Assembly: GCF_027460065.1 (NCBI RefSeq)
Contig: NZ_JAPYZZ010000003.1
Location: 186,001 to 250,000 of the forward strand
Direction: 5' to 3'
From: Martinezella rhizogenes
GTDB taxonomy: Bacteria > Pseudomonadota > Alphaproteobacteria > Rhizobiales > Rhizobiaceae
DNA length: 64,000 nucleotides
In this document: positions 1-64,000 of the stretch, piece after piece
How the letters are laid out: the number at the start of each line of letters is the position of its first letter
Position numbering within the stretch: the stretch's first letter is position 1
Notes under the pieces: generated by a model
The model's database searches: none
Seen by the model: only the letters and a program-made list of their open reading frames with translations
What the model was told of the DNA's origin: nothing
Position numbers and translations under genes: made by a program

Positions 1-2342
1 TGGTGATGCAGCACAAGGCTGGTATGGGTGTGCCGGCCCTTACCGATGACGCCCGAGACCAGCGCGCCTTTGAGCGGCTGTTCGTCGACATCATGCATCG
101 CAAGCAAGGGCTCGTAGACATCATCCCAGCGCGAGGCGAAATAGAGCCCGCGCTCCTTGTCCCAGCCCGCCCAGTCGGCGGCGTCGATGACGTTGGGGCC
201 TGTCAGCAGCGGGTGATCGGGCAAAAGAACCGTCACCTCCGCTTTCGGGTCCGTCACCCGCCAGCGCAGTGACGGCTTGCCGATTTCGAGACGCCGAACC
301 GGCGTTGTCTCCGGGTTCCAACCATCCGTCGGACGATGATAGAGCGTAACCAGATGCCCGCCATTCTCCACGAAACGATGGAGCCTCTCCGTTGCCGCGG
401 CCAGATCCCTGCGGATGCCGAAGGCGAATATGCCAACGACAATGGTGGTGAAGGAGGAGAGATCGCCGCCGAGCGCCTGTGCATCGAGTTCGGTGACATC
501 GAGACCCATTCGCGCTAGCCAGAGGCCCACCCTGTCGGCACCGCCGCCGATATAACCCACACGGGCGCCCTCCGGCAGTTTGAGGTCCAGCGAGAGGATT
601 TTGAGGGCGGAAGGGGCAAGAAATCTTGCCCTGCCGATATGGGGATAGGCGATGGGGGTAATCTGAAAGGCCGGTTGCGAACCGACGCTCGCTTCTATCT
701 CAGCAAGGCCGGGCGCCGTTTCTCCAGTGCGTTCGGCCAACCAGTCATCACCACTCTTGCGCACGCTCCAGCCACCGGCAGCGCGAAACGAAACCGGTGC
801 ATCAGCACCCTTGATTTGAACCTGAAAACCCTGTGCGCCCTGCCCTTGCCCAAGCGGAACCAGCAGCGCCTCAGGCGAGATCATCAGCGACTGCGCGGGC
901 GTCACAAAAAACGGTTCCTCCAGATCGTAGAAGGCGGACACCTCACGGCCTTCAACCTTTGCTGCAAGGCGCACCGAGGCATGACCATTGCCGCCCGCTG
1001 CTTTCCAGTCCGGCTGATAGAGCCCGGAAACCGGGGCATCCTGATCAGCGGCAAGCGAAAAGACCAGCGTCTGGCCACGCGACTGAACCGACGACGAAAC
1101 ACCGGAAGGCAGGACCGGGGCGATCTCAACTTCAAATTCAGCCGCCCTGTCGGCCAGTTCCACATAAAGGGCCGACCTTCCACCCGGAACGATCTCCGCC
1201 GGTTCGGCATAGGCCCGCTCGAAAAGATCGAGTGCAGTCAGAATGGTCGCATCAACCTGCGCCCGTTTGCGTGCGATCCTGTGCCCGTGCAACACCTTGA
1301 AATCCGCGCTCGCGGTCTCGTCGACCTTCTGCAACAGCGCGGCTGTGCTCAGGAGTTGCGCCGTGATGCTTCGCCTGTCGGGAAAGGCCGAAATTGCCTC
1401 GGCGATGGCCCGTTCCGCCTCCACCAGTGCATTTACCAACTCGCCATCCAGACCCGGGAATGCGGCAAGATCGGCAAGAGAAGACGGCAGATTGTCGAGG
1501 ATCGAGCTTTCTTCGCCCCCCGCACCACTGGAAAGTTCGAGATGCAGCGGCCAGACTTCCTGCGCCTGCTTCGGCCAATGGCCCATCCCCTGTGAAGCGT
1601 GGTAATAACGCGACCACTCCCCGATGCGGTCATATTGCGCACCGGTTGCCTGTTCCTTGCCCGGCGCGTTCACCGTCAGTGTTGTTTCCGGCGGCGGCAC
1701 TTCATCGTCATAGGTATCGCCACCGCCCGACCATGCCGGAAGGTAGAACTTCGCCACCCGCCACGGCTTGAGCCCCTCGGCAAAATGCTCCGGATAGGCC
1801 GAAGGATCGGCGGCCAGCGTGATTGCACTTTTCGCCGCGCGCGTCATGGCGCGGTGGTGGCCATGCTGTCCCGGCACATCGAGAAAGGTAGGGATGACGA
1901 TATCCGGCCGCTCCTTGCGATAGGCGCGGACCAGCCTTTCGACGATGCGCTTCTGCCCCCAGCGGTCAAAAGTTTGGTCGCCATCCTTCGAGAAACCAAA
2001 ATCGTGGATGATATCCGCCGGGCCATGGCCGAGCCAGCTGATGTCAGCATCAATGACACGCGCGGCCTCCTCCAGCTCCCGCGACCGGATGACGCCGAGC
2101 GCGCCGAGCCGCTCCGGCCCCAGCGCATTCTGCCCGCCCTCGCCGCGTGTGGAGCAGGCGATGATGATACGCATGCCGAGTTCCATGCGGAAATAGGCGA
2201 GAAGTCCGTTCTGCTCATCGTCGGGATGCGCCCCGGTATGCATGACGGTGACTGTGGATTTCAGCGCGCTCAGCTTGCGGTGCAGGCGAATAAGCCATGG
2301 ATCGGCCATCTGCCGTTCGATGCGCTCCCGGGGATTAAGCAT
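1..2342 (-). CDS. PIG-L (LmbE) family deacetylase, C-terminus cut by the window edge
   Basis: The frame is open from an ATG at 2342 to the left edge, about 780 residues. The N-terminal domain has the PIG-L zinc motif AHPDDE (residues 38-43) and a second His cluster PGQHGHHRAM (about 157-166). PIG-L enzymes are zinc hydrolases that remove acetyl groups from GlcNAc-like substrates. The protein is far longer than a bare LmbE domain (about 230 residues). The part at about 590-720 (VGYIGGGADRVGLWL and onward) looks like a glutamine-amidotransferase/ThuA-like fold. The start lies 19 bp after the ROK regulator stop, so the two probably form one transcript. Divergence from the sugar-type ABC operon suggests a role in breaking down the imported substrate. 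Family is confident; substrate is unknown. Confidence 0.85.
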   Translation of the reverse strand, partial: MLNPRERIERQMADPWLIRLHRKLSALKSTVTVMHTGAHPDDEQNGLLAYFRMELGMRIIIACSTRGEGGQNALGPERLGALGVIRSRELEEAARVIDADISWLGHGPADIIHDFGFSKDGDQTFDRWGQKRIVERLVRAYRKERPDIVIPTFLDVPGQHGHHRAMTRAAKSAITLAADPSAYPEHFAEGLKPWRVAKFYLPAWSGGGDTYDDEVPPPETTLTVNAPGKEQATGAQYDRIGEWSRYYHASQGMGHWPKQAQEVWPLHLELSSGAGGEESSILDNLPSSLADLAAFPGLDGELVNALVEAERAIAEAISAFPDRRSITAQLLSTAALLQKVDETASADFKVLHGHRIARKRAQVDATILTALDLFERAYAEPAEIVPGGRSALYVELADRAAEFEVEIAPVLPSGVSSSVQSRGQTLVFSLAADQDAPVSGLYQPDWKAAGGNGHASVRLAAKVEGREVSAFYDLEEPFFVTPAQSLMISPEALLVPLGQGQGAQGFQVQIKGADAPVSFRAAGGWSVRKSGDDWLAERTGETAPGLAEIEASVGSQPAFQITPIAYPHIGRARFLAPSALKILSLDLKLPEGARVGYIGGGADRVGLWLARMGLDVTELDAQALGGDLSSFTTIVVGIFAFGIRRDLAAATERLHRFVENGGHLVTLYHRPTDGWNPETTPVRRLEIGKPSLRWRVTDPKAEVTVLLPDHPLLTGPNVIDAADWAGWDKERGLYFASRWDDVYEPLLAMHDVDEQPLKGALVSGVIGKGRHTHTSLVLHH

Positions 2343-2361
2343 GGGCGGTCTCCTCCAATAT

Positions 2362-3588
2362 TCAGCCGGGCACCTGCGTTGCGGCACCCGAGGACGTCTC
2401 GAGTTTTGGTGTGACGATGTCGAACAGCGGCAGGGCGGCAGCGCCGAGTGCTGCCGTCAGCTGTCCGGATTTGCCGTGCATGACGCGCGGCAACTCCCTT
2501 TGCCGCCGGCTCGCGACCGAGGTCGGCAGATGCCCCATCTGCGCAATGATCTCGCTGATGATGGCTTCGGGCAACGCACCGCCGAGAATGACCGTCTGCG
2601 GATCGAGAATGTTTTCCAGCATCGCAACCATGGGCGCCAGATGGGCCGCGGCCTCGTCGATCCACTCCATCACCACAGGATGGCCTGCCTTGAACAGGGC
2701 GTCGAGATCGTCAAGTTCCGTATCGGCAACACCGGCGCGCCCAAGTTTTTCCTTCAGCACGTAAGCCGAGGCATAAGCTTCGAGACACCCTCTCTGCCCG
2801 CAGGAGGGGCAAAGCCTGCCCTTTGGTGAAACGGTGACATGGCCGATTTCGCCGGCATTTCCGAACGCGCCGCGATAGGGCGCACCATCCTGAATGATGC
2901 CAAGACCGATACCGACGCCGAAATAGATCATGCAGAAATTGGGGATCGCCAGCCCCGCGCCGAACAGGCGCTCCCCGACAGCCGCGGCTGTCGCGTCATT
3001 TTCCACCACCACCGGCTGGCCGCAGGCATCGCTCAGCATCTGGCGGGCATCGATGCCGCCCCAGCCGGAAAGGGTCGTTGGCCCCACCGATGTCATGCCA
3101 TCGATCTCAAAAGGCCCCGGCATGACGACGCCGGTGCCGAGCAGTCTACATCCGAGATTTTTCGCGACCGTCGCATGCTCGGCCGCAAAGGTCTTGAATA
3201 TGGCCTCCGGCGTTGTGTCCCTGAGCGGCGTGACGCGATGGGTGCGCAGCACTCCCGCCAGATCGAGGCCGACGGTGACCATGTGGTCAGCCGCGATTTC
3301 TACGCCGATCGTCGCGCCGCCATCGGGATTGACAGCGAACTGGATCGGCGGCTGGCCCCTGCCGGTGCGACGGCGGCCGAGTTCCTTCAGCAACTCCTCA
3401 CCCACCAGCTCATCGACGATATTGGCGACTGCCTGGGCTGTCAGATGGGTGATCTTGGCGATCTGGGCGCGGCCGAGCGAGCCGTGCCGGCGCACAAGGT
3501 CGAGGACGACTCGCCTGTTGTGCTCGCGGCTGCGCTCAGGATTTTTTCCGATTGCTACGGGATAGGTATCTACCGTGTGCACCGTCAT
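2362..3588 (-). CDS. ROK family transcriptional regulator
   Basis: Numbered from the ATG at 3588, an N-terminal winged helix (about 25-75) is followed by a ROK sugar-kinase-like domain. Visible are VENDATAAA (195-203), GEIGH (246-250) and the ROK zinc cluster CPSCGQRGC (260-268), with H250 as the fourth ligand. The fused helix-turn-helix makes it a repressor of the NagC/Mlc/XylR type, not a simple glucokinase. An in-frame ATG at 3621 is possible; 3588 is preferred because a GGGACGGGG stretch precedes it. It is divergent from the ABC operon starting at 3847 and upstream of the PIG-L gene. It probably controls both in response to a sugar or amino sugar. Confidence 0.88.
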   Translation of the reverse strand: MTVHTVDTYPVAIGKNPERSREHNRRVVLDLVRRHGSLGRAQIAKITHLTAQAVANIVDELVGEELLKELGRRRTGRGQPPIQFAVNPDGGATIGVEIAADHMVTVGLDLAGVLRTHRVTPLRDTTPEAIFKTFAAEHATVAKNLGCRLLGTGVVMPGPFEIDGMTSVGPTTLSGWGGIDARQMLSDACGQPVVVENDATAAAVGERLFGAGLAIPNFCMIYFGVGIGLGIIQDGAPYRGAFGNAGEIGHVTVSPKGRLCPSCGQRGCLEAYASAYVLKEKLGRAGVADTELDDLDALFKAGHPVVMEWIDEAAAHLAPMVAMLENILDPQTVILGGALPEAIISEIIAQMGHLPTSVASRRQRELPRVMHGKSGQLTAALGAAALPLFDIVTPKLETSSGAATQVPG

Positions 3589-3648
3589 CTCTTCAATTTC
3601 CCCGTCCCTTAGAAAATTCATAGCGTCCAAATGACGATAAGCGCAATA

Positions 3649-3678
3649 CAATAATTCAAGTAAATTATCTTATTGACA
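3649..3678. promoter_or_regulatory. AT-rich inverted repeat and -35-like TTGACA between ROK gene and ABC operon
   Basis: CAATAA (3649-3654) and TTATTG (3670-3675) form an inverted repeat around an AT-rich core, overlapping TTGACA (3673-3678) that reads toward the ABC operon. No convincing -10 was found at the right spacing. AT-rich dyads are the usual ROK operators, so this is the best operator candidate in the 258-bp divergent region. The rest of that region shows nothing else clear. Confidence 0.35.
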
Positions 3679-3846
3679 AATGCCCGTGTTCGGAGAACCG
3701 TAGAGAACGACCGGGGGTCAGGCTCGTATGGGGTGGGATACGGAAATTCCCGTTACCGGCCGAGTCAATGAGCGCGCGCGAAAGCGCGGATAAAGGGAAC
3801 GATCACTCCGCATCCGGAAGACCGGACGGAGGAAATGGAGGGTTAC

Positions 3847-5100
3847 ATGCGCAGGGCAACTCTGTTCGCCGGCTTGGTCGCCGGTTTCAGCACATTTGCA
3901 TTCAACGCCGCGCAGGCGGTTGAAATCGAATATTGGCAATATGTCTTCGACACACGCGTAAAGGCCATGGATGAGCTGATCGCGGAATTCCAGAAGGCCA
4001 ATCCTGACATCACCGTCAAGCAGGTGACCTTTCCATACGCCGATTACCAGACGCGCGTCATCGCCGCCAATCTTTCCGGCAAAGGCCCTGACGTGATGCA
4101 GCTGTTCTACGGCTGGCTGGACAAGTTCGCGGCCGGCGGCATCCTGCAGCCGCTGCCTAAAGATGCCTTCCCGCATGACAAGATCGAAAGCGAATTCTTC
4201 CCGATCGTCAGCGCGATGAAGCGCGGCGACGATTATTACGGCCTGCCGACGGCGGTTCGCTCGCTGGCGCTGTTCTACAACAAGAAGCTCTTCACCGAGG
4301 CCGGTCTGGACGCCGCCAATCCGCCGAAGACGCTTGATGAATTCGTCGCTGCGGCGGAAAAGATCGCCAAACACGACGCCGCCGGAAATCTGACAGTTGC
4401 AGGTTCCACGCTCGACATGGGCGGCCAGGACCACCAGTGGTGGCGTGAAGTCCTCATTCGCCAATATGGTGGCGAACCCTATGCCGACAACGACCAGAAA
4501 GTGACCTATAATAGCGAGCCGGGTATTCAGGCCCTGAAATTTTACACCAGCCTGCAGCTTGAAAAGAAGATCGGTCAGGTCGGCTTCATGGATGAAGGCC
4601 AGGCCGCCTTCCGCGCCGGCAAGGCTGGCATGACCATCGACGGCACCTTCCGGCTGGGCTCGTTCCGCACCATCAAGGATTTTGAGTGGGGCGTGACCGA
4701 GCTTCCCACCAATGACAAGAACATCCGCTCCAACTATGCGAGCTATTTCGCCAACGGCATCAGCGCCAAGACGACGGGTGAAGAGCTTGAGGCCTCCAAG
4801 AAATTCCTCGCCTATATCTCTTCGCCAGAGGCCATGGCGATCTGGCTGAAGACGGTGGGCGAACTGCCGGCGCGGCGTTCTGCAGCGCTGACCGAAGAAA
4901 ACCTGAAGGACCCGATCTACGCACCGTTCCTGAAGGGTCTAGAATATGCCCATACAACGCTGTTCATGGATGAGGCTGCCCAGCGGCAGAACGCCATCGA
5001 TATGACCAACCGGGTCCTGCTCGAAGGTCAGTCGGTCGAAGATTCCGTCAAACAGGCAGCTGAAGCCGAGCAGGAAATCATCAACGCGGCGAAACCCTGA
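3847..5100 (+). CDS. Family 1 extracellular solute-binding protein of a carbohydrate-type ABC importer
   Basis: The 417-residue protein begins with a Sec signal peptide (MRRATLFAGLVAGFSTFAF) and a likely cleavage after AAQA. The body is a MalE/UgpB-type binding protein: EIEYWQYVFDTR, a FNKKLF-like strand (LFYNKKLFTEAGLD) and GKAGMTIDGTF. The ATG at 3847 is chosen over the in-frame ATG at 3835 because GGAGG lies 5 bases before 3847, whereas the upstream ATG has its Shine-Dalgarno too close. It is the first gene of the operon, and the permease follows after 17 bp. It captures the substrate in the periplasm. Homologues bind sugars, sugar alcohols or glycerol phosphates; the ligand cannot be read from sequence. 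Confidence 0.92.
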   Translation: MRRATLFAGLVAGFSTFAFNAAQAVEIEYWQYVFDTRVKAMDELIAEFQKANPDITVKQVTFPYADYQTRVIAANLSGKGPDVMQLFYGWLDKFAAGGILQPLPKDAFPHDKIESEFFPIVSAMKRGDDYYGLPTAVRSLALFYNKKLFTEAGLDAANPPKTLDEFVAAAEKIAKHDAAGNLTVAGSTLDMGGQDHQWWREVLIRQYGGEPYADNDQKVTYNSEPGIQALKFYTSLQLEKKIGQVGFMDEGQAAFRAGKAGMTIDGTFRLGSFRTIKDFEWGVTELPTNDKNIRSNYASYFANGISAKTTGEELEASKKFLAYISSPEAMAIWLKTVGELPARRSAALTEENLKDPIYAPFLKGLEYAHTTLFMDEAAQRQNAIDMTNRVLLEGQSVEDSVKQAAEAEQEIINAAKP

Positions 5101-5117
5101 AAACCGCAGGTTCAGAC

Positions 5118-6059
5118 ATGACAGCGATAGATCAACAGGGGGCGGTATCCGGCCGCCCCGGCGGCTCCTTCGGAGATCGCCTTTCCATGCGCACGAAACG
5201 GCTTTTGTGGATCTGGAGCTTTCTGGCGATCCCGATCTTGTTTTACAGCGTCATCCGGTTTTACCCGACGTTGCAGGCCTTCTATCTGTCCTTCACCAAC
5301 TGGGACCTGCTGCGGCCGGCAAAATTCATCGGCATCGCCAATTACGTCAAGCTGTTCAAGGACCCGCAATTCTGGAAGGTGTTCAAGAACACCTTCACCT
5401 ATCTCATCGTCGGCACGCCGATCAGCCTCGTGCTGGCTTTCGTCATCGCCTTTTATCTCGACCGGGTGCGCATTCTGCACGGGTTCATCCGCGCGCTTTA
5501 TTTCCTGCCCTATCTGACGACGGCCGCCGCCATGGCCTGGGTCTGGCGCTGGTTTTATCAGCCGCCGCCCATCGGCATCATCAACGACGTGCTCGGCATG
5601 ATCGGCATTCCCCAGCAGCCATTTATCCGATCCACCGATCAGGCGCTTTATTCCGTCATGGTAACCGCCATCTGGGCGGGGCTCGGCTTCCAGATCATCA
5701 TCTTCATGGCCGGCCTGCGCGCCATTCCAACAACATTCTACGAAGCCGCCCGCATCGACGGGCTGGGTGAATGGGCAATCCTGCGCAAGATCACGCTTCC
5801 GCTCCTGAAGCCTACCACCGTTTTCCTCGTGGTGTTTTCCTCGATCGGTTTCCTGCGGATTTTCGACCAGGTCTATAACATGACCACCAATGATCCGGGC
5901 GGGCCGCTCGGCTCCACCAAACCGCTGGTGCTGATGATCTACCAGACCGCATTCAATTCCTATGCGATGGGTTATGCCGCTGCGCAGACGGTCGTCCTGT
6001 TCACCATTCTTCTTGTCGTGTCGCTGGTCCAGCTCTGGGTGCTGAGGGAAAAGAAATGA
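5118..6059 (+). CDS. ABC transporter permease, MalF/UgpA type
   Basis: A 313-residue inner-membrane protein with about six hydrophobic segments, the first at residues 28-48. The EAA loop that docks on the ATPase is visible as EAARIDGLGEWAILRKITLP (210-229). Length and order fit the first permease of a CUT1 carbohydrate importer. It ends in a 4-bp ATGA overlap with the next permease, a sign of translational coupling. It forms the pore with that partner. Confidence 0.93.
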   Translation: MTAIDQQGAVSGRPGGSFGDRLSMRTKRLLWIWSFLAIPILFYSVIRFYPTLQAFYLSFTNWDLLRPAKFIGIANYVKLFKDPQFWKVFKNTFTYLIVGTPISLVLAFVIAFYLDRVRILHGFIRALYFLPYLTTAAAMAWVWRWFYQPPPIGIINDVLGMIGIPQQPFIRSTDQALYSVMVTAIWAGLGFQIIIFMAGLRAIPTTFYEAARIDGLGEWAILRKITLPLLKPTTVFLVVFSSIGFLRIFDQVYNMTTNDPGGPLGSTKPLVLMIYQTAFNSYAMGYAAAQTVVLFTILLVVSLVQLWVLREKK

Positions 6060-6898
6060 GCGAAGCCTTGCCACTCTCCCACGCCCGCATCCGCCCCGGC
6101 CGCATCGTCGCCTGGACGCTGCTGTTCATTGGCGGCCTGATCATGGTTTCGCCGCTGCTGTTCATGTTCGCGACCTCGTTCAAGACGGCGGATCAGGTCT
6201 ATGATCTCAGGCTCATTCCCGCGGCACCGACAATTGCGAACTACATGACCGTGATGGCCGATGGCCGTTTCCTGCGCTGGTTCTTCAACTCGACACTGGT
6301 TGCGGTTCTCGTCACCGTCTCCAACTGCTTTTTCGACAGTCTGGTCGGTTATACCCTGGCGAAATTCGAGTTTCGCGGGCGCTACTTCATCTTCCTCGCC
6401 ATTCTTTCCACGCTGATGATACCGACGGAAATGCTGGTCATCCCGTGGTATCTGATGTCCAGCCAGCTGGGCTGGCTCGACAGCTACTGGGGCATCATGT
6501 TCCCAGGCATGATGACGGCCTTCGGCACCTTCCTGATGAAGCAGTTCTTCGAAACGGTTCCGAACGATTTCCTCGAGGCGGCGCGCGTCGATGGGCTGAA
6601 CGAATTCCAGATCTGGTGGAAAGTCGCCCTGCCACTGGTGACGCCGGCGCTCTCCGCACTCGCGATCTTCACCTTCCTCGGCAACTGGACAGCCTTTTTC
6701 TGGCCGCTGATCGTCACGACAAGCAAGGAACTCTACACCCTGCCGGTCGGTCTTTCGAGCTTCGCGGTAGAACAGCAAATCCAGTGGGAAATGATCATGA
6801 CGGGCGCAGCCATTGCGACCATCCCCACCCTCATCGTCTTCATCGTCCTGCAACGCTACATCGTGCGCGGTGTGATGCTGGCGGGCCTGAAAGGATAA
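6056..6898 (+). CDS. ABC transporter permease, MalG/UgpE type
   Basis: A 280-residue inner-membrane protein with about six membrane segments and the EAA loop EAARVDGLNEFQIWWKVALP near residues 177-196. Its ATG overlaps the stop of the previous permease. It is the second half of the CUT1 pore. The lyase-like gene follows only 4 bp after the stop, so that enzyme is inserted between the permeases and the ATPase of the same operon. Confidence 0.93.
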   Translation: MSEALPLSHARIRPGRIVAWTLLFIGGLIMVSPLLFMFATSFKTADQVYDLRLIPAAPTIANYMTVMADGRFLRWFFNSTLVAVLVTVSNCFFDSLVGYTLAKFEFRGRYFIFLAILSTLMIPTEMLVIPWYLMSSQLGWLDSYWGIMFPGMMTAFGTFLMKQFFETVPNDFLEAARVDGLNEFQIWWKVALPLVTPALSALAIFTFLGNWTAFFWPLIVTTSKELYTLPVGLSSFAVEQQIQWEMIMTGAAIATIPTLIVFIVLQRYIVRGVMLAGLKG

Positions 6899-6902
6899 TA
6901 TC

Positions 6903-8417
6903 ATGGCCGATATCAACCCGCGCCAGTCGGATACCAGCAAGTTTCCCGATCCCGTTTACAAGGAAACCGTGCTGCGCCCGCTTTTCGACGGCGCCAAGAA
7001 CCACCATGTCGACGGCTTCCGCCGCATAGACCGCGCTCATCTGGTCATGCTGCGCGAGACCGGCATTCTCGATGCCGAAACAGCAGCCAAGATCGCCGGC
7101 GCGCTTGAGGATATCGACAGGACCATCGAAACATCGGAGCTTGTTTATACCGGTGAAGTGGAGGATTTCTTCTTCCTGATCGAGAAGGAGCTGAAAGCCC
7201 GCATCGGCGTCGATGTAGCCGGCCGCCTTCACACGGCGCGTTCGCGCAACGATATCGATCACACCTTGTTCAAGATCGGCCTCAAGGACAAGATCGACAC
7301 GCTCACCGCCAAGGCGCGCGTTCTCTTAAAAGCGCTGATCGATGCCGCCGAGCGCAATCAATCCACGCTGATTGTGGCCTATACGCATGGGCAGCCGGCC
7401 CAGCCCACCACCTTCGGCCACTACCTTTCCGCCGCCATCGAGGTGCTGATCCGGGATATCGAGCGTTTTGCCGAAGCGCGACGTATCGTCGATCTTTCGC
7501 CGATGGGCGCCGCCGCCATCACCACCTCGGGCTTCCCCATCGACCGGGCGCGTGTTGCCGAATTGCTCGGCTTTGCCGCGCCACTGCGCAATTCCTATTC
7601 CTGCATCGCCGCCGTGGATTATACGACAGCGACCTATGGCGCGATCGAACTGATGTTCCTGCATCTCGGAAGGCTCATTCAGGATTTCCAGTTCTGGACG
7701 AGCTTCGAAGTCGGCCAGATCTACGTGCCGAATTCGCTGGTGCAGATTTCCTCAATCATGCCGCAGAAGCGCAACCCGGTGCCGATCGAACATCTGCGCC
7801 ACCTCGCCAGCCAGACATTCGGGCGGGCACGGACCATGCTGGATGTGATGCATAACACGCCCTTCACCGACATGAATGACAGTGAAGGCGAGACGCAGGG
7901 CATGGGTTATGAAGCCTTCGCCTCCGCCGGCCGGGTTCTCGACCTTCTCGCCAGCCTCGTTTGCCAGATCAGCATCGATCCTGAAAGGGTCGACCAGAAC
8001 ATTCGCCGTTCCTGCATCACCATCACGGAACTGGCGGATTCGCTTGTTCGTATCGAAGACCTGTCGTTCCGGCAGGCGCATGAAATTGCCGCGACCGTCG
8101 CCAAAAGCGTTGTCGCGCTGAAAGGCGATCTGCCGAATGACGGCTACCAGCCGTTCCGCAAGGCCTTCCATGAACTGACAGGGCGCGACACCGGCATCGA
8201 CGAGGAAAAATTCAGGCAGATCGTCTCGCCGGAACATTTCGTCGCCGTTCGCAGCCGCTTCGGCGGCCCCGCCCCCGCGCCGATGCGGGAGGCCATTGCG
8301 GCCTATCGAGACAAGCTTGGTGAGTTGGCAGCGGAAGCGCAGCGATCCGCCGAGCACGAAGCGGCGAAGGCCGCCGAACTGGCAGAGAAATTCACCGCCC
8401 TGACGGGAGCGCGATAA
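6903..8417 (+). CDS. Argininosuccinate-lyase-like enzyme (fumarase/aspartase superfamily)
   Basis: The 504-residue protein matches the argininosuccinate lyase fold. It has RSRND (113-117), the general-acid region YTHGQPAQPTTFGH (160-173) and the superfamily signature SSIMPQKRN (283-291) with the catalytic serine. These enzymes cleave a C-N bond and release fumarate. Two positions depart from housekeeping ArgH: RSRND is followed by ID rather than Q, and the signature begins ISS rather than GSS. The gene lies between permease and ATPase with gaps of 4 bp and -1 bp. That position suggests a catabolic lyase acting on an imported N-substituted aspartate/succinate compound, as EDDS and iminodisuccinate lyases do, rather than arginine synthesis. 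Family is confident; reaction is inferred. Confidence 0.8.
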   Translation: MADINPRQSDTSKFPDPVYKETVLRPLFDGAKNHHVDGFRRIDRAHLVMLRETGILDAETAAKIAGALEDIDRTIETSELVYTGEVEDFFFLIEKELKARIGVDVAGRLHTARSRNDIDHTLFKIGLKDKIDTLTAKARVLLKALIDAAERNQSTLIVAYTHGQPAQPTTFGHYLSAAIEVLIRDIERFAEARRIVDLSPMGAAAITTSGFPIDRARVAELLGFAAPLRNSYSCIAAVDYTTATYGAIELMFLHLGRLIQDFQFWTSFEVGQIYVPNSLVQISSIMPQKRNPVPIEHLRHLASQTFGRARTMLDVMHNTPFTDMNDSEGETQGMGYEAFASAGRVLDLLASLVCQISIDPERVDQNIRRSCITITELADSLVRIEDLSFRQAHEIAATVAKSVVALKGDLPNDGYQPFRKAFHELTGRDTGIDEEKFRQIVSPEHFVAVRSRFGGPAPAPMREAIAAYRDKLGELAAEAQRSAEHEAAKAAELAEKFTALTGAR

Positions 8418-9457
8418 TGGCGACAATCGAACTCAATCAACTCGTGAAGCGCTACGGCAAGGTCGAAGCGGTCAAAGGCATAGACCTGGCCATTGAAGAC
8501 GGCGAATTCGTCGTTTTTGTCGGTCCTTCCGGCTGCGGAAAATCCACCACGCTGCGCATGATCGCCGGGCTGGAAGAGATTTCCGACGGCACGTTGAAGA
8601 TCGCCGGAAACATCGTCAACGAGAAGGAACCGAAACAGCGCAACATCGCCATGGTCTTCCAGAACTATGCGATCTACCCGCATATGACGGTTCGCCAGAA
8701 TATCGGCTTCGGGCTTTACACCGCAAAACTCGACAAGACGGAAAAGAACCGGCGCATCGAAGAGGCCGGCCGGGTGCTGGGGCTTGAGGCCCTGCTCGAC
8801 CGCCGTCCCGCGGCCCTGTCGGGCGGCCAGCGCCAGCGTGTCGCCATCGGCCGCGCCATGGTCCGCGATCCCGCCGCCTTTCTGTTCGACGAACCACTAT
8901 CCAATCTCGACGCTCAGTTGCGCTCGCAGATGCGCATTGAAATCAAACGCTTGCACCAGCGTCTTAAGACAACAACCGTCTACGTCACCCATGATCAGGT
9001 GGAAGCCATGACCATGGCTGACCGTATCGTGGTGATGAAGGACGGTCATATCCTGCAGGTCGGCACACCGACGGAACTTTACGAAACACCCGTCGATATT
9101 TTCACCGCCCGCTTCATCGGCAGCCCCTCGATGAACCTCATGCGGGGTTCAAGAACAACCAGCAGCGTCGCCCCCTCCGCGACGGGTGACCTTCTGGTCG
9201 GTGTTCGTCCGCATGACCTGCTGGTTGGAGAAAGCCAAGCCCCGCAGGGAACGTTTACGCTTGAGGGAACGGTAACGGCTGTCGAGCCGCTCGGGCCAGA
9301 GACGCTTGTTCATCTGGACACCGACGCGACCTCGGTGATTGCCACGGCCAGAGGCAAATCCATTCCCGTTGTCGGCAGCCGGTTGCAATGCAGGGCGGAA
9401 GCAGGTTCGCTTTATCTTTTCGATGCCAAAACGGAAAAGCTTCTGGGCCGCGCATGA
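8417..9457 (+). CDS. ABC transporter ATP-binding protein, MalK/UgpC type
   Basis: A 346-residue ATPase with Walker A GPSGCGKST (36-44), signature LSGGQRQR (134-141), Walker B FLFDEPLSNLD and the switch His in VYVTHDQ. The C-terminal third is the OB-fold regulatory domain of MalK-type proteins (GVRPHDLLVG). The start ATG shares one base with the lyase stop. It powers import through the two permeases encoded upstream. It ends in an ATGA overlap with the kinase gene. Confidence 0.93.
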   Translation: MATIELNQLVKRYGKVEAVKGIDLAIEDGEFVVFVGPSGCGKSTTLRMIAGLEEISDGTLKIAGNIVNEKEPKQRNIAMVFQNYAIYPHMTVRQNIGFGLYTAKLDKTEKNRRIEEAGRVLGLEALLDRRPAALSGGQRQRVAIGRAMVRDPAAFLFDEPLSNLDAQLRSQMRIEIKRLHQRLKTTTVYVTHDQVEAMTMADRIVVMKDGHILQVGTPTELYETPVDIFTARFIGSPSMNLMRGSRTTSSVAPSATGDLLVGVRPHDLLVGESQAPQGTFTLEGTVTAVEPLGPETLVHLDTDATSVIATARGKSIPVVGSRLQCRAEAGSLYLFDAKTEKLLGRA

Positions 9458-10347
9458 TGACAACAGAAAAAACAGCCGTCATCAGCGTCGGCCGGATCTA
9501 TTGCGACCTCATTTTCACCGGGCTCGATGAATTGCCCGTGCTCGGCCGGGAACTGTTTGCCCGCGACATGGAAATCGCCGCCGGCGGCGGAGCCTTCATT
9601 GCCGCGGCACATTTTGCCCATATAGGCCGCTCGGTTGCGCTGCTGGCAAGGCTCGGCACCGATACGTTTTCGCGTGATATCGGTGAAAAAATGGCGCAAA
9701 GCGGCGTGGACCTGCAATTTCTAGAACATGCAACAGATGCAGGACCGCAAGTCACGGTAGCGACAGTGGTCGGTCAGGACCGGGCATTTTTGACGCGCCG
9801 CGCTGGTGCCGCCCGGCCTTCGACGCTGGATGCCGCCTTTGCATGGGACAAGGCCCGGCATCTGCACATCGCCGAATTCGCTACTCTGCATGAGATGCCC
9901 GATCTGGTCTCGCGCGCCAAGGCAAGCGGATTGTCCGTTTCGCTCGATCCGAGCTGGGATGCAGCGCTGATCTATGACAAAGGCCTGCTCAAGGCCTGTG
10001 CCGGCGTCGACGTGTTTTTGCCCAATCTTGAAGAGGCCGAAGCGATCACGGGACATTCGGAACCGGAAGCGGCCATCAGGGCATTGGCGGAGGCTTTTCC
10101 GATCGTCGCCCTCAAAGGCGGCGCGGAAGGTGCATGGGTATCTTCTGCCGCTGGGCTTCACCATAGTGCAGCTCAGAAGGTTCCGGTGGTCGATACGACC
10201 GGCGCGGGCGATGCCTTTAATGCTGGTTTTCTTGATGCTTGGCTTCAGGCGCAGGACGACCAACATTGCCTCGAAGCCGGCATTACGGCGGGTAGCCTCG
10301 CAGTACAGGCGGCAGGCGGTGCACCCCAGGTGACCGCCGCCGCGTGA
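9454..10347 (+). CDS. PfkB family carbohydrate kinase (ribokinase-like)
   Basis: The 297-residue enzyme begins at the ATG at 9454 that overlaps the ATPase stop. A longer in-frame extension to 9388 lies inside the ATPase gene and is rejected. The PfkB signatures are AAGGGAFIAAAHFAHIG in the N-terminal half and DTTGAGDAFNAGF near the C-terminus, with the catalytic Asp in GAGD. Family members phosphorylate sugars or nucleosides with ATP. As the last gene of the ABC operon, it probably phosphorylates the sugar part released after import. The exact substrate is not known. It converges on betC with a 15-bp gap. Confidence 0.88.
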   Translation: MMTTEKTAVISVGRIYCDLIFTGLDELPVLGRELFARDMEIAAGGGAFIAAAHFAHIGRSVALLARLGTDTFSRDIGEKMAQSGVDLQFLEHATDAGPQVTVATVVGQDRAFLTRRAGAARPSTLDAAFAWDKARHLHIAEFATLHEMPDLVSRAKASGLSVSLDPSWDAALIYDKGLLKACAGVDVFLPNLEEAEAITGHSEPEAAIRALAEAFPIVALKGGAEGAWVSSAAGLHHSAAQKVPVVDTTGAGDAFNAGFLDAWLQAQDDQHCLEAGITAGSLAVQAAGGAPQVTAAA

Positions 10348-10362
10348 GGCGCCCTGCCCGCG

Positions 10363-11877
10363 TCATTCCCCGCGCGGAAAACGCTGGTTTTCCTCCAGCA
10401 CGTTGAGGTCCATATGGTTGCGCATGTAGCGTTCCGAGGCCTTTTGCAGGGGCTGGTAATCCCACGGATAATAGGCGCCGTTGCGTAGCGCCTTGTAGAC
10501 CACCCAGCGCCGCGCCTGGCTTTCGCGAACAGCGGCGTCGAACACCGGCAATTGCCAACGCCGGTCAATCTCGGCGGAAAGCGATGAAAGCACATCGCTG
10601 AGAGCGGGATCGCCGGCAAGATTGATGCGCTCTTCCGGATCAGCCTCAAGATCGTAAAGCAGCGGCGGATCGGCCTCGCAGACCGAGAGCTTGTAGCGGC
10701 CGTCACGGATGGCGACGAGCGGCGTGATGGAGCCTTCAGCGGCATATTCCATCGGCACCGGGCCGCGCCCGCCGGTTCCCGCGGCCAGTGACGCCAGATC
10801 TTCGCCATCGGTCCAGCGTTTGAGCGAGGTTATATCGAGACCCGCCAGACCACACAGCGTCGGTGTGACATCGAGTGTCGAGACAGGGGCATCGATCAAA
10901 GCCGGCTGCCAACCGGGTGCGGCGATCATCAGCGGCACGCGGGCGGAGCCCTCGAAGAAACACATCTTGAACCACAGACCGCGCTCGCCCAGCATATCGC
11001 CATGGTCGGACAGGAAGAGAATGATCGTGTCCTCCTCCATCCGCGTCGCCTTCAGCACATCAAGGATTTCGCCGACCTTTTCGTCGATATAGGAGATATT
11101 GGCGAAATAACCGCGTCGTGCCCGGCGTATCTCTTCGGGCGAGATATCGAAAGCCCGATGGTCGCAGGCTTCCAGCAGCCGTTGCGAATGCGGGTCGTGC
11201 TCATCGAAGGAAAGCGCTTCCGTCTCGGGGTCGAGCGCCGGGCAATCCTCGTAGAGATCCCAGAATTTGCGCCGTGCCACATAGGGGTCGTGCGGATGGG
11301 TGAAGCTGACCGTCAGGCACCACGGCCGATCGTCGAGACGACGCGACAGATCGTAAAGCTTGCGGGTGGCGTGATAGGCCACCTCATCATCATACTCCAT
11401 CTGGTTGGTGATTTCGGCGACACCCGCGCCAGTCACCGAACCAAGATTGTGATACCACCAGTCGATCCGCTCGCCGGGCTTGGTATAGTCGGGTGTCCAG
11501 CCGAAATCCGCCGGATAGATATCCGTCGTCAGGCGCTCCTCAAAACCGTGCATCTGGTCCGGGCCGACGAAATGCATCTTGCCGGAAAGGCCGGTGTAAT
11601 AACCCGCCGCCCGCAGATGATGGGCATAGGTCGGGATATCGGAAGCGAATTCGGCGGCATTATCGTAGACCCGCGTGCGGCTCGGCAATTGCCCGGACAT
11701 GAAGGAGGCGCGGGCCGGCGCGCAGAGCGGGCTTGCCGTATAGGTGTTGGCGAAGCGGACGGACCGCTTCGCCAATGTTTTCAGATGTGGCGCGTGGAGA
11801 AAATCAGCCGGACCATCGGGAAAAAACGTCCCGTTGAACTGGTCGGCCATCAGGATCAGGATATTGGGACGCGGCAT
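10363..11877 (-). CDS. betC: Choline-sulfatase
   Basis: A 504-residue type I sulfatase. The formylglycine signature is CAPAR with the nucleophile Cys at residue 52. The metal site shows in NILILMADQ near the N-terminus and in FLSDHGDMLGERG, and the C-terminal tail has the choline-sulfatase pattern WDYQPLQKASERYMRNHMDL. It hydrolyses choline-O-sulfate to choline and sulfate. The start at 11877 follows an SD-like GGAAAG and lies 14 bp after the choX stop; the upstream extension of the frame lies inside choX. It forms an operon with choX and is likely controlled by the divergent LysR gene. Cytosolic; choline would feed glycine-betaine synthesis elsewhere. Confidence 0.93.
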   Translation of the reverse strand: MPRPNILILMADQFNGTFFPDGPADFLHAPHLKTLAKRSVRFANTYTASPLCAPARASFMSGQLPSRTRVYDNAAEFASDIPTYAHHLRAAGYYTGLSGKMHFVGPDQMHGFEERLTTDIYPADFGWTPDYTKPGERIDWWYHNLGSVTGAGVAEITNQMEYDDEVAYHATRKLYDLSRRLDDRPWCLTVSFTHPHDPYVARRKFWDLYEDCPALDPETEALSFDEHDPHSQRLLEACDHRAFDISPEEIRRARRGYFANISYIDEKVGEILDVLKATRMEEDTIILFLSDHGDMLGERGLWFKMCFFEGSARVPLMIAAPGWQPALIDAPVSTLDVTPTLCGLAGLDITSLKRWTDGEDLASLAAGTGGRGPVPMEYAAEGSITPLVAIRDGRYKLSVCEADPPLLYDLEADPEERINLAGDPALSDVLSSLSAEIDRRWQLPVFDAAVRESQARRWVVYKALRNGAYYPWDYQPLQKASERYMRNHMDLNVLEENQRFPRGE

Positions 11878-11891
11878 TTCGACTTTCCGGC

Positions 11892-12845
11892 TTAGAGACC
11901 AAGCTTGCCTTTGACAGCATCCGCACCCGGCTTGCCATCGAGCGTGGTGACGCCCTGCAGCCAGCCATCCAGCGCTTTCGGATTGGATTTCAGCCAGGCC
12001 GCTGCCGCCGCTTTGGAATCCTCGCCGCCAAGAATCGAGCCCATCAGGGTGTTTTCCATGCCGATATCGAACTTCAGGTTCGTGAAGAGCGTCGCCGCAT
12101 TCGGGCATTGCTGCGGCCAGCCGGTGCGGGCGAGCGTATAGACTTCCGCGCCGCCGAAATTCGGGCCGAAATAGGCGTCACCGCCGGAGAGATAGGCGAT
12201 ATCGATCTTCTCGTTCATCGGGTGTGGCGCCCAGGCGAGGAAGACCACCGCCTTCTTGTCCCTGCCCGCCCGCTCCACCTGCGCCAGCATGGCCTGTTCG
12301 CCGGATTCGACGAGCTGCCAGCCCTTGAGGCCGAAATCATTGGCGTCGATGATCTTCTGGATATTCTGGTTGGCCGGTGCGCCGGGCTCGATGCCATAAA
12401 TCTTGCTCTCGAACTCGTCGGCATGTTTGGAAAGATCGGCAAAATCCTTGACGCCCTTTTCCGCCATATAGGCCGGCACCGCCAGCGTGAACTTTGCCCC
12501 TTCAAGGTTCTTCGTCATCACCTCGGCCGCCTTGGCGGCGTTCAGGTCGTCGACGAAGGATTTCTGCGCCGGCATCCAGTTGCCGAGGAAAACGTCGATC
12601 TCGCCGTTTTTCATTGCCTGATAGCCGATCGGCACCGACAGCGTCTTGACGTCGGCCTCATAGCCCAGCGCATCAAGCAGGACGGAGGCGACGCCATTGG
12701 TGGCGGTAATGTCGGTCCAGCCGGGATCGCTAAGGCGGATCGTCTTGCAGGCCGCGTCATCGGCAGCCTGAAGCGGGGTGGAGAAGGCGGCCACGGACAG
12801 AATGAGACCGGCGGCGATGCGATGCAGATGAGAAATGGTTTTCAT
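11892..12845 (-). CDS. choX: Choline ABC transporter substrate-binding protein ChoX
   Basis: A 317-residue periplasmic protein of the OpuAC/ProX glycine-betaine family. It has a Sec signal (LHRIAAGLILSVAAFSTP, cleavage after LQA) and binding-fold segments such as LSDPGWTDITATNGVAS, VFLGNWMPAQ and WAPHPMN. ChoX of rhizobia binds choline with high affinity. The start at 12845 follows GGGGAG. Usually choX is followed by choW and choV; here betC follows directly and no permease or ATPase is present in the window. Import therefore needs transport subunits encoded elsewhere, or the protein delivers choline (sulfate) to another transporter. Confidence 0.9.
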   Translation of the reverse strand: MKTISHLHRIAAGLILSVAAFSTPLQAADDAACKTIRLSDPGWTDITATNGVASVLLDALGYEADVKTLSVPIGYQAMKNGEIDVFLGNWMPAQKSFVDDLNAAKAAEVMTKNLEGAKFTLAVPAYMAEKGVKDFADLSKHADEFESKIYGIEPGAPANQNIQKIIDANDFGLKGWQLVESGEQAMLAQVERAGRDKKAVVFLAWAPHPMNEKIDIAYLSGGDAYFGPNFGGAEVYTLARTGWPQQCPNAATLFTNLKFDIGMENTLMGSILGGEDSKAAAAAWLKSNPKALDGWLQGVTTLDGKPGADAVKGKLGL

Positions 12846-12939
12846 TGCGGCTCCCCTTTTATTAGTCCAGTTTATTGAACACCACGTTGCTTTTGCCTGT
12901 GAAGCGGGTATTTTTCGATGACTGATATAAGGAATTTTA

Positions 12940-13836
12940 ATGTCAGACCGACCGCTCGATCTGGGATGGATGCGCATTTTTACCGAGGTCGCCCGCCGCG
13001 GCAGCCTGACGGCGGCGGCGGCATCCCTGCGACTGACCCAGCCGGCCGTCAGCTATCAGATTCGCCGGCTGGAGGAGGAACTCGGTGTCGCGCTCATCCG
13101 CCGCAAACATCGCGGCATCGAACTGACGGCCGAGGGACAAAGGCTATTCGAGATCGTTTCGCGCAATGTCGACGCCATCGACCTTTTGGCGCAGCAGCTT
13201 CGCCGGACGGAGGAACGCCAGACCATCCGCCTGCACACGGACTATGCTTTTTCGTCTCTCTGGCTCATTCCCCGCATGCATGGTTTTCGCGTCCTCAACC
13301 CGGATATCAACATCCAGATCGTCGCCACGCAGGACCCGATGGCGCAAGGCAAACACGATAGCGACGTGATGATCATTTTCGGTACGCGGCAGGAAGCGGG
13401 CGACGGGGCTGTATTGCTGCTTTCGGAAAAGGTGACGCCGGTCTGCTCACCTGCCCTTCTGGCTGAAACGCCCGCCCCCGCGACCATCGCGGATTTTTCG
13501 CGACGCAAGCTCATCCATCTCGAAAACACCTCGCAAGCGCACTGGTTCGACTGGGCGGCCTATTTCAAGCATTTCGGTGTGCAGAGAGGTGCCGAACACG
13601 ATGGCGGCGATATCAGCTTCAACAATTACACCATGGTGGTGCAGGCAACCATCGGCGAACAGGGTTTCGCGCTCGGCTGGGCCGGGCTGGTCGATCCGTT
13701 GCTCGAGGCCGGCGTGCTGGTGACGGCCGGCCCGAGCCTCGATGCACCCGGTCGCGGCTACTGGCTGATGCGACCGAAAAGCAGCGACAGTGCCGTGAGG
13801 AAACTGACCGGCTGGCTGATCGACGAGCGGCGATAA
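12940..13836 (+). CDS. LysR-type regulator of choline sulfate use
   Basis: A 298-residue LysR regulator with an N-terminal winged helix (RIFTEVARRGSLTAAAASLR, LTQPAVSYQIRRLEEELG) and a C-terminal periplasmic-binding-like effector domain. It closely resembles the choline-sulfate-utilisation LysR family that accompanies betC. It is divergent from choX-betC across a 94-bp gap, the normal arrangement for a LysR protein acting on the neighbouring operon and itself. The ATG at 12940 is chosen because the conserved region begins at once (DLGWMRIFTEV). A small 6-bp hairpin (13827-13842) spans its stop codon before the convergent aldehyde dehydrogenase gene. Confidence 0.9.
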   Translation: MSDRPLDLGWMRIFTEVARRGSLTAAAASLRLTQPAVSYQIRRLEEELGVALIRRKHRGIELTAEGQRLFEIVSRNVDAIDLLAQQLRRTEERQTIRLHTDYAFSSLWLIPRMHGFRVLNPDINIQIVATQDPMAQGKHDSDVMIIFGTRQEAGDGAVLLLSEKVTPVCSPALLAETPAPATIADFSRRKLIHLENTSQAHWFDWAAYFKHFGVQRGAEHDGGDISFNNYTMVVQATIGEQGFALGWAGLVDPLLEAGVLVTAGPSLDAPGRGYWLMRPKSSDSAVRKLTGWLIDERR

Positions 13837-13865
13837 CGCCGCCCGCCAACGGTTAAGATTCCCGT

Positions 13866-15317
13866 TCAGATCGGATAATGCAGCGGCCCGTCCTGCAGGG
13901 TGACCCAGCGCAACTCGGTGAATTCGGCAATGCCCGCCGTGCCGCCAAAGCGGCCGTAACCGGAGGCCTTGACGCCGCCGAAGGGCATCTGCGCCTCATC
14001 GTGAACGGTTGGGCCGTTTATGTGGCATATGCCGCTTTCAATCCGGGCAGCAATGGCAAGCGCCCGCGCCTGATCCCTGCCGAAGATCGCGGCGGAGAGG
14101 CCAAACTCGGTTTCGTTGGCGATGCTCACCGCCTCATCGATGCTGCCCGCTCTGATGATGGAGACGACGGGACCGAAGCTTTCCTCGGCATAAAGCCGCA
14201 TGGCGGGGGTGACGCCATCGACGGCGATTGCATCCACCATCGTGCCGTTGCCGCCGCCGCCCGCGACCAGCCGCGCGCCCTTGGAAACGGCATCATCCAC
14301 CAACGCCCGGATGCGCGATGTCGCTTCGGCGCTGACCAGCGAGCCGAGCGGTGTTTTGCCCTGACGCGGATCCCCGGCCGTGAGGCTCGAAGCTTTTTTG
14401 GCAAAGGCCTCCACAAATCTATCGGCAACGCTGTCGAGCACGATGATGCGCTCCGTCGACATGCAGATCTGGCCCTGGTTCATATAAGCGCCGAAGGCAG
14501 CAGCCGCGACAGCCGCATCGATATCGGCGTCATCAAGCACGATGAACGGCGCTTTGCCGCCAAGCTCCAGCAAAGCGGGTTTCAGATAACGGCCGGCCGT
14601 TTCGGCAATCACCCGGCCGACGCGGGTCGAGCCGGTGAAGTTCACGCGCCTGACGGCCGGGTGTGCGATCAGCGTATCGACGATCTTTGCCGCATCTTCC
14701 GGCGCATTGGAGACGGCGTTGAGCACGCCCTTGGGCAGACCGGCGGAAGCGACGGCTTCGATGATCAGCGCATGGGTGCGCGGGCAAAGTTCCGAGGTCT
14801 TCATAACAACCGTATTGCCGCAGGCAAGTGGCGTGGCGATGGAGCGCACGCCGAGAATGACGGGCGCATTCCACGGCGCCATGGACAGGACAACACCTGC
14901 CGGCTGGCGCAATGCCATCGCCATGGTTCCCGGACGGTTGGAGGGGATGACCTCGCCCTTGATCTGGGTGGTCAGGCTTGCCGCCTCGACCAGCATGTCG
15001 CTCGCCAGTTTGACGTTGAACCCGGCCCAGGCATCGGTTGCGCCAATTTCTTCCTTCATCGCCTGGGTAATATCAGGCCCGGCGGCGAGAAGCGCCTGTG
15101 CGGTAGCCAGAAGCAGGCGGCGGCGTTCGCCGGGCGGCGTTGCCGACCAGACCGGGAAAGCCGCCGCCGCGGCATCGGCCGCACGCGTGGCGTCCTCTAC
15201 CGTTGCCGCCGCTGCGCTGGTCGCCACATCGCCGGTGATGGGGTTGCTGCGTTCGAAACGTTTGCCGCTCGTGGCCGGGCAATGATCGCCGCCGATGAAA
15301 AGATTGACAGTCTGCAT
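13866..15317 (-). CDS. NAD(P)-dependent aldehyde dehydrogenase, vanillin/salicylaldehyde type
   Basis: A 483-residue aldehyde dehydrogenase starting behind AGGAGGAAG at 15317. Seen are the N-acyl-side PWNAPVILG, the general-base Glu in LLELGGKAPF, the nucleophile Cys in NQGQICMS and the C-terminal MPFGGVKASGYGRFGG. Spacing and motifs resemble aromatic aldehyde dehydrogenases (vanillin or salicylaldehyde type) more than betaine-aldehyde dehydrogenase. It is the last gene of the ABC cluster 15334-19835 with a 16-bp gap, so it probably oxidises an aldehyde derived from the imported compound. Specificity is inferred from general resemblance only. Confidence 0.88.
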   Translation of the reverse strand: MQTVNLFIGGDHCPATSGKRFERSNPITGDVATSAAAATVEDATRAADAAAAAFPVWSATPPGERRRLLLATAQALLAAGPDITQAMKEEIGATDAWAGFNVKLASDMLVEAASLTTQIKGEVIPSNRPGTMAMALRQPAGVVLSMAPWNAPVILGVRSIATPLACGNTVVMKTSELCPRTHALIIEAVASAGLPKGVLNAVSNAPEDAAKIVDTLIAHPAVRRVNFTGSTRVGRVIAETAGRYLKPALLELGGKAPFIVLDDADIDAAVAAAAFGAYMNQGQICMSTERIIVLDSVADRFVEAFAKKASSLTAGDPRQGKTPLGSLVSAEATSRIRALVDDAVSKGARLVAGGGGNGTMVDAIAVDGVTPAMRLYAEESFGPVVSIIRAGSIDEAVSIANETEFGLSAAIFGRDQARALAIAARIESGICHINGPTVHDEAQMPFGGVKASGYGRFGGTAGIAEFTELRWVTLQDGPLHYPI

Positions 15318-15333
15318 GGTCTTCCTCCTGAAT

Positions 15334-16056
15334 TCAGACAATGGCGGCGGTGGTGCCGCCGAGAAACGCCCGTTGCACGGCAGGATCGGCGGACAGGGCT
15401 TGCGCCGTGCCTGCCCCGACGATCCGCCCTGCTTCCAGCAAATAACCGCGGTCGGCAAGCGCAAGGCTTTCGCGCACATTCTGCTCCACAAGCAGAATGG
15501 AAAGGCCGCTCTTCTTGATCTCCGCCAGGGCGGCAAAGAGTTCCTGCGTGACGATGGGCGCAAGCCCAAGGCTCGGCTCGTCCAGCAGCAGATAATCCGG
15601 GGCCGACATCAAAGCCCGCCCGATGGCAACCATCTGCTGTTCGCCGCCGGACATGGTGCCGGCAAGCTGCTGCCGCCGCTCCGCAAGTCGCGGAAACAGC
15701 GAGAAAATATGTTCGCGCGTCGTCTTTTCCGCTGAACGGGCATGGCGGGGATTGGCTCCGAGACGGAGATTATCCTCCACCGTCAGCGCCGCGAAAATTC
15801 CCCGTCCCTCCGGTACCAGCGCCACGCCCCGTTCCACAATCTGATGGGCGGGGACAACGGCAAGCGACGCACCGTTGACGCGCACTTCGCCGGAGGCCGG
15901 AGCCACCATGCCGCCGACCGCTTTCAGCAGTGATGACTTGCCCGCGCCATTGGCGCCGAGCAGCACCACCGTTTCGCCCTCGGCAACATTGAGCGATATG
16001 CCGTCAACTGCGAGATGTTTGCCGTAGCGGATTGTCAGTGCGTCTATTTCAAGCAT
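15334..16056 (-). CDS. Branched-chain-type ABC transporter ATPase, LivF type
   Basis: A 240-residue ATPase with Walker A LGANGAGKSSLL, signature SGGEQQMVAIGRAL and Walker B YLLLDEPSLGLAP. The GEQQM form of the signature is typical of LivF. The start at 16056 (MLEIDALTIRYG) overlaps the end of the LivG-type gene by 8 bp. It is one of two ATPases of this HAAT importer. Confidence 0.92.
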   Translation of the reverse strand: MLEIDALTIRYGKHLAVDGISLNVAEGETVVLLGANGAGKSSLLKAVGGMVAPASGEVRVNGASLAVVPAHQIVERGVALVPEGRGIFAALTVEDNLRLGANPRHARSAEKTTREHIFSLFPRLAERRQQLAGTMSGGEQQMVAIGRALMSAPDYLLLDEPSLGLAPIVTQELFAALAEIKKSGLSILLVEQNVRESLALADRGYLLEAGRIVGAGTAQALSADPAVQRAFLGGTTAAIV

Positions 16057-16777
16057 GTGCCGCTCCCAGATAGGCGGAAATGACCTGCGGATCATCAAGC
16101 ACCACGGCCGTCGGCCCGTCGGCGATCTTGCGTCCGGCCGCCATGACCACCGAGCGCGGGCAGAGCGCGCGCACGGCGGCCATGATATGTTCCACCAACA
16201 GGATCGTCGTACCCTCGGATGCCAGCCGCCGGATCAGCGCTATTCCTTCCTGCAGCTCCGTGGGGTTGAGCCCCGCGAGCCATTCGTCGAGAAGCAGAAG
16301 CTTCGGTTCGCCCGCCAGCGCACGCGCCAGTTCAAGGCGTTTTTGGTCGATATAGGTGAGATCGCCGGCCGGCATCGTCTCCCGCCCGGCAAGACCTATT
16401 CTTTCGAGGCAGGCCCGCGCAACCTTCTCCGCGTCGAGACGGGACAGTCGTTGCGGCCCGAACATCGCCGATACGGCAACGTTTTCTAGCAGGGAAAGCG
16501 ACGGCAAAAGCCGCACCAGCTGGAAGGTGCGCGCCACGCCGGCGCGCGCAATCACATCCGGCCGCCGGCCGGCAATCTCCTGCCCTTTCAGCCGTATCGA
16601 CCCTTCGGTCGGCTTCAGCGCCCCGGAGATCAGGTTCATCAGCGTCGTCTTGCCGGAACCGTTCGGCCCGAGCAGCCCGACGACCTCGCCGGCCTTGATG
16701 GTGAGGCCAAGCCCATCCACCGCCTTCAGCCCGCCGAAGGTCTTGCGGATATCGGTGATTTCGAGAACGACGCTCAT
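16049..16777 (-). CDS. Branched-chain-type ABC transporter ATPase, LivG type
   Basis: A 242-residue ATPase beginning MSVVLEITDIRKTFGGLKAV. Walker A is LLGPNGSGKTTLMN and Walker B KLLLLDEWLAGLNPTE. The signature motif is unusual, YIDQKRLELARAL, where most LivG proteins have YGQQRRLEIARAL. DEWLAG replaces the usual DEPAAG, so the residue after the Walker B Glu is Trp rather than Pro. The ATG overlaps the LivM-type stop by 4 bp, with AGGAGAAAG upstream. It pairs with the LivF-type protein to drive the LivHM-type pore. Confidence 0.9.
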   Translation of the reverse strand: MSVVLEITDIRKTFGGLKAVDGLGLTIKAGEVVGLLGPNGSGKTTLMNLISGALKPTEGSIRLKGQEIAGRRPDVIARAGVARTFQLVRLLPSLSLLENVAVSAMFGPQRLSRLDAEKVARACLERIGLAGRETMPAGDLTYIDQKRLELARALAGEPKLLLLDEWLAGLNPTELQEGIALIRRLASEGTTILLVEHIMAAVRALCPRSVVMAAGRKIADGPTAVVLDDPQVISAYLGAAHA

Positions 16778-17682
16778 GCGGCTTTCTCCTTTTTGCGCAA
16801 TTTCTCCAGCGCCGCCAGCACGCCATCCGGCAACACGAAGACGATGAGGATGAAGAGAGCGCCGAGAATGATGGAAAAATGGTTGGGGAAGTTCGCGCCC
16901 AGCCACTCGAACAGCAGGAACAGCGGCACCGCACCGAGAATGGGTCCCCAGCGGCGCGTGGCTCCGCCAAGCAGCGCCATGATGACGGTGAGGAAAGATA
17001 CCTGCGGATTAAAGACGATGGCCGGCTCGATATAGACCCAGCGCGGAGCCTGAATGGCGCCGACAAGCGTGATGATCGTGGATGAAAGCACGAAGAGCGT
17101 CAGCTTGGTGCGGGCAAGATTAATGCCCGCATGGGCGGCCACGACCTCGTCGTCGCCGATTGCCTTCAGCGCCAGTCCGAGCTTGCTGCGATCGATCAGG
17201 ATTGCCAGCAGAAGGGTGATGACAGCCAGCGCCAGCAATTGCCAGAGCACATGCTGCGGTTCCAGCGGCAGGAAGATGTAGCGGCCAAGCGTACCCGTCA
17301 CATTCACCTCGTACCAGGTGATGAGCTGGCGGATGAGTTCGGCAAGACCAAAGGAAAAGATCACGAAATAAATGCCGGCGACGCGCAGCGTGGAAAGCCC
17401 GACGACAAGCGCCAGCGCCGCGCCGACAAGGGCCGCGCACAGGAGCACCAGTGGCCAGGGCAGAACCTCGCTCAGCACCGCGACCGTATAGGCCCCGACA
17501 CCGAAGAAGGCGACGGTAGCGAGCGAAATATAACGGGTCGGGCCGGAAAACATCGCCCAGGCGGAGGCGAGCGTCGCATAACCGAGAAGGCCGATGATGA
17601 CGCCGACGCCATAGGCATCGAAAAAGAAGGGGGAAAGCGCCAGCAGCGCAGCTGCGGCAAGGCCGATGAGAAGCGGGATCAT
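16774..17682 (-). CDS. Branched-chain-type ABC permease, LivM type
   Basis: A 302-residue, very hydrophobic protein with about eight to ten membrane segments. It has the LivM-type cytoplasmic loop SKLGLALKAIGDDEVVAAHA and GINLARTKLTLFVLSS. It starts at the ATG at 17682 and overlaps the LivH-type gene by 4 bp. It is one half of the inner-membrane channel for the compound bound by the LivJ-type protein. Confidence 0.92.
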   Translation of the reverse strand: MIPLLIGLAAAALLALSPFFFDAYGVGVIIGLLGYATLASAWAMFSGPTRYISLATVAFFGVGAYTVAVLSEVLPWPLVLLCAALVGAALALVVGLSTLRVAGIYFVIFSFGLAELIRQLITWYEVNVTGTLGRYIFLPLEPQHVLWQLLALAVITLLLAILIDRSKLGLALKAIGDDEVVAAHAGINLARTKLTLFVLSSTIITLVGAIQAPRWVYIEPAIVFNPQVSFLTVIMALLGGATRRWGPILGAVPLFLLFEWLGANFPNHFSIILGALFILIVFVLPDGVLAALEKLRKKEKAA

Positions 17683-18551
17683 TTGCCCCTCCTTGCGAAG
17701 ATGCCTTCCGGACGCCAGAGTAGCACCACGAGAAAGAGCAGATAGGTGGCGGCAAGCGTGAGGCCGGGATCGACATAAACGAGCACGAAGGTCTCCACGA
17801 GACCGAGCAGCAGGCCGGCCACCAGCGCGCCCAGCAGATTGCCGACACCGCCCATGATGACGACAACAAGCGCCTTCATGGTGAAGACCACGCCATAAGA
17901 GGCGGAAAAGGTCTGGTACATCGAGATCATCACGCCGCCGGCCACGGCGAGCGCGCCGCCAAGGGCAAAGCCGATCGAGGCCACACGGTTCACATCAATG
18001 CCAACCAGCGGCGCGGATTTGGGCGCAAGCGCCACCGCCCGCAGGTTGAGACCCCAGCGGCTGTGGGTGAGCGCCAGATAAAGCCCTCCACCGATCGCGA
18101 CCGACAGGCCGAAGGACAAGAGCCGGTTCAGCGCCACGGTCGTGCCGAAGATATCGACGCCTTCGGCAAGATAGGAATAGGAATGGTAGTTGCCGCCGAA
18201 CGCCACAAGCATGATGCCCTGGATAACGAAGAGCAGCCCGAAGGTCGCCAGAATGGAATCGACTTCCAGACGGCCCGAGCCGCCCGAACGGCGCACCAGC
18301 GGCCGCATCATGACCCGGTAGATCACGAAAGACAGGGCGTAACCGAGCGGCACGATGATGAAAAGCGACCAGAGCGGCGACAGGCCATAGCTGGAAAACA
18401 GCACGAAAGCGATGAAGGCAGCCGCAATCAGCACTTCGCCATAAGCAAGGTTCATGATGCGGGCGATGCCATATTGCAGCGAAAGTCCAAGCGCGATCAG
18501 CGCATAGGTCCCTCCCAGCATCAAGCCGAAGATGAGGGTGGATAAAAACAA
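17679..18551 (-). CDS. Branched-chain-type ABC permease, LivH type
   Basis: A membrane protein of about 290 residues with LivH features: GLMLGGTYALIALGLSLQYG, IARIMNLAYGEVL and the loop SRWGLNLRAVALAPKSAPLV. The likely start is TTG at 18551, with TGGAG eight bases upstream, giving LFLSTLIFGLML. The longer reading from GTG at 18602 would begin inside the GC hairpin 18587-18614 and has no SD. A TTG start after a hairpin suggests lower translation than the upstream binding protein, as expected for a permease. The exact start is inferred. Confidence 0.88.
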   Translation of the reverse strand: MFLSTLIFGLMLGGTYALIALGLSLQYGIARIMNLAYGEVLIAAAFIAFVLFSSYGLSPLWSLFIIVPLGYALSFVIYRVMMRPLVRRSGGSGRLEVDSILATFGLLFVIQGIMLVAFGGNYHSYSYLAEGVDIFGTTVALNRLLSFGLSVAIGGGLYLALTHSRWGLNLRAVALAPKSAPLVGIDVNRVASIGFALGGALAVAGGVMISMYQTFSASYGVVFTMKALVVVIMGGVGNLLGALVAGLLLGLVETFVLVYVDPGLTLAATYLLFLVVLLWRPEGIFARRGK

Positions 18552-18586
18552 GGGAATGTCTCCAGTCTGGAAGATGGCTGAAGCCT

Positions 18587-18614
18587 GCCGGCCGGGGTTC
18601 ACGGCCCGGCCGGC
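18587..18614 (-). terminator. GC hairpin between binding-protein and permease genes
   Basis: The arms GCCGGCCGGG (18587-18596) and CCCGGCCGGC (18605-18614) pair perfectly over 10 bp with an 8-base loop. No T run follows on the minus strand. It lies between the LivJ-type stop (18621) and the LivH-type start. It is likely a processing/stability hairpin or partial terminator that raises binding-protein mRNA relative to the rest of the operon. Confidence 0.6.
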
Positions 18615-18620
18615 AAAGGC

Positions 18621-19835
18621 TCACCATTGCGGCTTCGGAATGACCGGCTTTGCCGCGCCTGAACGGTCTGCCGGCGCAATCGCCACAAAGCGGTCACCCT
18701 GCCATTGCCCCGCCCACCAGAGCTGCCGAAGCTGGTTGTCCTCAAGCTTGACCGGGCCGATGACGGTGTCGAAGCTTCCCGTCGAAAGTTCATTTGCCAC
18801 CGCCGCCTTGTCGAGGCCGACGCGTTGAACGGACTGGGCCAGCATTTCGAGGCTCGCATAGGTGATGGCGCTTGCCCAGCTATCCGGCTTGGCGCCGATA
18901 AAGGCCTCGTGTCGCTTGAAATAATCCTCGATCCTGTCGCTGCTGCCATCAACGCCGCCGATGCTGATCACGCCTTCCTGCTTGCCATCGGAGACCTTCG
19001 GGAAGATCGGGAAAGCACCGCCGACGCCGACATAAAGAACCTTCGGGTTAAACCGGGCCGTCTGCGCCTGTTTCGTCACCGCGAAACTGTCGGGCGGATA
19101 GGAAAAGGCGATAAAGCTGTCCGCACCGCTCGCCGCCGCCTCGTTGACCAGCGCTGCGAAATCCGAGGTGCCGACCGGATAGGTCTTGTCGTAGGCGAGT
19201 GTGAAACCCGCTTCCTTCAGCGCCGGCCGCGCGGCCTTGATGAGATCGATGCCGAAACCGTCAGCCACGGAAATCACCGCGACCTTGTCATTGATCTGGC
19301 CGGCCTCGCGCGCGGCTTTCAAAACGTCGGCCAGTGCATTGGCATAATCATGACCGCCGCCCAGCATCCAGAAGCTCTTCTTCCAGCGCGCGGCAAATTC
19401 GGGCGCCTTGTCGGTCACGCCGGTAACAGCAAGCTGCGGATAACCGAAGCGCTCATAAAGCGGTGCGACGGCCAGATTGAAGCCGGTGCCCCATGGCGGC
19501 AGAATAAAATCGACCTTGTCCTGGCTGGCCAGACGCTCGGTGAACCGCACCGCATCCTCGGCCGAGGAACGGTCGTCATATTCGACCACTTCCACCGGCA
19601 GACGCTTGCCATCCGGCAAAGTGAGGCCGCCGGCATCGTTGACCTCCTTCACCCATAATTTGTAGTTTGGAATGGTGGTGATGCCAGCACCTGTGGCATT
19701 GGCGCCGCTTTTTGAAACGGCATAACCGATCTTCACCGACGTGCGGTCCTGCGCGTTGGCAACACCGAAAGATACCGCCGACAGGGCAGCACCGGAGAGC
19801 AGGCAGAACAGCGTTCTGCGCTTCAGACAATTCAT
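18621..19835 (-). CDS. Branched-chain-type ABC substrate-binding protein, LivJ type
   Basis: A 404-residue periplasmic protein starting behind GGGAGGAAC at 19835. It has a signal peptide (KRRTLFCLLSGAALSAVSFG, cleavage after ANA) and a type I periplasmic fold: VKIGYAVSKSGANATGAG, YDDRSSAEDAVR and FILPPWGTGFNLAVAPLYER. It is the first gene of the six-gene set ending with the aldehyde dehydrogenase. This subfamily often binds aromatic acids or other non-amino-acid ligands; the ligand here is unknown. The divergent AraC regulator probably acts in the 134-bp gap upstream. Confidence 0.9.
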   Translation of the reverse strand: MNCLKRRTLFCLLSGAALSAVSFGVANAQDRTSVKIGYAVSKSGANATGAGITTIPNYKLWVKEVNDAGGLTLPDGKRLPVEVVEYDDRSSAEDAVRFTERLASQDKVDFILPPWGTGFNLAVAPLYERFGYPQLAVTGVTDKAPEFAARWKKSFWMLGGGHDYANALADVLKAAREAGQINDKVAVISVADGFGIDLIKAARPALKEAGFTLAYDKTYPVGTSDFAALVNEAAASGADSFIAFSYPPDSFAVTKQAQTARFNPKVLYVGVGGAFPIFPKVSDGKQEGVISIGGVDGSSDRIEDYFKRHEAFIGAKPDSWASAITYASLEMLAQSVQRVGLDKAAVANELSTGSFDTVIGPVKLEDNQLRQLWWAGQWQGDRFVAIAPADRSGAAKPVIPKPQW

Positions 19836-19969
19836 GATGTTCCTCCCAAAGCGCCTTATCGGGGTTGCCGTTCTCCTCAAGGCTTTCCCCTGCGCTGAGC
19901 AAAGTTTAGCAATGACAGCCGCATATAAAATGCACTAGTGTAGCGCATTATTGTACTTTTGGAGGCATA

Positions 19970-20842
19970 ATGCCGCTGCAAAGCCAGATTGCCGGCAATC
20001 GCGTGGAGATTACGGCGCGCACCCTCGCCTCGACGCTGCGCATATCCGAATTCCGATTGGAATCGGATAGCGCCCATCTGCTTCTCCTTTCCGCCGGCGA
20101 AGCGGAGATCACACAGGGTGAAAAGACGCTGCCCGTCGCCGCGCCGGGACTCGTCTGGCTGCCCATCGGCCCCGCCGGCCGCCTGCGCCTGCATGCCGGA
20201 AGCCGTGGATCGCTGCTGAGGACCACGGAAATCGGGCTTGCCCATGCGATGCCCACCGGCACGAGCGCCAGCGCCGTGCGCAACATATTGCAGCGTGTTC
20301 TGACGCAGGCGCCGGCGGAAAGAGACCGGCAGGAGCTGGCGGGCTATCTGGAGACCATCGCCAGCGAGAATGTCCGCGCAACAACCGGTTCGGACACGAT
20401 CATCGCCAGCCTGCTCTGCGTTACCCTCATTCGCATCTGCCAGCACGCCATCGCCGATATTGCCGCCGCCATCTCCACCCCCGGCAGCCTTACCGAACGG
20501 TTTGTCCTGCTGGTGAGCCAGCACAAGCGCGACCAATGGGGCGTGGATGATTATGCTAGATATCTGAGCGTGAACCGTGAACGCCTGGGATTTGCGGTGC
20601 GCAAGGCCACGGGGCTTTCGCCGCAGGCCTATATTCACCGGGAACTGCTGTCCGAGGCGCGCGACCTTCTTCTGAACTCTTCGCTGCAAGTTGCTGAAAT
20701 TGCCTTTCGATTGGGCTTTCAGGACCCCGGCTACTTCAATCGCTTCTTCACCCGCAACGAGGGCACCTCTCCCGGACGTTTCCGCCGGGCTGCAATGCGG
20801 ATGCAGAACGTGCCGCCACCATCCTATGCGGCGTGGCCGTGA
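19970..20842 (+). CDS. AraC family transcriptional regulator
   Basis: A 290-residue protein behind GGAGG at 19970. The N-terminal part is an AraC-binding-like cupin region (LLLLSAGEAEITQGEKTLPV, LVWLPIGPAGRL). The C-terminal double helix-turn-helix shows SVNRERLGFAVRKATGLSPQ and VAEIAFRLGFQDPGYFNRFF. This arrangement is found in regulators of aromatic compound catabolism such as the XylS/FeaR group. It is divergent from the ABC-aldehyde dehydrogenase operon and is its probable activator. Confidence 0.88.
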   Translation: MPLQSQIAGNRVEITARTLASTLRISEFRLESDSAHLLLLSAGEAEITQGEKTLPVAAPGLVWLPIGPAGRLRLHAGSRGSLLRTTEIGLAHAMPTGTSASAVRNILQRVLTQAPAERDRQELAGYLETIASENVRATTGSDTIIASLLCVTLIRICQHAIADIAAAISTPGSLTERFVLLVSQHKRDQWGVDDYARYLSVNRERLGFAVRKATGLSPQAYIHRELLSEARDLLLNSSLQVAEIAFRLGFQDPGYFNRFFTRNEGTSPGRFRRAAMRMQNVPPPSYAAWP

Positions 20843-20974
20843 CGGCTTGGCATAAGGCTGTAACGTCAGCGACTTATTGCTATCCATTGCAGTCCGGCAG
20901 CCTTCCTGTGCTGCCAGACCAGCAACATCTTTCACCTACCCGATTTCGGTTCTCAATATTCCATCTTCACATTT

Positions 20975-20992
20975 TGTAACTTATAAATTACA
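20975..20992. promoter_or_regulatory. 18-bp near-perfect palindrome, toxin-antitoxin operator candidate
   Basis: TGTAACTTATAAATTACA reads almost identically on both strands, with only one symmetric pair mismatched. It ends 12 bp before the toxin ATG and contains a TATAAA-like -10. Type II antitoxins repress their own promoter at such dyads. The 162-bp gap before the toxin holds nothing else clear. Confidence 0.6.
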
Positions 20993-21004
20993 GTCTCAAT
21001 TACA

Positions 21005-21307
21005 ATGCAGCTAAAGCAATCTGCAACATTTCAAAAATGGTTTGGCAAACTGAAGGATGAAAGGGGCAAGGCTCTGATTACGTCCCGTCTGAACAGGCTT
21101 TCCTTCGGTCATGCAGGCGACGTCGCTCCCGTTGGCAATGGCATCAACGAATTGCGCATCCATTATGGGCCAGGCTATCGGGTTTATTTCGTGAGGTCAG
21201 GTGATGTCATTATCTTTCTCCTTTGCGGCGGGGACAAAAGCACGCAGGAGAAGGATATTAAAGCCGCAAGGCAGATTGCGGCGCAATGGAGTGATGACGA
21301 TGAGTGA
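21005..21307 (+). CDS. RelE/ParE superfamily toxin (HigB/Gp49-like)
   Basis: A 100-residue basic protein with the pattern of addiction-module killer proteins: FQKWFGKLKDERGKALITSRL, NELRIHYGPGYRVYFVRSGD and LLCGGDKSTQEKDIKAA. Family members are ribosome-dependent or free mRNA endonucleases. The gene precedes its antitoxin and overlaps it by about 14 bp, the toxin-first order typical of higBA. Upstream is the palindrome 20975-20992. Local sequence before it is more AT-rich than its neighbours, which fits acquisition. Confidence 0.9.
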   Translation: MQLKQSATFQKWFGKLKDERGKALITSRLNRLSFGHAGDVAPVGNGINELRIHYGPGYRVYFVRSGDVIIFLLCGGDKSTQEKDIKAARQIAAQWSDDDE

Positions 21308-21590
21308 GAAATTCACGAACTTTGATCCCGCCGAACACCTCAGGAGCGATGAAGCCATTGAGGTGTTTCTGGAGGATGCGTTCGCTACCAATGATGCGGC
21401 ATACATAGCAAATGCGCTTGGTGTTATTGCGCGTGCAAAAGGCATGACGCAGGTAGCGCGTGAAACCGGACTTGCCAGAGAGCATCTTTACAAATCGCTT
21501 AGCGAGGCGGGAAATCCGACGCTTGAAACGACGATCGCCGTCCTCAACTCCCTGGGTTTTCAGCTCACCAGCAAACACAAGGCGGCATGA
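21294..21590 (+). CDS. HigA-type antitoxin with XRE helix-turn-helix
   Basis: A 98-residue protein (an alternative ATG lies at 21300) with an N-terminal toxin-binding part (FDPAEHLRSDEAIEVFLEDA) and a C-terminal helix-turn-helix (GMTQVARETGLAREHLYKSL, GNPTLETTIAVLNSLGFQL). It neutralises the toxin and probably represses the operon through the palindrome upstream. GGAGTGATGACG gives an SD inside the toxin gene. A longer frame to 21201 lies within the toxin gene and is rejected. The stop at 21590 directly abuts the stop of the convergent ABC ATPase gene. Confidence 0.88.
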   Translation: MTMSEKFTNFDPAEHLRSDEAIEVFLEDAFATNDAAYIANALGVIARAKGMTQVARETGLAREHLYKSLSEAGNPTLETTIAVLNSLGFQLTSKHKAA

Positions 21591-22406
21591 TCAGCACCTG
21601 ACATCATCCACCACCACCCGGTGCCGCCCGATCGGCAGCATCATCGGCTTGCCGGAGGTCGGATCTTCGATGACCCGGCTTTCGATGCCGAAGACGTGGT
21701 GGACATTCTCTTCCGTCAGCACCTCTTCCGGCGTGCCGCAGACATGCAGCTTCCCGTCCGTCATGGCCACGAGATGATCGGCATAACGGGCTGCGAGATT
21801 GAGATCGTGCAGCACCATGACGATGGTGGTCTCCCGGGCATGGTTGAGGTCGGTCAGAAGATCGAGCACTTCGACCTGATGGCTGATATCCAAAAAGGTT
21901 GTGGGCTCATCCAGCAACAATATGTCGGTCTGCTGGGCAAGCGCCATGGCGATCCAGACCCGTTGCCGCTGGCCGCCCGACAGTTCATCCACCGGCCGCT
22001 CGGCAAGGTCCACCGTATCGGTGGCGACGAGGGCCGCGGCAACCGCCTCGTCATCCTGCCGCGACCAGCGGGCGAACATTCCATGATGCGGATGTCGGCC
22101 ACGGCTGACGAGATCAGCAACGACAATACCCTCCGGCGCGATCGGCGACTGCGGCAGAAGGCCCATGCACTGCGCCAGTTCCTTCGAAGGAAGCCGGTGG
22201 ATCGACTTGCCATCGAGCAGGACTTGCCCGGCGCGCGGCGTGATCAGCCGCGACATGCTGCGGAGAAGTGTGGACTTGCCGCAGGCATTGGCGCCGACGA
22301 TGACCGTGATCCTGCCGCGCGGAACAACGAGATCGAGCCCTTCGATGATAAGGGTTTCGCCGTAGCCAGCCGAAAGGCCGTTCACGGAAAGGGAGTGGCC
22401 GGTCAT
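21591..22406 (-). CDS. Iron-siderophore ABC transporter ATPase, FecE/FepC type
   Basis: A 271-residue ATPase with Walker A VGANACGKSTLLR, signature ELSGGQRQRVWIAMAL, Walker B ILLLDEPTTFLDI and switch His VLHDLNLA. The WIAMALAQ segment is typical of siderophore ATPases. It starts at the ATG at 22406 in a 4-bp overlap with the permease. It is the last gene of the four-gene ferric-siderophore importer. Confidence 0.93.
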   Translation of the reverse strand: MTGHSLSVNGLSAGYGETLIIEGLDLVVPRGRITVIVGANACGKSTLLRSMSRLITPRAGQVLLDGKSIHRLPSKELAQCMGLLPQSPIAPEGIVVADLVSRGRHPHHGMFARWSRQDDEAVAAALVATDTVDLAERPVDELSGGQRQRVWIAMALAQQTDILLLDEPTTFLDISHQVEVLDLLTDLNHARETTIVMVLHDLNLAARYADHLVAMTDGKLHVCGTPEEVLTEENVHHVFGIESRVIEDPTSGKPMMLPIGRHRVVVDDVRC

Positions 22407-23443
22407 AACGAGCCTCCGCTGCGGTTGACCCGCACGATAAGGTAAATCAGATAGGGCGCGCCCAGCGCACCGGTAACGACGCCGACCGGGTATCGACCCG
22501 GCAGCAGGAACTGGCCGCAATAATCCCCCACCAGCACCAGCACCGCGCCTACAAGTGCGGCGGGAACGAGCAGCGAGCCGTTGCTGCCGACGATACGCGC
22601 GGCAATCGGCCCCGACAGGAAAGCGACAAAGGCGATAGGTCCCGAGACCGCCGTTGCAAAAGCGATCATGCCCACGGCGGCGATGATGACGATGATGCGG
22701 GTTTTTCCAACCCGCACGCCGAGTGCGGCCGCGGCATCATCGCCGAGCCGCAACGCCTCGAGATCACGCGCACGACTGATGAGCAACCCGCCGAACAGGA
22801 TGAGCGCGATGAGGAGCGGCGACGTCTGGGCAAGTTTGGCGCCGTTGACACTGCCCGTCAGCCAGCGCATCGCCTCCTGAAGCGTCCAGGCGGGCGCGAC
22901 TGAAAGAATATAGGCGATGAAGCTTTCGAGCATGGCAGAAACGCCGATGCCGACAAGGATGAGCCGTGTTCCCGCCACGCCGTTGCGGAAGGACAGGAGA
23001 TAGACCAGCAGCGCAATGCCAAGACCGGCGAGGACGGCAAAGACCGAGACAAGCGGCCCGTTCAGCTGCAGAACAACGATGGCGAAGACGGCGGCAGCGC
23101 TCGCGCCGGAACTGATGCCGATAATATCGGGACTGGCTAGCGGATTGCGCAGCATGATCTGAAAGGCAACACCGCCCAGCCCGAAGCTCAGCCCGGCCAG
23201 CACCGAAAGCAGCGCACGCGGCAGGCGCAATTGCCCGACAGTGAAGCTGACACCGGCAATATCCTCGCCAGCCAAGACGCGCATCACCTCACCGGGCGGC
23301 GTAAAGGATTGCCCCAGCATCAGCGTCAGGGCGAATGCGGCAATCAGCAGGAGCGACAGGATGGTTATGACAAGGCGACGCCGGCGCTGCCGGGTCTGGC
23401 GGTTCAAGACCAGTGTGTCGATGACGGCAGCGTGCATGGTCAT
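22403..23443 (-). CDS. Iron-siderophore ABC permease, FecD/FepG type
   Basis: A 346-residue BtuC-family permease with about ten membrane segments. Characteristic pieces are LRLPRALLSVLAGLSFGLGG, MLRNPLASPDIIGISSGASA and the C-terminal GRYPVGVVTGALGAPYLIYL. The start ATGACCATG at 23443 overlaps the upstream permease stop by 4 bp; a longer extension lies inside that gene. It pairs with the next permease as a heterodimeric channel. Confidence 0.93.
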   Translation of the reverse strand: MTMHAAVIDTLVLNRQTRQRRRRLVITILSLLLIAAFALTLMLGQSFTPPGEVMRVLAGEDIAGVSFTVGQLRLPRALLSVLAGLSFGLGGVAFQIMLRNPLASPDIIGISSGASAAAVFAIVVLQLNGPLVSVFAVLAGLGIALLVYLLSFRNGVAGTRLILVGIGVSAMLESFIAYILSVAPAWTLQEAMRWLTGSVNGAKLAQTSPLLIALILFGGLLISRARDLEALRLGDDAAAALGVRVGKTRIIVIIAAVGMIAFATAVSGPIAFVAFLSGPIAARIVGSNGSLLVPAALVGAVLVLVGDYCGQFLLPGRYPVGVVTGALGAPYLIYLIVRVNRSGGSL

Positions 23444-24483
23444 AGTTCGCGCACCCGCTGGCGTCTGACGATCCAGATGAAGAACGGTGCGCCGACCAGC
23501 GCGGTAACGATGCCGACATCGAGTTCGGACGGCCGTGCGACGATGCGGCCGACAATATCGGCGGCAAGCAGCAGGCAGGCGCCGCCAAGCGCGGAAAATG
23601 GCAGCAGCCAGCGATTGTCCACACCGACAAGCAGGCGGCACAGATGCGGCACCACCAGCCCGACAAAGCCGATTGGCCCGCAGATGGCTGTGGCCGCACC
23701 GCAGAGAAGAATGGCGCCGAAAGAGGCCACGGCCCTGGCGACAGCGACATTTTCACCAAGGCCGGCGGCGAGCTCGTCACCCAGCGCCAGCGAATTCAGC
23801 CTGCGCGCCGAAAGCAGACTGATGGCAAAACCGGCAGCCAGAAACGGCAGAACGGTCTCGATGCGCTCGAAGGTCGCGCCGCCGACACCGCCGATCTGCC
23901 AGGCGCGGATGCCGCCGGCAATATCGCTGCGCGGCAGAACCACGGCGATGACCAATGACGAGAAGGCGACGGATGTGGCGGCACCGGCAAGCGCCAGTTT
24001 CAGCGGCGTGGCCCCGCCCCGTCCCAGCGAACCGACGACATAAACGAAGATGGCCGAGAGGCCCGCACCAACAATCGCGGCAATGATGAAGGCCTGTGAA
24101 GACGCAATGCCGAACCAGACGATGGCGATGACGACGGCGAGCGACGCACCCATATTAACGCCGAGAATGCCGGGATCGGCCAACGGATTGCGGGTGACGC
24201 CCTGCATGATGGCTCCTGCCAGTCCGAGTGCGGCACCGGCCAGAAGCGCAAGCACCGTGCGCGGTATGCGAACCGCAACCGCCGCTTCCGCAACCGTTTC
24301 GACCCGGCCGGCAAGCGCCGCTGTGATATCGGCCAGCGATACGTCACGCGTGCCGATGGCGACCGAAAGCCCGCAAAGGACTGCGAGAAGCGCCAGCAAA
24401 GCGCTGAGCCACGCCGTTCGTTTGCGGTTGGAGCGGCCGGCAAGCAGCACGGCCGGACCGTTACCGGATCCCGGCATTATCAT
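23440..24483 (-). CDS. Iron-siderophore ABC permease, FecC/FepD type
   Basis: A 347-residue BtuC-family permease: VRIPRTVLALLAGAALGLAG, MQGVTRNPLADPGILGVNMG and PSELDVGIVTALVGAPFFIW. It overlaps the binding-protein gene by 4 bp at its start (24483) and the second permease by 4 bp at its end, so the whole operon is translationally coupled. Confidence 0.93.
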   Translation of the reverse strand: MIMPGSGNGPAVLLAGRSNRKRTAWLSALLALLAVLCGLSVAIGTRDVSLADITAALAGRVETVAEAAVAVRIPRTVLALLAGAALGLAGAIMQGVTRNPLADPGILGVNMGASLAVVIAIVWFGIASSQAFIIAAIVGAGLSAIFVYVVGSLGRGGATPLKLALAGAATSVAFSSLVIAVVLPRSDIAGGIRAWQIGGVGGATFERIETVLPFLAAGFAISLLSARRLNSLALGDELAAGLGENVAVARAVASFGAILLCGAATAICGPIGFVGLVVPHLCRLLVGVDNRWLLPFSALGGACLLLAADIVGRIVARPSELDVGIVTALVGAPFFIWIVRRQRVREL

Positions 24484-25490
24484 TGCGATTTTCCGGAGGA
24501 TTTGTCCGCCGCTTTAGCCAGAAGATCGGCATAGTCCTTCAGCACCCAGGAAATCGACAGCGGCGTTGGATTGGAAGCGGTGCCGAGCGGATCGCGGCCG
24601 AGCATGACGATAGCATCGCGAGAAACCGCGGGCATGCGAGCAAGCAGCGGATCGGCGCGCATGGCATCGAACAGCGGCTTACTGCCATACGTCACGACAA
24701 TATCGACATCATCGAAGGCATCAACACGCTCGGCGCTGACACCAGCGGCGAATTGTCCCGGCTTCGTCGCTTCCACGACACTTTTCGGCGAGGCAAGCCC
24801 GAGATCGGCGAAGAACTTCACCCGGCTGTCATTGGCCGTGTAAAAATTGACAACGCTGAGATTGGTGGCATCGAGATGGGTGACGAACATCGCCGACTTC
24901 CCCTTCAGCTGCGGATGGCCTGCGACCACCTCGGCAATTTCGCCTTCGATGCGTTTGATCAGCGCTTCACCTTCCGCAACCATGCCAAGGCCAGCGCTGT
25001 TCAGCCGGATCATCTCGCGCCAGTCCGTCGCCCAGGGGGAAACGGGATAGGCGACCACGGGCGCGATCTGGCTCAGCGTATCGTAGTCGGACTGGCTGAG
25101 ACCGGAATAGGCCGCGAGAATGACATCCGGCTGCGTTGCCGCCACGGCCTCGAAATCGATGCCGTCGCCCTCATCGAACAAAACCGGTTTGTCCGCCTTG
25201 AGTTCGGCGAGCCGCTTCGCCACCCAGGGCAACAGGCCATCGCCGTCATCATCACCGAAATTGGCGGCGGCAAAACCGACAGGCACGACGCCAAGCGCCA
25301 GCGGCACCTCATGGTTCGCCCAGGCGACAGTGGCAACCCGCTGCGGCTTCTTCGCAATCGTCGTCGTACCGAAGGCGTGCTTGATGACGATGGGATAGGT
25401 CGTCGCGTCATCCGCCGAGGCAATATTCGGCGCGATTATCGACAGAAACAGCACAAGGGCCGGTACGAGGCAGCGGAACGGACGAAGCAT
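24480..25490 (-). CDS. Iron-siderophore ABC substrate-binding protein, FecB/FhuD type
   Basis: A 336-residue periplasmic protein with a Sec signal (FRCLVPALVLFLSIIAPNIA, cleavage near ASA-DD). Its type III binding fold shows in PQRVATVAWANHEVPLALG, ATQPDVILAAYSGLSQ and YDTLSQIAPVVAYP. It is the first gene of the operon. It is divergent from the TonB-dependent receptor gene across a 221-bp gap, so import through both membranes is encoded side by side. Confidence 0.93.
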   Translation of the reverse strand: MLRPFRCLVPALVLFLSIIAPNIASADDATTYPIVIKHAFGTTTIAKKPQRVATVAWANHEVPLALGVVPVGFAAANFGDDDGDGLLPWVAKRLAELKADKPVLFDEGDGIDFEAVAATQPDVILAAYSGLSQSDYDTLSQIAPVVAYPVSPWATDWREMIRLNSAGLGMVAEGEALIKRIEGEIAEVVAGHPQLKGKSAMFVTHLDATNLSVVNFYTANDSRVKFFADLGLASPKSVVEATKPGQFAAGVSAERVDAFDDVDIVVTYGSKPLFDAMRADPLLARMPAVSRDAIVMLGRDPLGTASNPTPLSISWVLKDYADLLAKAADKSSGKSQ

Positions 25491-25711
25491 GACGAAGCTC
25501 TCAAAGGTTCAAAAGTGGACTTGAACTCTCAGCTTCATATGCCCCCGTCAAGCCTAAGGAAGAGATGCCGCCCGAACAGCGGTGAAATTTCCGGGGTTTT
25601 GTACAAAACCACAAAAAGTTACAATACCGGACAAACTTTCTCAAGTTATTGGGCGCTTCGAGAGTGGGCCGTGCAAACGGCGATCGGGGCATCAACTTCT
25701 GGAATCTGGCA
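25491..25711. promoter_or_regulatory. Divergent promoter region of siderophore importer and receptor
   Basis: A 221-bp gap between the binding-protein start and the receptor start. It is AT-richer in the middle (25590-25640), where both promoters would be expected. No clean Fur, RirA or AraC box could be picked by eye. Iron control and control by the AraC gene at 27981-28856 are expected but not demonstrated. Confidence 0.4.
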
Positions 25712-27832
25712 ATGAAAATCGAAATCCACGGCAAAAACCGTAAAACCGCGCCATACCGTTACGGGCAAGCCACCCTGCTTGCCTGCACGGCGCTTGTCGC
25801 CACCCTGCCCGGCCCCCTGCTGGCACAGGAGGCTGCCAATACAAGCGGCAGCACGGTTCTGGAACGGATCACCATCGACAGCGGCGACAATGACCAGAAG
25901 TCCATCGTCGCCACCCGCACGACGAGCGGCAGCAAGATGGCGACCGACATTCTCGATACGCCAGCCTCCGTTTCCGTCATCACCGCCAAGGAAATGCAGC
26001 AGCGCGGTGTGCAGACCGTGGAAGAAGCGCTTCAATATACGGCCGGCGTGACCACGGATTTCTACGGCTCCGACGATCGTTTCGACTATTTCAAGATTCG
26101 CGGCTTCGATGCCTATACCTATCGCGACGGCCTGACGCTCGGCCGCCCTTTTGGTGCGGCGCGTGAGGAAACCTATGCCTATGAGCGCGTGGAAGTGCTG
26201 AAGGGCGGCAATTCCACCACCTTTGGCGTCTCGGATCCCGGTGGCTCTGTGAACTATTCCACCAAGGTTCCGAAACGCACCCGCTTCGGCGAAGCCTATA
26301 TCACCGGCGGGTCCTATAGCCGCGCCGAAACCGGCTTTGACTTTGGCGACAACATCACCAACGACGATACGTTGTCCTATCGCCTGACCGGCAAGCTCAG
26401 AAATGCCGATGCGGAATATGACTATTCCCGCGATGACGAGAAATTCTTCATGGGCGGCCTGACCTGGCGTCCCACCGATGTCACCAGCCTGACCGTGGTT
26501 TACGATCATCTCAACAAGGATGGCGTTCCCGGCGGCGGCGGCCATCCGGTCGGTTCGCATTTCGACAGGAGCCGTTTCTTCGGCGAACCGGATTACAACT
26601 ACCGCGGCACCAACCGCAATTCGCTGAGCGTGATGTTCGACCACGATTTCGGCTCCGGCCTGACGCTGAGTTCCAATGCGCGCTACAGCAAGACAAATAC
26701 CGATTTCGGTTATGCCTATATCTCGTCCACGCCGACCAATGGTTCGACAATCGCCAACCGCTCCTATTTCGGCAACGATACCGAGACCGAGAATTTCCTG
26801 ATCGACACACGGCTGCAATACGACACAACCTTCGAAAACGTCGAAAGCCGCAGCCTCGTTGGCGTCTTCTATAACGACTACTCGTCCAGCAGCAAAAACT
26901 ACTTCGGATCGGCCCCAAGCATCAACTGGATGAACCCGGTCTATACCGGCGCACCCTCCTCGGTGCCGCTCTTCTCCAACTCGCTGACGGACCAGAAGAC
27001 CAAATCGATCTATCTGCAACAGGACCTGACCTTCTTCGACAGGCTGATCGTCAGCGCCGGCCTGCGCAATGACTGGATCGACACCGACCAGACCAACCGG
27101 CTGAACGGCACAACGGCGAGCGGCGACATCAGCGAACTGACCAAGCGCATCGGTGTGTCCTACAAGGTCACCAACGAGATCGCACCCTATATCAGCTACG
27201 CCGAATCGGTGGTGCCGGCATCGGGCCTCACCGTGGAACCGGAGCGCGGCGAACAGATCGAGCTTGGTATCAAATACCGGCCGGAGGCTTTCCCCGCTTT
27301 GTTCACAGCCTCGATCTACGACCTGAAGAAAAACAACATCACCGTCACCAGCCCGATCACCAGCCTGCCCACCACGATCGGCGAAGTGCGCGTGCGCGGT
27401 CTCGATCTGGAAGCCAAGGCGGAGGTCACCGACAATCTCAGCCTGACGGCAGCCTACTCCTATCTCAATGCGGAAATCACCGAAAACGGCACGGGCGGCA
27501 ATGTCGGCAACCGGCCGCAATTCGTGCCGGAACATCAGGCTTCACTGTGGGTCAACTATACGCTCGAGGGCAACGACCACTTCGGCGACACGACCTTCGG
27601 TCTCGGCGGCCGCTACACCGGCTCTTATTATTTCGACAATGCCAACAAGGTCTCTACCGGCAGCAGCATCACCGTGGATGCGGCATTAAGCTACAAAATC
27701 CAGGAAACCGCCTCCCTGGACCTGAACGTTTCCAACCTCTTCAACGAAAAACACGTCGCTTATGGCGGGTTCGGCGCTGACTTCTACAATCCCGGCCGGG
27801 CGTTTTCCGTCACACTGCGGAAGACGTGGTAA
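25712..27832 (+). CDS. TonB-dependent siderophore receptor
   Basis: A 706-residue outer-membrane receptor. The signal region (ATLLACTALVATLPGPLLA) is cleaved near LLAQE. The plug domain shows DTPASVSVITAKEMQQRGVQ, VEEALQYTAGV, IRGFDAYTYRDGL and VEVLKGGNSTTFGVSDPGG. Barrel strands follow, with VRGLDLEAKAEVTDNLSLTA and the terminal FSVTLRKTW ending in an aromatic residue. The pattern is that of the FhuE/FpvA/FoxA group. The start is set at 25712; the frame is open further upstream to 25649 but without a signal there. The specific siderophore is unknown. Confidence 0.93.
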   Translation: MKIEIHGKNRKTAPYRYGQATLLACTALVATLPGPLLAQEAANTSGSTVLERITIDSGDNDQKSIVATRTTSGSKMATDILDTPASVSVITAKEMQQRGVQTVEEALQYTAGVTTDFYGSDDRFDYFKIRGFDAYTYRDGLTLGRPFGAAREETYAYERVEVLKGGNSTTFGVSDPGGSVNYSTKVPKRTRFGEAYITGGSYSRAETGFDFGDNITNDDTLSYRLTGKLRNADAEYDYSRDDEKFFMGGLTWRPTDVTSLTVVYDHLNKDGVPGGGGHPVGSHFDRSRFFGEPDYNYRGTNRNSLSVMFDHDFGSGLTLSSNARYSKTNTDFGYAYISSTPTNGSTIANRSYFGNDTETENFLIDTRLQYDTTFENVESRSLVGVFYNDYSSSSKNYFGSAPSINWMNPVYTGAPSSVPLFSNSLTDQKTKSIYLQQDLTFFDRLIVSAGLRNDWIDTDQTNRLNGTTASGDISELTKRIGVSYKVTNEIAPYISYAESVVPASGLTVEPERGEQIELGIKYRPEAFPALFTASIYDLKKNNITVTSPITSLPTTIGEVRVRGLDLEAKAEVTDNLSLTAAYSYLNAEITENGTGGNVGNRPQFVPEHQASLWVNYTLEGNDHFGDTTFGLGGRYTGSYYFDNANKVSTGSSITVDAALSYKIQETASLDLNVSNLFNEKHVAYGGFGADFYNPGRAFSVTLRKTW

Positions 27833-27885
27833 ACGTCACGATTATCAATATTTTTCAGCGTATTGCATAATTTTCCTAATGTTCA

Positions 27886-27918
27886 ACGTCATCCTCTGGC
27901 TTGTCCCGAGGATGACGT
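27886..27918. repeat. Palindromic intergenic hairpin between convergent genes
   Basis: ACGTCATCCTC (27886-27896) and GAGGATGACGT (27908-27918) form a perfect 11-bp stem with an 11-base loop (TGGCTTGTCCC). Hairpins with GTCATCCTC/GAGGATGAC arms around a GGCTTGTCCC core are, to my knowledge, a widespread intergenic repeat of rhizobial genomes. Here it may also end transcription of both the receptor and the convergent AraC gene. Confidence 0.55.
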
Positions 27919-27980
27919 CGAGCGAGGTTTATGGAACGCGTCAAACCGCTGAACGTAACCGGCACGACACCGACCCGCTA

Positions 27981-28856
27981 TCAAAGCAGCCTGTGCATGC
28001 GCCGCCAGGCGGCCGGCGTATCACCCACCGAGTGGCGGAAGGCCTTGGTCAGATGGGCCTGATCCGAAAAACCCAGCTGCGCGGCGATATCGGCGACGGT
28101 CAGATCGCCTTCCAGCAGAAGTTTCTGGGCGACGTTGATACGCCGCTCCAGCTGCCATTGCAGCGGTGTCTTGCCCGTGGTCTGGCGAAACACCGTCGCG
28201 AACCAGCTTTCGGAAAGCCCGACAATATCGGCCATTTCGGCAACCGTCATGCGGTCGTCGCCACGCCTTTCGACCCGGGCGAGCAACCTGTTCATCTGCG
28301 CCTGCGTCAGCCTGCCATTGGCCTGCTCGGGCGTCGGACCGGGAATATCCAGCAGACCCGCAACGATGCCGCCGACCAGACTTTCGGCATAAAGCGGATG
28401 TTTCGTAGGCTCGGCCAGTTCATCGACAAGCAGGCCTGCGAGCGTTTCCACCGCGCCGATATCCTGTATCTCCACCGGACGGCGCAGCGCCGTCATGGCC
28501 GCAGAACCACCCACCGCTGGCGACAGGAAGCGCAAAAGCCGGTCTTTGTGAATATGCAGATTGAGGTGCGAAAAGCGATGCGTGGCGTTGCTGCTTGTCC
28601 ACATCGGCACACCGGCCGGCACATAGACCGCCCGCGTCATCGGCCGCGAATGCTGCGAAAGCTCGCCATCGCGGTTGGAAATCCGGATTCTCGACGATAC
28701 GTCATTAAAGAAAATCATGATGCGGGGATCAGCAGCCAGATAATAACCCTTCGCCCCCATCTGGCTTTCGGCCTCCCAGAACGCGCTGACCAGCCCGTCA
28801 AACTGGCGCCATTTGACCGGCGCAGTGACGCTGATCCCTTCCGTGTGCCAGGTCAT
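27981..28856 (-). CDS. AraC family transcriptional regulator of the siderophore locus
   Basis: About 291 residues from the ATG at 28856. The frame also extends to a TTG at 28973 and the true start is uncertain. The C-terminal AraC DNA-binding domain is clear: VAEMADIVGLSESWFATVFR, QTTGKTPLQWQLERRINVAQ and VADIAAQLGFSDQAHLTKAF. The N-terminal half is an effector domain without a recognised ligand motif. AraC proteins beside siderophore receptors (PchR or RhrA type) activate uptake genes when the ferric siderophore is present. It converges on the receptor gene, so it probably acts at the 25491-25711 promoter region. Confidence 0.82.
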   Translation of the reverse strand: MTWHTEGISVTAPVKWRQFDGLVSAFWEAESQMGAKGYYLAADPRIMIFFNDVSSRIRISNRDGELSQHSRPMTRAVYVPAGVPMWTSSNATHRFSHLNLHIHKDRLLRFLSPAVGGSAAMTALRRPVEIQDIGAVETLAGLLVDELAEPTKHPLYAESLVGGIVAGLLDIPGPTPEQANGRLTQAQMNRLLARVERRGDDRMTVAEMADIVGLSESWFATVFRQTTGKTPLQWQLERRINVAQKLLLEGDLTVADIAAQLGFSDQAHLTKAFRHSVGDTPAAWRRMHRLL

Positions 28857-29082
28857 GGAATGCCAGAAACTCAATGCGGTTACCGTCCGGTTGTCGAGCC
28901 GAGGTTGGGGACGCGGGAAGCGGCAAACGCCGCAACAGACATCGCGCCCCACGCCAATAACATGACTTATCAATTCATGTTAATAGCAAAGATCGTTATA
29001 AAATGAAACATTCGCTCACGCGGAACCTTCAACCCGGGGGACCCGTTAAGTCCATGAGATGAATTTAACACGGGAGACTGTC

Positions 29083-29259
29083 ATGGATAGCAAGAAGGAA
29101 CCGGGCGACTTCGCAGACAAGAAGCGCGAGGAACAGGGCCGTGGCGTTATTGTCGCCGGGCCTGATGCGCATGAAAATGAAAAGAGTGGCAAGACGCCTG
29201 CGGGCAGAACCGAAAAATCCTCCCCTGACCGGCAGGTTCCATCTTCCGACCGCCGCTGA
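29083..29259 (+). CDS. Small, highly charged hypothetical protein
   Basis: A 58-residue frame starting behind CGGGAGACTGTC at 29083. The protein (MDSKKEPGDFADKKREEQGR and onward) has almost no hydrophobic residues and is rich in Lys, Glu, Asp, Arg and Pro, so it is probably disordered. An ATG at 29059 is in frame but lacks an SD. It stands alone between the AraC gene and the katG terminator. No function is recognised; small hydrophilic proteins of this kind are often stress-induced in rhizobia, which is only a suggestion. Confidence 0.55.
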   Translation: MDSKKEPGDFADKKREEQGRGVIVAGPDAHENEKSGKTPAGRTEKSSPDRQVPSSDRR

Positions 29260-29292
29260 TGTGATTTTTGGATGCTTTGACAAGGTCAAAAA

Positions 29293-29322
29293 AACACCTC
29301 CCCGATCGCTCGGGGAGGTGTT
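29293..29322 (-). terminator. Rho-independent terminator of katG
   Basis: AACACCTCCCCGA (29293-29305) and TCGGGGAGGTGTT (29310-29322) form a perfect 13-bp stem with a 4-base loop. On the minus strand it is followed by an unbroken T run. It starts 27 bp after the katG stop, the best intrinsic terminator in the window. Confidence 0.9.
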
Positions 29323-29348
29323 GCCTTATTGGGTGGTCGCCTTTCCGC

Positions 29349-31728
<2,380 letters not shown>

Positions 31729-32637
31729 ATGATTGCCCTCTCCATGAAACATCTCCGTTATTTCGATGCGCTGGCCAAAATCGGCCATTTCGGGCGCGCC
31801 GCGGAAGCCTGCGCCATCTCCCAGCCTGCACTATCCTTGCAGATCCGGGAACTGGAGGAATTGATCGGTGCGCCGCTCGTCGAACGCGGCAGCCGCCAGA
31901 TCCGACTGACGGCGCTGGGTGAGGAATTTGCCGAGCGCACCCGGGCGATACTGCGTTCGGTGGACGAGTTGCAGGACCTGGCGCGCGCAGGACATGGCCC
32001 TCTCAGCGGCCGCCTGCGCATCGGTGTCATTCCCACCGTCGCACCCTATCTTCTGCCGCAGGTGATCAAAACGCTGACCCGGCATTACCCCGGACTGGAA
32101 GCACGCCCGCGCGAGGCGGTGACGCAGAAGCTCATTGAAGACCTTCTCGAAGCCCGGCTCGACATGGCAATCGTTGCGCTGCCGGTCTCGGAACCATCTC
32201 TGGAAGAAGTGCCGCTGTTTTCGGAAGAATTCATTCTGGTGCGGCCGATGGAGGATGCCGGCATGCCGGTGCCGAGCGCCGACAAGCTGGGTGAAATGCG
32301 CCTGCTGCTTTTGGAGGAAGGCCATTGTTTCCGCAACCAGGCGCTTTCCTTCTGCAGCACCACGAATGCGCCGCCGCGCGTGCTGATGGAAGGCAGCTCG
32401 CTGTCGACGCTGGTACAGATGGTTGGCGCGGGTATCGGCGTCACGCTCATTCCGCAGATGGCGGTCGATATGGAGACGCGACTATCCACCGTCTCGGTGT
32501 TCCGTCTGGCGGAGCCGCGCCCATCCCGCACCATCGGCATCGTCTGGCGCAAGAGCAATCCGCTTTCGGCGCAATTCGCCCATATTTCGGAGATTGTTCG
32601 GGAATGTGGCCTTCAGAAACTCGGTCTCGCGCCATAA
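31729..32637 (+). CDS. oxyR: Hydrogen peroxide sensor regulator OxyR
   Basis: A 302-residue LysR protein. The DNA-binding helix is KIGHFGRAAEACAISQPALS. The redox switch cysteines are C200 and C209 in EEGHCFRNQALSFC, matching E. coli C199 and C208 in spacing and surrounding residues. Peroxide joins them in a disulfide and the protein then activates katG and represses itself. The start ATG at 31729 is four codons before the conserved KHLRYFDALA. Divergent position to katG supports the assignment. Confidence 0.95.
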   Translation: MIALSMKHLRYFDALAKIGHFGRAAEACAISQPALSLQIRELEELIGAPLVERGSRQIRLTALGEEFAERTRAILRSVDELQDLARAGHGPLSGRLRIGVIPTVAPYLLPQVIKTLTRHYPGLEARPREAVTQKLIEDLLEARLDMAIVALPVSEPSLEEVPLFSEEFILVRPMEDAGMPVPSADKLGEMRLLLLEEGHCFRNQALSFCSTTNAPPRVLMEGSSLSTLVQMVGAGIGVTLIPQMAVDMETRLSTVSVFRLAEPRPSRTIGIVWRKSNPLSAQFAHISEIVRECGLQKLGLAP

Positions 32638-32652
32638 TGGCTTCGGCCGGAT

Positions 32653-32680
32653 GATCGCGCGCATCGTAACGCGCGCGATC
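32653..32680. terminator. Hairpin between oxyR and the convergent lipoprotein gene
   Basis: GATCGCGCGC (32653-32662) and GCGCGCGATC (32671-32680) pair perfectly over 10 bp with an 8-base loop. It lies 15 bp after the oxyR stop and 16 bp after the convergent stop. There is no T run, so it is a terminator-like hairpin rather than a classical one. Confidence 0.5.
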
Positions 32681-32696
32681 TGGAAAGGGCGGCTGC

Positions 32697-33575
32697 CTAT
32701 CGCGACCCTGCCCTTGCATGTCTGTCGGTCCATTCGGGTGGCGCGCCGAACTTGTCGGCCACCATGCCCTGCAAGCCGCGTGAACGGCCATAGGCGTCAC
32801 ATTCGACATATTTGGGTTTTCCGCCCAGCGCGGAGCGGATGCGTTGGCCGGAGGGAATGGAGAGGTTCAGGCCATCGGAGACCTTGCCCGTCACCAGAAT
32901 GCGTGCGAAATAATTGGAGAAATCGGCGGCAAGCCCATAGGCATCGCCGATTTCCGACACACGGGGTTTGCTGGTGATGGAGTTCGCACCCTTGGACCAG
33001 ACGGCCGCCGCGCGTTGCACGCCGGTATTGTCCACCGCCTCAGCCTCGACGGCCAGTCCGCCGAGCCCGACAGGCAGACGCGGCACGCTGACGGGCAGGA
33101 CAAAACCGCTGCCGAGAGTAACCGCCGTCGACACTCCCGCCATGGCCTTGTTGGTCGGCACCAGATCGGTGACGACGGTGCGCACCGTCATGTCCGCCGG
33201 CTGGCCAAGGGCGGTGATCCGGTATTTGTCACTGAGCGCCACGCAGATGGCGCGATCCAGCGCATTCGAAACAAGGATACGGTCCTTTTCCGATGTGACC
33301 CGCGACGAGGCCGCAAAGGAAAAGGTGGTCGGCACGATGGCGACGGTCTTGATGCCGGCCAACCCGTAGGTGTCAACGAAAGTCCGGGATTTGGTGAACT
33401 TGCCTTTGGCAGGGCTGAGCTGGGCGTAGGACGTCAGCGTACCGCCTTCCTTCAGCGGCACCGAGCTGCAGCCGGACATGATAATCGCAATGGGCAAGGT
33501 CGCGAAGGCGGCGCCGCGGCTGCGGCGACCCCTCTCGCCGGAAGCCCGGGGTAACAGATTCCACCGTTGTTGCAC
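32697..33575 (-). CDS. DUF3313 family lipoprotein
   Basis: About 292 residues from a GTG at 33575. That start is preceded by GGAG eight bases upstream, and the same GGAG-N8-GTG is kept in the decayed copy at 34791-35060. A basic n-region and hydrophobic stretch lead to the lipobox IIMSGC with Cys36, so it is a predicted lipoprotein. The rest resembles the DUF3313 family: YAQLSPAKGKFTKSRTFVD, IVPTTFSFAASSRVTSEKDR and VRTVVTDLVPTNKAM. Function is unknown. The motif at 33632-33650 in front of it recurs before the two-component operon, suggesting common control. Confidence 0.75.
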   Translation of the reverse strand: MQQRWNLLPRASGERGRRSRGAAFATLPIAIIMSGCSSVPLKEGGTLTSYAQLSPAKGKFTKSRTFVDTYGLAGIKTVAIVPTTFSFAASSRVTSEKDRILVSNALDRAICVALSDKYRITALGQPADMTVRTVVTDLVPTNKAMAGVSTAVTLGSGFVLPVSVPRLPVGLGGLAVEAEAVDNTGVQRAAAVWSKGANSITSKPRVSEIGDAYGLAADFSNYFARILVTGKVSDGLNLSIPSGQRIRSALGGKPKYVECDAYGRSRGLQGMVADKFGAPPEWTDRHARAGSR

Positions 33576-33631
33576 TGCACGTACTCCGGTTGCGTGGTTG
33601 ATCTTATGCCCCACACGGTACGACAGCCAAA

Positions 33632-33650
33632 ATTGCGGCAACATTACAAT
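33632..33650 (-). promoter_or_regulatory. 19-bp motif, site 1, upstream of the DUF3313 lipoprotein gene
   Basis: ATTGCGGCAACATTACAAT. It is built as two half-sites starting ATT, 11 bp apart, like binding sites of OmpR-family regulators. The same motif occurs at 35109-35127 and 37202-37220. It ends 57 bp upstream of the lipoprotein start. Confidence 0.5.
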
Positions 33651-33719
33651 CACTACCCCCCGGACGCAGCAACACGGACACACCGCTGCGCAACAGGACA
33701 GTGCAACAAGGCAATGCGC

Positions 33720-34706
33720 CTATGTGCTGCTCCGTTGATCCGATCTCCCGGAATGGCAAAGCCCGGCAGCAGCGCGGAAGAACGCGGCCTTCATCCGGCT
33801 GCGTTTGTCTGTGCCGTCCATGCCGGAAATCGGGACCTCAAAACCGAATATGTCGTCGGGTTCGGCCGAGCGTTCGCTCCAGAAGGAATCGATGTCTGAA
33901 AACAGCATCTTTTGCCGTCGGCTGCGACGACAATTGATCGGGTGGCGGGCCTGGGACACGGCCAGATAACGGCCGGCACCGCTATCGAGGAAAGCTTGCA
34001 TTGCCATCAGAACAGCTTCCTTGGGACGCAGACCGAAGAGATCGCGGGTGACGGTCACCATTTCCTGTTTTGCCGCACGGGGACCCTGCATGCCGCCGAC
34101 GACGATGGTCCTGCGTCCACCTTTGGTCACGAAAAGAAATTTTGCCGTCCATAATATCGCTTCGTCATTACATCGGCTAAGCCGGATGGCGAGGGCACCT
34201 TCATGTCGTCCGCCGCAGCGGTCGGCAAGACCAAGGCTGCACCGGTATTCATCGGAGCGGCCGTGCACGACGCCCGTCTCCACCGTTCCGCCAGCCCAAA
34301 CCGCAGCCAGGACATCTTTTGCAAAACAATGGCTCGCCAGTCGAAAGTTCTCTCTCAGAAGCTCAAGACGGTTTGCATAGGAGAGTTTCGCAACGAGGAA
34401 TTTCGAAAACGGCTTCTGCAGAAGATCGTCATGAGGCGGCGGCAGTTGTTCGGCTGCCGAAAACCGGCAGAGAAACCGCCACCAGCGCAAGGTCAGAAAC
34501 GGGTGTGCTGCAAACCGCATCCACAGAAGAAAACCGCGTTTCCAATGGGTGCGAAACATGAATGCAGCGATGCTTCGCCCCAGGAAGAACCGCGGCGGGG
34601 GCCGTCCATCACCGGCGAGTGTCGTTTGCGGGAAGAGAAAGGCCGGATCGGCGTTTTCGGGGCTGGCATCGGTCTGGAATATTGCGTTTTCGGAGGGTGA
34701 CATCAT
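33720..34706 (-). CDS. VirK/YbjX family (DUF535) protein
   Basis: A 328-residue protein of the DUF535 family. Conserved pieces are RFFLGRSIAAFMFRTHW in the N-terminal part, and GMQGPRAAKQEMVTVTRDLF followed by GLRPKEAVLMAMQAFLDSGA. The C-terminus ends with DSFWSERSAEPDD. VirK of Shigella and YbjX of E. coli belong here and are linked to virulence protein export and stress, but the biochemical role is not settled. Two adjacent ATG codons (34706 and 34703) are possible starts; the SD is weak. It stands alone between the lipoprotein gene and its decayed copy. Confidence 0.8.
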   Translation of the reverse strand: MMSPSENAIFQTDASPENADPAFLFPQTTLAGDGRPPPRFFLGRSIAAFMFRTHWKRGFLLWMRFAAHPFLTLRWWRFLCRFSAAEQLPPPHDDLLQKPFSKFLVAKLSYANRLELLRENFRLASHCFAKDVLAAVWAGGTVETGVVHGRSDEYRCSLGLADRCGGRHEGALAIRLSRCNDEAILWTAKFLFVTKGGRRTIVVGGMQGPRAAKQEMVTVTRDLFGLRPKEAVLMAMQAFLDSGAGRYLAVSQARHPINCRRSRRQKMLFSDIDSFWSERSAEPDDIFGFEVPISGMDGTDKRSRMKAAFFRAAAGLCHSGRSDQRSST

Positions 34707-34790
34707 GGTTTGCCTGGGAGGAGGACGAGCGTGTAAAACCGGTTGAAACGAGATAAAATTTCAATGACTCAGGAATTGCTTGAAAAGCCC
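34707..34790. other. Gap before the DUF535 gene
   Basis: No gene is seen in these 84 bases. The stretch 34740-34770 is AT-rich and probably holds the promoter for the DUF535 gene on the minus strand. Together with the decayed lipoprotein copy and its upstream motif, it fills the 450-bp space before the sensor kinase gene. Confidence 0.4.
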
Positions 34791-35060
34791 CTACGGGCCG
34801 GAAGCGGCAGAGGGGAATAGAGACTTAACGAGCTGATAAAAAAGGCTTTTTATAATAATTTCGACGGCGGCCAACCCTCTGGCCTTCGCAAAGACGCGCG
34901 ATCCCGCGAGTTTGTGGCCGACTGGACAGAACTGCGCATGCGTCACCGAGATGTAGCCGGGCATGATGACAGCGAAGAGCAAGATGACGAAGGTGACGCC
35001 TCGTCTCTCGACCGCCCTGTCGCAGGAAGCCCGGGGAAACGGATTCCGCTGTCGTTTCAC
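34791..35060 (-). pseudogene. Decayed, truncated copy of the DUF3313 lipoprotein gene
   Basis: The frame from a GTG at 35060 encodes 89 residues that align with the first 75 or so residues of the neighbouring lipoprotein: RNPFPRASCDRA against WNLLPRASGERG, then FAVIMPGYISV against IAIIMSGCSSV, then AQFCPVGHKLAGSRVFAK against AQLSPAKGKFTKSRTFVD. The lipobox Cys is replaced by Tyr, about ten residues are missing after it, and the remaining 220 residues are absent. GGAG-N8-GTG and the upstream 19-bp motif are still present. A truncated duplicate that lost lipidation; it may be untranslated or make a short membrane peptide. Confidence 0.65.
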
Positions 35061-35108
35061 TGGATATGCTCCGGCTGGCATGGTTGATTTCGCGATACGG
35101 CGGCGCAA

Positions 35109-35127
35109 ATTGCGGCAAGATTACAAT
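35109..35127 (-). promoter_or_regulatory. 19-bp motif, site 2, upstream of the decayed lipoprotein copy
   Basis: ATTGCGGCAAGATTACAAT differs from site 1 (33632-33650) at one base. It ends 49 bp upstream of the GTG of the decayed copy, a spacing close to that at site 1 (57 bp). Confidence 0.45.
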
Positions 35128-35156
35128 CGTTCCTCTGGACATGGCGCAAACCACGC

Positions 35157-36491
35157 TCAGAAACGCAGCCGGAAGGTGCTTCCGAAGGCGCTGCTCTCCA
35201 GAAAGACCCGTCCGCCGTGATTGGTGACGATCTGCTTGACGAGGCTGAGGCCCAGTCCGGCACCGGTGCTGCGCGGCGTGATTCGGTAAAATGGCTCGAA
35301 AATCCGCTCCTGCTGGTCTTCGTTTATCCCCTGCCCTTCATCGGAAATCACGATTTCACCGTCGGCGAGAACCGACACATGGATCATCCCCGTGTTTCCA
35401 CCATGATCGATGGCGTTGCGCACGATGTTGCTGATGGCGCGCGGCAGCGTGAACGGGTTGCCCTGTAACTCAAAGGCCGCGACCGCCGTTTCGAAGGCGA
35501 TGTCATAACCCGCCGAAAGCGCAAGCGGTGCGAGATCGGCAACGACGGTACGGGTGATATCGACGAGATCCACCCGCTCGCGCCGATCGTTCACCTGGTC
35601 ATTCCGCTCGAACGCCAAAAGCTGTTCGGCGGTCTCACCCAGGCGCGCCACATCCGCCAACAGACGTTGCCGCTCCGGCCCGGGCAAACCCTCGATCCGG
35701 GTCTGCATGATGGCAATCGGCGTTCTGAGCTCATGCGCCGCATCGATGAGGAACCGTTGCCGTGCCCGGAACTGTTCTTCAAGCCGCTCAAGAATACTGT
35801 TGAAGGAAAGGATGAGCGGGACGACTTCGCGCGGCACATCTTCGACGGGAAGCTTCGAACCGCCGCGCCGGGGGTCGATCTCCGGCGCCTTTTTGACGAC
35901 GGAACTAAGACCTGCAAGTGCCCGGCGCACGATGCGGGGTACGGAAAAGAACACGGCAGGCAGGATGACCGCCAGCAACGGCACGTAAATCTTGTAGGTC
36001 TCGGCAAGAAGCGTCAGGAACTGCGCCCTCACATGCGTGGTTCCGCCGAACATGACCCTGACCGGACCCCACTTCGTCTCCAGACTCTCGACCATGGCCG
36101 CCTCGGCGACGCCTTCGCCCCCGCGAATATCGGCATCCGTCAACAGATAGAGATACCGGGACAATTCAGCATATGCGGCCGGCACGGCGCCATAGGTGGC
36201 CACCCGCCCATCCAGCGTGGAAGCCGTAAACCAGAGCGTACCGTTTTCTGCCGTCAGGGCCCGAAGCGTCGGGCCATCGGTAACCACAAGCCCCTTTTGC
36301 GGATCAAGCGACAGCGACTCGTCAAGTGCTTCCGACAGACCGCCCCAAAGCGCGATATTGGGCGAAAGGATCGCCAATCCATAAACGCACAACCCGATGA
36401 TAACGACGGCGATCATGGCGGAAACGACGATGCTGAGCTGCCAGCTCAATTGCCACCAAAGGGACGGATTGGACTTGCCCTGCGCTTTCAT
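35157..36491 (-). CDS. Two-component sensor histidine kinase
   Basis: A 444-residue inner-membrane kinase. Transmembrane segments at about 17-43 and 168-186 flank a periplasmic domain of some 125 residues resembling the 2CSK_N sensor domain of TctE/QseC-like kinases. Then come a linker and the H box FLIDAAHELRTPIAIMQ with the phospho-acceptor His253. The ATPase part has the N box ISNIVRNAIDHGG, G1 DEGQGINEDQ, the F box IFEPFYR and G2 GAGLGLSLVKQI. It overlaps the response regulator gene by 4 bp. The signal is unknown; the divergent RND pump suggests a toxic compound or envelope stress. Confidence 0.92.
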   Translation of the reverse strand: MKAQGKSNPSLWWQLSWQLSIVVSAMIAVVIIGLCVYGLAILSPNIALWGGLSEALDESLSLDPQKGLVVTDGPTLRALTAENGTLWFTASTLDGRVATYGAVPAAYAELSRYLYLLTDADIRGGEGVAEAAMVESLETKWGPVRVMFGGTTHVRAQFLTLLAETYKIYVPLLAVILPAVFFSVPRIVRRALAGLSSVVKKAPEIDPRRGGSKLPVEDVPREVVPLILSFNSILERLEEQFRARQRFLIDAAHELRTPIAIMQTRIEGLPGPERQRLLADVARLGETAEQLLAFERNDQVNDRRERVDLVDITRTVVADLAPLALSAGYDIAFETAVAAFELQGNPFTLPRAISNIVRNAIDHGGNTGMIHVSVLADGEIVISDEGQGINEDQQERIFEPFYRITPRSTGAGLGLSLVKQIVTNHGGRVFLESSAFGSTFRLRF

Positions 36492-37162
36492 GCGTCCTCC
36501 TTCAGCAGATAACCGATGCCGCGAATATTGTGCACGCTCACCCCGGCCGAGGCATCGAGCAGGCGTTTGCGTAGCCGCGATATATGCGCGTCGAGCGCAT
36601 TGGACTGGATTTCCTCCTCGTAATTGTAGACGGCCGCCTCGAGGGTGGAGCGCAGTACCGACTTGCCCTTGCGTTTGGCGAGCGCGACGAGGACCAGAAG
36701 CTCGCGTCTGGGAAGATCGAAGGGAAGCGAATTGATGGTGACGCTGAGATGCAGCGGGTCGATTACGATCCGGCCAGCGGCAATCTCCGCCGGTGCGAGG
36801 CCTGACGGCCGTCTCAGAACAGCACGTACCCGCGCCAAAAGCTCGGCGACGAGAAACGGCTTGCCGAGATAGTCATCCGCGCCGCCATCCAGCCCGGCGA
36901 TGCGGTCCTCCGGTTCGTTCATCGCCGTCAACAGGATGATCGGCGTATCGACGCCGGCGCGGCGCAGTTTAGGGATGAAGGCGAGCCCTTCCCCGTCCGG
37001 CAACCGGCGATCAAGCAGAATGGCATCGTAAAGGTGCTGGCGCGTCAGCTCCATCGCGTCACCGAGCCGCATCGTATGGTCGATGACGATGCCCTGCTTG
37101 CCGAGCGTTGCCGACAGCGCATCCGCCATTTGCTTTTCATCTTCGATCAACAGAAGTCTCAT
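36488..37162 (-). CDS. OmpR/QseB-type response regulator
   Basis: A 224-residue regulator. The receiver domain has the acidic pair ED (7-8), phospho-acceptor D51 in LLDRRLPDGEG, the conserved Thr/Ser region ILLTAM and Lys in YLGKPF. The C-terminal winged helix (about 125-220) ends ALDAHISRLRKRL and VHNIRGIGYLL. It is first in the operon with the kinase and divergent from the RND efflux genes. Motif site 3 (37202-37220) lies 40 bp upstream of its start and is the prime candidate for its binding site. Confidence 0.94.
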   Translation of the reverse strand: MRLLLIEDEKQMADALSATLGKQGIVIDHTMRLGDAMELTRQHLYDAILLDRRLPDGEGLAFIPKLRRAGVDTPIILLTAMNEPEDRIAGLDGGADDYLGKPFLVAELLARVRAVLRRPSGLAPAEIAAGRIVIDPLHLSVTINSLPFDLPRRELLVLVALAKRKGKSVLRSTLEAAVYNYEEEIQSNALDAHISRLRKRLLDASAGVSVHNIRGIGYLLKEDA

Positions 37163-37201
37163 GGATCACCGTCCCTTTGCTATCTGTTGTCTGCCAGAAA
37201 G

Positions 37202-37220
37202 GTTGCGGCAGTATTGCGGC
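37202..37220. promoter_or_regulatory. 19-bp motif, site 3, between response regulator and efflux genes
   Basis: GTTGCGGCAGTATTGCGGC contains TTGCGGC twice at 11-bp spacing, the direct-repeat pattern bound by OmpR-family dimers. It matches sites 1 and 2 over RTTGCGGCARNATTRC. It lies in the 179-bp gap between the regulator start and the efflux adaptor start. Confidence 0.55.
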
Positions 37221-37341
37221 GAAGAAACCACAGCCGGGTAATGCTGCTGCAATTGTGGTTGCCTATCCAGAGGCCATCCGCCTGCGAGACAGGCGATGCG
37301 ACCACCGTGACCGGCGGTCCAGCGATTGGAAGGATCACGAT

Positions 37342-38499
37342 ATGGCGCTGCGATGGGTAAAGGGAACGATCAAGGCAGGGGGCGCGCTTGCGGGCTGCGT
37401 TCTCGTCGTCACCGCTCTTGATCCGGCACGTGGAAGCGTGGATGCGAACGAGCGCGTCAAGGGTATCGTGGCGGCGGCGGCGATGAGCCCGGCCGGCATT
37501 CCCTTCGAACTGACAGCCCAGGAAATAGCGACGATCGGCATGCGCCCGATGGCGGAACGGCTTAGCATCAGCGGTGAGCTTCAGCCCGTCAGCCGCGTGG
37601 TGATCCGCGCCCGAGAGGCCGGAAAGATTCTCGACATGAACGTCCGGGAAGGACAGGTGGTTCGGGCGGGCGACGTGCTTGTGCGTTTCGAAACCGACGA
37701 GTTGCAATCAACGCTGCTGCTCCGGCAGAGCGACCGGGATGCGGCCGAGGCCGAACTGACGCTGGCGATGCAGGCGCTGGCAAGAACCGAGCAACTGGCA
37801 GCGAAAAACATCGCCTCGGCGGAGCAGCTCGACAAGGCGAAAAGCGATGTCGTGGTCAAGACCGCAAGGGTCCAGAGCCTGTCAGCGCAGGTGGATATCG
37901 CCCGCCTTGCCCTTCGCAACGCCGAAATCCGCGCGCCATTCGCTGGCACCGTGACCCGGCGGGTGGCAGAGACGGGCGCGCGTATCGGCGCCGATGGCGA
38001 ACTTCTGACGCTGGTCGATACCAGCGAACTGGAAGCGAAGGTTCTCGTCGCCACCCGCAATATTCCGCGCGTCGCCCGCGGCCAGACGGCGGAACTGGAG
38101 ATTGACGGCCTCGCCGGCCGGATCGTCAAAGGCACGGTAGAGCGCATCAGCCCGGTGGCCGAGGACGGCACGCGGGTCGTTGCCGTCTATCTCAGGCTTA
38201 CCAATCGCGATGGGCTATTGTGGGGTGGAATGTTCGCCGGCGGATCCATTCTGCTGCGCGAAAAAAACGATGCGCTCGTCGTGCCCGCCATCGCACTGCG
38301 CAAGGATGAGACGGGCTACCATGTGCTCAAGGTGCAGGACGGCCATCTTCGTCGCCAGACGGTCGCCGTGGGGCCACACTGGGACGGCGGCAGCCTGATC
38401 GAGATCGGCGCGGGTCTTGCGGATGGCGAGACGATCCTGACGGCGCCCCTCCCCGAATTGCGCCCTGATATGGCCGTCACCATCGACAAGGCAGGCTGA
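37342..38499 (+). CDS. RND efflux periplasmic adaptor (membrane fusion protein)
   Basis: A 385-residue adaptor starting behind AAGGA at 37342. An N-terminal membrane anchor/signal (about 10-25) is followed by the lipoyl half-motif VVIRAREAGKILDMNVREGQ, a coiled-coil hairpin (QSTLLLRQSDRDAAEAELTL onward) and the returning lipoyl half IRAPFAGTVTRRVAETGARI. The beta-barrel and membrane-proximal domains close the protein. It links the RND pump to an outer-membrane channel. It is the first gene of a two-gene operon; no TolC-like gene is in the window. Confidence 0.92.
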   Translation: MALRWVKGTIKAGGALAGCVLVVTALDPARGSVDANERVKGIVAAAAMSPAGIPFELTAQEIATIGMRPMAERLSISGELQPVSRVVIRAREAGKILDMNVREGQVVRAGDVLVRFETDELQSTLLLRQSDRDAAEAELTLAMQALARTEQLAAKNIASAEQLDKAKSDVVVKTARVQSLSAQVDIARLALRNAEIRAPFAGTVTRRVAETGARIGADGELLTLVDTSELEAKVLVATRNIPRVARGQTAELEIDGLAGRIVKGTVERISPVAEDGTRVVAVYLRLTNRDGLLWGGMFAGGSILLREKNDALVVPAIALRKDETGYHVLKVQDGHLRRQTVAVGPHWDGGSLIEIGAGLADGETILTAPLPELRPDMAVTIDKAG

Positions 38500-38500
38500 G

Positions 38501-41500
38501 ATGTTTCTGACCCGCATATCCGTGAGCCATCCCGTCTTCGCGACCATGATGATGGTGACGCTTCTGGTCATGGGCGCCTTTTCGCTGCAGCGTCTGGGGC
38601 TGGATCAATATCCCAATGTCGACGTTCCCGTGGTGGTGGTCGTCACTGCCTATCCGGGCGCGACGCCGGAAACGGTGGAAATGGAAGTGACGCGCCCGGT
38701 CGAGGATGCGCTGAACGCCATCGGCGGCCTCGATGAGGTGACGTCCACCTCCTATGAGGGGCGCTCCGTCGTCGTTGCGAAATTCAAGCTCGAAGTTCAG
38801 AGTTCGGCCGCCGCGCAGGAGGTGCGCGACAAGATCGCCCCGATCGAGGCGAATTTCCCGGAGGATGTCAAAAAGCCCACGATCTCGCGGTTCGATCCTG
38901 CCGCCGAGCCGATCCTGTCGCTGGCGATCAGTTCGACATCGCTCGCTGTGCCTGCACTCACCACCCTCGCCGAGCAGAAGGTAGTGCGGCAATTGACGAC
39001 GGTTGCAGGCGTCGGACAGGCAACGCTGGTCGGCGGCCGCAAACGGCAGATCAATGTGACGATCGACGAGGCGCGCATGCGCGCGCTGGGAATCGGTGTC
39101 AACGAGGTGGTGACTGCGTTGCGGACGGGAAACAGCAACAGCCCGGCCGGCAGCATCGTCGATCCCGTCTCCGAACGCACGATTCAAGTGCAGGGCCGCA
39201 TCGAGGAACCCGAGGCCCTGCTGGATATGGTCGTGGCAAGGCGTGGCGGCGTGGCCGTCCCGCTGCGCGACGTCGCCACCCTGTCCGAAGGGGCGGCCGA
39301 TGCCGAAAGCCGCGCCATTTATAATGGCCAGACGGCGCTGGCGATCGACATCGTCAAGGTTCAGGACGCCAATACGGTGCAGGTTGTGCGCGATGTGAGG
39401 AAGCGCCTCGAAACACTCAATGCCGAGCTTGCCCCGCAAAATCTACAGCTGCGCGTCGTTACGGATTCATCGATACCGATCGAGGAATCCGTGACCCAGG
39501 TGCAGACCACGCTGATCGAAGGTGCGGCACTCGCCGTCGCCATCGTCTTCCTGTTTCTCAATTCCTGGCGCAGCACGGTCATCACCGGGCTGACGCTGCC
39601 GATCGCGATCATCGGCACGCTCACCGTGATCGATTTCCTGGGTTTCACGCTCAATACGCTCAGCCTGCTGGCACTGACACTGTCCATCGGCATTCTGGTG
39701 GACGACGCCATCGTGGTGCGCGAAAACATCACCCGCCATCTGCACATGGGCAAATCCCATCTGCGCGCCGCCCTCGACGGCACCGGTGAAATCGGGCTTG
39801 CGGTGATCGCGACGACGGCGACGATCGTGGCGGTTTTCCTGCCGGTCGCTTTCATGGACGGTATCGTCGGCCGGTTTTTCTACCAGTTCGGCGTCACCGT
39901 TTCCGCCGCCGTGCTGATCTCGCTTTTCGTCGCCTTCACGCTCGATCCGATGCTGTCGAGCGTCTGGTATGATCCCGATGCGCAGGCCGATGCGAAGCGT
40001 GGTCCGATTGGCCGCCTGATCTCCCGTTTTGACCACGGCTTCGAATGGATGGCCGGGCAATACCGGCATGCGATCGGCTGGACATTGCGTCACCGGCTCG
40101 TCACCCTGCTTGCCACCACAGGCATTTTTATCGGCAGCCTGTTGATGGTGCCGCTGGTCGGTACGGAATTCGTGCCCGATGCCGATGAGGGACGCTTCCA
40201 GATCAATGTCACCGCACCGGTCGGCTCTTCGCTCGACTATACGACGGTAAAGCTCAGGCAGGTCGAAAAGGCACTCAGGGAATTTCCTGAAGTCGAGATG
40301 CTTTATTCCACCGTCAATACCGGCGGTGCGGCCGGCAAACATCGCGCCGCCATTCTTGTCGGGCTCGTACCGCTGTCGGCACGCACGCAGACCCCACTTT
40401 CCCTTGCCGAGCCGGTTCGCAAACGCCTGTCGGCAATTCCCGGTATTGAGATCAATATCCTGCAGAACGGTCTCGGCGGCGGCGAAAGCCCGGTGCAGCT
40501 CAGCGTCCTCGGCGACGACAGGGCAGTCCTAGAAAAAATCGCAAACGGTCTTGTGGAAGACATGAAAAAAATCCCGGGTCTGGTGGATGTGACCTCCAGC
40601 GCCAAGGACGTGACCTCCATCCTCTCGGTCCGATTGAAGCCCGCAGCGGCAAGCGATCTCGGCATTGCCAGGGCCGATCTCGCCGCCGCCCTGTCTCCCC
40701 TCATCGGCGGCGAGGATGTTTCGAAATGGACCGATGCGAATGGCAACAGCTACGATATCGTCATTCGCCTGCCCGTCGAGCGGCGCTCCGATGCGGCACG
40801 TCTCGGGGAGTTGATGATCGCGACCGACCGCACGGGGGCGAACGGCGCGCCGCTGATGGTACGCCTCGATCAGGTCGCCGATATCGGCATCGTGGCGGCA
40901 CCGGCGGAAATCCGCCGCATCGACAATCGCCGCGAAATACTGGTGTCGGCCAATATCACCGGTCGTACGCTTGGGGATGTAACGGCGGTCTTGCAGGGCC
41001 TGACCGCCGGCCTCGATCTGCCGGCCGGTTATCGCGTCCGCTTCGGCGGCGAGGCCGAAACCATGCAGGAGACCGTCGGTCATATGGTTACGGCGCTCAG
41101 CATGGCCATCATCTTCATCTATATCGTGCTCGCCTCGCAATTCGGCAGCTTCCTGCAGCCGCTTGCCATCATGGTGTCGCTACCGCTGTCGCTCGTCGGC
41201 GTCCTCATCGGCCTGATGGTGGCCGGCAGCACCATCAATATGTTCTCGCTGATCGGCTTCATCATGCTGATGGGCCTCGTGACCAAAAACGGCATATTGC
41301 TGGTGGATTTCGCCAATCGCGAGCGGCGGCGCGGCCTCACCCTCAATGAGGCGCTGGCGAATGCCGGCGTCATCCGCTTCCGCCCCATCATCATGACGAC
41401 GCTGGCGATGATCTTCGGCATGATCCCACTCGGTCTCGCCGTTGGCGGAGGCGGCGCCCAGCGCGCACCCATGGCGCATGCCGTGGTTGGCGGTCTCATC

Positions 41501-41647
41501 AGTTCCACGCTGCTGACCCTGATCGTGGTGCCCGCCATCCTGTCCTATATCGACAGCATCACGCGGCGTTTCGCCCGCCTGCTGCCGAAGGCACCGGACA
41601 AGGTGGCAGAAACGGGAGTAAAAAATCGAACGGCGTCAACGATCTAA
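38501..41647 (+). CDS. RND efflux inner-membrane transporter (AcrB/MdtBC family)
   Basis: A 1048-residue pump with twelve predicted membrane segments and two large periplasmic loops. Typical pieces are GLDQYPNVDVPVVVVVTAYP, EDALNAIGGLDEVTSTS, SLLALTLSIGILVDDAIVVR with the proton-relay Asp pair in TM4, RENITRHLHMG, and GEAETMQETVGHMVTALSMA. The start ATG lies one base after the adaptor stop. It exports drugs, detergents or plant phenolics in exchange for protons. The substrate cannot be predicted. Expression is likely governed by the divergent two-component system. Confidence 0.94.
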   Translation: MFLTRISVSHPVFATMMMVTLLVMGAFSLQRLGLDQYPNVDVPVVVVVTAYPGATPETVEMEVTRPVEDALNAIGGLDEVTSTSYEGRSVVVAKFKLEVQSSAAAQEVRDKIAPIEANFPEDVKKPTISRFDPAAEPILSLAISSTSLAVPALTTLAEQKVVRQLTTVAGVGQATLVGGRKRQINVTIDEARMRALGIGVNEVVTALRTGNSNSPAGSIVDPVSERTIQVQGRIEEPEALLDMVVARRGGVAVPLRDVATLSEGAADAESRAIYNGQTALAIDIVKVQDANTVQVVRDVRKRLETLNAELAPQNLQLRVVTDSSIPIEESVTQVQTTLIEGAALAVAIVFLFLNSWRSTVITGLTLPIAIIGTLTVIDFLGFTLNTLSLLALTLSIGILVDDAIVVRENITRHLHMGKSHLRAALDGTGEIGLAVIATTATIVAVFLPVAFMDGIVGRFFYQFGVTVSAAVLISLFVAFTLDPMLSSVWYDPDAQADAKRGPIGRLISRFDHGFEWMAGQYRHAIGWTLRHRLVTLLATTGIFIGSLLMVPLVGTEFVPDADEGRFQINVTAPVGSSLDYTTVKLRQVEKALREFPEVEMLYSTVNTGGAAGKHRAAILVGLVPLSARTQTPLSLAEPVRKRLSAIPGIEINILQNGLGGGESPVQLSVLGDDRAVLEKIANGLVEDMKKIPGLVDVTSSAKDVTSILSVRLKPAAASDLGIARADLAAALSPLIGGEDVSKWTDANGNSYDIVIRLPVERRSDAARLGELMIATDRTGANGAPLMVRLDQVADIGIVAAPAEIRRIDNRREILVSANITGRTLGDVTAVLQGLTAGLDLPAGYRVRFGGEAETMQETVGHMVTALSMAIIFIYIVLASQFGSFLQPLAIMVSLPLSLVGVLIGLMVAGSTINMFSLIGFIMLMGLVTKNGILLVDFANRERRRGLTLNEALANAGVIRFRPIIMTTLAMIFGMIPLGLAVGGGGAQRAPMAHAVVGGLISSTLLTLIVVPAILSYIDSITRRFARLLPKAPDKVAETGVKNRTASTI

Positions 41648-41667
41648 GCCGATCTTCGGCGTGGCGC

Positions 41668-42240
41668 TCAGGGCTTCTCGCTGTCCTGGCGCTTCTTTTT
41701 GCCCTTGGGCTTGAAATCAACCAGCAACGATTTCAGCTCGATGTCGCGAACGCGTCTTGCCGCCTCGTCGGGGCGCACCCATTGCAAGAGGCGCTCGCCG
41801 CTTTCCTTGAAACTCGCATCAACCTCCGTCACTTCGATCTGGAAGACATCGACCATGCAGGGCACGACATCACCATTGTCGAGCATCTTGAGATAGGTAT
41901 AGCGGCCTATGGCGTCCTTTCTCACCCGGCCGCGCACGCCCGCCTCCTCCCATGCCTCGATGGCCGCCGCCTGATGCGGCTTCTTGCGTTTCATCGGCCA
42001 GCCGCGCGGAATGATCCAGCGGCCGCTGGTCCGGGAGGTGACGAGGAGAATTTCGATACTGCCGCCATCGGCATAACGGAAGCAGATCGCGGCATATTGC
42101 TGCCGGAAAGCGCCGGTGAAGAGCTTTTCCGGAACAGCAGCCAGCTGCTGGAGCAATGTCAGTGGACGGGCCGGGCGGGTCTTCCGGCGTTTCTTGGCGG
42201 GTTTCATATCCGTTGATAGTGCCGATTTTCCGGGTTGCAT
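41668..42240 (-). CDS. NUDIX hydrolase with an atypical Nudix box
   Basis: About 190 residues from the ATG at 42240 (another ATG at 42207; neither has a strong SD). The Nudix box reads GWPMKRKKPHQAAAIEAWEE followed by AGV. The catalytic EAWEE glutamates are present, but the first Glu of GX5E is Lys and the Arg of REUXEE is Ile. The enzyme fold otherwise fits rhizobial Nudix proteins related to diphosphoinositol polyphosphate hydrolases (GRWIIPRGWPM). Lys/Arg-rich tails stand at both ends. It would hydrolyse a nucleoside diphosphate-X or polyphosphate compound. It lies divergently beside the phosphate-transport operon. Confidence 0.8.
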   Translation of the reverse strand: MQPGKSALSTDMKPAKKRRKTRPARPLTLLQQLAAVPEKLFTGAFRQQYAAICFRYADGGSIEILLVTSRTSGRWIIPRGWPMKRKKPHQAAAIEAWEEAGVRGRVRKDAIGRYTYLKMLDNGDVVPCMVDVFQIEVTEVDASFKESGERLLQWVRPDEAARRVRDIELKSLLVDFKPKGKKKRQDSEKP

Positions 42241-42259
42241 CAATGCCCCGCGTGCATTT

Positions 42260-42277
42260 ATGACAGTTTTATGACAA
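42260..42277. promoter_or_regulatory. Pho box upstream of DUF47-pit
   Basis: ATGACAG-TTTT-ATGACAA, which on the other strand is TTGTCAT-N4-CTGTCAT: the PhoB box (CTGTCAT-N4-CTGTCAT) with one mismatch. It lies 44 bp before the DUF47 gene, and a TAATAT -10 candidate follows at 42292-42297. The box thus overlaps the -35 region. In Sinorhizobium meliloti the corresponding orfA-pit operon is repressed by PhoB, and this geometry fits repression. Confidence 0.75.
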
Positions 42278-42320
42278 TCACCCCCCACAACTAATATAGC
42301 GCCATTGAGGGCCAATTCGC

Positions 42321-42965
42321 ATGATGAGTATTTTTCGCAAGCTGATGCCGCGCGAGGACCGTTTCTTCGACATGTTCAGCAAACATTCCGAAACCGTCAT
42401 CAAAGCGGCTGCAGCCCTTGATCAACTTTTGAGCGGCATCGACGTCGAGAAGAACTGCGACCTCATTGTCGCCCTTGAGAATCAGGCCGATGACATCACT
42501 CGCGAGGTTCTGCTTGCGGTCAGACGCAGCTTCATCACGCCGTTCGACCGGGGCGACATCAAGGACCTCATCCAGTCCATGGATGACGCCATCGACATGA
42601 TGCACAAGACGGTCAAGACCATCCGCCTGTTCGAACAGAGCGAGTTCGACCCGCTGATGAAGGAGATGGGACACGAGATCGTCCGCGCGGCCGGCCTCAT
42701 CGCGGAAGCCATTCCGCTTCTCAACAAGGTCGGCGCGAACGCGCAGCGCCTCTCCGCCATCGCCGAAGAGGTGACACGCGTCGAAGGCCGCTCCGACGAT
42801 CTCCACGATCAGGGGCTGAAAGACCTCTTCCGCCGCCACGGCGCGAACGGCAATGCCATGGCCTATATGATCGGCAGCGAAATCTACGGCGAACTCGAAA
42901 AGGTCGTCGACCGCTTCGAGGATGTGGCCAATGAGATCAGCGGCATCGTGATCGAGAACGTCTGA
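42321..42965 (+). CDS. DUF47 (PhoU-like) phosphate transport regulator
   Basis: A 214-residue all-helical protein of the DUF47 family: FFDMFSKHSETVIKAAAALD, LENQADDITREVL and SMDDAIDMMHKTVKTIRLFE. DUF47 proteins resemble PhoU and are found paired with Pit transporters, whose activity they are thought to modulate. The S. meliloti counterpart is orfA of orfA-pit. The stop shares one base with the pit start. Two adjacent ATGs begin the frame. Confidence 0.92.
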   Translation: MMSIFRKLMPREDRFFDMFSKHSETVIKAAAALDQLLSGIDVEKNCDLIVALENQADDITREVLLAVRRSFITPFDRGDIKDLIQSMDDAIDMMHKTVKTIRLFEQSEFDPLMKEMGHEIVRAAGLIAEAIPLLNKVGANAQRLSAIAEEVTRVEGRSDDLHDQGLKDLFRRHGANGNAMAYMIGSEIYGELEKVVDRFEDVANEISGIVIENV

Positions 42966-43969
42966 TGGATGTCGCACTTGCCCTGCCGCTGCTTGTCGGC
43001 CTCATCGCCATCGCGCTGTTCTTCGATTTCCTGAACGGCCTGCACGACGCCGCCAATTCCATCGCGACCATCGTTTCCACCCGTGTGCTGCGGCCGCAAT
43101 ATGCGGTCGCCTGGGCGGCATTTTTCAATTTCATCGCCTTCCTGTTCTTTGGCCTGCATGTGGCCGAAACGCTCGGCACCGGTATCATCGATCCGGCCAT
43201 CGTATCACCGCAGGTCATCTTCGCCGCACTGATCGGGGCGATCGTCTGGAATATCGTCACCTGGATTTTCGGCATCCCCTCCAGCTCGTCGCACGCGCTG
43301 ATCGGCGGTCTCGTCGGTGCCGGTTTTGCGAAGGTGGGCTTTAATTCGATCGTCTGGTCGGGTCTACTGAAGACCGTCGGCGCCATCTTCATGTCGCCGG
43401 CCATCGGTTTTTTCCTGGCGCTGCTTCTCGTCCTTGCCGTGTCGTGGCTGTTCGTGCGGCAGACGCCTTTCGCGGTCGACCGCACCTTCCGCGTCATGCA
43501 GTTCATTTCCGCCTCGCTTTATTCACTCGGCCATGGCGGCAATGACGCGCAGAAGACCATGGGCATCATCGCCGTGCTGCTCTTCAGTCAGGGGTATCTG
43601 GGACAGAGCTTCTACGTGCCCTTCTGGGTGGTGATTTCCTGCCAGTCGGCCATGGCGCTCGGCACACTGTTCGGCGGCTGGCGCATCGTGCATACCATGG
43701 GCTCGAAAATCACGCGACTCAACCCGATGCAGGGTTTCTGCGCCGAAACCGGTGGCGCACTGACGCTGTTTGGCGCCACATGGCTCGGCATTCCGGTGTC
43801 CACCACCCACACGATCACCGGCGCCATTATTGGCGTGGGCGCCGCCCGCCGCGTCTCTGCGGTGCGCTGGGGGCTAGCAGGCAATATCGTCATCGCCTGG
43901 GTCGTGACCATGCCGGCCGCAGCGCTCATCTCCGCCGGTGTTTATGGACTGACGTCACTGTTCGGCTGA
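42965..43969 (+). CDS. pit: Low-affinity inorganic phosphate transporter Pit
   Basis: A 334-residue membrane protein of the PiT family (about ten segments). The inverted duplicate signature appears twice: FDFLNGLHDAANSIATIVST near the N-terminus and SLGHGGNDAQKTMGIIAVLL in the middle. GIPSSSSHALIGGLVGAG and GIPVSTTHTITGAIIGVGAA are the matching conserved loops. It imports metal phosphate with protons when phosphate is plentiful. It forms an operon with the DUF47 gene, under the Pho box 42260-42277. Confidence 0.94.
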   Translation: MDVALALPLLVGLIAIALFFDFLNGLHDAANSIATIVSTRVLRPQYAVAWAAFFNFIAFLFFGLHVAETLGTGIIDPAIVSPQVIFAALIGAIVWNIVTWIFGIPSSSSHALIGGLVGAGFAKVGFNSIVWSGLLKTVGAIFMSPAIGFFLALLLVLAVSWLFVRQTPFAVDRTFRVMQFISASLYSLGHGGNDAQKTMGIIAVLLFSQGYLGQSFYVPFWVVISCQSAMALGTLFGGWRIVHTMGSKITRLNPMQGFCAETGGALTLFGATWLGIPVSTTHTITGAIIGVGAARRVSAVRWGLAGNIVIAWVVTMPAAALISAGVYGLTSLFG

Positions 43970-43986
43970 TCGTTACCGATTGCCAC

Positions 43987-44029
43987 TCTCCCGGAACAAA
44001 AGCTGCCCTGCCGCTGTTGTTCCGGGAGA
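43987..44029 (+). terminator. Hairpin after pit
   Basis: TCTCCCGGAACAA (43987-43999) and TTGTTCCGGGAGA (44017-44029) pair perfectly over 13 bp with a 17-base loop. It starts 18 bp after the pit stop and ends 27 bp before the ku start. No T run follows. It probably separates the phosphate operon from the ku gene. Confidence 0.6.
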
Positions 44030-44055
44030 CCAATGGCGAAGCGGATCGCAAGACA

Positions 44056-44847
44056 ATGGCACGGCAGGTTTTCTGGAAGGGTTATCTGAAGCTGTCGCTG
44101 GTGACAGCCTCCGTTTCGTTGACGCCCGCGACCACCGAGAGCAATAAATACTCCTTCCACATCCTCAATCGTAAAACCGGCAACCGCGTCGAAAGCCGGT
44201 ATGTCGACAGCGTCACCCACAGACCGGTCGCCGCGAAAAATCAGGTGAAGGGTTTTCCGCGCGGCGAGGACGATTACGTGCTGCTGGAGGATGACGAGAT
44301 CGATGCGGTGGCGCTGGAAAGCACCCGCACCATCGATATCAAAACCTTCGTGCCCAAGGGTTCGATCGACTGGATCTGGTACGACCGCCCGCATTTCCTT
44401 CGCCCGGAAGACAAGATCGGCACCGAAGCCTTCAGCGTCATCCGCGAAGCCATGACGGCGAATGACGTTTTCGGCATCGCGCGTCTGGTAATCTATCGCC
44501 GCGAAAGAGCCGTTTTGCTCGAACCTTCCGGCAAGGGCATCATTCTCTGGACGCTGCATTACGGCGAGGAAGTGCGCGAAAGCATCGACGCGCTGGAGCC
44601 GAAGATGAAAATCGAAACGCCTTTGCTGCAGGCGATGGAAAAACGCATCGGCAAACAGGTGACCAGCTGGAAGCCGACCCTGGTGCAGGACCCCATCCAG
44701 AAAAAGATCAAGTCGCTGCTGAAGTCCAAGGGAGACGAGGTCTCCTCCTCCAAGAAGAAGGCCGGCACGATGGCCAAGACCGGCGGCAATGTCATCAACA
44801 TCATGGATGCGCTGAAGAAGAGCATCGCCGCCGAAAAACCAAGCTGA
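44056..44847 (+). CDS. ku: Ku DNA end-binding protein (first copy)
   Basis: A 263-residue bacterial Ku starting MARQVFWKGYLKLSLVTASV. Conserved parts are YSFHILNRKTGNRVESRYVD, QVKGFPRGEDDYVLLEDDEI and TIDIKTFVPKGSIDWIWYDR. Ku homodimers ring broken DNA ends and recruit LigD for end joining. The start at 44056 is where homology begins; the frame is open upstream to 43780 but that part lies within pit and the hairpin. The gene ends 3 bp from the convergent ligD stop. The C-terminal tail is shorter and less basic than that of the second Ku. Confidence 0.92.
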   Translation: MARQVFWKGYLKLSLVTASVSLTPATTESNKYSFHILNRKTGNRVESRYVDSVTHRPVAAKNQVKGFPRGEDDYVLLEDDEIDAVALESTRTIDIKTFVPKGSIDWIWYDRPHFLRPEDKIGTEAFSVIREAMTANDVFGIARLVIYRRERAVLLEPSGKGIILWTLHYGEEVRESIDALEPKMKIETPLLQAMEKRIGKQVTSWKPTLVQDPIQKKIKSLLKSKGDEVSSSKKKAGTMAKTGGNVINIMDALKKSIAAEKPS

Positions 44848-44850
44848 GGA

Positions 44851-47343
44851 TCAGCGCGCCTTTTTCGGCAGCGGTTCGGCGGCAGCAAAAAAGTCGTCCC
44901 ACGGGTCTTTTTTCAGGGCGGAGAGCCGCGTGCCGATATTATTGACGGTGAAATGGGCCGGGCCGATCTCCGCCGTCAGTTCAGACCACTCCAACGGTGC
45001 GGAAATGGCCGCACCCGGCCGGGCGCGGGTCGAATAGGCCGCCACCGCCGTGTTGCCCCGGCCATTGCGCAGATAATCGATGAAGATGCGGCCCTGACGT
45101 TTCGCCTTGGTGGCGACGGAAAGATATTTTTCCGGTTCAGCCTTCGACATATCCGCCGCCATGGCTGTGGCGAAGGCCTTGACCGGCGCCCAGCCCGCCT
45201 GCGGTTTCAGCGGCGAGACCACATGCAGCCCCTTGCCACCCGACGTCTTGACGAAAGCGACAAGGCCCGCCTCTTCGAAGCGCCGTTTGAGTTCTTGCGC
45301 CGCCTCGATCACCGCGTCCCAGGCCACATCCTCGCCGGGGTCGATATCCATGGTGATCATGTCAGGCTTTTCCCAATTGGCAGTGGTGACGCCCCAGGGG
45401 TGGATTTCAAGCGCGGCGGATTGCACGAGCGCCATCATGCCGTCGAAATCAGTGATGCGGATCAGCGGTTCGCCACCCTTGTCCTTGGGATCCTTGATCT
45501 GCTCGATTGCCTTGTTGATGCCGCGCCAGGCGTGTTTCTGGAAAAACCGTTGGCCCTCTATTCCCTCCGGGCAGCGAAGCAGCGCCAGCGGCCGGTTGAC
45601 GACAAAGGGCGCCATGTACCGCCATACCTGCGCATAATAGTCGGCAAGCCCCTCCTTGGTCACGCCGTCATCCGGCCAATAGAGCCGGTCGGGATGGGTG
45701 AACTTGATCTTCGACTGCGGCGTATGGGTATCCGACACGGCCTTCTCCTCGCGTTCGATTTCGCCCGCCGGTTTGTCTTCACGCAGCCCCCGGAAGGATG
45801 CGTGACGCAGATTGCCATCTCCCGACCATGCGCGAAACTCCACTTCCGCCACGAGTTCCGGTTTCACGAAATGGAGATCACGGCGGGCAAGCGCGGTCAG
45901 CTTGTCGCCGAAGGGGCTGTTCTTGCGTTCCAGCGGCTGCAGACGAGAAAATATCATCTCCGCGACTTCGCTGGAATAACCGGTGCCGACACGGCCGACA
46001 TGCCGCAGTTTGCCGTTTTCATAGACCCCGAGTGCCAGCGAGCCGACGGCATGCTCCGAAGTCGAGGAGACGGTATAACCGCCAATGACAAATTCCTGCC
46101 GCATCGAACATTTGGACTTTACCCATTCGCCCTTGCGGCCGGAAACATATTTGCTGCTCTTGACCTTGGAAATCACGCCTTCGAGGCTGAGCCGGCAGGC
46201 GTGATCAAGCACCAGCGCACCACTTTCCTCGAAATGCTGGCTGTAGCGGAGATGGGGATCGCCCGCCGGCAACAGTTTTTCCAGCAGCGCCTTTCGTTCG
46301 CTCAGCGCCGCGCCGCGCAGATCGCTGCCATCGAGATAAAGGAGATCGAAGGCATAAAAGACAAACCGGTCGTCGCGTCCTTCGCTCAGATCCTGCTGCA
46401 AGGCGGAGAAATCGGAAGCGCCACTATCGCGTTCGACGACAATTTCACCGTCGATCAGAACAGTTTCTGCCGGCAGCGCCGTGAGTGCCGCCGCCACTGC
46501 CGCGCCGAATTTTTCCGTCCAGTCCAGCCCGCTGCGGGTCAGAAGCTGAAGTTTGCCCTGATCGACACGCGCCTGCAGGCGGTAACCATCGAATTTGATT
46601 TCATGCAGCCAGCGTGATCCCTCCGGCAGTTTCGGCTTCAGCGTGGCGAGTGCGGGCGGCACGAAAGATGGCAAGGCCTGTTTGCGTGCTCCTTTGGGCA
46701 GCGCATGCGCCTGTTTCTGGCCGGATGTCGAGGCAGCGGCCTTTTTCGAGACCGGCTTGGAATTCCAGGTATCCTCCGGTTTTTTTGCGACCTCCTCGAC
46801 ACTGCGGCCGGTCTTTACGGATTCCGGCCTTTCCTCGAGAATATCAGCACCGCCTTTATGCCTCGCCTCCTCATCGTCCCCCTTGATCAGCAGCCAGTTC
46901 TCCCGGCTTTCTCCGGGCTTGCCGTGCATGCGCACCAGATGCCAGCGCCCCCTAAGCTTTTCACCCTCCAGTTCAAATTCAAGATGGCCCTTGCGGTAAC
47001 CTTTCCGGGCGTCACCAATCGGCTGCCAGACGCCGCGGTCCCAGACGATCACGGTGCCGCCGCCATATTGTCCCTTGGGGATGACGCCTTCAAAGTCGCC
47101 ATAGCTCAGCGGATGATCCTCCACATGCACGGCAAGGCGCTTGTCTTCGGGATCGAGGCTCGGGCCACGCGTCACCGCCCAGCTTTTCAGCACCCCATCC
47201 ATTTCCAGGCGAAAATCATAATGCAGGCGGCGGGCATCGTGTTTCTGGATGACGAAGCTCGATCCCGGTTTTTCAGTCTTTGTGCCTTTAGGCTCCGGCG
47301 TCTTGTCGAAACTGCGCTTGGCGTTATAGGTCTGCAATCCCAT
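44851..47343 (-). CDS. ligD: Multifunctional DNA ligase D
   Basis: An 830-residue enzyme with domain order phosphoesterase, ligase, polymerase. The 3'-phosphoesterase (about 30-170) has HDARRLHYDFRLE and HVEDHPLSYGDFEGVIP. The ATP-dependent ligase (about 230-530) has the AMP-accepting Lys250 in LHEIKFDGYR, DGEIVV and EGVISK. The primase-like polymerase (about 545-820) has FTHPDRLYWPDDGVTKEGL and the metal pair D666/D668 in MDIDPGED. It trims, fills and seals double-strand breaks held by Ku. A basic Ala/Lys linker joins the first two domains. It lies 3 bp downstream of the second ku gene in one operon. Confidence 0.96.
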   Translation of the reverse strand: MGLQTYNAKRSFDKTPEPKGTKTEKPGSSFVIQKHDARRLHYDFRLEMDGVLKSWAVTRGPSLDPEDKRLAVHVEDHPLSYGDFEGVIPKGQYGGGTVIVWDRGVWQPIGDARKGYRKGHLEFELEGEKLRGRWHLVRMHGKPGESRENWLLIKGDDEEARHKGGADILEERPESVKTGRSVEEVAKKPEDTWNSKPVSKKAAASTSGQKQAHALPKGARKQALPSFVPPALATLKPKLPEGSRWLHEIKFDGYRLQARVDQGKLQLLTRSGLDWTEKFGAAVAAALTALPAETVLIDGEIVVERDSGASDFSALQQDLSEGRDDRFVFYAFDLLYLDGSDLRGAALSERKALLEKLLPAGDPHLRYSQHFEESGALVLDHACRLSLEGVISKVKSSKYVSGRKGEWVKSKCSMRQEFVIGGYTVSSTSEHAVGSLALGVYENGKLRHVGRVGTGYSSEVAEMIFSRLQPLERKNSPFGDKLTALARRDLHFVKPELVAEVEFRAWSGDGNLRHASFRGLREDKPAGEIEREEKAVSDTHTPQSKIKFTHPDRLYWPDDGVTKEGLADYYAQVWRYMAPFVVNRPLALLRCPEGIEGQRFFQKHAWRGINKAIEQIKDPKDKGGEPLIRITDFDGMMALVQSAALEIHPWGVTTANWEKPDMITMDIDPGEDVAWDAVIEAAQELKRRFEEAGLVAFVKTSGGKGLHVVSPLKPQAGWAPVKAFATAMAADMSKAEPEKYLSVATKAKRQGRIFIDYLRNGRGNTAVAAYSTRARPGAAISAPLEWSELTAEIGPAHFTVNNIGTRLSALKKDPWDDFFAAAEPLPKKAR

Positions 47344-47346
47344 GGA

Positions 47347-48180
47347 TCAGCTCGCTTTCCGCGAGGCCTTGCGGCCTGATGCCGTGGCCTTTTTTGCGCT
47401 GCCTGCTCCGGCACCGGCGCTGCGGCGCAGGGCCTCCTTGAGATCGATGATATTGTCTTCCTTGCGCGGCTGTGGTTTGGCGATTTCCCGGCCTTCGATC
47501 TTGGCTTTCACCAGTTCCGCCAGCGCATCATTATACCGGTCGCTATAGTCGGCCGGATCGAATGTACCCGCCCGTTTTTCGATGATGTGGCCGGCAAGTT
47601 CCAGCATTTCATCATCGAACTCGATATCGGGGATCGACTTGAAAACGGATGTCTCCGAGCGAACCTCGTAGCTGAAATTCAGCGTCGTCGCGACAAGCGC
47701 CTTGCCGCTCGGGCGGATCAGCAGAATGCGGTTGCGGCGGAAAAGCACGGCTTCGCCGAGTGCCACGACATTCTCGTCGTCCATCGCCTTGGCGAGAAGC
47801 GTCAGCGCCCCTTCGCCACCCTCCCCGGTCGGCGCGAGATAATAGGACTTGTCGAAATAGAGCTTGTCGATCTCGTCACAGGGCAGAAAATGTTTGACGT
47901 GGATGACCTTGTCGCTGTCAGGCATCAGCTTTGCGATCTCGTCTCCCTCGATGACGATATGGTCGCCATTGTCGAGTTCATACCCTTTGACTTGATCATC
48001 ACGAACCACCGGCTCGCCGGTATCGCTATCGACATATTGCCGCTCGACGCGGTGACCGGTCTTGCGGTTGACGATATTGAACGAAATCTTCTCCGCCGAG
48101 GTAAGCGCGGAATAAAGGCCGATTTCGCAGTTGAAATCGGCAAATGAGAGGTGCCCCTTCCAGCTCGCCCGGCGGTTCAT
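47347..48180 (-). CDS. ku: Ku DNA end-binding protein (second copy)
   Basis: A 277-residue Ku starting MNRRASWKGHLSFADFNCEI. It shares ISFNIVNRKTGHRVERQYVD and KGYELDNGDHIVIEGDEIAK with the first copy but is clearly diverged. The C-terminal tail (KKATASGRKASRKAS) is strongly basic, the type of tail that binds DNA and helps Ku move along it. It is first in the ku-ligD operon. Rhizobia carry several Ku paralogues; two around one ligD suggests homo- or heterodimers with different roles. Confidence 0.94.
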   Translation of the reverse strand: MNRRASWKGHLSFADFNCEIGLYSALTSAEKISFNIVNRKTGHRVERQYVDSDTGEPVVRDDQVKGYELDNGDHIVIEGDEIAKLMPDSDKVIHVKHFLPCDEIDKLYFDKSYYLAPTGEGGEGALTLLAKAMDDENVVALGEAVLFRRNRILLIRPSGKALVATTLNFSYEVRSETSVFKSIPDIEFDDEMLELAGHIIEKRAGTFDPADYSDRYNDALAELVKAKIEGREIAKPQPRKEDNIIDLKEALRRSAGAGAGSAKKATASGRKASRKAS

Positions 48181-48423
48181 GGCCGTCGCCCCTCACCGGC
48201 GTGCCGGTTCTCTCTGCACGGATCCTGAGGCTTGAGGCGGTCTGTCATCGCAGTCTCTCCCATGGATAGAGGTCCATCCGTGGCGCGTTCATGACTGGGG
48301 CATCATGCAGCCGGTCAGCGCAGCGTGGACACATCACACGCAATCCTAACGATCTGCCTACGCTCTCGTTCCATCGAACATGGGAAAGGAGGGCGACGGC
48401 GCCGTGCGCCGTCGCATCTCTGA
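48181..48423. other. Intergenic region between ku and the GGDEF-EAL gene
   Basis: A 243-bp gap. It should hold the promoter of the ku-ligD operon, reading left from about 48200-48260. It ends in the hairpin 48393-48415. No SOS box of the GTTC-N7-GTTC type and no small gene were found. Confidence 0.4.
48393..48415 (-). terminator. Hairpin after the GGDEF-EAL gene
   Basis: GCGACGGCGC (48393-48402) and GCGCCGTCGC (48406-48415) form a perfect 10-bp stem with a 3-base loop, 8 bp after the gene's stop. On the minus strand only a pyrimidine-rich stretch follows rather than a T run. Confidence 0.6.
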
Positions 48424-50763
48424 TCAAACGGAATGTTTCTTGCGTTTGGCGGTGCTCGCGGCAGGAGCCGGAGCCACATCCGGTTTGCCGAAGAGATAAC
48501 CCTGCGCCTGGGCGCAACCCTCATCGACCACCATGCGGTATTGCGCGTCCGTTTCGATCCCTTCCGCCGTGACCGGCAGATCGAGGCTGCGGCCAAGGCC
48601 GATCACCGCACGCACGATGGCGCGGGCATTGTCATCCTCGCTCATGGCGGCGATGAAGCTGCGATCGATCTTGATCTTGTCGAAGGGGAAGCTCTGCAGG
48701 TTGCTGAGCGAAGAGTACCCCGTGCCGAAATCATCCATGACGATGGCAACACCGAGCGCCTTCAGCTGGTTGAGGATGACCAAAGTCGCTTTGCGGTCTT
48801 TGAGAAGTGCTGCCTCGGTAATCTCCAGTTCCAGCCGGTTCGGCGAAAGTCCGGTCTGCATCAGCACAGTGCAGACGACATGGCCGAGATTGGCCAGCGA
48901 AAACTGCAAGGGCGAGACATTCACCGCGATCTTCAGATGCGGCGCCCAGGTGCTTGCCTGACGGCAGGCCTCACGCAGCACCCATTCGCCGAGCGAGATG
49001 ATGATCCCGCTTTCCTCCGCGATAGGGATGAAGACATCCGGCGGGACCACGCCCCTTGTCGGGTGCTGCCAGCGCACCAGCGCCTCGTAACCGACGACCT
49101 GACCACATTCCACCGACAGGACCGGCTGGTAGTTCAACAGCAACTCGTTGCGATTGACGGCAAGCCGCAAATCCGTTTCGAGCTGCCGGCGCTCACGCGC
49201 CTCCTGATCCATCAGAGGATCGTAAAAAGCCAATATGCCGCGCCCGCCAACCTTGGCGCGGTAAAGCGCCAGATCTGCCGCGTGCATGATGCTTTCATCA
49301 TCCCGACCGTCGCGCGGGAACACGGCGATGCCGATGCTGACACCGACGGCGGTCGGGTCATTGGCGACATTCATCTTCAGGGCGAACATGCCAAGGATCG
49401 TTTCGGCCAGCAGGCGCGCTTCGTCCGCCTTCGTATGCCGGGTGGTCAATATCACAAATTCATCGCCGCCAAGACGGGCGACCACATCGCCTGCCCTTGC
49501 ACATTCATCGAGGATGGCGGCGACTTTCTTCAGGACGCGGTCGCCTTCGGCATGGCCGAATATGTCGTTGACCGCCTTGAACCGGTCGAGATCGAGCGCC
49601 AGCAGCGCAAATTCGTCCTCCTCGTCGCCATTCTCGATCTGCTGGTGAAGACGGGTCTGGAACATGGTGCGGTTGGAGAGGCCGGTCAGGACATCGTGGC
49701 GCGCGAGATATTCGATTTCCCGCTGCGCTTCCCGCTTTTCCGTCAGGTCGCGAATGGCCATCACCTCGCAGGGGCGGCCGCGATATTCGATCGTGCGCAC
49801 GCCGAGTTCGAAGACCTGTGCGTGCCCGCCCCGCTCGCGGATCGCCTCCACCGGCGCAGGACGCGGCAGATAGGCGGGCTGTCCATCGATGGCCTTGAAG
49901 AGATCATCGGGGTTCTGTCCGACCAGCGATGCTTCATCCCGGCCAAGAAGGCCGGCAAACCGGGTATTCAACTCCACGATCCGCCCGTCACGGACGACGG
50001 CGAGGCCATCCAGCGTCGCATCCACCAGCCCTTTGAGATCGACAAGGTAACGATCCACCAGAGCGGCGACGGCGGTGGAGGAAAGGATCAGGAAGGTGAC
50101 GCCTGAAATGGCGCAGATCATGATCAGCCTGGCGACATTGTCGGGGTCAGGCCCTGACACGGATGGATCCGGCGTGAGCACCGTGGCTGACATGGTGGTA
50201 AAATGCAGCGCGCAGATGCCGAAGATCGCCGCTCCGGCGGGCGCGGCGATGCGCTTCCATGAGCCCAGACGATGAAAAAGGAAAAAGGCCAGAACAAAAG
50301 CCACCAAGGCGACGGCAAAACCGCTGAGAACCGGGCCCCACCGATAGCTGATCGTGGCCGCGACATCCATGCCCGCCATTCCGACGAAATGCATGACGGC
50401 AACCGACAACGTGACCAGCGTTCCGACGACAAGTGAACTGTAGATGGCCTGCGAGCGGGCCGTGAGCGCCAGCCAGAAGCCAAAAACGGCCAGAAGGGCC
50501 GAAAGAGCCGTAAAAAAGAAGTCGTAACCAATCGGAACCGCGCCCTTATAGGCCAGCATGGCGACGAAATGGGTGGCCCAGACGCTCAGTCCCGCGGCAA
50601 AGGCCGCAACCAGAACCCAATAGGGCTTGCGGCCCGCCGGACTTTCCTCAGCGCGCAACAGAAGATGAAAAAAAGCAAACATGCCAAGCAAGCAGATAAC
50701 AGCTGCAAGAAGAACAACCGCATGGTCGTGCTGTATGGCAACGCATTCCAAAACCGTGAACAT
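48424..50763 (-). CDS. MHYT-PAS-GGDEF-EAL cyclic-di-GMP signalling protein
   Basis: A 779-residue membrane protein. Seven N-terminal segments carry the MHYT sensor repeats (WATHFVAML, VMHFVGMAGM, ALHFTTMSA), proposed to bind copper and sense O2, CO or NO. A PAS domain follows (about 240-340), then a cyclase domain with intact RLGGDEFVIL and inhibitory-site RAGD five residues before it, then a phosphodiesterase domain with YEALVRWQHP and MDDFGTGYSSLSNLQ. Both catalytic centres look intact, so it may make and break c-di-GMP. It would affect motility and biofilm formation. It is a single-gene unit. Confidence 0.94.
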   Translation of the reverse strand: MFTVLECVAIQHDHAVVLLAAVICLLGMFAFFHLLLRAEESPAGRKPYWVLVAAFAAGLSVWATHFVAMLAYKGAVPIGYDFFFTALSALLAVFGFWLALTARSQAIYSSLVVGTLVTLSVAVMHFVGMAGMDVAATISYRWGPVLSGFAVALVAFVLAFFLFHRLGSWKRIAAPAGAAIFGICALHFTTMSATVLTPDPSVSGPDPDNVARLIMICAISGVTFLILSSTAVAALVDRYLVDLKGLVDATLDGLAVVRDGRIVELNTRFAGLLGRDEASLVGQNPDDLFKAIDGQPAYLPRPAPVEAIRERGGHAQVFELGVRTIEYRGRPCEVMAIRDLTEKREAQREIEYLARHDVLTGLSNRTMFQTRLHQQIENGDEEDEFALLALDLDRFKAVNDIFGHAEGDRVLKKVAAILDECARAGDVVARLGGDEFVILTTRHTKADEARLLAETILGMFALKMNVANDPTAVGVSIGIAVFPRDGRDDESIMHAADLALYRAKVGGRGILAFYDPLMDQEARERRQLETDLRLAVNRNELLLNYQPVLSVECGQVVGYEALVRWQHPTRGVVPPDVFIPIAEESGIIISLGEWVLREACRQASTWAPHLKIAVNVSPLQFSLANLGHVVCTVLMQTGLSPNRLELEITEAALLKDRKATLVILNQLKALGVAIVMDDFGTGYSSLSNLQSFPFDKIKIDRSFIAAMSEDDNARAIVRAVIGLGRSLDLPVTAEGIETDAQYRMVVDEGCAQAQGYLFGKPDVAPAPAASTAKRKKHSV

Positions 50764-50842
50764 GATGCACTCTCCCAGCCTCTGAAGAACCGCTCACGGT
50801 GGCACTATGGGAGTGCTTTATTTATAAATCTCTAATGCAACC

Positions 50843-50860
50843 ATTGATAATTGTATCAAT
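50843..50860. promoter_or_regulatory. Perfect inverted repeat upstream of the GGDEF-EAL gene
   Basis: ATTGATA-ATTG-TATCAAT, 7-bp arms and a 4-bp spacer, 80 bp upstream of the start, in an AT-rich part of the 188-bp gap. It may be a regulator site. A second small dyad (TTTTTTCG/CGAAAAAG) follows at 50862-50881. Neither has a known binder. Confidence 0.4.
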
Positions 50861-50951
50861 ATTTTTTCGCGCACGAAAAAGTGTCCGGGCCAGCGTGCCA
50901 AGCTGTAACACTTTCGGCAAACCGGCCCGAAGAAAATGGTGGCCCGAGGCT

Positions 50952-52055
50952 TTATTTCCAGCTTCGGTAATCGGCTGCGGTGCACCCGAAAGGCGCTGGG
51001 CCATCGGAGAAACGCTCCTGCAAGCGCGCACAACCCCACTCGTTGAGTGCCGTCGGCAGCATGTTGTTGATGTCCATGCCGGGTGAATTGAACTGCGACG
51101 GAGCACTGGTGACATACCACAGCCAGTAACCAAAGACCGCGACGATGATGAGGGCTACGATGGCAACGAACGTTCCCAGCCTTCGCAGGAGGCTCGGTCC
51201 TTTCTTTATCGCCGCGCCCTGGGCCGCGGCACCCGCCTGTGTCTCATTCGCAAGCAGCGGGGCAAGCGAAGCGAGAGCCTCTGCCCTCTCCTTCTCCGTA
51301 AGGTCGATCCGCTCCAGCTGGTCGTCGATGAGAACCGGCAGTGCGCTGTTGCCATGCACGACCGCCAGCGCCACATCATGTTTGTCGGTGTGGCCGACGA
51401 CAACGGGAATGCGACCGCGCTCAAGATGGGTGAAGGATTGCCGCTTGGTCTTCCCGTCCCTCACCGTATCGGCATAGGTGACGAATAGACGGCTGCGCTT
51501 TTCGGCCACAGCCGTCAGTGCAACGGGAATGACGGTCAAAGGTGCTGCATGCCGCAGCTGCAGGCGGACACGCAGCACACGGATAAGCGTGAACAGCATC
51601 GCGAGACTGCCGAAACCAAGTAGGGCAACGAACACGCCAAGCGTGATGATGCGGTTCCAGAGCATGTCGAGACCCAGCGAAATCGTTGCGAGTCCCGGGT
51701 TCTTCGCGGAAATGACCAGTCCGGTTTCGTAATCGCCGGAATGGAAATCGACGAACATCACCTCGACGTCCTTCTTGTAGCTGACGCCGCCATGATCATA
51801 GGAAAGCTCCGCCTCGCAGGTCGTGAAGATCGCCTTGCGCGTCTTGCAGCTGCCGTTGATATCGCCGTTTTCGATTTCCAGCGGGTCCTTGCTGATCTGA
51901 TAATCGCGCAGAATGCCCGGACCTTCGGCCACAAGCATGACGGCAAGGATCGCCACAAGCACCGGAATGGAAAAATAATAGGCAGGAGGCACCGAAATGA
52001 CGCCACGCTTGAGGCTCAACGGCCGCGACGGAAGTTTTATCTGGGCAAGATTCAT
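50952..52055 (-). CDS. Uncharacterised membrane protein
   Basis: A 367-residue protein that I do not recognise. Membrane segments lie at about residues 25-45, 140-165 and 295-320. Between the first two is an extracytoplasmic domain with two Cys in NGSCKTRKAIFTTCEAELSY, a possible disulfide. Between the second and third is a cytosolic domain, and the C-terminal 45 residues, with two more Cys (NEWGCARLQERF, FGCTAADYRSW), are again outside. The layout recalls DUF3592-type proteins but the match is weak. The start at 52055 lacks a good SD. It is a single gene; the only clue is an envelope location. Confidence 0.65.
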   Translation of the reverse strand: MNLAQIKLPSRPLSLKRGVISVPPAYYFSIPVLVAILAVMLVAEGPGILRDYQISKDPLEIENGDINGSCKTRKAIFTTCEAELSYDHGGVSYKKDVEVMFVDFHSGDYETGLVISAKNPGLATISLGLDMLWNRIITLGVFVALLGFGSLAMLFTLIRVLRVRLQLRHAAPLTVIPVALTAVAEKRSRLFVTYADTVRDGKTKRQSFTHLERGRIPVVVGHTDKHDVALAVVHGNSALPVLIDDQLERIDLTEKERAEALASLAPLLANETQAGAAAQGAAIKKGPSLLRRLGTFVAIVALIIVAVFGYWLWYVTSAPSQFNSPGMDINNMLPTALNEWGCARLQERFSDGPAPFGCTAADYRSWK

Positions 52056-52295
52056 GGGAGACAACACATCTGCGAGAGAGTGGCGGGCGAAGCCTGTGGC
52101 TCGTACCCGACGGAAGGAATGGTCACCACCGGTGTCTAATCCGGTGAAGCCTTGGAGAAAACCCCAAAAATTCACGGGATAGTCGCAAGAATTGCGTATT
52201 TCCAGAAAATGCACGCGACATCGTGGCTGGCGCTTAAGCCGCGCAAGCCAAAGAGCCAAGGTTGCCGCAAGCCGCCAAGCAGACTGAAATAAAAA
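52056..52295. other. Gap upstream of the uncharacterised membrane protein
   Basis: A 240-bp stretch between the membrane protein start and the terminator of the binding-protein gene. It must carry the membrane protein's promoter on the minus strand. No gene, repeat or known box was recognised. Confidence 0.35.
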
Positions 52296-52314
52296 CGGGC
52301 GGTAAAACCGCCCG
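52296..52314 (-). terminator. Rho-independent terminator of the oligopeptide-type binding-protein gene
   Basis: CGGGCGGT (52296-52303) and ACCGCCCG (52307-52314) form a perfect 8-bp stem with a 3-base loop. On the minus strand it is followed by TTTTTATTT. It starts 33 bp after the gene's stop. Confidence 0.85.
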
Positions 52315-52347
52315 CTCTCTATTCATAGGGAAGCATTTGCCTGCTCG

Positions 52348-53934
52348 TTATTCCTTCGTCACGTTTTCCAGGCGGGTCGTCTGGCTTGGATGCCCGACAT
52401 AATCCTTCACCCGCGCATTCAGCACGATCGGCTCGTATCGCTCGAAAAGCGGCAGCACTGCTGGCTTCTGCGCAACGAACATTTCCTGCATCTGCGTGTA
52501 GATTTCGCCCCGCTTCTTGGCATCGGGCTCCAGCGAAGCCTTCGCCGTGAGCGCCGTCAGTTCCGGGATGTCCCAGGCGGAGCGCCAGACGAAATTGCCG
52601 GCATTGTTTGCAGCAAGCGAATTGTCGGGGTTGCTGGAAAACTGCTCCATCGATCCGAGTACATTGGGCATATAAGCGCCGGTCTGTGGAATGAGCAGAT
52701 CGAAATCGCGTGCACGGTGCGCGGCGATCACATCAGAGCCATTGCCTTGCTGAATATTGACCTTGATGCCGATCTGGCTGAGCGAGGCCTGAATGGCGGT
52801 GGCAAGGTCGATGCGCGGCGTCTGTGCAATCGTCTTCAGATTGAGCGTGAAGCCGTTCTCATAACCGGCCTCCTTGAGGAGTTCCTTGGCCTTGGGAACA
52901 TCGAGTTTCCAGTCCGGGCTCGGGATGGCGTATTCGAAGTTCTCCGGCACCGGCACGGTCCGCGCGCGGCCGTAAGGACCCATGATGGTTTTTTCCATCC
53001 CCTTGTAATCGATACCATAGGCAATCGCTTCACGAACCTTCGGGTTCGACAGGGGCTCCTTGCCGGCATTCATGGACAGGACGTAAAAACCGCCCGTTGG
53101 CACGCGCTGGATCTGAAAGCCTTCCTTGTTATTAAAGGTGGCGAGATCGGCCGCCGTCAGCGCGCTGGCGATGTCGATGTCACCACGGTCCAGCATGAGG
53201 CGCTCGACCTGGCTTTCCGGCACATGCCGCACGATGACGCGGCGCATTTTCGGGCTGCCGGCCACATAATCCTTGTTCGCTTCCAGAATGATGATCTCAT
53301 TCGGTGACCAGCGATTAAGCGTGAAGGGCCCGGAACCGGCGGAATTGGTTCTGAGCCAGCCATTGCCCCAATCGCCATCGACTTCATGCGACTTGAGCTC
53401 CTTGCTGTCGACGACGCTGGCGATGACCATGGCGAGCCGATAGAGCAGCAGTTCGGAGGTCGTTTCCCCCGAAAGACCAATCCGCACCGTCTTTTCATCC
53501 GGGGCGGTCACCAGCTTGTCGACATTATCGGCGTTATAACCAACGCGCTTCAGGTTCGCGGCGGCGGCCTGGTTCATCTTCAACAGGCGGCTGAACGAAT
53601 ATACGACATCAGCCGACGTCACCGGGTTGCCGGAAGCAAAATTCGCTTCGCGCAGATGGAAGGTGATGCCCTTCTCGTCTGTCTCCCAGCGCTCGGCGAG
53701 TTGCGGGGAAACCTTGCCCGACCCATCGACGGAAATCAGCCGATCGTAGAGATTGGCCATGATTTCGTTGGCTTTTGCTTCGGTGGCCTGATGCGGGTCG
53801 AGTGACAGCACCTGCGCCAGCGACGTTGCGACAATGAGCTGGTCGTTCGGCGTTTTGGCGAAAACTGGGGACGCCTGCATCAGCATCGCGCCCAAAGCCG
53901 TGGTGAATGCGAGACGGATCAAAGATTTTTTCAT
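52348..53934 (-). CDS. Family 5 ABC substrate-binding protein (oligopeptide/nickel type)
   Basis: A 528-residue periplasmic protein starting behind TAGGAGGAG at 53934. A Sec signal (IRLAFTTALGAMLMQASPVF, cleavage after FA) precedes a DppA/OppA-type fold: SLDPHQATEAKANEIMANLY, GITFHLREANFASGNPVTSA and DVVYSFSRLL. It lies 79 bp after the mannonate-dehydratase-like gene in one transcript and ends at an intrinsic terminator. It is separated from its permeases and ATPases, which lie divergently at 55981-59471. The enzyme next to it suggests the ligand is a uronate-containing sugar, not a peptide; this is inference. Confidence 0.92.
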   Translation of the reverse strand: MKKSLIRLAFTTALGAMLMQASPVFAKTPNDQLIVATSLAQVLSLDPHQATEAKANEIMANLYDRLISVDGSGKVSPQLAERWETDEKGITFHLREANFASGNPVTSADVVYSFSRLLKMNQAAAANLKRVGYNADNVDKLVTAPDEKTVRIGLSGETTSELLLYRLAMVIASVVDSKELKSHEVDGDWGNGWLRTNSAGSGPFTLNRWSPNEIIILEANKDYVAGSPKMRRVIVRHVPESQVERLMLDRGDIDIASALTAADLATFNNKEGFQIQRVPTGGFYVLSMNAGKEPLSNPKVREAIAYGIDYKGMEKTIMGPYGRARTVPVPENFEYAIPSPDWKLDVPKAKELLKEAGYENGFTLNLKTIAQTPRIDLATAIQASLSQIGIKVNIQQGNGSDVIAAHRARDFDLLIPQTGAYMPNVLGSMEQFSSNPDNSLAANNAGNFVWRSAWDIPELTALTAKASLEPDAKKRGEIYTQMQEMFVAQKPAVLPLFERYEPIVLNARVKDYVGHPSQTTRLENVTKE

Positions 53935-54013
53935 ACCTGCTCCTCCTACAGATCGGTCATTCAAGATGGAAAAAGGGCCGGCGACACTGCACAACGCCGC
54001 CGGCCCGAAAAAG

Positions 54014-54994
54014 TCAGAGATGTTTGTTATCAAGCGCTTCGATCAGCGCTGCGATGTAGCCGTAACAAAAACCGAAAGCGACGCCGACAGGATCGCGGCC
54101 GGCGATCGTCGGCACATGGTCGGGCATGATCATGTAGCGATAGCCAAGCTCATGATAGAGTTTCAGCGAGCGCACCATGTCCATGTCGCCTTCATCGGGG
54201 AAGGTTTCCATGAAGGACAGCTTGCCGCCGCTGATATTGCGGAAATGGACGTTGAAAATCTTGTCGCGGCTGCCGAACCAGCGGATGATATCGTCGATCT
54301 CCTCGCGCGGATTGTCGAGCATCTCGCCGATGGACCCCTGGCAGAAATTTAACCCGTGATAGGGGTTTTCACGCATCTGAACGAATTTTTTCAGTCCCTC
54401 GACGGTTCCGAGCACACGGGTGACTCCCTTGTAGCCCGGCGGCGTGTAAGGATCATGCGGGTGGCAGGCGAGGCGCACCTTGTTGCTTGCGGCAACCGGC
54501 ACGACGCGCTCCAGGAAATAGTCGATCCGCTCCCAGTTATCGTCTTCGGAGAGAACACCGGCCAGACCCGGATCGGCATTGTGGTCGGCCTTGTCCCACC
54601 GCCAGGCTTCGTTCAGCGAACCGCCGCGGCCAAGTTCCATTTCGGTGCGCGGAATGCCGATGAGGTTGAGATTGTATTTCGCCGCCGGAATGCCGGCTTT
54701 TGCGATATTTTCAATCATCGTGCAGACGGCATCGATTTGCCGGTCACGCTCCGGACCGGCAAGCAGGATATCCGGATACGATGCCTGTTCGATGGGACGG
54801 GACGGCAGCGGCAATTGCACCATGTCCAGAACGAGGCCGAAGCTTTCGACCTTGTCGCGCAGACGCTCGAAGTCATCCAGAACCCAGCTAGCGGGTTTTC
54901 CGGGCGGGTCAGCGCTTATGTTTTTGACGCCGAGCTGCGCCCAAACCTTGAAATCCTCATCATCGCGCGCAGCAACCTGGGTACCGACATACAT
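54014..54994 (-). CDS. Mannonate-dehydratase-like TIM-barrel enzyme
   Basis: A 326-residue protein of the UxuA/xylose-isomerase-like barrel family. Metal and active-site segments seen are NLIGIPR, RLACHPHDP, NFCQGSIGEM, NVHFRNISG and METFPDEGDMDM. UxuA dehydrates D-mannonate to 2-keto-3-deoxygluconate in glucuronate breakdown. This protein is about 70 residues shorter than E. coli UxuA (394), so a related sugar acid is possible. It is first in the operon with the binding protein, and a TCATATGA motif lies 28 bp upstream of its start, shared with the regulator's own promoter region. Confidence 0.8.
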   Translation of the reverse strand: MYVGTQVAARDDEDFKVWAQLGVKNISADPPGKPASWVLDDFERLRDKVESFGLVLDMVQLPLPSRPIEQASYPDILLAGPERDRQIDAVCTMIENIAKAGIPAAKYNLNLIGIPRTEMELGRGGSLNEAWRWDKADHNADPGLAGVLSEDDNWERIDYFLERVVPVAASNKVRLACHPHDPYTPPGYKGVTRVLGTVEGLKKFVQMRENPYHGLNFCQGSIGEMLDNPREEIDDIIRWFGSRDKIFNVHFRNISGGKLSFMETFPDEGDMDMVRSLKLYHELGYRYMIMPDHVPTIAGRDPVGVAFGFCYGYIAALIEALDNKHL

Positions 54995-55017
54995 CGATTC
55001 TCTCCTCTCCCATGCAA

Positions 55018-55033
55018 GTCATCATATGACATC
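55018..55033. promoter_or_regulatory. Candidate operator, site 1, of the GntR regulator
   Basis: GTCATCATATGACATC, centred on the palindrome TCATATGA (55022-55029). Read on the minus strand it shares TCATATGATGAC with site 2 at 55815-55826. It lies 24 bp upstream of the mannonate-dehydratase-like gene, over its probable promoter. Confidence 0.55.
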
Positions 55034-55060
55034 GCATGAAATAAGATGAGTGTCGAGACG

Positions 55061-55774
55061 CTATTGCGCTTCCGAAAGCAACCGGTATCGACGCTGGCTC
55101 GCAAGCATGTGCTCACGCATGGCTTTTCGTGCTGCCTCGGGGTCCTGCTCTACGATGGCCCGCAGGATAGCCTCATGCTCCGCCTGCACCTTGCGCAGAT
55201 AATTCGCATTGCCGGTTTCCGGCAGCGTCGGAAACTGGCCGCGAGGAATGGAGCGTGAGCCAAACTGGCGAAGGGCCTCGAGGTAAAAGCGGTTATTGGT
55301 GGCAATCGCGATGGCGGAATGAAACTCGTAATCGGCATCGACAGTGGTTTCGCCGGCATCGATGGCGCGAGCCATTTTCCTATGCGCCGCAGAGATTGCA
55401 GCCTCCTGCTGGGCTGTGCGGCGATAAGCGGCGATCGCCGCCGCTTCGCCTTCTGTTGCAAGCCGGAATTCCAGCATTTCCAGGGTTTCGGCAATCGTGC
55501 CGACTTCCGATTGCGTCAGCTTCACACCGGTCCATTCGCTGGCATTGCTGACAAAAACACCCTTGCCCTGGATGGGAACGACATAACCCGCAGACCGAAG
55601 ATCGGCGATTGCCTCGCGAACCACCGTCCGGCTCACGCCATAGGTCCGTTCAAGCTGCGGTTCGGTGGGCAACTGGTCACCATTTTTCAGTTTTCCACTG
55701 CGAATTTCTGCGCTGAGATTATCGATGATCTGTTGTGCCCGCCTCTCCCGCGGCCTCGCCTTATCGCCAATCAT
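55061..55774 (-). CDS. FadR-subfamily GntR transcriptional regulator
   Basis: A 237-residue regulator. The N-terminal winged helix is RRAQQIIDNLSAEIRSGKLK, GDQLPTEPQLERTYGVSRTV and VREAIADLRSAGYV. The C-terminal all-helical FCD ligand domain has the metal-binding His pattern in DADYEFHSAIAIATNN and AEHEAILRAI. FCD regulators of this type respond to sugar acids and other carboxylates. It lies between the two arms of the transport system, 66 bp upstream of the dehydratase-like gene, and probably represses both arms through the TCATATGA sites. Confidence 0.92.
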   Translation of the reverse strand: MIGDKARPRERRAQQIIDNLSAEIRSGKLKNGDQLPTEPQLERTYGVSRTVVREAIADLRSAGYVVPIQGKGVFVSNASEWTGVKLTQSEVGTIAETLEMLEFRLATEGEAAAIAAYRRTAQQEAAISAAHRKMARAIDAGETTVDADYEFHSAIAIATNNRFYLEALRQFGSRSIPRGQFPTLPETGNANYLRKVQAEHEAILRAIVEQDPEAARKAMREHMLASQRRYRLLSEAQ

Positions 55775-55814
55775 GCCACTCTTCCCTCTTGCAGAATACG
55801 AATCCCTTCGTTAC

Positions 55815-55844
55815 TCATATGATGACATGGCAGCACGTCATATG
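55815..55844. promoter_or_regulatory. Candidate operator, sites 2 and 3, of the GntR regulator
   Basis: TCATATGATGACATG (55815-55829) and GTCATATG (55837-55844), with starts 22 bp apart, about two helical turns. Site 2 repeats the 12-mer TCATATGATGAC of site 1. The pair lies 40-70 bp upstream of the regulator and 137 bp before the first permease, in the 206-bp divergent region. Confidence 0.55.
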
Positions 55845-55980
55845 TTTTCATGTTAGCTCAGGGAGGAGTTGGGATGAAGTACCATCAAGAGTTTTTACAG
55901 AGGAGAATTGCGCGTCTGCGGCGAGCGGCTTTTGCGTTCTCTGGCACTGAAGGGCTTCCTGCAGGAAAGCGCGGTCAGCA

Positions 55981-57009
55981 ATGACGGAAATTTCCCTGCG
56001 CGGGCTTGGACATCGTTTCCTGCAACTGATCGTCAGCCTCTTCATCCTGCTCTGCATCACCTTCATCATCGGCCGCGTCATGCCGACCGATCCGGTCGGC
56101 GCGATCGTCGGCGAGCTTGCCGATCCAAAAGCCTATGAGGCGATGAGGGCACGACTTGGTCTCGATCTGCCACTCTACCAGCAGTTCTTCATTTATCTGC
56201 GCGGCCTGCTCCATGGCGATTTCGGCATTGCGATCCTGACGGGGAACCCGGTGACCCGCGATCTGGCACAGGCCTTCCCCGCCACCTTCGAGCTCGCCAC
56301 GCTCGCCATCATCATCTCCACCATCATCGGTGTTCCGCTCGGCCTCGCTGCCGCCCTCTTCCGGGATACGTTCATCGATAAGTTCGCGCGCGTCTTTGCG
56401 CTGGTCGGACATTCGATACCGGTCTTCTGGTTCGGCATCGTCGGCCTTGTGGTTTTCTACGCCAGCTTCAACCTCGTCGGCGGACCCGGTCGGGTCGATG
56501 TTTTCTACGAAGGCATCGTTGAACCGAAAACGGGGCTGATGCTCGTCGACAGTCTGCTTGCGGGCGAAACGGAAATCTTCTGGAACGCGCTGTCGCACAT
56601 CATCCTGCCGGCCATCATTCTCGCCTACATGGCAATGGCCTATATTACCCGCATGACCCGCGCCTTCACGCTTGAGCAGCTTAGCCAGGACTATGTGATC
56701 GCCGCACGGGCAAAGGGCGTCAGCCCGACACGGACGATCACCCGGCATGTGCTTCCCAACATCGCCGTGCAGCTGATTACCGTTCTCGCAATCTCCTATG
56801 GCAACCTGCTGGAAGGCGCCGTCGTTACCGAGATCGTCTTTTCCTGGCCTGGTATCGGCCAATATATGACCAACGCGCTGCTCATCGGCGACATGAATGC
56901 CATTCTTGCGGCCACAATCGTCATCGGCTTCGTCTTCATGATGCTCAATTTCCTTGCGGATCTGGCCTATACAACGCTCGATCCCCGGACACGGGAGGTC
57001 GCACGATGA
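55981..57009 (+). CDS. ABC transporter permease, DppB/OppB type
   Basis: A 342-residue permease: FIIGRVMPTDPVGAIVGELA, GLDLPLYQQFFIYLRGLLHG, DFGIAILTGNPV and the EAA-like loop YVIAARAKGVSPTRTITRHV. About six membrane segments. First of four genes reading right; the stop overlaps the next start by 4 bp. It is part of the importer served by the binding protein at 52348-53934. Confidence 0.94.
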   Translation: MTEISLRGLGHRFLQLIVSLFILLCITFIIGRVMPTDPVGAIVGELADPKAYEAMRARLGLDLPLYQQFFIYLRGLLHGDFGIAILTGNPVTRDLAQAFPATFELATLAIIISTIIGVPLGLAAALFRDTFIDKFARVFALVGHSIPVFWFGIVGLVVFYASFNLVGGPGRVDVFYEGIVEPKTGLMLVDSLLAGETEIFWNALSHIILPAIILAYMAMAYITRMTRAFTLEQLSQDYVIAARAKGVSPTRTITRHVLPNIAVQLITVLAISYGNLLEGAVVTEIVFSWPGIGQYMTNALLIGDMNAILAATIVIGFVFMMLNFLADLAYTTLDPRTREVAR

Positions 57010-57905
57010 CCGACATCACCCACACCAATCCCGTTCCTCGCCGCAGCGCCCTCTCCCGCCTGTCAACCACCACGGGGCGCACGCTGCGCAAGCTCGCGGA
57101 CGAACCGCTTGGCATGTTCGGTTTTGCAATTCTGGCCATTCTGGTTCTGGTCGCCATTTTCGCGCCGCTGATTGCCCCCTACGACCCGGCCAGCCAGGTT
57201 CTCGAAAACGCGCTTCAGCCTCCGAGCTGGGCGCATCTGGCCGGCACCGACGAATTCGGCCGTGATATTTTCAGCCGGCTCATTTATGGCACCCGCATCA
57301 CCATCCAGACCGTGCTTTCGGTCTCGATCATCGTTGGTCCGATTGGACTTGCCATCGGCGTCATGGCCGGTTTCTTCGGCGGGCGCACCGATGCGATCCT
57401 GATGCGTGCCACCGATATCGTGCTGTCCTTCCCGTCGCTCGTTCTGGCCCTTGCCTTCGCGGCCGCCATGGGTGCCGGTCTCGGCACGGCGATCATCGCC
57501 ATCTCGCTGACGGCCTGGCCGCCGATAGCGCGCCTTGCCCGTGCGGAAGCCCTGGTCGTTCGCAATACCGACTATGTCGCCGCCGCCCGTCTTTATGGCG
57601 CCTCGCCGCTGCGCATCCTGTTTTTATACATAGCGCCTATGTGCATTCCCTCCGTCATCGTGCGACTGACGCTGAACATGGCCGGCATCATCCTCACCGC
57701 GGCCTCGCTCGGCTTTCTTGGTCTCGGCGCGCAACCGCCGCTGCCGGAATGGGGCGCGATGATCTCGAGCGGCCGCAAATTCATGCTCGACTACTGGTGG
57801 GTCGCCGTCATGCCCGGCATCGCCATCCTGCTCACGAGCCTTGCCTTCAACATCGCCGGCGATACGCTGCGCGACCTCCTGGATCCGCGCCATGCCCGCT
57901 CCTGA
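57006..57905 (+). CDS. ABC transporter permease, DppC/OppC type
   Basis: A 299-residue permease: AGTDEFGRDIFSRLIYGTRI is the family hallmark, and YVAAARLYGASPLRILFLYI is the ATPase-docking loop. The N-terminal tail of about 35 residues before the first membrane segment is typical of DppC. It overlaps the upstream permease by 4 bp and the first ATPase gene by 14 bp. Confidence 0.94.
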   Translation: MTDITHTNPVPRRSALSRLSTTTGRTLRKLADEPLGMFGFAILAILVLVAIFAPLIAPYDPASQVLENALQPPSWAHLAGTDEFGRDIFSRLIYGTRITIQTVLSVSIIVGPIGLAIGVMAGFFGGRTDAILMRATDIVLSFPSLVLALAFAAAMGAGLGTAIIAISLTAWPPIARLARAEALVVRNTDYVAAARLYGASPLRILFLYIAPMCIPSVIVRLTLNMAGIILTAASLGFLGLGAQPPLPEWGAMISSGRKFMLDYWWVAVMPGIAILLTSLAFNIAGDTLRDLLDPRHARS

Positions 57906-58733
57906 TAGCCCCCCCATCCTCTCGGTCCGCAACCTCAATGTCCGGTTCGGCCGCAACAGCATTCCGGCCGTCTCCGATGTCAGTTTCGATGTCGGCCGCG
58001 AAAGGGTCGGTATCGTCGGTGAGTCCGGCTCAGGCAAGTCAACGACCGGCCGGGCGGCCATGCGGCTTCTGCCAAAAAGCGCCACGGTAACCGCCGAGCG
58101 CATGGATTTCCTCTCCGAACCGCTGCTCGAAAAATCCGAGCGCCAGATGGGCGCCATCCGCGGCAGCGAGATGGCGCTGATCATGCAGGACCCGCGCTAT
58201 TCGCTGAACCCGGTGCTGCCGATCGGAAAACAGGTCGCGGAGGCGGCGGAACTGCATCTGGTGCTTAAAGGTGCCGCGGCCAGAGACGCTGCGCGCAACA
58301 TGCTGCTGCGCGTCCGCATCAGTGACCCCGACCGGGTGATGGGGCTCTATCCGCATCAGATTTCGGGCGGCATGGGCCAGCGCGTCATGATCGCCATGAT
58401 GTTGCTGGCAAAACCGAAGCTCGTCATCGCCGACGAGCCGACCTCGGCTCTCGATGTCAGCGTGCGCAAGGATGTCCTGCTGCTGCTGGACGAGATGGTG
58501 CGCGAAAACGATGCCGGCCTGATCCTCATCAGCCACGACATCCGCATGGTTGCAGCCTTCTGCGAGCGCGTGCTCGTCATGTATGGCGGGCGTGTGGTGG
58601 AGACGCTGACGAAACTTGAAGAGGCGCAGCATCCCTATACGCGCGGCCTCATCGCGGCGATGCCCGATCCCCGCAACCCGGTCCGCCGTCTCAAGGTGCT
58701 GGACCGTCAGGCAATCGATGCGGAGGTGCTGCG

Positions 58734-58737
<4 letters not shown>
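57892..58737 (+). CDS. ABC transporter ATPase, DppD/OppD type
   Basis: A 281-residue ATPase from the ATG at 57892, which lies inside the end of the permease gene. Walker A is GESGSGKSTTGRAAM, the signature ISGGMGQRVMIAMML, Walker B LVIADEPTSALDV and the switch His ILISHDIRM. The C-terminal part HPYTRGLIAAMPDP is typical, but the cysteine-rich FeS tail of many DppD proteins is absent and the protein is shorter than usual (about 320). It overlaps the next ATPase gene by 4 bp. Confidence 0.92.
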
Positions 58738-59471
<734 letters not shown>

Positions 59472-59603
59472 AAACGGAAGGGGCCGCTCGCGTCTGGATC
59501 AGTTCAGCCGGTCTCCATTTTCCGTAAAGATTCGCCGAGCGTTACTTCTGCCGTAACGCCGTGGCATCACGTCGGAATTGGCCAAAAACAGCAAAGGCCA
59601 TGC

Positions 59604-59618
59604 GTTCAGCATTTGTTC
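59604..59618 (+). promoter_or_regulatory. SOS (LexA) box upstream of the helicase gene
   Basis: GTTCAGCATTTGTTC is an exact GTTC-N7-GTTC, the LexA box of Rhizobiales and other alphaproteobacteria. It lies 119 bp upstream of the chosen helicase start (65 bp from the alternative GTG at 59684), in a 266-bp gap that has no other gene. TTGTTC within it could also serve as a -35. Confidence 0.75.
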
Positions 59619-59737
59619 TAGCTTCATAAGTGAGTCTTTGCTAATCATCGCAGCAACGACGCGACCGGTGGACCGATACCGCCGTGGCAATTTCTGAAGC
59701 GACCCTCGTGGATGCGCGAATATTGGGGAATGCGAGG

Positions 59738-61804
59738 ATGGCGGCTGCCTATCTGGACAAGTTGAACGAGCAGCAGCGCAAGGCGGTGGAACACGGTGTC
59801 GGCCTGGCGGATGGAGAGACGGCCGGTCCGCTGCTGATCATTGCCGGCGCCGGTTCCGGCAAGACCAATACGCTTGCCCACCGCGTCGCCCATCTGATCG
59901 TGAATGGCGCCGATCCCCGCCGCATCCTGCTGATGACGTTTTCGCGGCGGGCTGCCTCGGAAATGTCGCGGCGTGTCGAGCGGATCTGCAAGCAGGTTCT
60001 CGGGGCAAATTCGGCAATCATGACCGATGCCCTCGCCTGGTCCGGCACGTTCCACGGCATCGGCGCACGCCTGTTGCGCATCTATGCCGAGCAGATCGGC
60101 CTCAATATCGATTTCACCATCCATGACCGCGAAGACAGCGCCGACCTGATGAACCTTGTCCGGCACGAACTCGGTTTCTCCAAGACAGAAAGCCGCTTTC
60201 CAACGAAGGGGACATGCCTTGCGATCTATTCGCGCGCCGTGAACTCCCAGATGCCGTTAAAAGACATCCTCCGCCAGCACTATCCATGGGTCTCCGACTG
60301 GCAGAGCGAGCTGAAGGAACTGTTTGCAGCCTATGTCGAGGCCAAGCAGATCCAGAACGTGCTCGATTACGACGATCTCCTGCTCTACTGGGCGCAGATG
60401 GTCAGCGATCCCGTTCTGGCTGATGACATCGGCAACCGTTTCGACCATGTGATGGTGGACGAATATCAGGATACCAACCGGCTGCAGGCATCCGTGCTGA
60501 TGGCGATGAAACCCGGTGGACGCGGGCTGACCGTGGTGGGTGACGATGCGCAGTCGATCTATTCCTTCCGGGCTGCGACAGTGCGCAACATCCTCGATTT
60601 TCCGGCATGCTTCAGCCCGGCGGCCGATATCATCACGCTGGATCGCAACTATCGTTCGACGCAGCCGATTCTGGCCGCCTCCAATGGCGTCATCGATCTG
60701 GCGCGCGAACGTTTTACCAAGAACCTGTGGACAGAGCGGCCCTCACTTGAACGACCGAAGCTCGTGACGGTGAAGGATGAAACCGAACAGGCGAATTTCA
60801 TAATCGACCAGATTCTCGCCAATCGCGAAACCGGCACGACGCTGAAACAGCAGGCCGTGCTGTTCCGCACCTCCAGCCATAGCGGCCCGCTCGAAGTCGA
60901 GCTCACCCGCCGCAACATCCCCTTCGTCAAATTCGGCGGCCTGAAATTCCTCGACAGTGCCCATGTGAAGGACATGCTGGCCGTGCTCCGTTTCGCGCAG
61001 AACCCGCGCGACCGCGTCGCCGGTTTCCGGCTGCTGCAGATGCTGCCCGGCATCGGGCCGAAGAAAGCCGGCAATATCCTCGATACGATAGCCCCGGACC
61101 CTGAGCCGCTGCTGGCCCTTGCCGAAATTCCACCACCGCCGAAAACCGGTGACGACTGGACGGCTTTCACACAATTGCTGCTGGGCCTGAGGCGGAGCCA
61201 GAACGGCTGGCCAGGCGAAATCGGGCTGGCACGCCTGTGGTACGAGCCCCATCTCGAACGCATCCATGAGGATGCCGACACCCGCAAGGCCGATCTGCAG
61301 CAACTCGAGCAGATCGCCGGCGGTTATCCTTCACGCGAGCGTTTTCTGACCGAGCTGACGCTTGACCCGCCGGATGCCACCAGCGATCAGGCCGGCGTGC
61401 CGCTTCTCGACGAAGACTATCTCAGCCTCTCGACCATCCATTCGGCCAAGGGCCAGGAATGGCGATCCGTCTTCATCCTCAACGTGGTCGATGGCTGCAT
61501 ACCCTCCGACCTTGGGGTCGGCACCACCCAGGAACTGGAGGAAGAGCGCCGACTGCTTTACGTCGCCATGACCCGCGCCAAGGACAGCCTGTCGCTGATC
61601 ACCCCGCAACGCTTCTTCACCGGCGGCCAGAACCATCAGGGCGACCGGCATGTTTACGCCGCAAGAACCCGCTTCATACCGGCGACATTGCTGCAATTTT
61701 TCGAGACGGCCACGTGGCCATTGGCCTCAGCCGCCGCCTCGGAACGCAGCGCGCAGCAGATCCGTATCGATGTGGGGGCAAGGATGCGGGCGATGTGGAA
61801 GTAG
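59738..61804 (+). CDS. UvrD/PcrA-type superfamily 1 DNA helicase
   Basis: A 688-residue ATP-dependent 3'-5' helicase. Motifs in order: Q motif LNEQQRKAV, Walker A IAGAGSGKTNTL, Ia MTFSRRAASEM, II VDEYQDTN, III VVGDDAQSIYSFR, IV LDRNYRST, V STIHSAKGQEW and VI LYVAMTRAKDSL. The start at 59738 has GGGGA eight bases upstream; a GTG at 59684 would add 18 residues. An SOS box precedes it, so it is probably a DNA-damage-induced repair helicase distinct from housekeeping UvrD. The last 168 bp recur, diverged, at 63043-63210. Confidence 0.92.
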   Translation: MAAAYLDKLNEQQRKAVEHGVGLADGETAGPLLIIAGAGSGKTNTLAHRVAHLIVNGADPRRILLMTFSRRAASEMSRRVERICKQVLGANSAIMTDALAWSGTFHGIGARLLRIYAEQIGLNIDFTIHDREDSADLMNLVRHELGFSKTESRFPTKGTCLAIYSRAVNSQMPLKDILRQHYPWVSDWQSELKELFAAYVEAKQIQNVLDYDDLLLYWAQMVSDPVLADDIGNRFDHVMVDEYQDTNRLQASVLMAMKPGGRGLTVVGDDAQSIYSFRAATVRNILDFPACFSPAADIITLDRNYRSTQPILAASNGVIDLARERFTKNLWTERPSLERPKLVTVKDETEQANFIIDQILANRETGTTLKQQAVLFRTSSHSGPLEVELTRRNIPFVKFGGLKFLDSAHVKDMLAVLRFAQNPRDRVAGFRLLQMLPGIGPKKAGNILDTIAPDPEPLLALAEIPPPPKTGDDWTAFTQLLLGLRRSQNGWPGEIGLARLWYEPHLERIHEDADTRKADLQQLEQIAGGYPSRERFLTELTLDPPDATSDQAGVPLLDEDYLSLSTIHSAKGQEWRSVFILNVVDGCIPSDLGVGTTQELEEERRLLYVAMTRAKDSLSLITPQRFFTGGQNHQGDRHVYAARTRFIPATLLQFFETATWPLASAAASERSAQQIRIDVGARMRAMWK
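61637..61804 (+). repeat. Helicase 3' end, left copy of a 168-bp direct repeat
   Basis: The final 55 codons and stop of the helicase gene. They align without gaps to 63043-63210, with about 30 differences by eye (roughly 82% identity), many of them silent. The two copies bound a 1.2-kb segment carrying the Tat-signal gene and the XRE gene. Confidence 0.85.
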
Positions 61805-61971
61805 CTAGCGATGCGAGCTTTATGCGTCAAAGATTCCGTGCCAAAGCAAGGAAATAGAAACTCGGGCGGATTTCGCTCGCAACTTCATGCTGACAGCACA
61901 TTTTTTGACAGATCATCAAGAACCATACGGAGTTCCAGCCACGGGAATTCATCCGGCAGGCCCTGCTGCTA

Positions 61972-62668
61972 TCAGGTGACATGAATGGAATGCAGTTGAG
62001 CAATGGCTCCGGTGATCGATATCGCAGGCTCCGCCCACAATGCTTTCGCCAGCTGCATTTCAAGGCGGTCAGACCGTATCTCGGCCTTCTGAGCGCGACT
62101 GTATCCCCATGCTTCATCTAAACGATCCCAAGCTTCCTGCCGTTCCCAAAGGGCAGTTAGTGCCTCAGCTTTGATGGTTTGATGCTCAGGAGCGTCGCCG
62201 CATATCCGATCAATCTCCTCCTGACTCGAAGCCCAGACTGTTACAGCCCTGCCCGGCAATGCGATTTTGACCTGCGGGAAGCCGACGGCGACCACCATCC
62301 TACTTTCAACGCCTTGTTGTAGTTTACAAAGGCGCTGAGTTTCGTCATGTGCCTTGAGCCATTTTTGCCAAAGAGCGATCACCCGATAGTCAACCTCTGA
62401 GGCAGGCGGTGTCTCCGTTCCTCTAGCTTCTTCAGATGCGCTAGCCTGCGACGCCAGCAAGGCCGCAAGGCCGCAAGGCCGCAAGGCCGCAAGGCCGCAA
62501 GGCCGCAAGGCCGCAAGGCCGCAAGGCCGCAAGGCCGCAAGGCCGCAAGGCCGCAAGGCCGCAAGGCCGCAAGGCCGCAAGGCCGCAAGGCCGCAAGGCC
62601 GCAAGCACGGAAAGCACTCTGCGTCGTGTTACAATAGACAAATATCTGCTATTCTCAGAATCATCCAT
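61972..62668 (-). CDS. Tat-signal exported protein, frame broken by an octanucleotide repeat
   Basis: An N-terminal part starts at the ATG at 62668, behind GGGAG, with a twin-arginine motif (TRRRVLSVLAA). In this sequence its frame runs through 18 copies of TTGCGGCC and stops at 62441. The C-terminal part (QASASEEARGTETPPASEVD onward, about 155 residues) is open in another frame down to 61972. It has the repeat-like pattern IALWQKWLKAHDETQRLCK, ALWERQEAWDRLDEAWGYSR and AISITGAIAQLHSI of a rhizobial hypothetical family. With one octamer the join reads VLSVLAALLASQASA, an ideal Tat signal. Copy numbers of 1 modulo 3 (16 or 19, for example) are in frame; 18 is not. Confidence 0.7.
62461..62604. 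repeat. Octanucleotide tandem repeat, 18 perfect copies of GGCCGCAA
   Basis: 144 bp of uninterrupted 8-bp units, plus a leading GCAA. Eight is not a multiple of three, so each gain or loss of one unit shifts the reading frame. In the in-frame state three units encode the 8-residue block LAALRPCG. The array sits exactly in the hydrophobic core of the Tat signal. Confidence 0.97.
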
Positions 62669-62718
62669 GATCTGAGCTCCCATAAGCTTGATTTTGGGCA
62701 TTTCTCGAAACGAGATTT

Positions 62719-62735
62719 TCGTATCATTGATACGA
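62719..62735. promoter_or_regulatory. 17-bp palindrome, operator candidate 1 of the XRE regulator
   Basis: TCGTATCATTGATACGA is a perfect dyad around a central T. It lies 49 bp upstream of the XRE gene and 50 bp upstream of the Tat-signal gene start on the other strand, so a repressor bound here could control both. Confidence 0.65.
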
Positions 62736-62765
62736 TAACAAAGCTGCCGCCTTATTCAACAGAAA

Positions 62766-62782
62766 TCGTATCAGCATTACGA
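62766..62782. promoter_or_regulatory. 17-bp operator candidate 2, just before the XRE start codon
   Basis: TCGTATCAGCATTACGA matches candidate 1 at 13 of 17 positions, including both outer TCGTA/TACGA arms. It ends one base before the XRE ATG, a position fit for autorepression. Confidence 0.6.
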
Positions 62783-62783
62783 A

Positions 62784-63020
62784 ATGAACTTTATTCAATG
62801 CAAAATGGCTCGAGCAGCTCTGGGATGGGGAACAAGAGATTTGGCGAAAGAGGCCAAAATTTCTCCTGATACAGTGGCGCGTTTGGAAAGAGGGGAGGCT
62901 TTAAAATCCTCCACAATGAATGCCGTGCGCGCTGCTTTCGAAGCCTCCGGCATAGAATTCATCGAAGAATCCGGCGGCAAGGGAGTGGGCGTTAGGCTTG
63001 CTACGCCTCTGAGCAACTAA
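62784..63020 (+). CDS. Small XRE-family helix-turn-helix regulator
   Basis: A 78-residue protein that is almost only a helix-turn-helix domain: MARAALGWGTRDLAKEAKIS, PDTVARLERGEALKSSTMNA and VRAAFEASGIEFIEESGGKG. It resembles the many small Cro/CI-like regulators of rhizobia. Two matching 17-bp dyads upstream suggest it binds its own promoter and that of the divergent Tat-signal gene. Upstream DNA is AT-richer than the surroundings. Together with the flanking helicase repeats this points to an acquired mini-island. Confidence 0.85.
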   Translation: MNFIQCKMARAALGWGTRDLAKEAKISPDTVARLERGEALKSSTMNAVRAAFEASGIEFIEESGGKGVGVRLATPLSN

Positions 63021-63042
63021 AAATCACACGTAGAAAAACCTG

Positions 63043-63210
63043 CAGGGCGTCCGGCGCGTCTACGCACCAAAAACCCGCTGTATACCGGCAACCCTGCTGC
63101 AATCTTTCGAGACGGCCACGCGGCCATTGGTTTCGGCCGCCACCTCGGAACGCAGCGTGCAGCGGATCCGCATCGACGTGGGCGCGCGGATGCGGGCGAT
63201 GGGGGAATGA
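63043..63210 (+). pseudogene. Orphan 3' end of the helicase gene (right copy of the direct repeat)
   Basis: The same length as the real helicase end (168 bp including the stop) and ungapped. It translates as RVYAPKTRCIPATLLQSFET, then ATRPLVSAATSERSVQRIRI and DVGARMRAMGE with a stop, matching HVYAARTRFIPATLLQFFET and so on. The frame is intact but there is no start or helicase body in front of it. It is either the displaced original end of a helicase allele or the scar of an insertion that brought in its own end. Confidence 0.85.
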
Positions 63211-63290
63211 GAAGCCCGGTGGGCTGCCGCATCATAGACCTCAACGCGCGAATGAAGGATGCCCTTGTGTGGGTGATCAAGAAAGCGTTA

Positions 63291-63319
63291 TTGACTGTCC
63301 GTCCCGATAAAGTCATATC
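63291..63319 (+). promoter_or_regulatory. Possible promoter of rfbC
   Basis: TTGACT (63291-63296) and CATATC (63314-63319) at 17-bp spacing, 35 bp before the rfbC start. The -35 is good, the -10 poor. The gap 63211-63353 holds nothing else evident. Confidence 0.35.
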
Positions 63320-63353
63320 ACCCTGAGTAGGCAGATGAGACAGGATCCGCGAA

Positions 63354-63923
63354 GTGCAACTAGAAGTATTCCCGATATCAGGCTTGAAAAAGATAATCCC
63401 GGCTCGTTTTGGCGACAACAGGGGTTACTTCAGCGAGGTTTTCAAACGGGAGTGGTTTCGCGAAAATGTAGCGAATGTGGAGTTCGTGCAAGATAATGAA
63501 TCCTTGTCTGCACAGGCAGGAACCGTGCGTGGGCTCCATTTTCAGGCGGAACCCTTTGCGCAGGGCAAACTTGTTCGATGCATTCATGGGCGGCTGCTCG
63601 ACGTGGCGGTCGACATCCGAACAGGCTCACCCACCTTCGGTCAGTGGGCAGCTGTCGAGCTGTCTCCGGAAAACGGTGAGCAGCTTTGGGTACCGGCGGG
63701 ATTTGCCCATGGCTTCATGACGCTCGTCGAAGATACTGTTATCTCATACAAGGTGACGGCCCCCTACAGCGCAGCACATGACCGCGGTGTTAAATGGGAC
63801 GACCCGGCCATCGGTATCAACTGGCCAAACAATGATGGCTGCGTGCTTTCCGACAAGGATGCCAAGCAACCGCTCCTATCCGAATTGCCTGAATATTTCA
63901 CTTATCAGAACACCGGGAACTGA
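63354..63923 (+). CDS. rfbC: dTDP-4-dehydrorhamnose 3,5-epimerase
   Basis: A 189-residue RmlC cupin. The start is GTG at 63354, with AGGA nine bases upstream and no ATG in reach. Seen are GDNRGYFSEVFKREWF, the catalytic His62 in TVRGLHFQ, KLVRCIHGRLLDVAVDIRTG, SPTFGQWAAVEL and WVPAGFAHGFMTL followed by the active-site Tyr in VISYKVTAPYS. It epimerises C3 and C5 of dTDP-4-keto-6-deoxyglucose on the way to dTDP-L-rhamnose for surface polysaccharide. It is followed after 2 bp by rfbB. Confidence 0.95.
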   Translation: MQLEVFPISGLKKIIPARFGDNRGYFSEVFKREWFRENVANVEFVQDNESLSAQAGTVRGLHFQAEPFAQGKLVRCIHGRLLDVAVDIRTGSPTFGQWAAVELSPENGEQLWVPAGFAHGFMTLVEDTVISYKVTAPYSAAHDRGVKWDDPAIGINWPNNDGCVLSDKDAKQPLLSELPEYFTYQNTGN

Positions 63924-63925
63924 TT

Positions 63926-64000
63926 ATGCGCGTTCTAGTCACCGGCGGCGCCGGTTTCATCGGCTCGGCCCTCGTCCGTTATCTTGTAAGCGAGGTCGGC
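63926..64000 (+). CDS. rfbB: dTDP-glucose 4,6-dehydratase, N-terminus only
   Basis: The frame starts at the ATG at 63926 and runs off the right edge after 25 codons: MRVLVTGGAGFIGSALVRYL. GGAGFIGS is the NAD-binding glycine motif of extended short-chain dehydrogenases. Two bases after rfbC, the gene is best read as rfbB of the dTDP-rhamnose operon; another sugar epimerase/dehydratase cannot be excluded from so short a piece. Confidence 0.8.
   Translation, partial: MRVLVTGGAGFIGSALVRYLVSEVG

Follow-up and report, generated by a model that had tools for sequence, protein, structure and literature searches.

Organization and conservation of the locus

The window analyzed is a 64,000-nucleotide stretch of the Martinezella rhizogenes genome (contig NZ_JAPYZZ010000003.1, positions 186,001 to 250,000). 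Near its left end, an operon encodes a binding protein, two permeases, a lyase, an ATPase and a PfkB kinase, and the genes for a ROK regulator and an 800-amino-acid PIG-L protein are divergent from it. Gene families were assigned by Pfam and NCBIfam profile searches, with the following features (window coordinates).

1..2342, minus strand: large PIG-L/LmbE-type N-deacylase, 800 amino acids (Pfam PF02585, 60.7 bits)
2362..3651, minus strand: ROK-family transcriptional regulator (PF00480, 153 bits)
3644..3675, no strand assigned: putative operator palindrome, CAATACAATAATT-N6-AATTATCTTATTG
3835..5100, plus strand: ABC solute-binding protein of the CUT1 type (Pfam SBP_bac_1)
5118..6059, plus strand: ABC permease A (BPD_transp_1)
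6056..6898, plus strand: ABC permease B (BPD_transp_1)
6903..8417, plus strand: lyase of a new subfamily of the argininosuccinate lyase/fumarase superfamily (Lyase_1 and ASL_C2), a proposed glucosaminyl-malate (glucosamine-C4-dicarboxylate) lyase
8417..9457, plus strand: ABC ATPase of the UgpC/MalK type (NF008653, 465 bits, above cut-off)
9454..10347, plus strand: PfkB-family sugar kinase (PF00294), a proposed glucosamine kinase

The PIG-L gene extends past the window, and its stop codon lies 60 bases to the left of the window edge. Four bases separate the end of permease B (6898) from the start of the lyase (6903), and the last base of the lyase gene is the first of the ATPase gene (8417; spacing −1). 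These coordinates agree with a sequence-only reading of the same DNA, which had placed the lyase inside a sugar-type transport operon with a PfkB kinase, a ROK regulator and a large PIG-L protein; the profile searches returned the same families. For the kinase, the most likely start is 9454 rather than 9388, so that its gene overlaps the end of the ATPase gene by 4 bases.

The closest solved relatives of the binding protein are annotated as general sugar binders, and the ROK protein is likely a sugar-responsive repressor. Its start codon is provisional; in the longest open frame, the palindrome reaches into the opening codons. The palindrome core, AATT-N6-AATTA, is present in 59 of the 88 ROK/binding-protein intergenic regions scanned (from 88 of 99 loci) and does not occur in the remaining 1.78 Mb of these loci.

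Gene tallies were obtained by tblastn. The set comprised 87 loci: 7 annotated plasmid loci and 80 genome loci, the latter being the best 80 of 197 relatives (further matches were listed only at E values of 1e-90 and 1e-60). The lyase and the ATPase were found at all 87 loci, the permeases at 86 and 86, the binding protein at 85, ROK at 82, and PIG-L and PfkB at 78 each. In all, 345 plasmid records matched, and 17 annotated regions were chosen for reading among the 40 matches listed. A variant built from the same gene types was seen at three of the five Deinococcus plasmid loci read: these carry lyase, ROK, binding protein (44–45% identical), permeases, an MshB-like small PIG-L protein and a PfkB kinase, and two of the three have a large PIG-L protein as well. 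Two Deinococcus loci (L100 and L186) contain only the lyase, binding protein and permeases. The association of these genes is not due to chance, and the cluster, rather than being limited to one strain, is conserved in many Alphaproteobacteria as well as at the Deinococcus plasmid loci.

Departures from this layout were also recorded. PIG-L, PfkB and deaminase genes are alike absent from four of 99 loci (L094, L098, L149 and L155), and neither a PIG-L nor a kinase gene was seen at the L187 locus. In L147 and L150 the lyase and PIG-L genes are paired with an ABC binding protein of the peptide type (SBP_bac_5) in place of the CUT1 protein. Clustering of the genes directly downstream gave 47 EamA proteins, 3 ROK kinases, 3 NagB-II and 2 NagB proteins; the remaining groups had at most 4 members and no evident link, the oxidase and transporter groups excepted.

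A lyase subfamily distinct from argininosuccinate lyase

The operon lyase exceeds the curated cut-off of the argH model TIGR00838 (307.8 bits versus 279.5), and its best-scoring NCBIfam model is PRK06705. A second, typical ArgH is encoded elsewhere in the genome (at C8) and scores 610 bits with TIGR00838 versus about 308 for the operon lyase, which is separate from the genome's arginine enzyme. The tree was built from 21 subfamily sequences (the window and 20 of the 99 loci) and from the lyases of 27 of 28 other loci supplied together with the genome's own ArgH, one locus being omitted for a stop or short length. The subfamily is monophyletic in this tree, with a support of 1.0. Structure alignments omit the plasmid-record rows and L029.

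Fold, motif order and the catalytic residues compared are shared with ArgH. As first read from the sequence, the catalytic segments of the superfamily are kept (SRND, TH, SSxMPxKxNP and E296): residues S114, R115, N116, T161, H162, S283, K289, N291 and E296 are identical in 21/21 subfamily members and 28/28 other lyases. That reading also noted departures at two positions near the active site; the departures exist, but their number was understated, since the operon lyase deviates from the other lyases at no fewer than six conserved positions (118, 163, 238, 323, 325, 328, 332). R238, kept in 27 of the 28 other lyases, is V, A, C or I in every subfamily member, and Y323, K325 and Q328 (each kept in 25/28) are D, N and E throughout the 21. 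From work on delta-crystallin, we take these four to be the residues holding the arginine side of the substrate. The N-terminal segment and the location in a sugar operon also set the lyase apart from ArgH.

Capture of an ordinary second argininosuccinate lyase, or of an EDDS/iminodisuccinate-type lyase, by a sugar operon would account for the TIGR00838 score and for the top Foldseek match, the EDDS lyase of Chelativorans BNC1 (6g3d, TM 0.82), itself a C4-dicarboxylate lyase with a non-arginine substrate. We consider such a capture very improbable. The four arginine-side residues are replaced in 21/21 members and a true ArgH lies elsewhere in the genome, for which reasons ordinary ArgH was rejected as the main reading, and the deaminase, kinase and deacylase neighbors would go unexplained. 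Residues near the substrate of EDDS lyase are given in PMC12363623 as Q159, D290 and Y320. In the structural alignment (26% identity), the first two correspond to H162 and V293 of the operon lyase and no Tyr occurs at or near the place of Y320 (M324 is aligned, with a gap nearby). An EDDS-type enzyme is disfavored on these grounds, and EDDS and iminodisuccinate, named in the sequence-only reading as substrates of related lyases, fit poorly.

The sugar product and the deacylase

A glucosamine-6-phosphate deaminase (NagB or NagB-II) lies in or beside the cluster at 9 of 99 loci. NagB is above its curated cut-off in L095 and L085, with a homologue in L091; NagB-II is the best family, below its cut-off, in L073, L099 and L153, with homologues in L059, L077 and L079. 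At an additional locus, L190, the genes for a ROK kinase and an above-cut-off NagB overlap by 4 bases. These deaminases and the overlap in L190 point to glucosamine as the probable sugar product. A ROK kinase occupies the PfkB position in 3/99 loci and in L190, and L153 also carries a BadF-type kinase (best match NagK, below cut-off). The PfkB kinase is similar to ribokinases and to further sugar kinases, among which there is no known glucosamine kinase. No deaminase is encoded in the window's own cluster; its genome carries a NagB-II-like gene and a separate nag-type operon, both at C15. Among 30 cluster genomes, a NagB-II homologue (E 1e-40) is single-copy in 23, occurs twice in 3 (all Brucella, one copy in each belonging to the cluster) and was not found in 4.

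The PIG-L protein, the sole PIG-L match in the genome, consists of an N-terminal PIG-L domain and a long C-terminal part. Its HPDD and HGHH motifs are invariant in 25/25 aligned proteins (L049, L084 and L158, badly cut on extraction, were left out), and it contains the HxDD + H metal motif that PMC4101496 gives for LmbE enzymes. The best Foldseek matches of the predicted model (pLDDT 85) are MshB, LnmX, diacetylchitobiose deacetylase and BshB. It differs from BshB/Bca and MshB/Mca in its 800-residue length with a large extra part, and does not reach the curated cut-offs for Mca, MshB or BshB2 (27.9 bits versus 195.25 for BshB2; the BshB1 model was not listed at E 0.001). By motif spacing, the substrate-binding Arg109 of BshB, beside the conserved His, corresponds to an invariant Gln159.

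PIG-L is present in 87/99 loci and absent from 12 (L065 and L072 being cut by contig ends), 6 of which carry NagB-II; the deacylase is therefore not always part of the system. Retention of the lyase at these loci, together with the chitobiose deacetylase-like fold, fits a different order of steps, in which the lyase would act on the still-acylated conjugate and PIG-L would then deacetylate free GlcNAc. This order seems unlikely, given that the LmbE enzymes characterized in thiol synthesis take the intact glycoside as their substrate (PMC4101496).

The deacylase also bears on the bond cleaved. The sequence-only reading had pictured an N-succinyl substrate split at a C-N bond. With a glucosamine bearing succinate on its nitrogen (the fructose–aspartate Heyns adduct) as substrate, the lyase could expel glucosamine by C-N cleavage in the manner of argininosuccinate and EDDS lyases; the nearest solved relatives are C-N lyases, and the product would again match NagB/NagB-II. 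In such a substrate the amine is alkylated, not acylated, so that PIG-L, found in 87/99 loci and doubled in 2 of 3 Deinococcus clusters, would be left without a task, and we regard C-N cleavage of this kind as quite improbable. An O-linked malate is favored instead by the deacylase class and by its match with a known metabolite, and cleavage is probably C-O rather than C-N.

A possible route from bacillithiol to glucosamine-6-phosphate

A glucosamine product and an MshB/BshB-like deacylase together suggest import, N-deacylation, fumarate elimination and phosphorylation to glucosamine-6-phosphate. This outline, as imagined at first reading, draws its support from gene content. To our knowledge, glucosaminyl-malate, the core of bacillithiol, is the sole metabolite of the N-acylated-glucosamine-C4-dicarboxylate kind. 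We therefore propose, at a little under even confidence, that the operon serves the scavenging and catabolism of an N-acylated glucosamine bearing a C4-dicarboxylate. The likeliest such conjugate is glucosaminyl-malate derived from bacillithiol (Cys-GlcN-O-malate), or else the bacillithiol precursor GlcNAc-malate. The CUT1 transporter would take up the conjugate, and the PIG-L enzyme would cut off the N-acyl group (acetate or the cysteine part); the known amidase Bca frees the cysteine part. The superfamily serine of the lyase, S283, would then abstract the C3 proton of the malyl group and glucosamine would leave via its anomeric oxygen, yielding fumarate by the kind of C-O elimination that fumarase performs. 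Phosphorylation by the PfkB (or ROK) kinase would give glucosamine-6-phosphate, and NagB or NagB-II, cluster-borne or from elsewhere in the genome, fructose-6-phosphate and ammonia. The gene set, its conservation, the catalytic and changed substrate-side residues, the deaminase link and the lack of an above-cut-off BshC in the hosts searched are observed; every substrate and the sequence of steps are inferred. That the lyase cleaves an amino-sugar conjugate to fumarate and glucosamine is fairly probable; that the conjugate is glucosaminyl-malate or bacillithiol we hold only tentatively.

Such a route would end like GlcNAc/chitobiose catabolism (NagB-II, NagA, NagK), to which the operon adds a lyase and PIG-L. 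Fructoselysine, glucoselysine and fructose-asparagine pathways likewise combine import of a sugar-amino acid conjugate with sugar kinases, but there the conjugate is phosphorylated and then split by a deglycase, with no fumarate-releasing lyase. In agreement with the sequence-only reading, no described pathway with this gene set, and no catabolic route for bacillithiol, was found in the open-licence PMC literature searched.

Bacillithiol synthase (BshC) was not found above its cut-off in any of the 26 cluster genomes searched (the L075 genome lay outside this set); one match reached 20.5 bits versus a cut-off of 265.8. Host synthesis of bacillithiol was rejected on this ground for these 26 genomes, and the conjugate would be foreign. 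A 2018 paper (PMC6282198) suggests that, among low-molecular-weight thiols, bacillithiol and N-methyl-bacillithiol may be the most widespread.

A SufS-like protein with a Cys motif is encoded near the cluster in 4/99 loci (L056, L093, L085 and L095), and beside it in L056 and L093 lies a Blh-like persulfide dioxygenase gene (561 bits, cut-off 625). Six of 30 cluster genomes have a SufS-like gene, in five of the six outside the cluster locus. Rare as they are, these cysteine-desulfurase-like and persulfide-dioxygenase-like neighbors match the cysteine of bacillithiol. They would be unexplained if a different glycoside or other conjugate, carrying a malyl, aspartyl or related group, fed amino-sugar catabolism by the same chemistry. 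The whole of the evidence for fumarate release and an amino sugar holds for such a substrate too, and the SBP_bac_5 protein of L147 and L150 also speaks for it; we know of no such metabolite, and consider it doubtful. The bacillithiol proposal in its fullest form is speculative: bacteria that do not make bacillithiol would import and consume it (or N-methyl-bacillithiol) through a widespread operon in which PIG-L frees cysteine and the lyase splits GlcN-malate into glucosamine and fumarate, the cysteine being handled in some species by cysteine-desulfurase, persulfide-dioxygenase or N-methyl amino acid oxidase neighbors.

If correct, this would be, as far as could be found, the first catabolic pathway for bacillithiol and, as far as is known, the first superfamily lyase to expel a sugar from malate, defining a new glycoside-eliminating lyase. 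Many genes annotated argH would be misnamed, including most of the closer plasmid matches among those listed, and thiol cross-feeding between Bacillus-like bacteria and rhizobial or marine ones would become testable. Even with a different conjugate, the cluster would represent a new pathway for amino-sugar conjugates, present in no fewer than two phyla.

Other candidates were set aside. Mycothiol was considered as a substrate because of the MshB-like matches and dropped because it contains no C4-dicarboxylate. A cluster-adjacent gene in L097 annotated as cysteine dioxygenase matched no Pfam (E 1e-4) or NCBIfam (E 1e-6) family and was not counted, and an MBL-fold protein inside L098 has lactonases, not sulfur enzymes, as its best matches.

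Operon layout and conservation

Gene calling with Pfam and NCBIfam profiles identified six tightly packed plus-strand genes, and the gaps of 4 and −1 bp that the sequence-only reading stated around the lyase gene proved exact. Features are as follows:

3835-10347, plus strand: CUT1-type binding protein, two permeases, lyase (6903-8417), UgpC-type ATPase and PfkB-family kinase, in that order
9454, plus strand: most likely kinase start, overlapping the ATPase stop
Divergent from the operon: ROK regulator and PIG-L protein (800 residues counted from the first ATG; the gene extends 60 bases past the window edge)
3644-3675, intergenic: palindrome

The palindrome core, AATT-N6-AATTA, was found in 59 of 88 such intergenic regions (it is absent from the other 29), and the remaining 1.78 Mb of these loci contains no further copy. 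Because the core is confined to these regions, the palindrome is probably the operator bound by the ROK regulator. Adjoining the operon at 10363-12977 are two genes with no apparent relation to it, one for a choline-sulfatase (equivalog score 889 bits) and the other for a choline ABC binding protein.

Conservation beyond this strain, a check named by the sequence-only reading, was found. The best 80 of 197 genome loci were fetched, with lyases 74-97% identical to that of the window; among these 80 the closest relatives were from Agrobacterium, followed by Neorhizobium, Aminobacter, Brucellaceae, Devosia and others. When seven annotated plasmid loci were included (87 loci in total), each gene of the cluster was present in 78 to 87. 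Twelve further, more distant loci were also read. Of 289 evenly sampled alphaproteobacterial genomes, 11 (the window's own among them) contained a lyase match at E 1e-90, all with at least 50% identity. Among matches listed to E 1e-60 in a phylum sample of 299 genomes, lyase identities fell from 56% to 37% with none in between. The operon is real and widely conserved, with a new lyase subfamily. The cluster in L069 (JAHREI010000008.1), whose record title names Bacillus subtilis SK6B4, encodes a lyase with 76% identity to that of the window and shares its downstream monooxygenase with the Pseudochrobactrum-type loci; this assembly is probably mislabelled or contaminated.

Three of five Deinococcus plasmid regions read contain ROK, lyase, binding protein, two permeases, a small PIG-L and a PfkB-type kinase, and therefore the gene set, beyond the lyase alone, is conserved across phyla. 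Identity to the window's proteins in these three clusters is 33-36% for the lyase and 44-45% for the binding protein; the small PIG-L has MshB as its best model (145-161 bits, under cut-off). Two of the three also encode a large PIG-L, one of which starts with an apparent signal peptide. The lyases share an HN.PF.D.ND signature. The other two regions have lyase, binding protein and permeases only, and no ATPase gene was found within the Deinococcus clusters read.

A lyase subfamily related to argininosuccinate lyase

A profile search found six Lyase_1 proteins in the window's genome. The sequence-only reading had allowed that the window lyase might be the only argH of the genome; a separate, typical ArgH is encoded at C8 (TIGR00838, 610 bits versus 307.6 for the window lyase). 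The window lyase still scores above the argH cut-off (279.5), and the annotation of its relatives as argH can be explained in this way. Its score to a second NCBIfam "argininosuccinate lyase" family, PRK06705, is 332 bits, above its argH score and far under that family's own cut-off of 883. A 49-sequence tree places the 21 members of the lyase subfamily in one monophyletic group (support 1.0), whose sister is a Deinococcus lyase (0.992).

Residues are numbered as in the window lyase, which we take to coincide with delta-crystallin numbering. S114, R115, N116, T161, H162, S283, K289, N291 and E296 are identical in all 49 lyases. R238, Y323, K325 and Q328, which presumably contact the arginine side of the substrate, are conserved among the other lyases (25 to 27 of 28) and replaced in 21/21 subfamily members. 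Likewise, K332 (25/28) is replaced by Q or H, Q118 (25/28) by I or M, and L163 (26/28) by G. Thus, in the subfamily the fumarate-making part is intact, and the region presumed to bind the leaving group is rebuilt. In a structure search, the window-lyase model (pLDDT 90) was closest to EDDS lyase, followed by ArgH. A different ArgH-like lyase, 33% identical, lies beside ABC permease genes and between transposase genes on an Agrobacterium vitis plasmid (L101:7989-15995), making a further lyase-transporter pair.

PIG-L and deaminase neighbors

The HPDD and HGHH motifs of the PIG-L domain are kept in 25/25 sequences, and the structures closest to the PIG-L model are those of MshB, LnmX, diacetylchitobiose deacetylase and BshB. 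We take these relatives, LnmX apart, to act on N-acetylglucosamine glycosides. By motif spacing, Arg109 of BshB is Gln in the window PIG-L, which counts against BshB identity. As described in a review of the family, BshB produces GlcN-Mal, there termed glucosamine-maleate, and the amidase Bca presumably allows its recycling (PMC4101496).

Neighboring genes bear on the identity of the leaving group. Genes for glucosamine-6-phosphate deaminase (NagB or NagB-II) lie in or beside the cluster in 9 of the 99 loci counted systematically, and also in L190, one of eight plasmid regions read in addition:

NagB, L095 (Loktanella): adjoins PIG-L
NagB, L085 and L091 (Devosia): after kinase
NagB, L190 (Paroceanicella): overlaps ROK kinase gene
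NagB-II, L059, L073, L077 and L079 (Brucellaceae): after kinase
NagB-II, L099 (Roseomonas): after kinase
NagB-II, L153: adjoins binding-protein gene; NagK-like kinase also downstream

NagB scores lie above the curated nagB cut-off in L095, L085 and L190. For the NagB-II proteins tested (L073, L099 and L153) this family is the best match, at 311-317 bits, under the cut-off of 430. Among 30 cluster genomes, NagB-II homologues (E 1e-40) number one in 23, two in 3 and none in 4; all three genomes with two are Brucella, and one copy in each is the cluster's. PIG-L is present in 87/99 loci, and the large form lies in the cluster in none of the 6 NagB-II loci, from which we infer that loci having and lacking PIG-L are variants of one pathway, acting on an N-acyl substrate and a free amine, respectively. 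The genome of Falsochrobactrum (L079) yielded no PIG-L at any position; in three Brucella genomes the sole PIG-L is small and encoded outside the cluster. The window's own cluster lacks a deaminase gene; the only NagB-II homologue of its genome at E 1e-40 is at C15, in a separate nag-type operon near sugar ABC genes (L163:3561-6673), where the adjoining genes, judged by eye, encode a NagA-like product and a ROK kinase.

Candidate substrates

We consider a pathway yielding glucosamine plus fumarate probable. The evidence calls for a substrate that contains glucosamine, is N-acylated and carries a C4-dicarboxylate able to leave as fumarate. The best candidate, proposed tentatively, is bacillithiol or glucosaminyl-malate (GlcN-malate). 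Bacillithiol has the structure Cys-GlcN-O-L-malate, with the same core as its precursor GlcNAc-malate; the L-malate stereochemistry is that used by fumarase, and the hemiacetal oxygen should outdo water as a leaving group. Were the bond cleaved C-N instead, the substrate would be N-succinyl glucosamine (a Heyns adduct), and the products would be identical to those from glucosaminyl-malate. No BshC over cut-off was found in the window's genome and 25 others (one 20-bit match versus a cut-off of 265.8). Judged by these searches, the hosts seem not to make bacillithiol, which would thus come from other bacteria. Open-licence literature yielded no catabolic pathway for bacillithiol or GlcN-malate; one may be described elsewhere.

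SufS-like proteins, whose conserved Cys motif presumably matches the SufS active-site Cys, are encoded near the cluster in 4/99 loci (Aminobacter L056 and L093, Devosia L085 and Loktanella L095) and would be explained by the cysteine half of bacillithiol. In Aminobacter, the gene for this PLP enzyme adjoins the cluster, side by side with that for a Blh-like persulfide dioxygenase, under cut-off (L093:3-2048; same place in L056).

Several features count against glucosaminyl-malate. The kinase resembles ribokinases; PIG-L, kinase or both are missing from some loci; the window's own cluster lacks a deaminase gene; and cysteine-related genes are rare, with the SufS-like gene outside the fetched locus in 5/6 genomes. 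Two loci also have, in place of the CUT1 transporter, genes among which one encodes a peptide-type SBP_bac_5 protein, possibly a transporter swap for the same substrate:

L147:9425-15153 and L150:9256-14893: lyase divergent from PIG-L, with SBP_bac_5

An EamA-family transporter is encoded on the strand of PIG-L in 50/99 loci, immediately following it in 47 of them; the window's genome has this arrangement too. Cysteine export is a function of some members of the EamA family. In L080, the protein after PIG-L exceeds the N-methyl-tryptophan oxidase cut-off, and homologues are encoded immediately downstream of PIG-L in L082 and, in L091, with one gene in between. Speculatively, such an oxidase may demethylate N-methylcysteine, which would suit N-methyl-bacillithiol as substrate:

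L080:1962-3134, L082:1996-3135 and L091:1021-2175: gene for an oxidase of the N-methyl amino acid type, downstream of PIG-L
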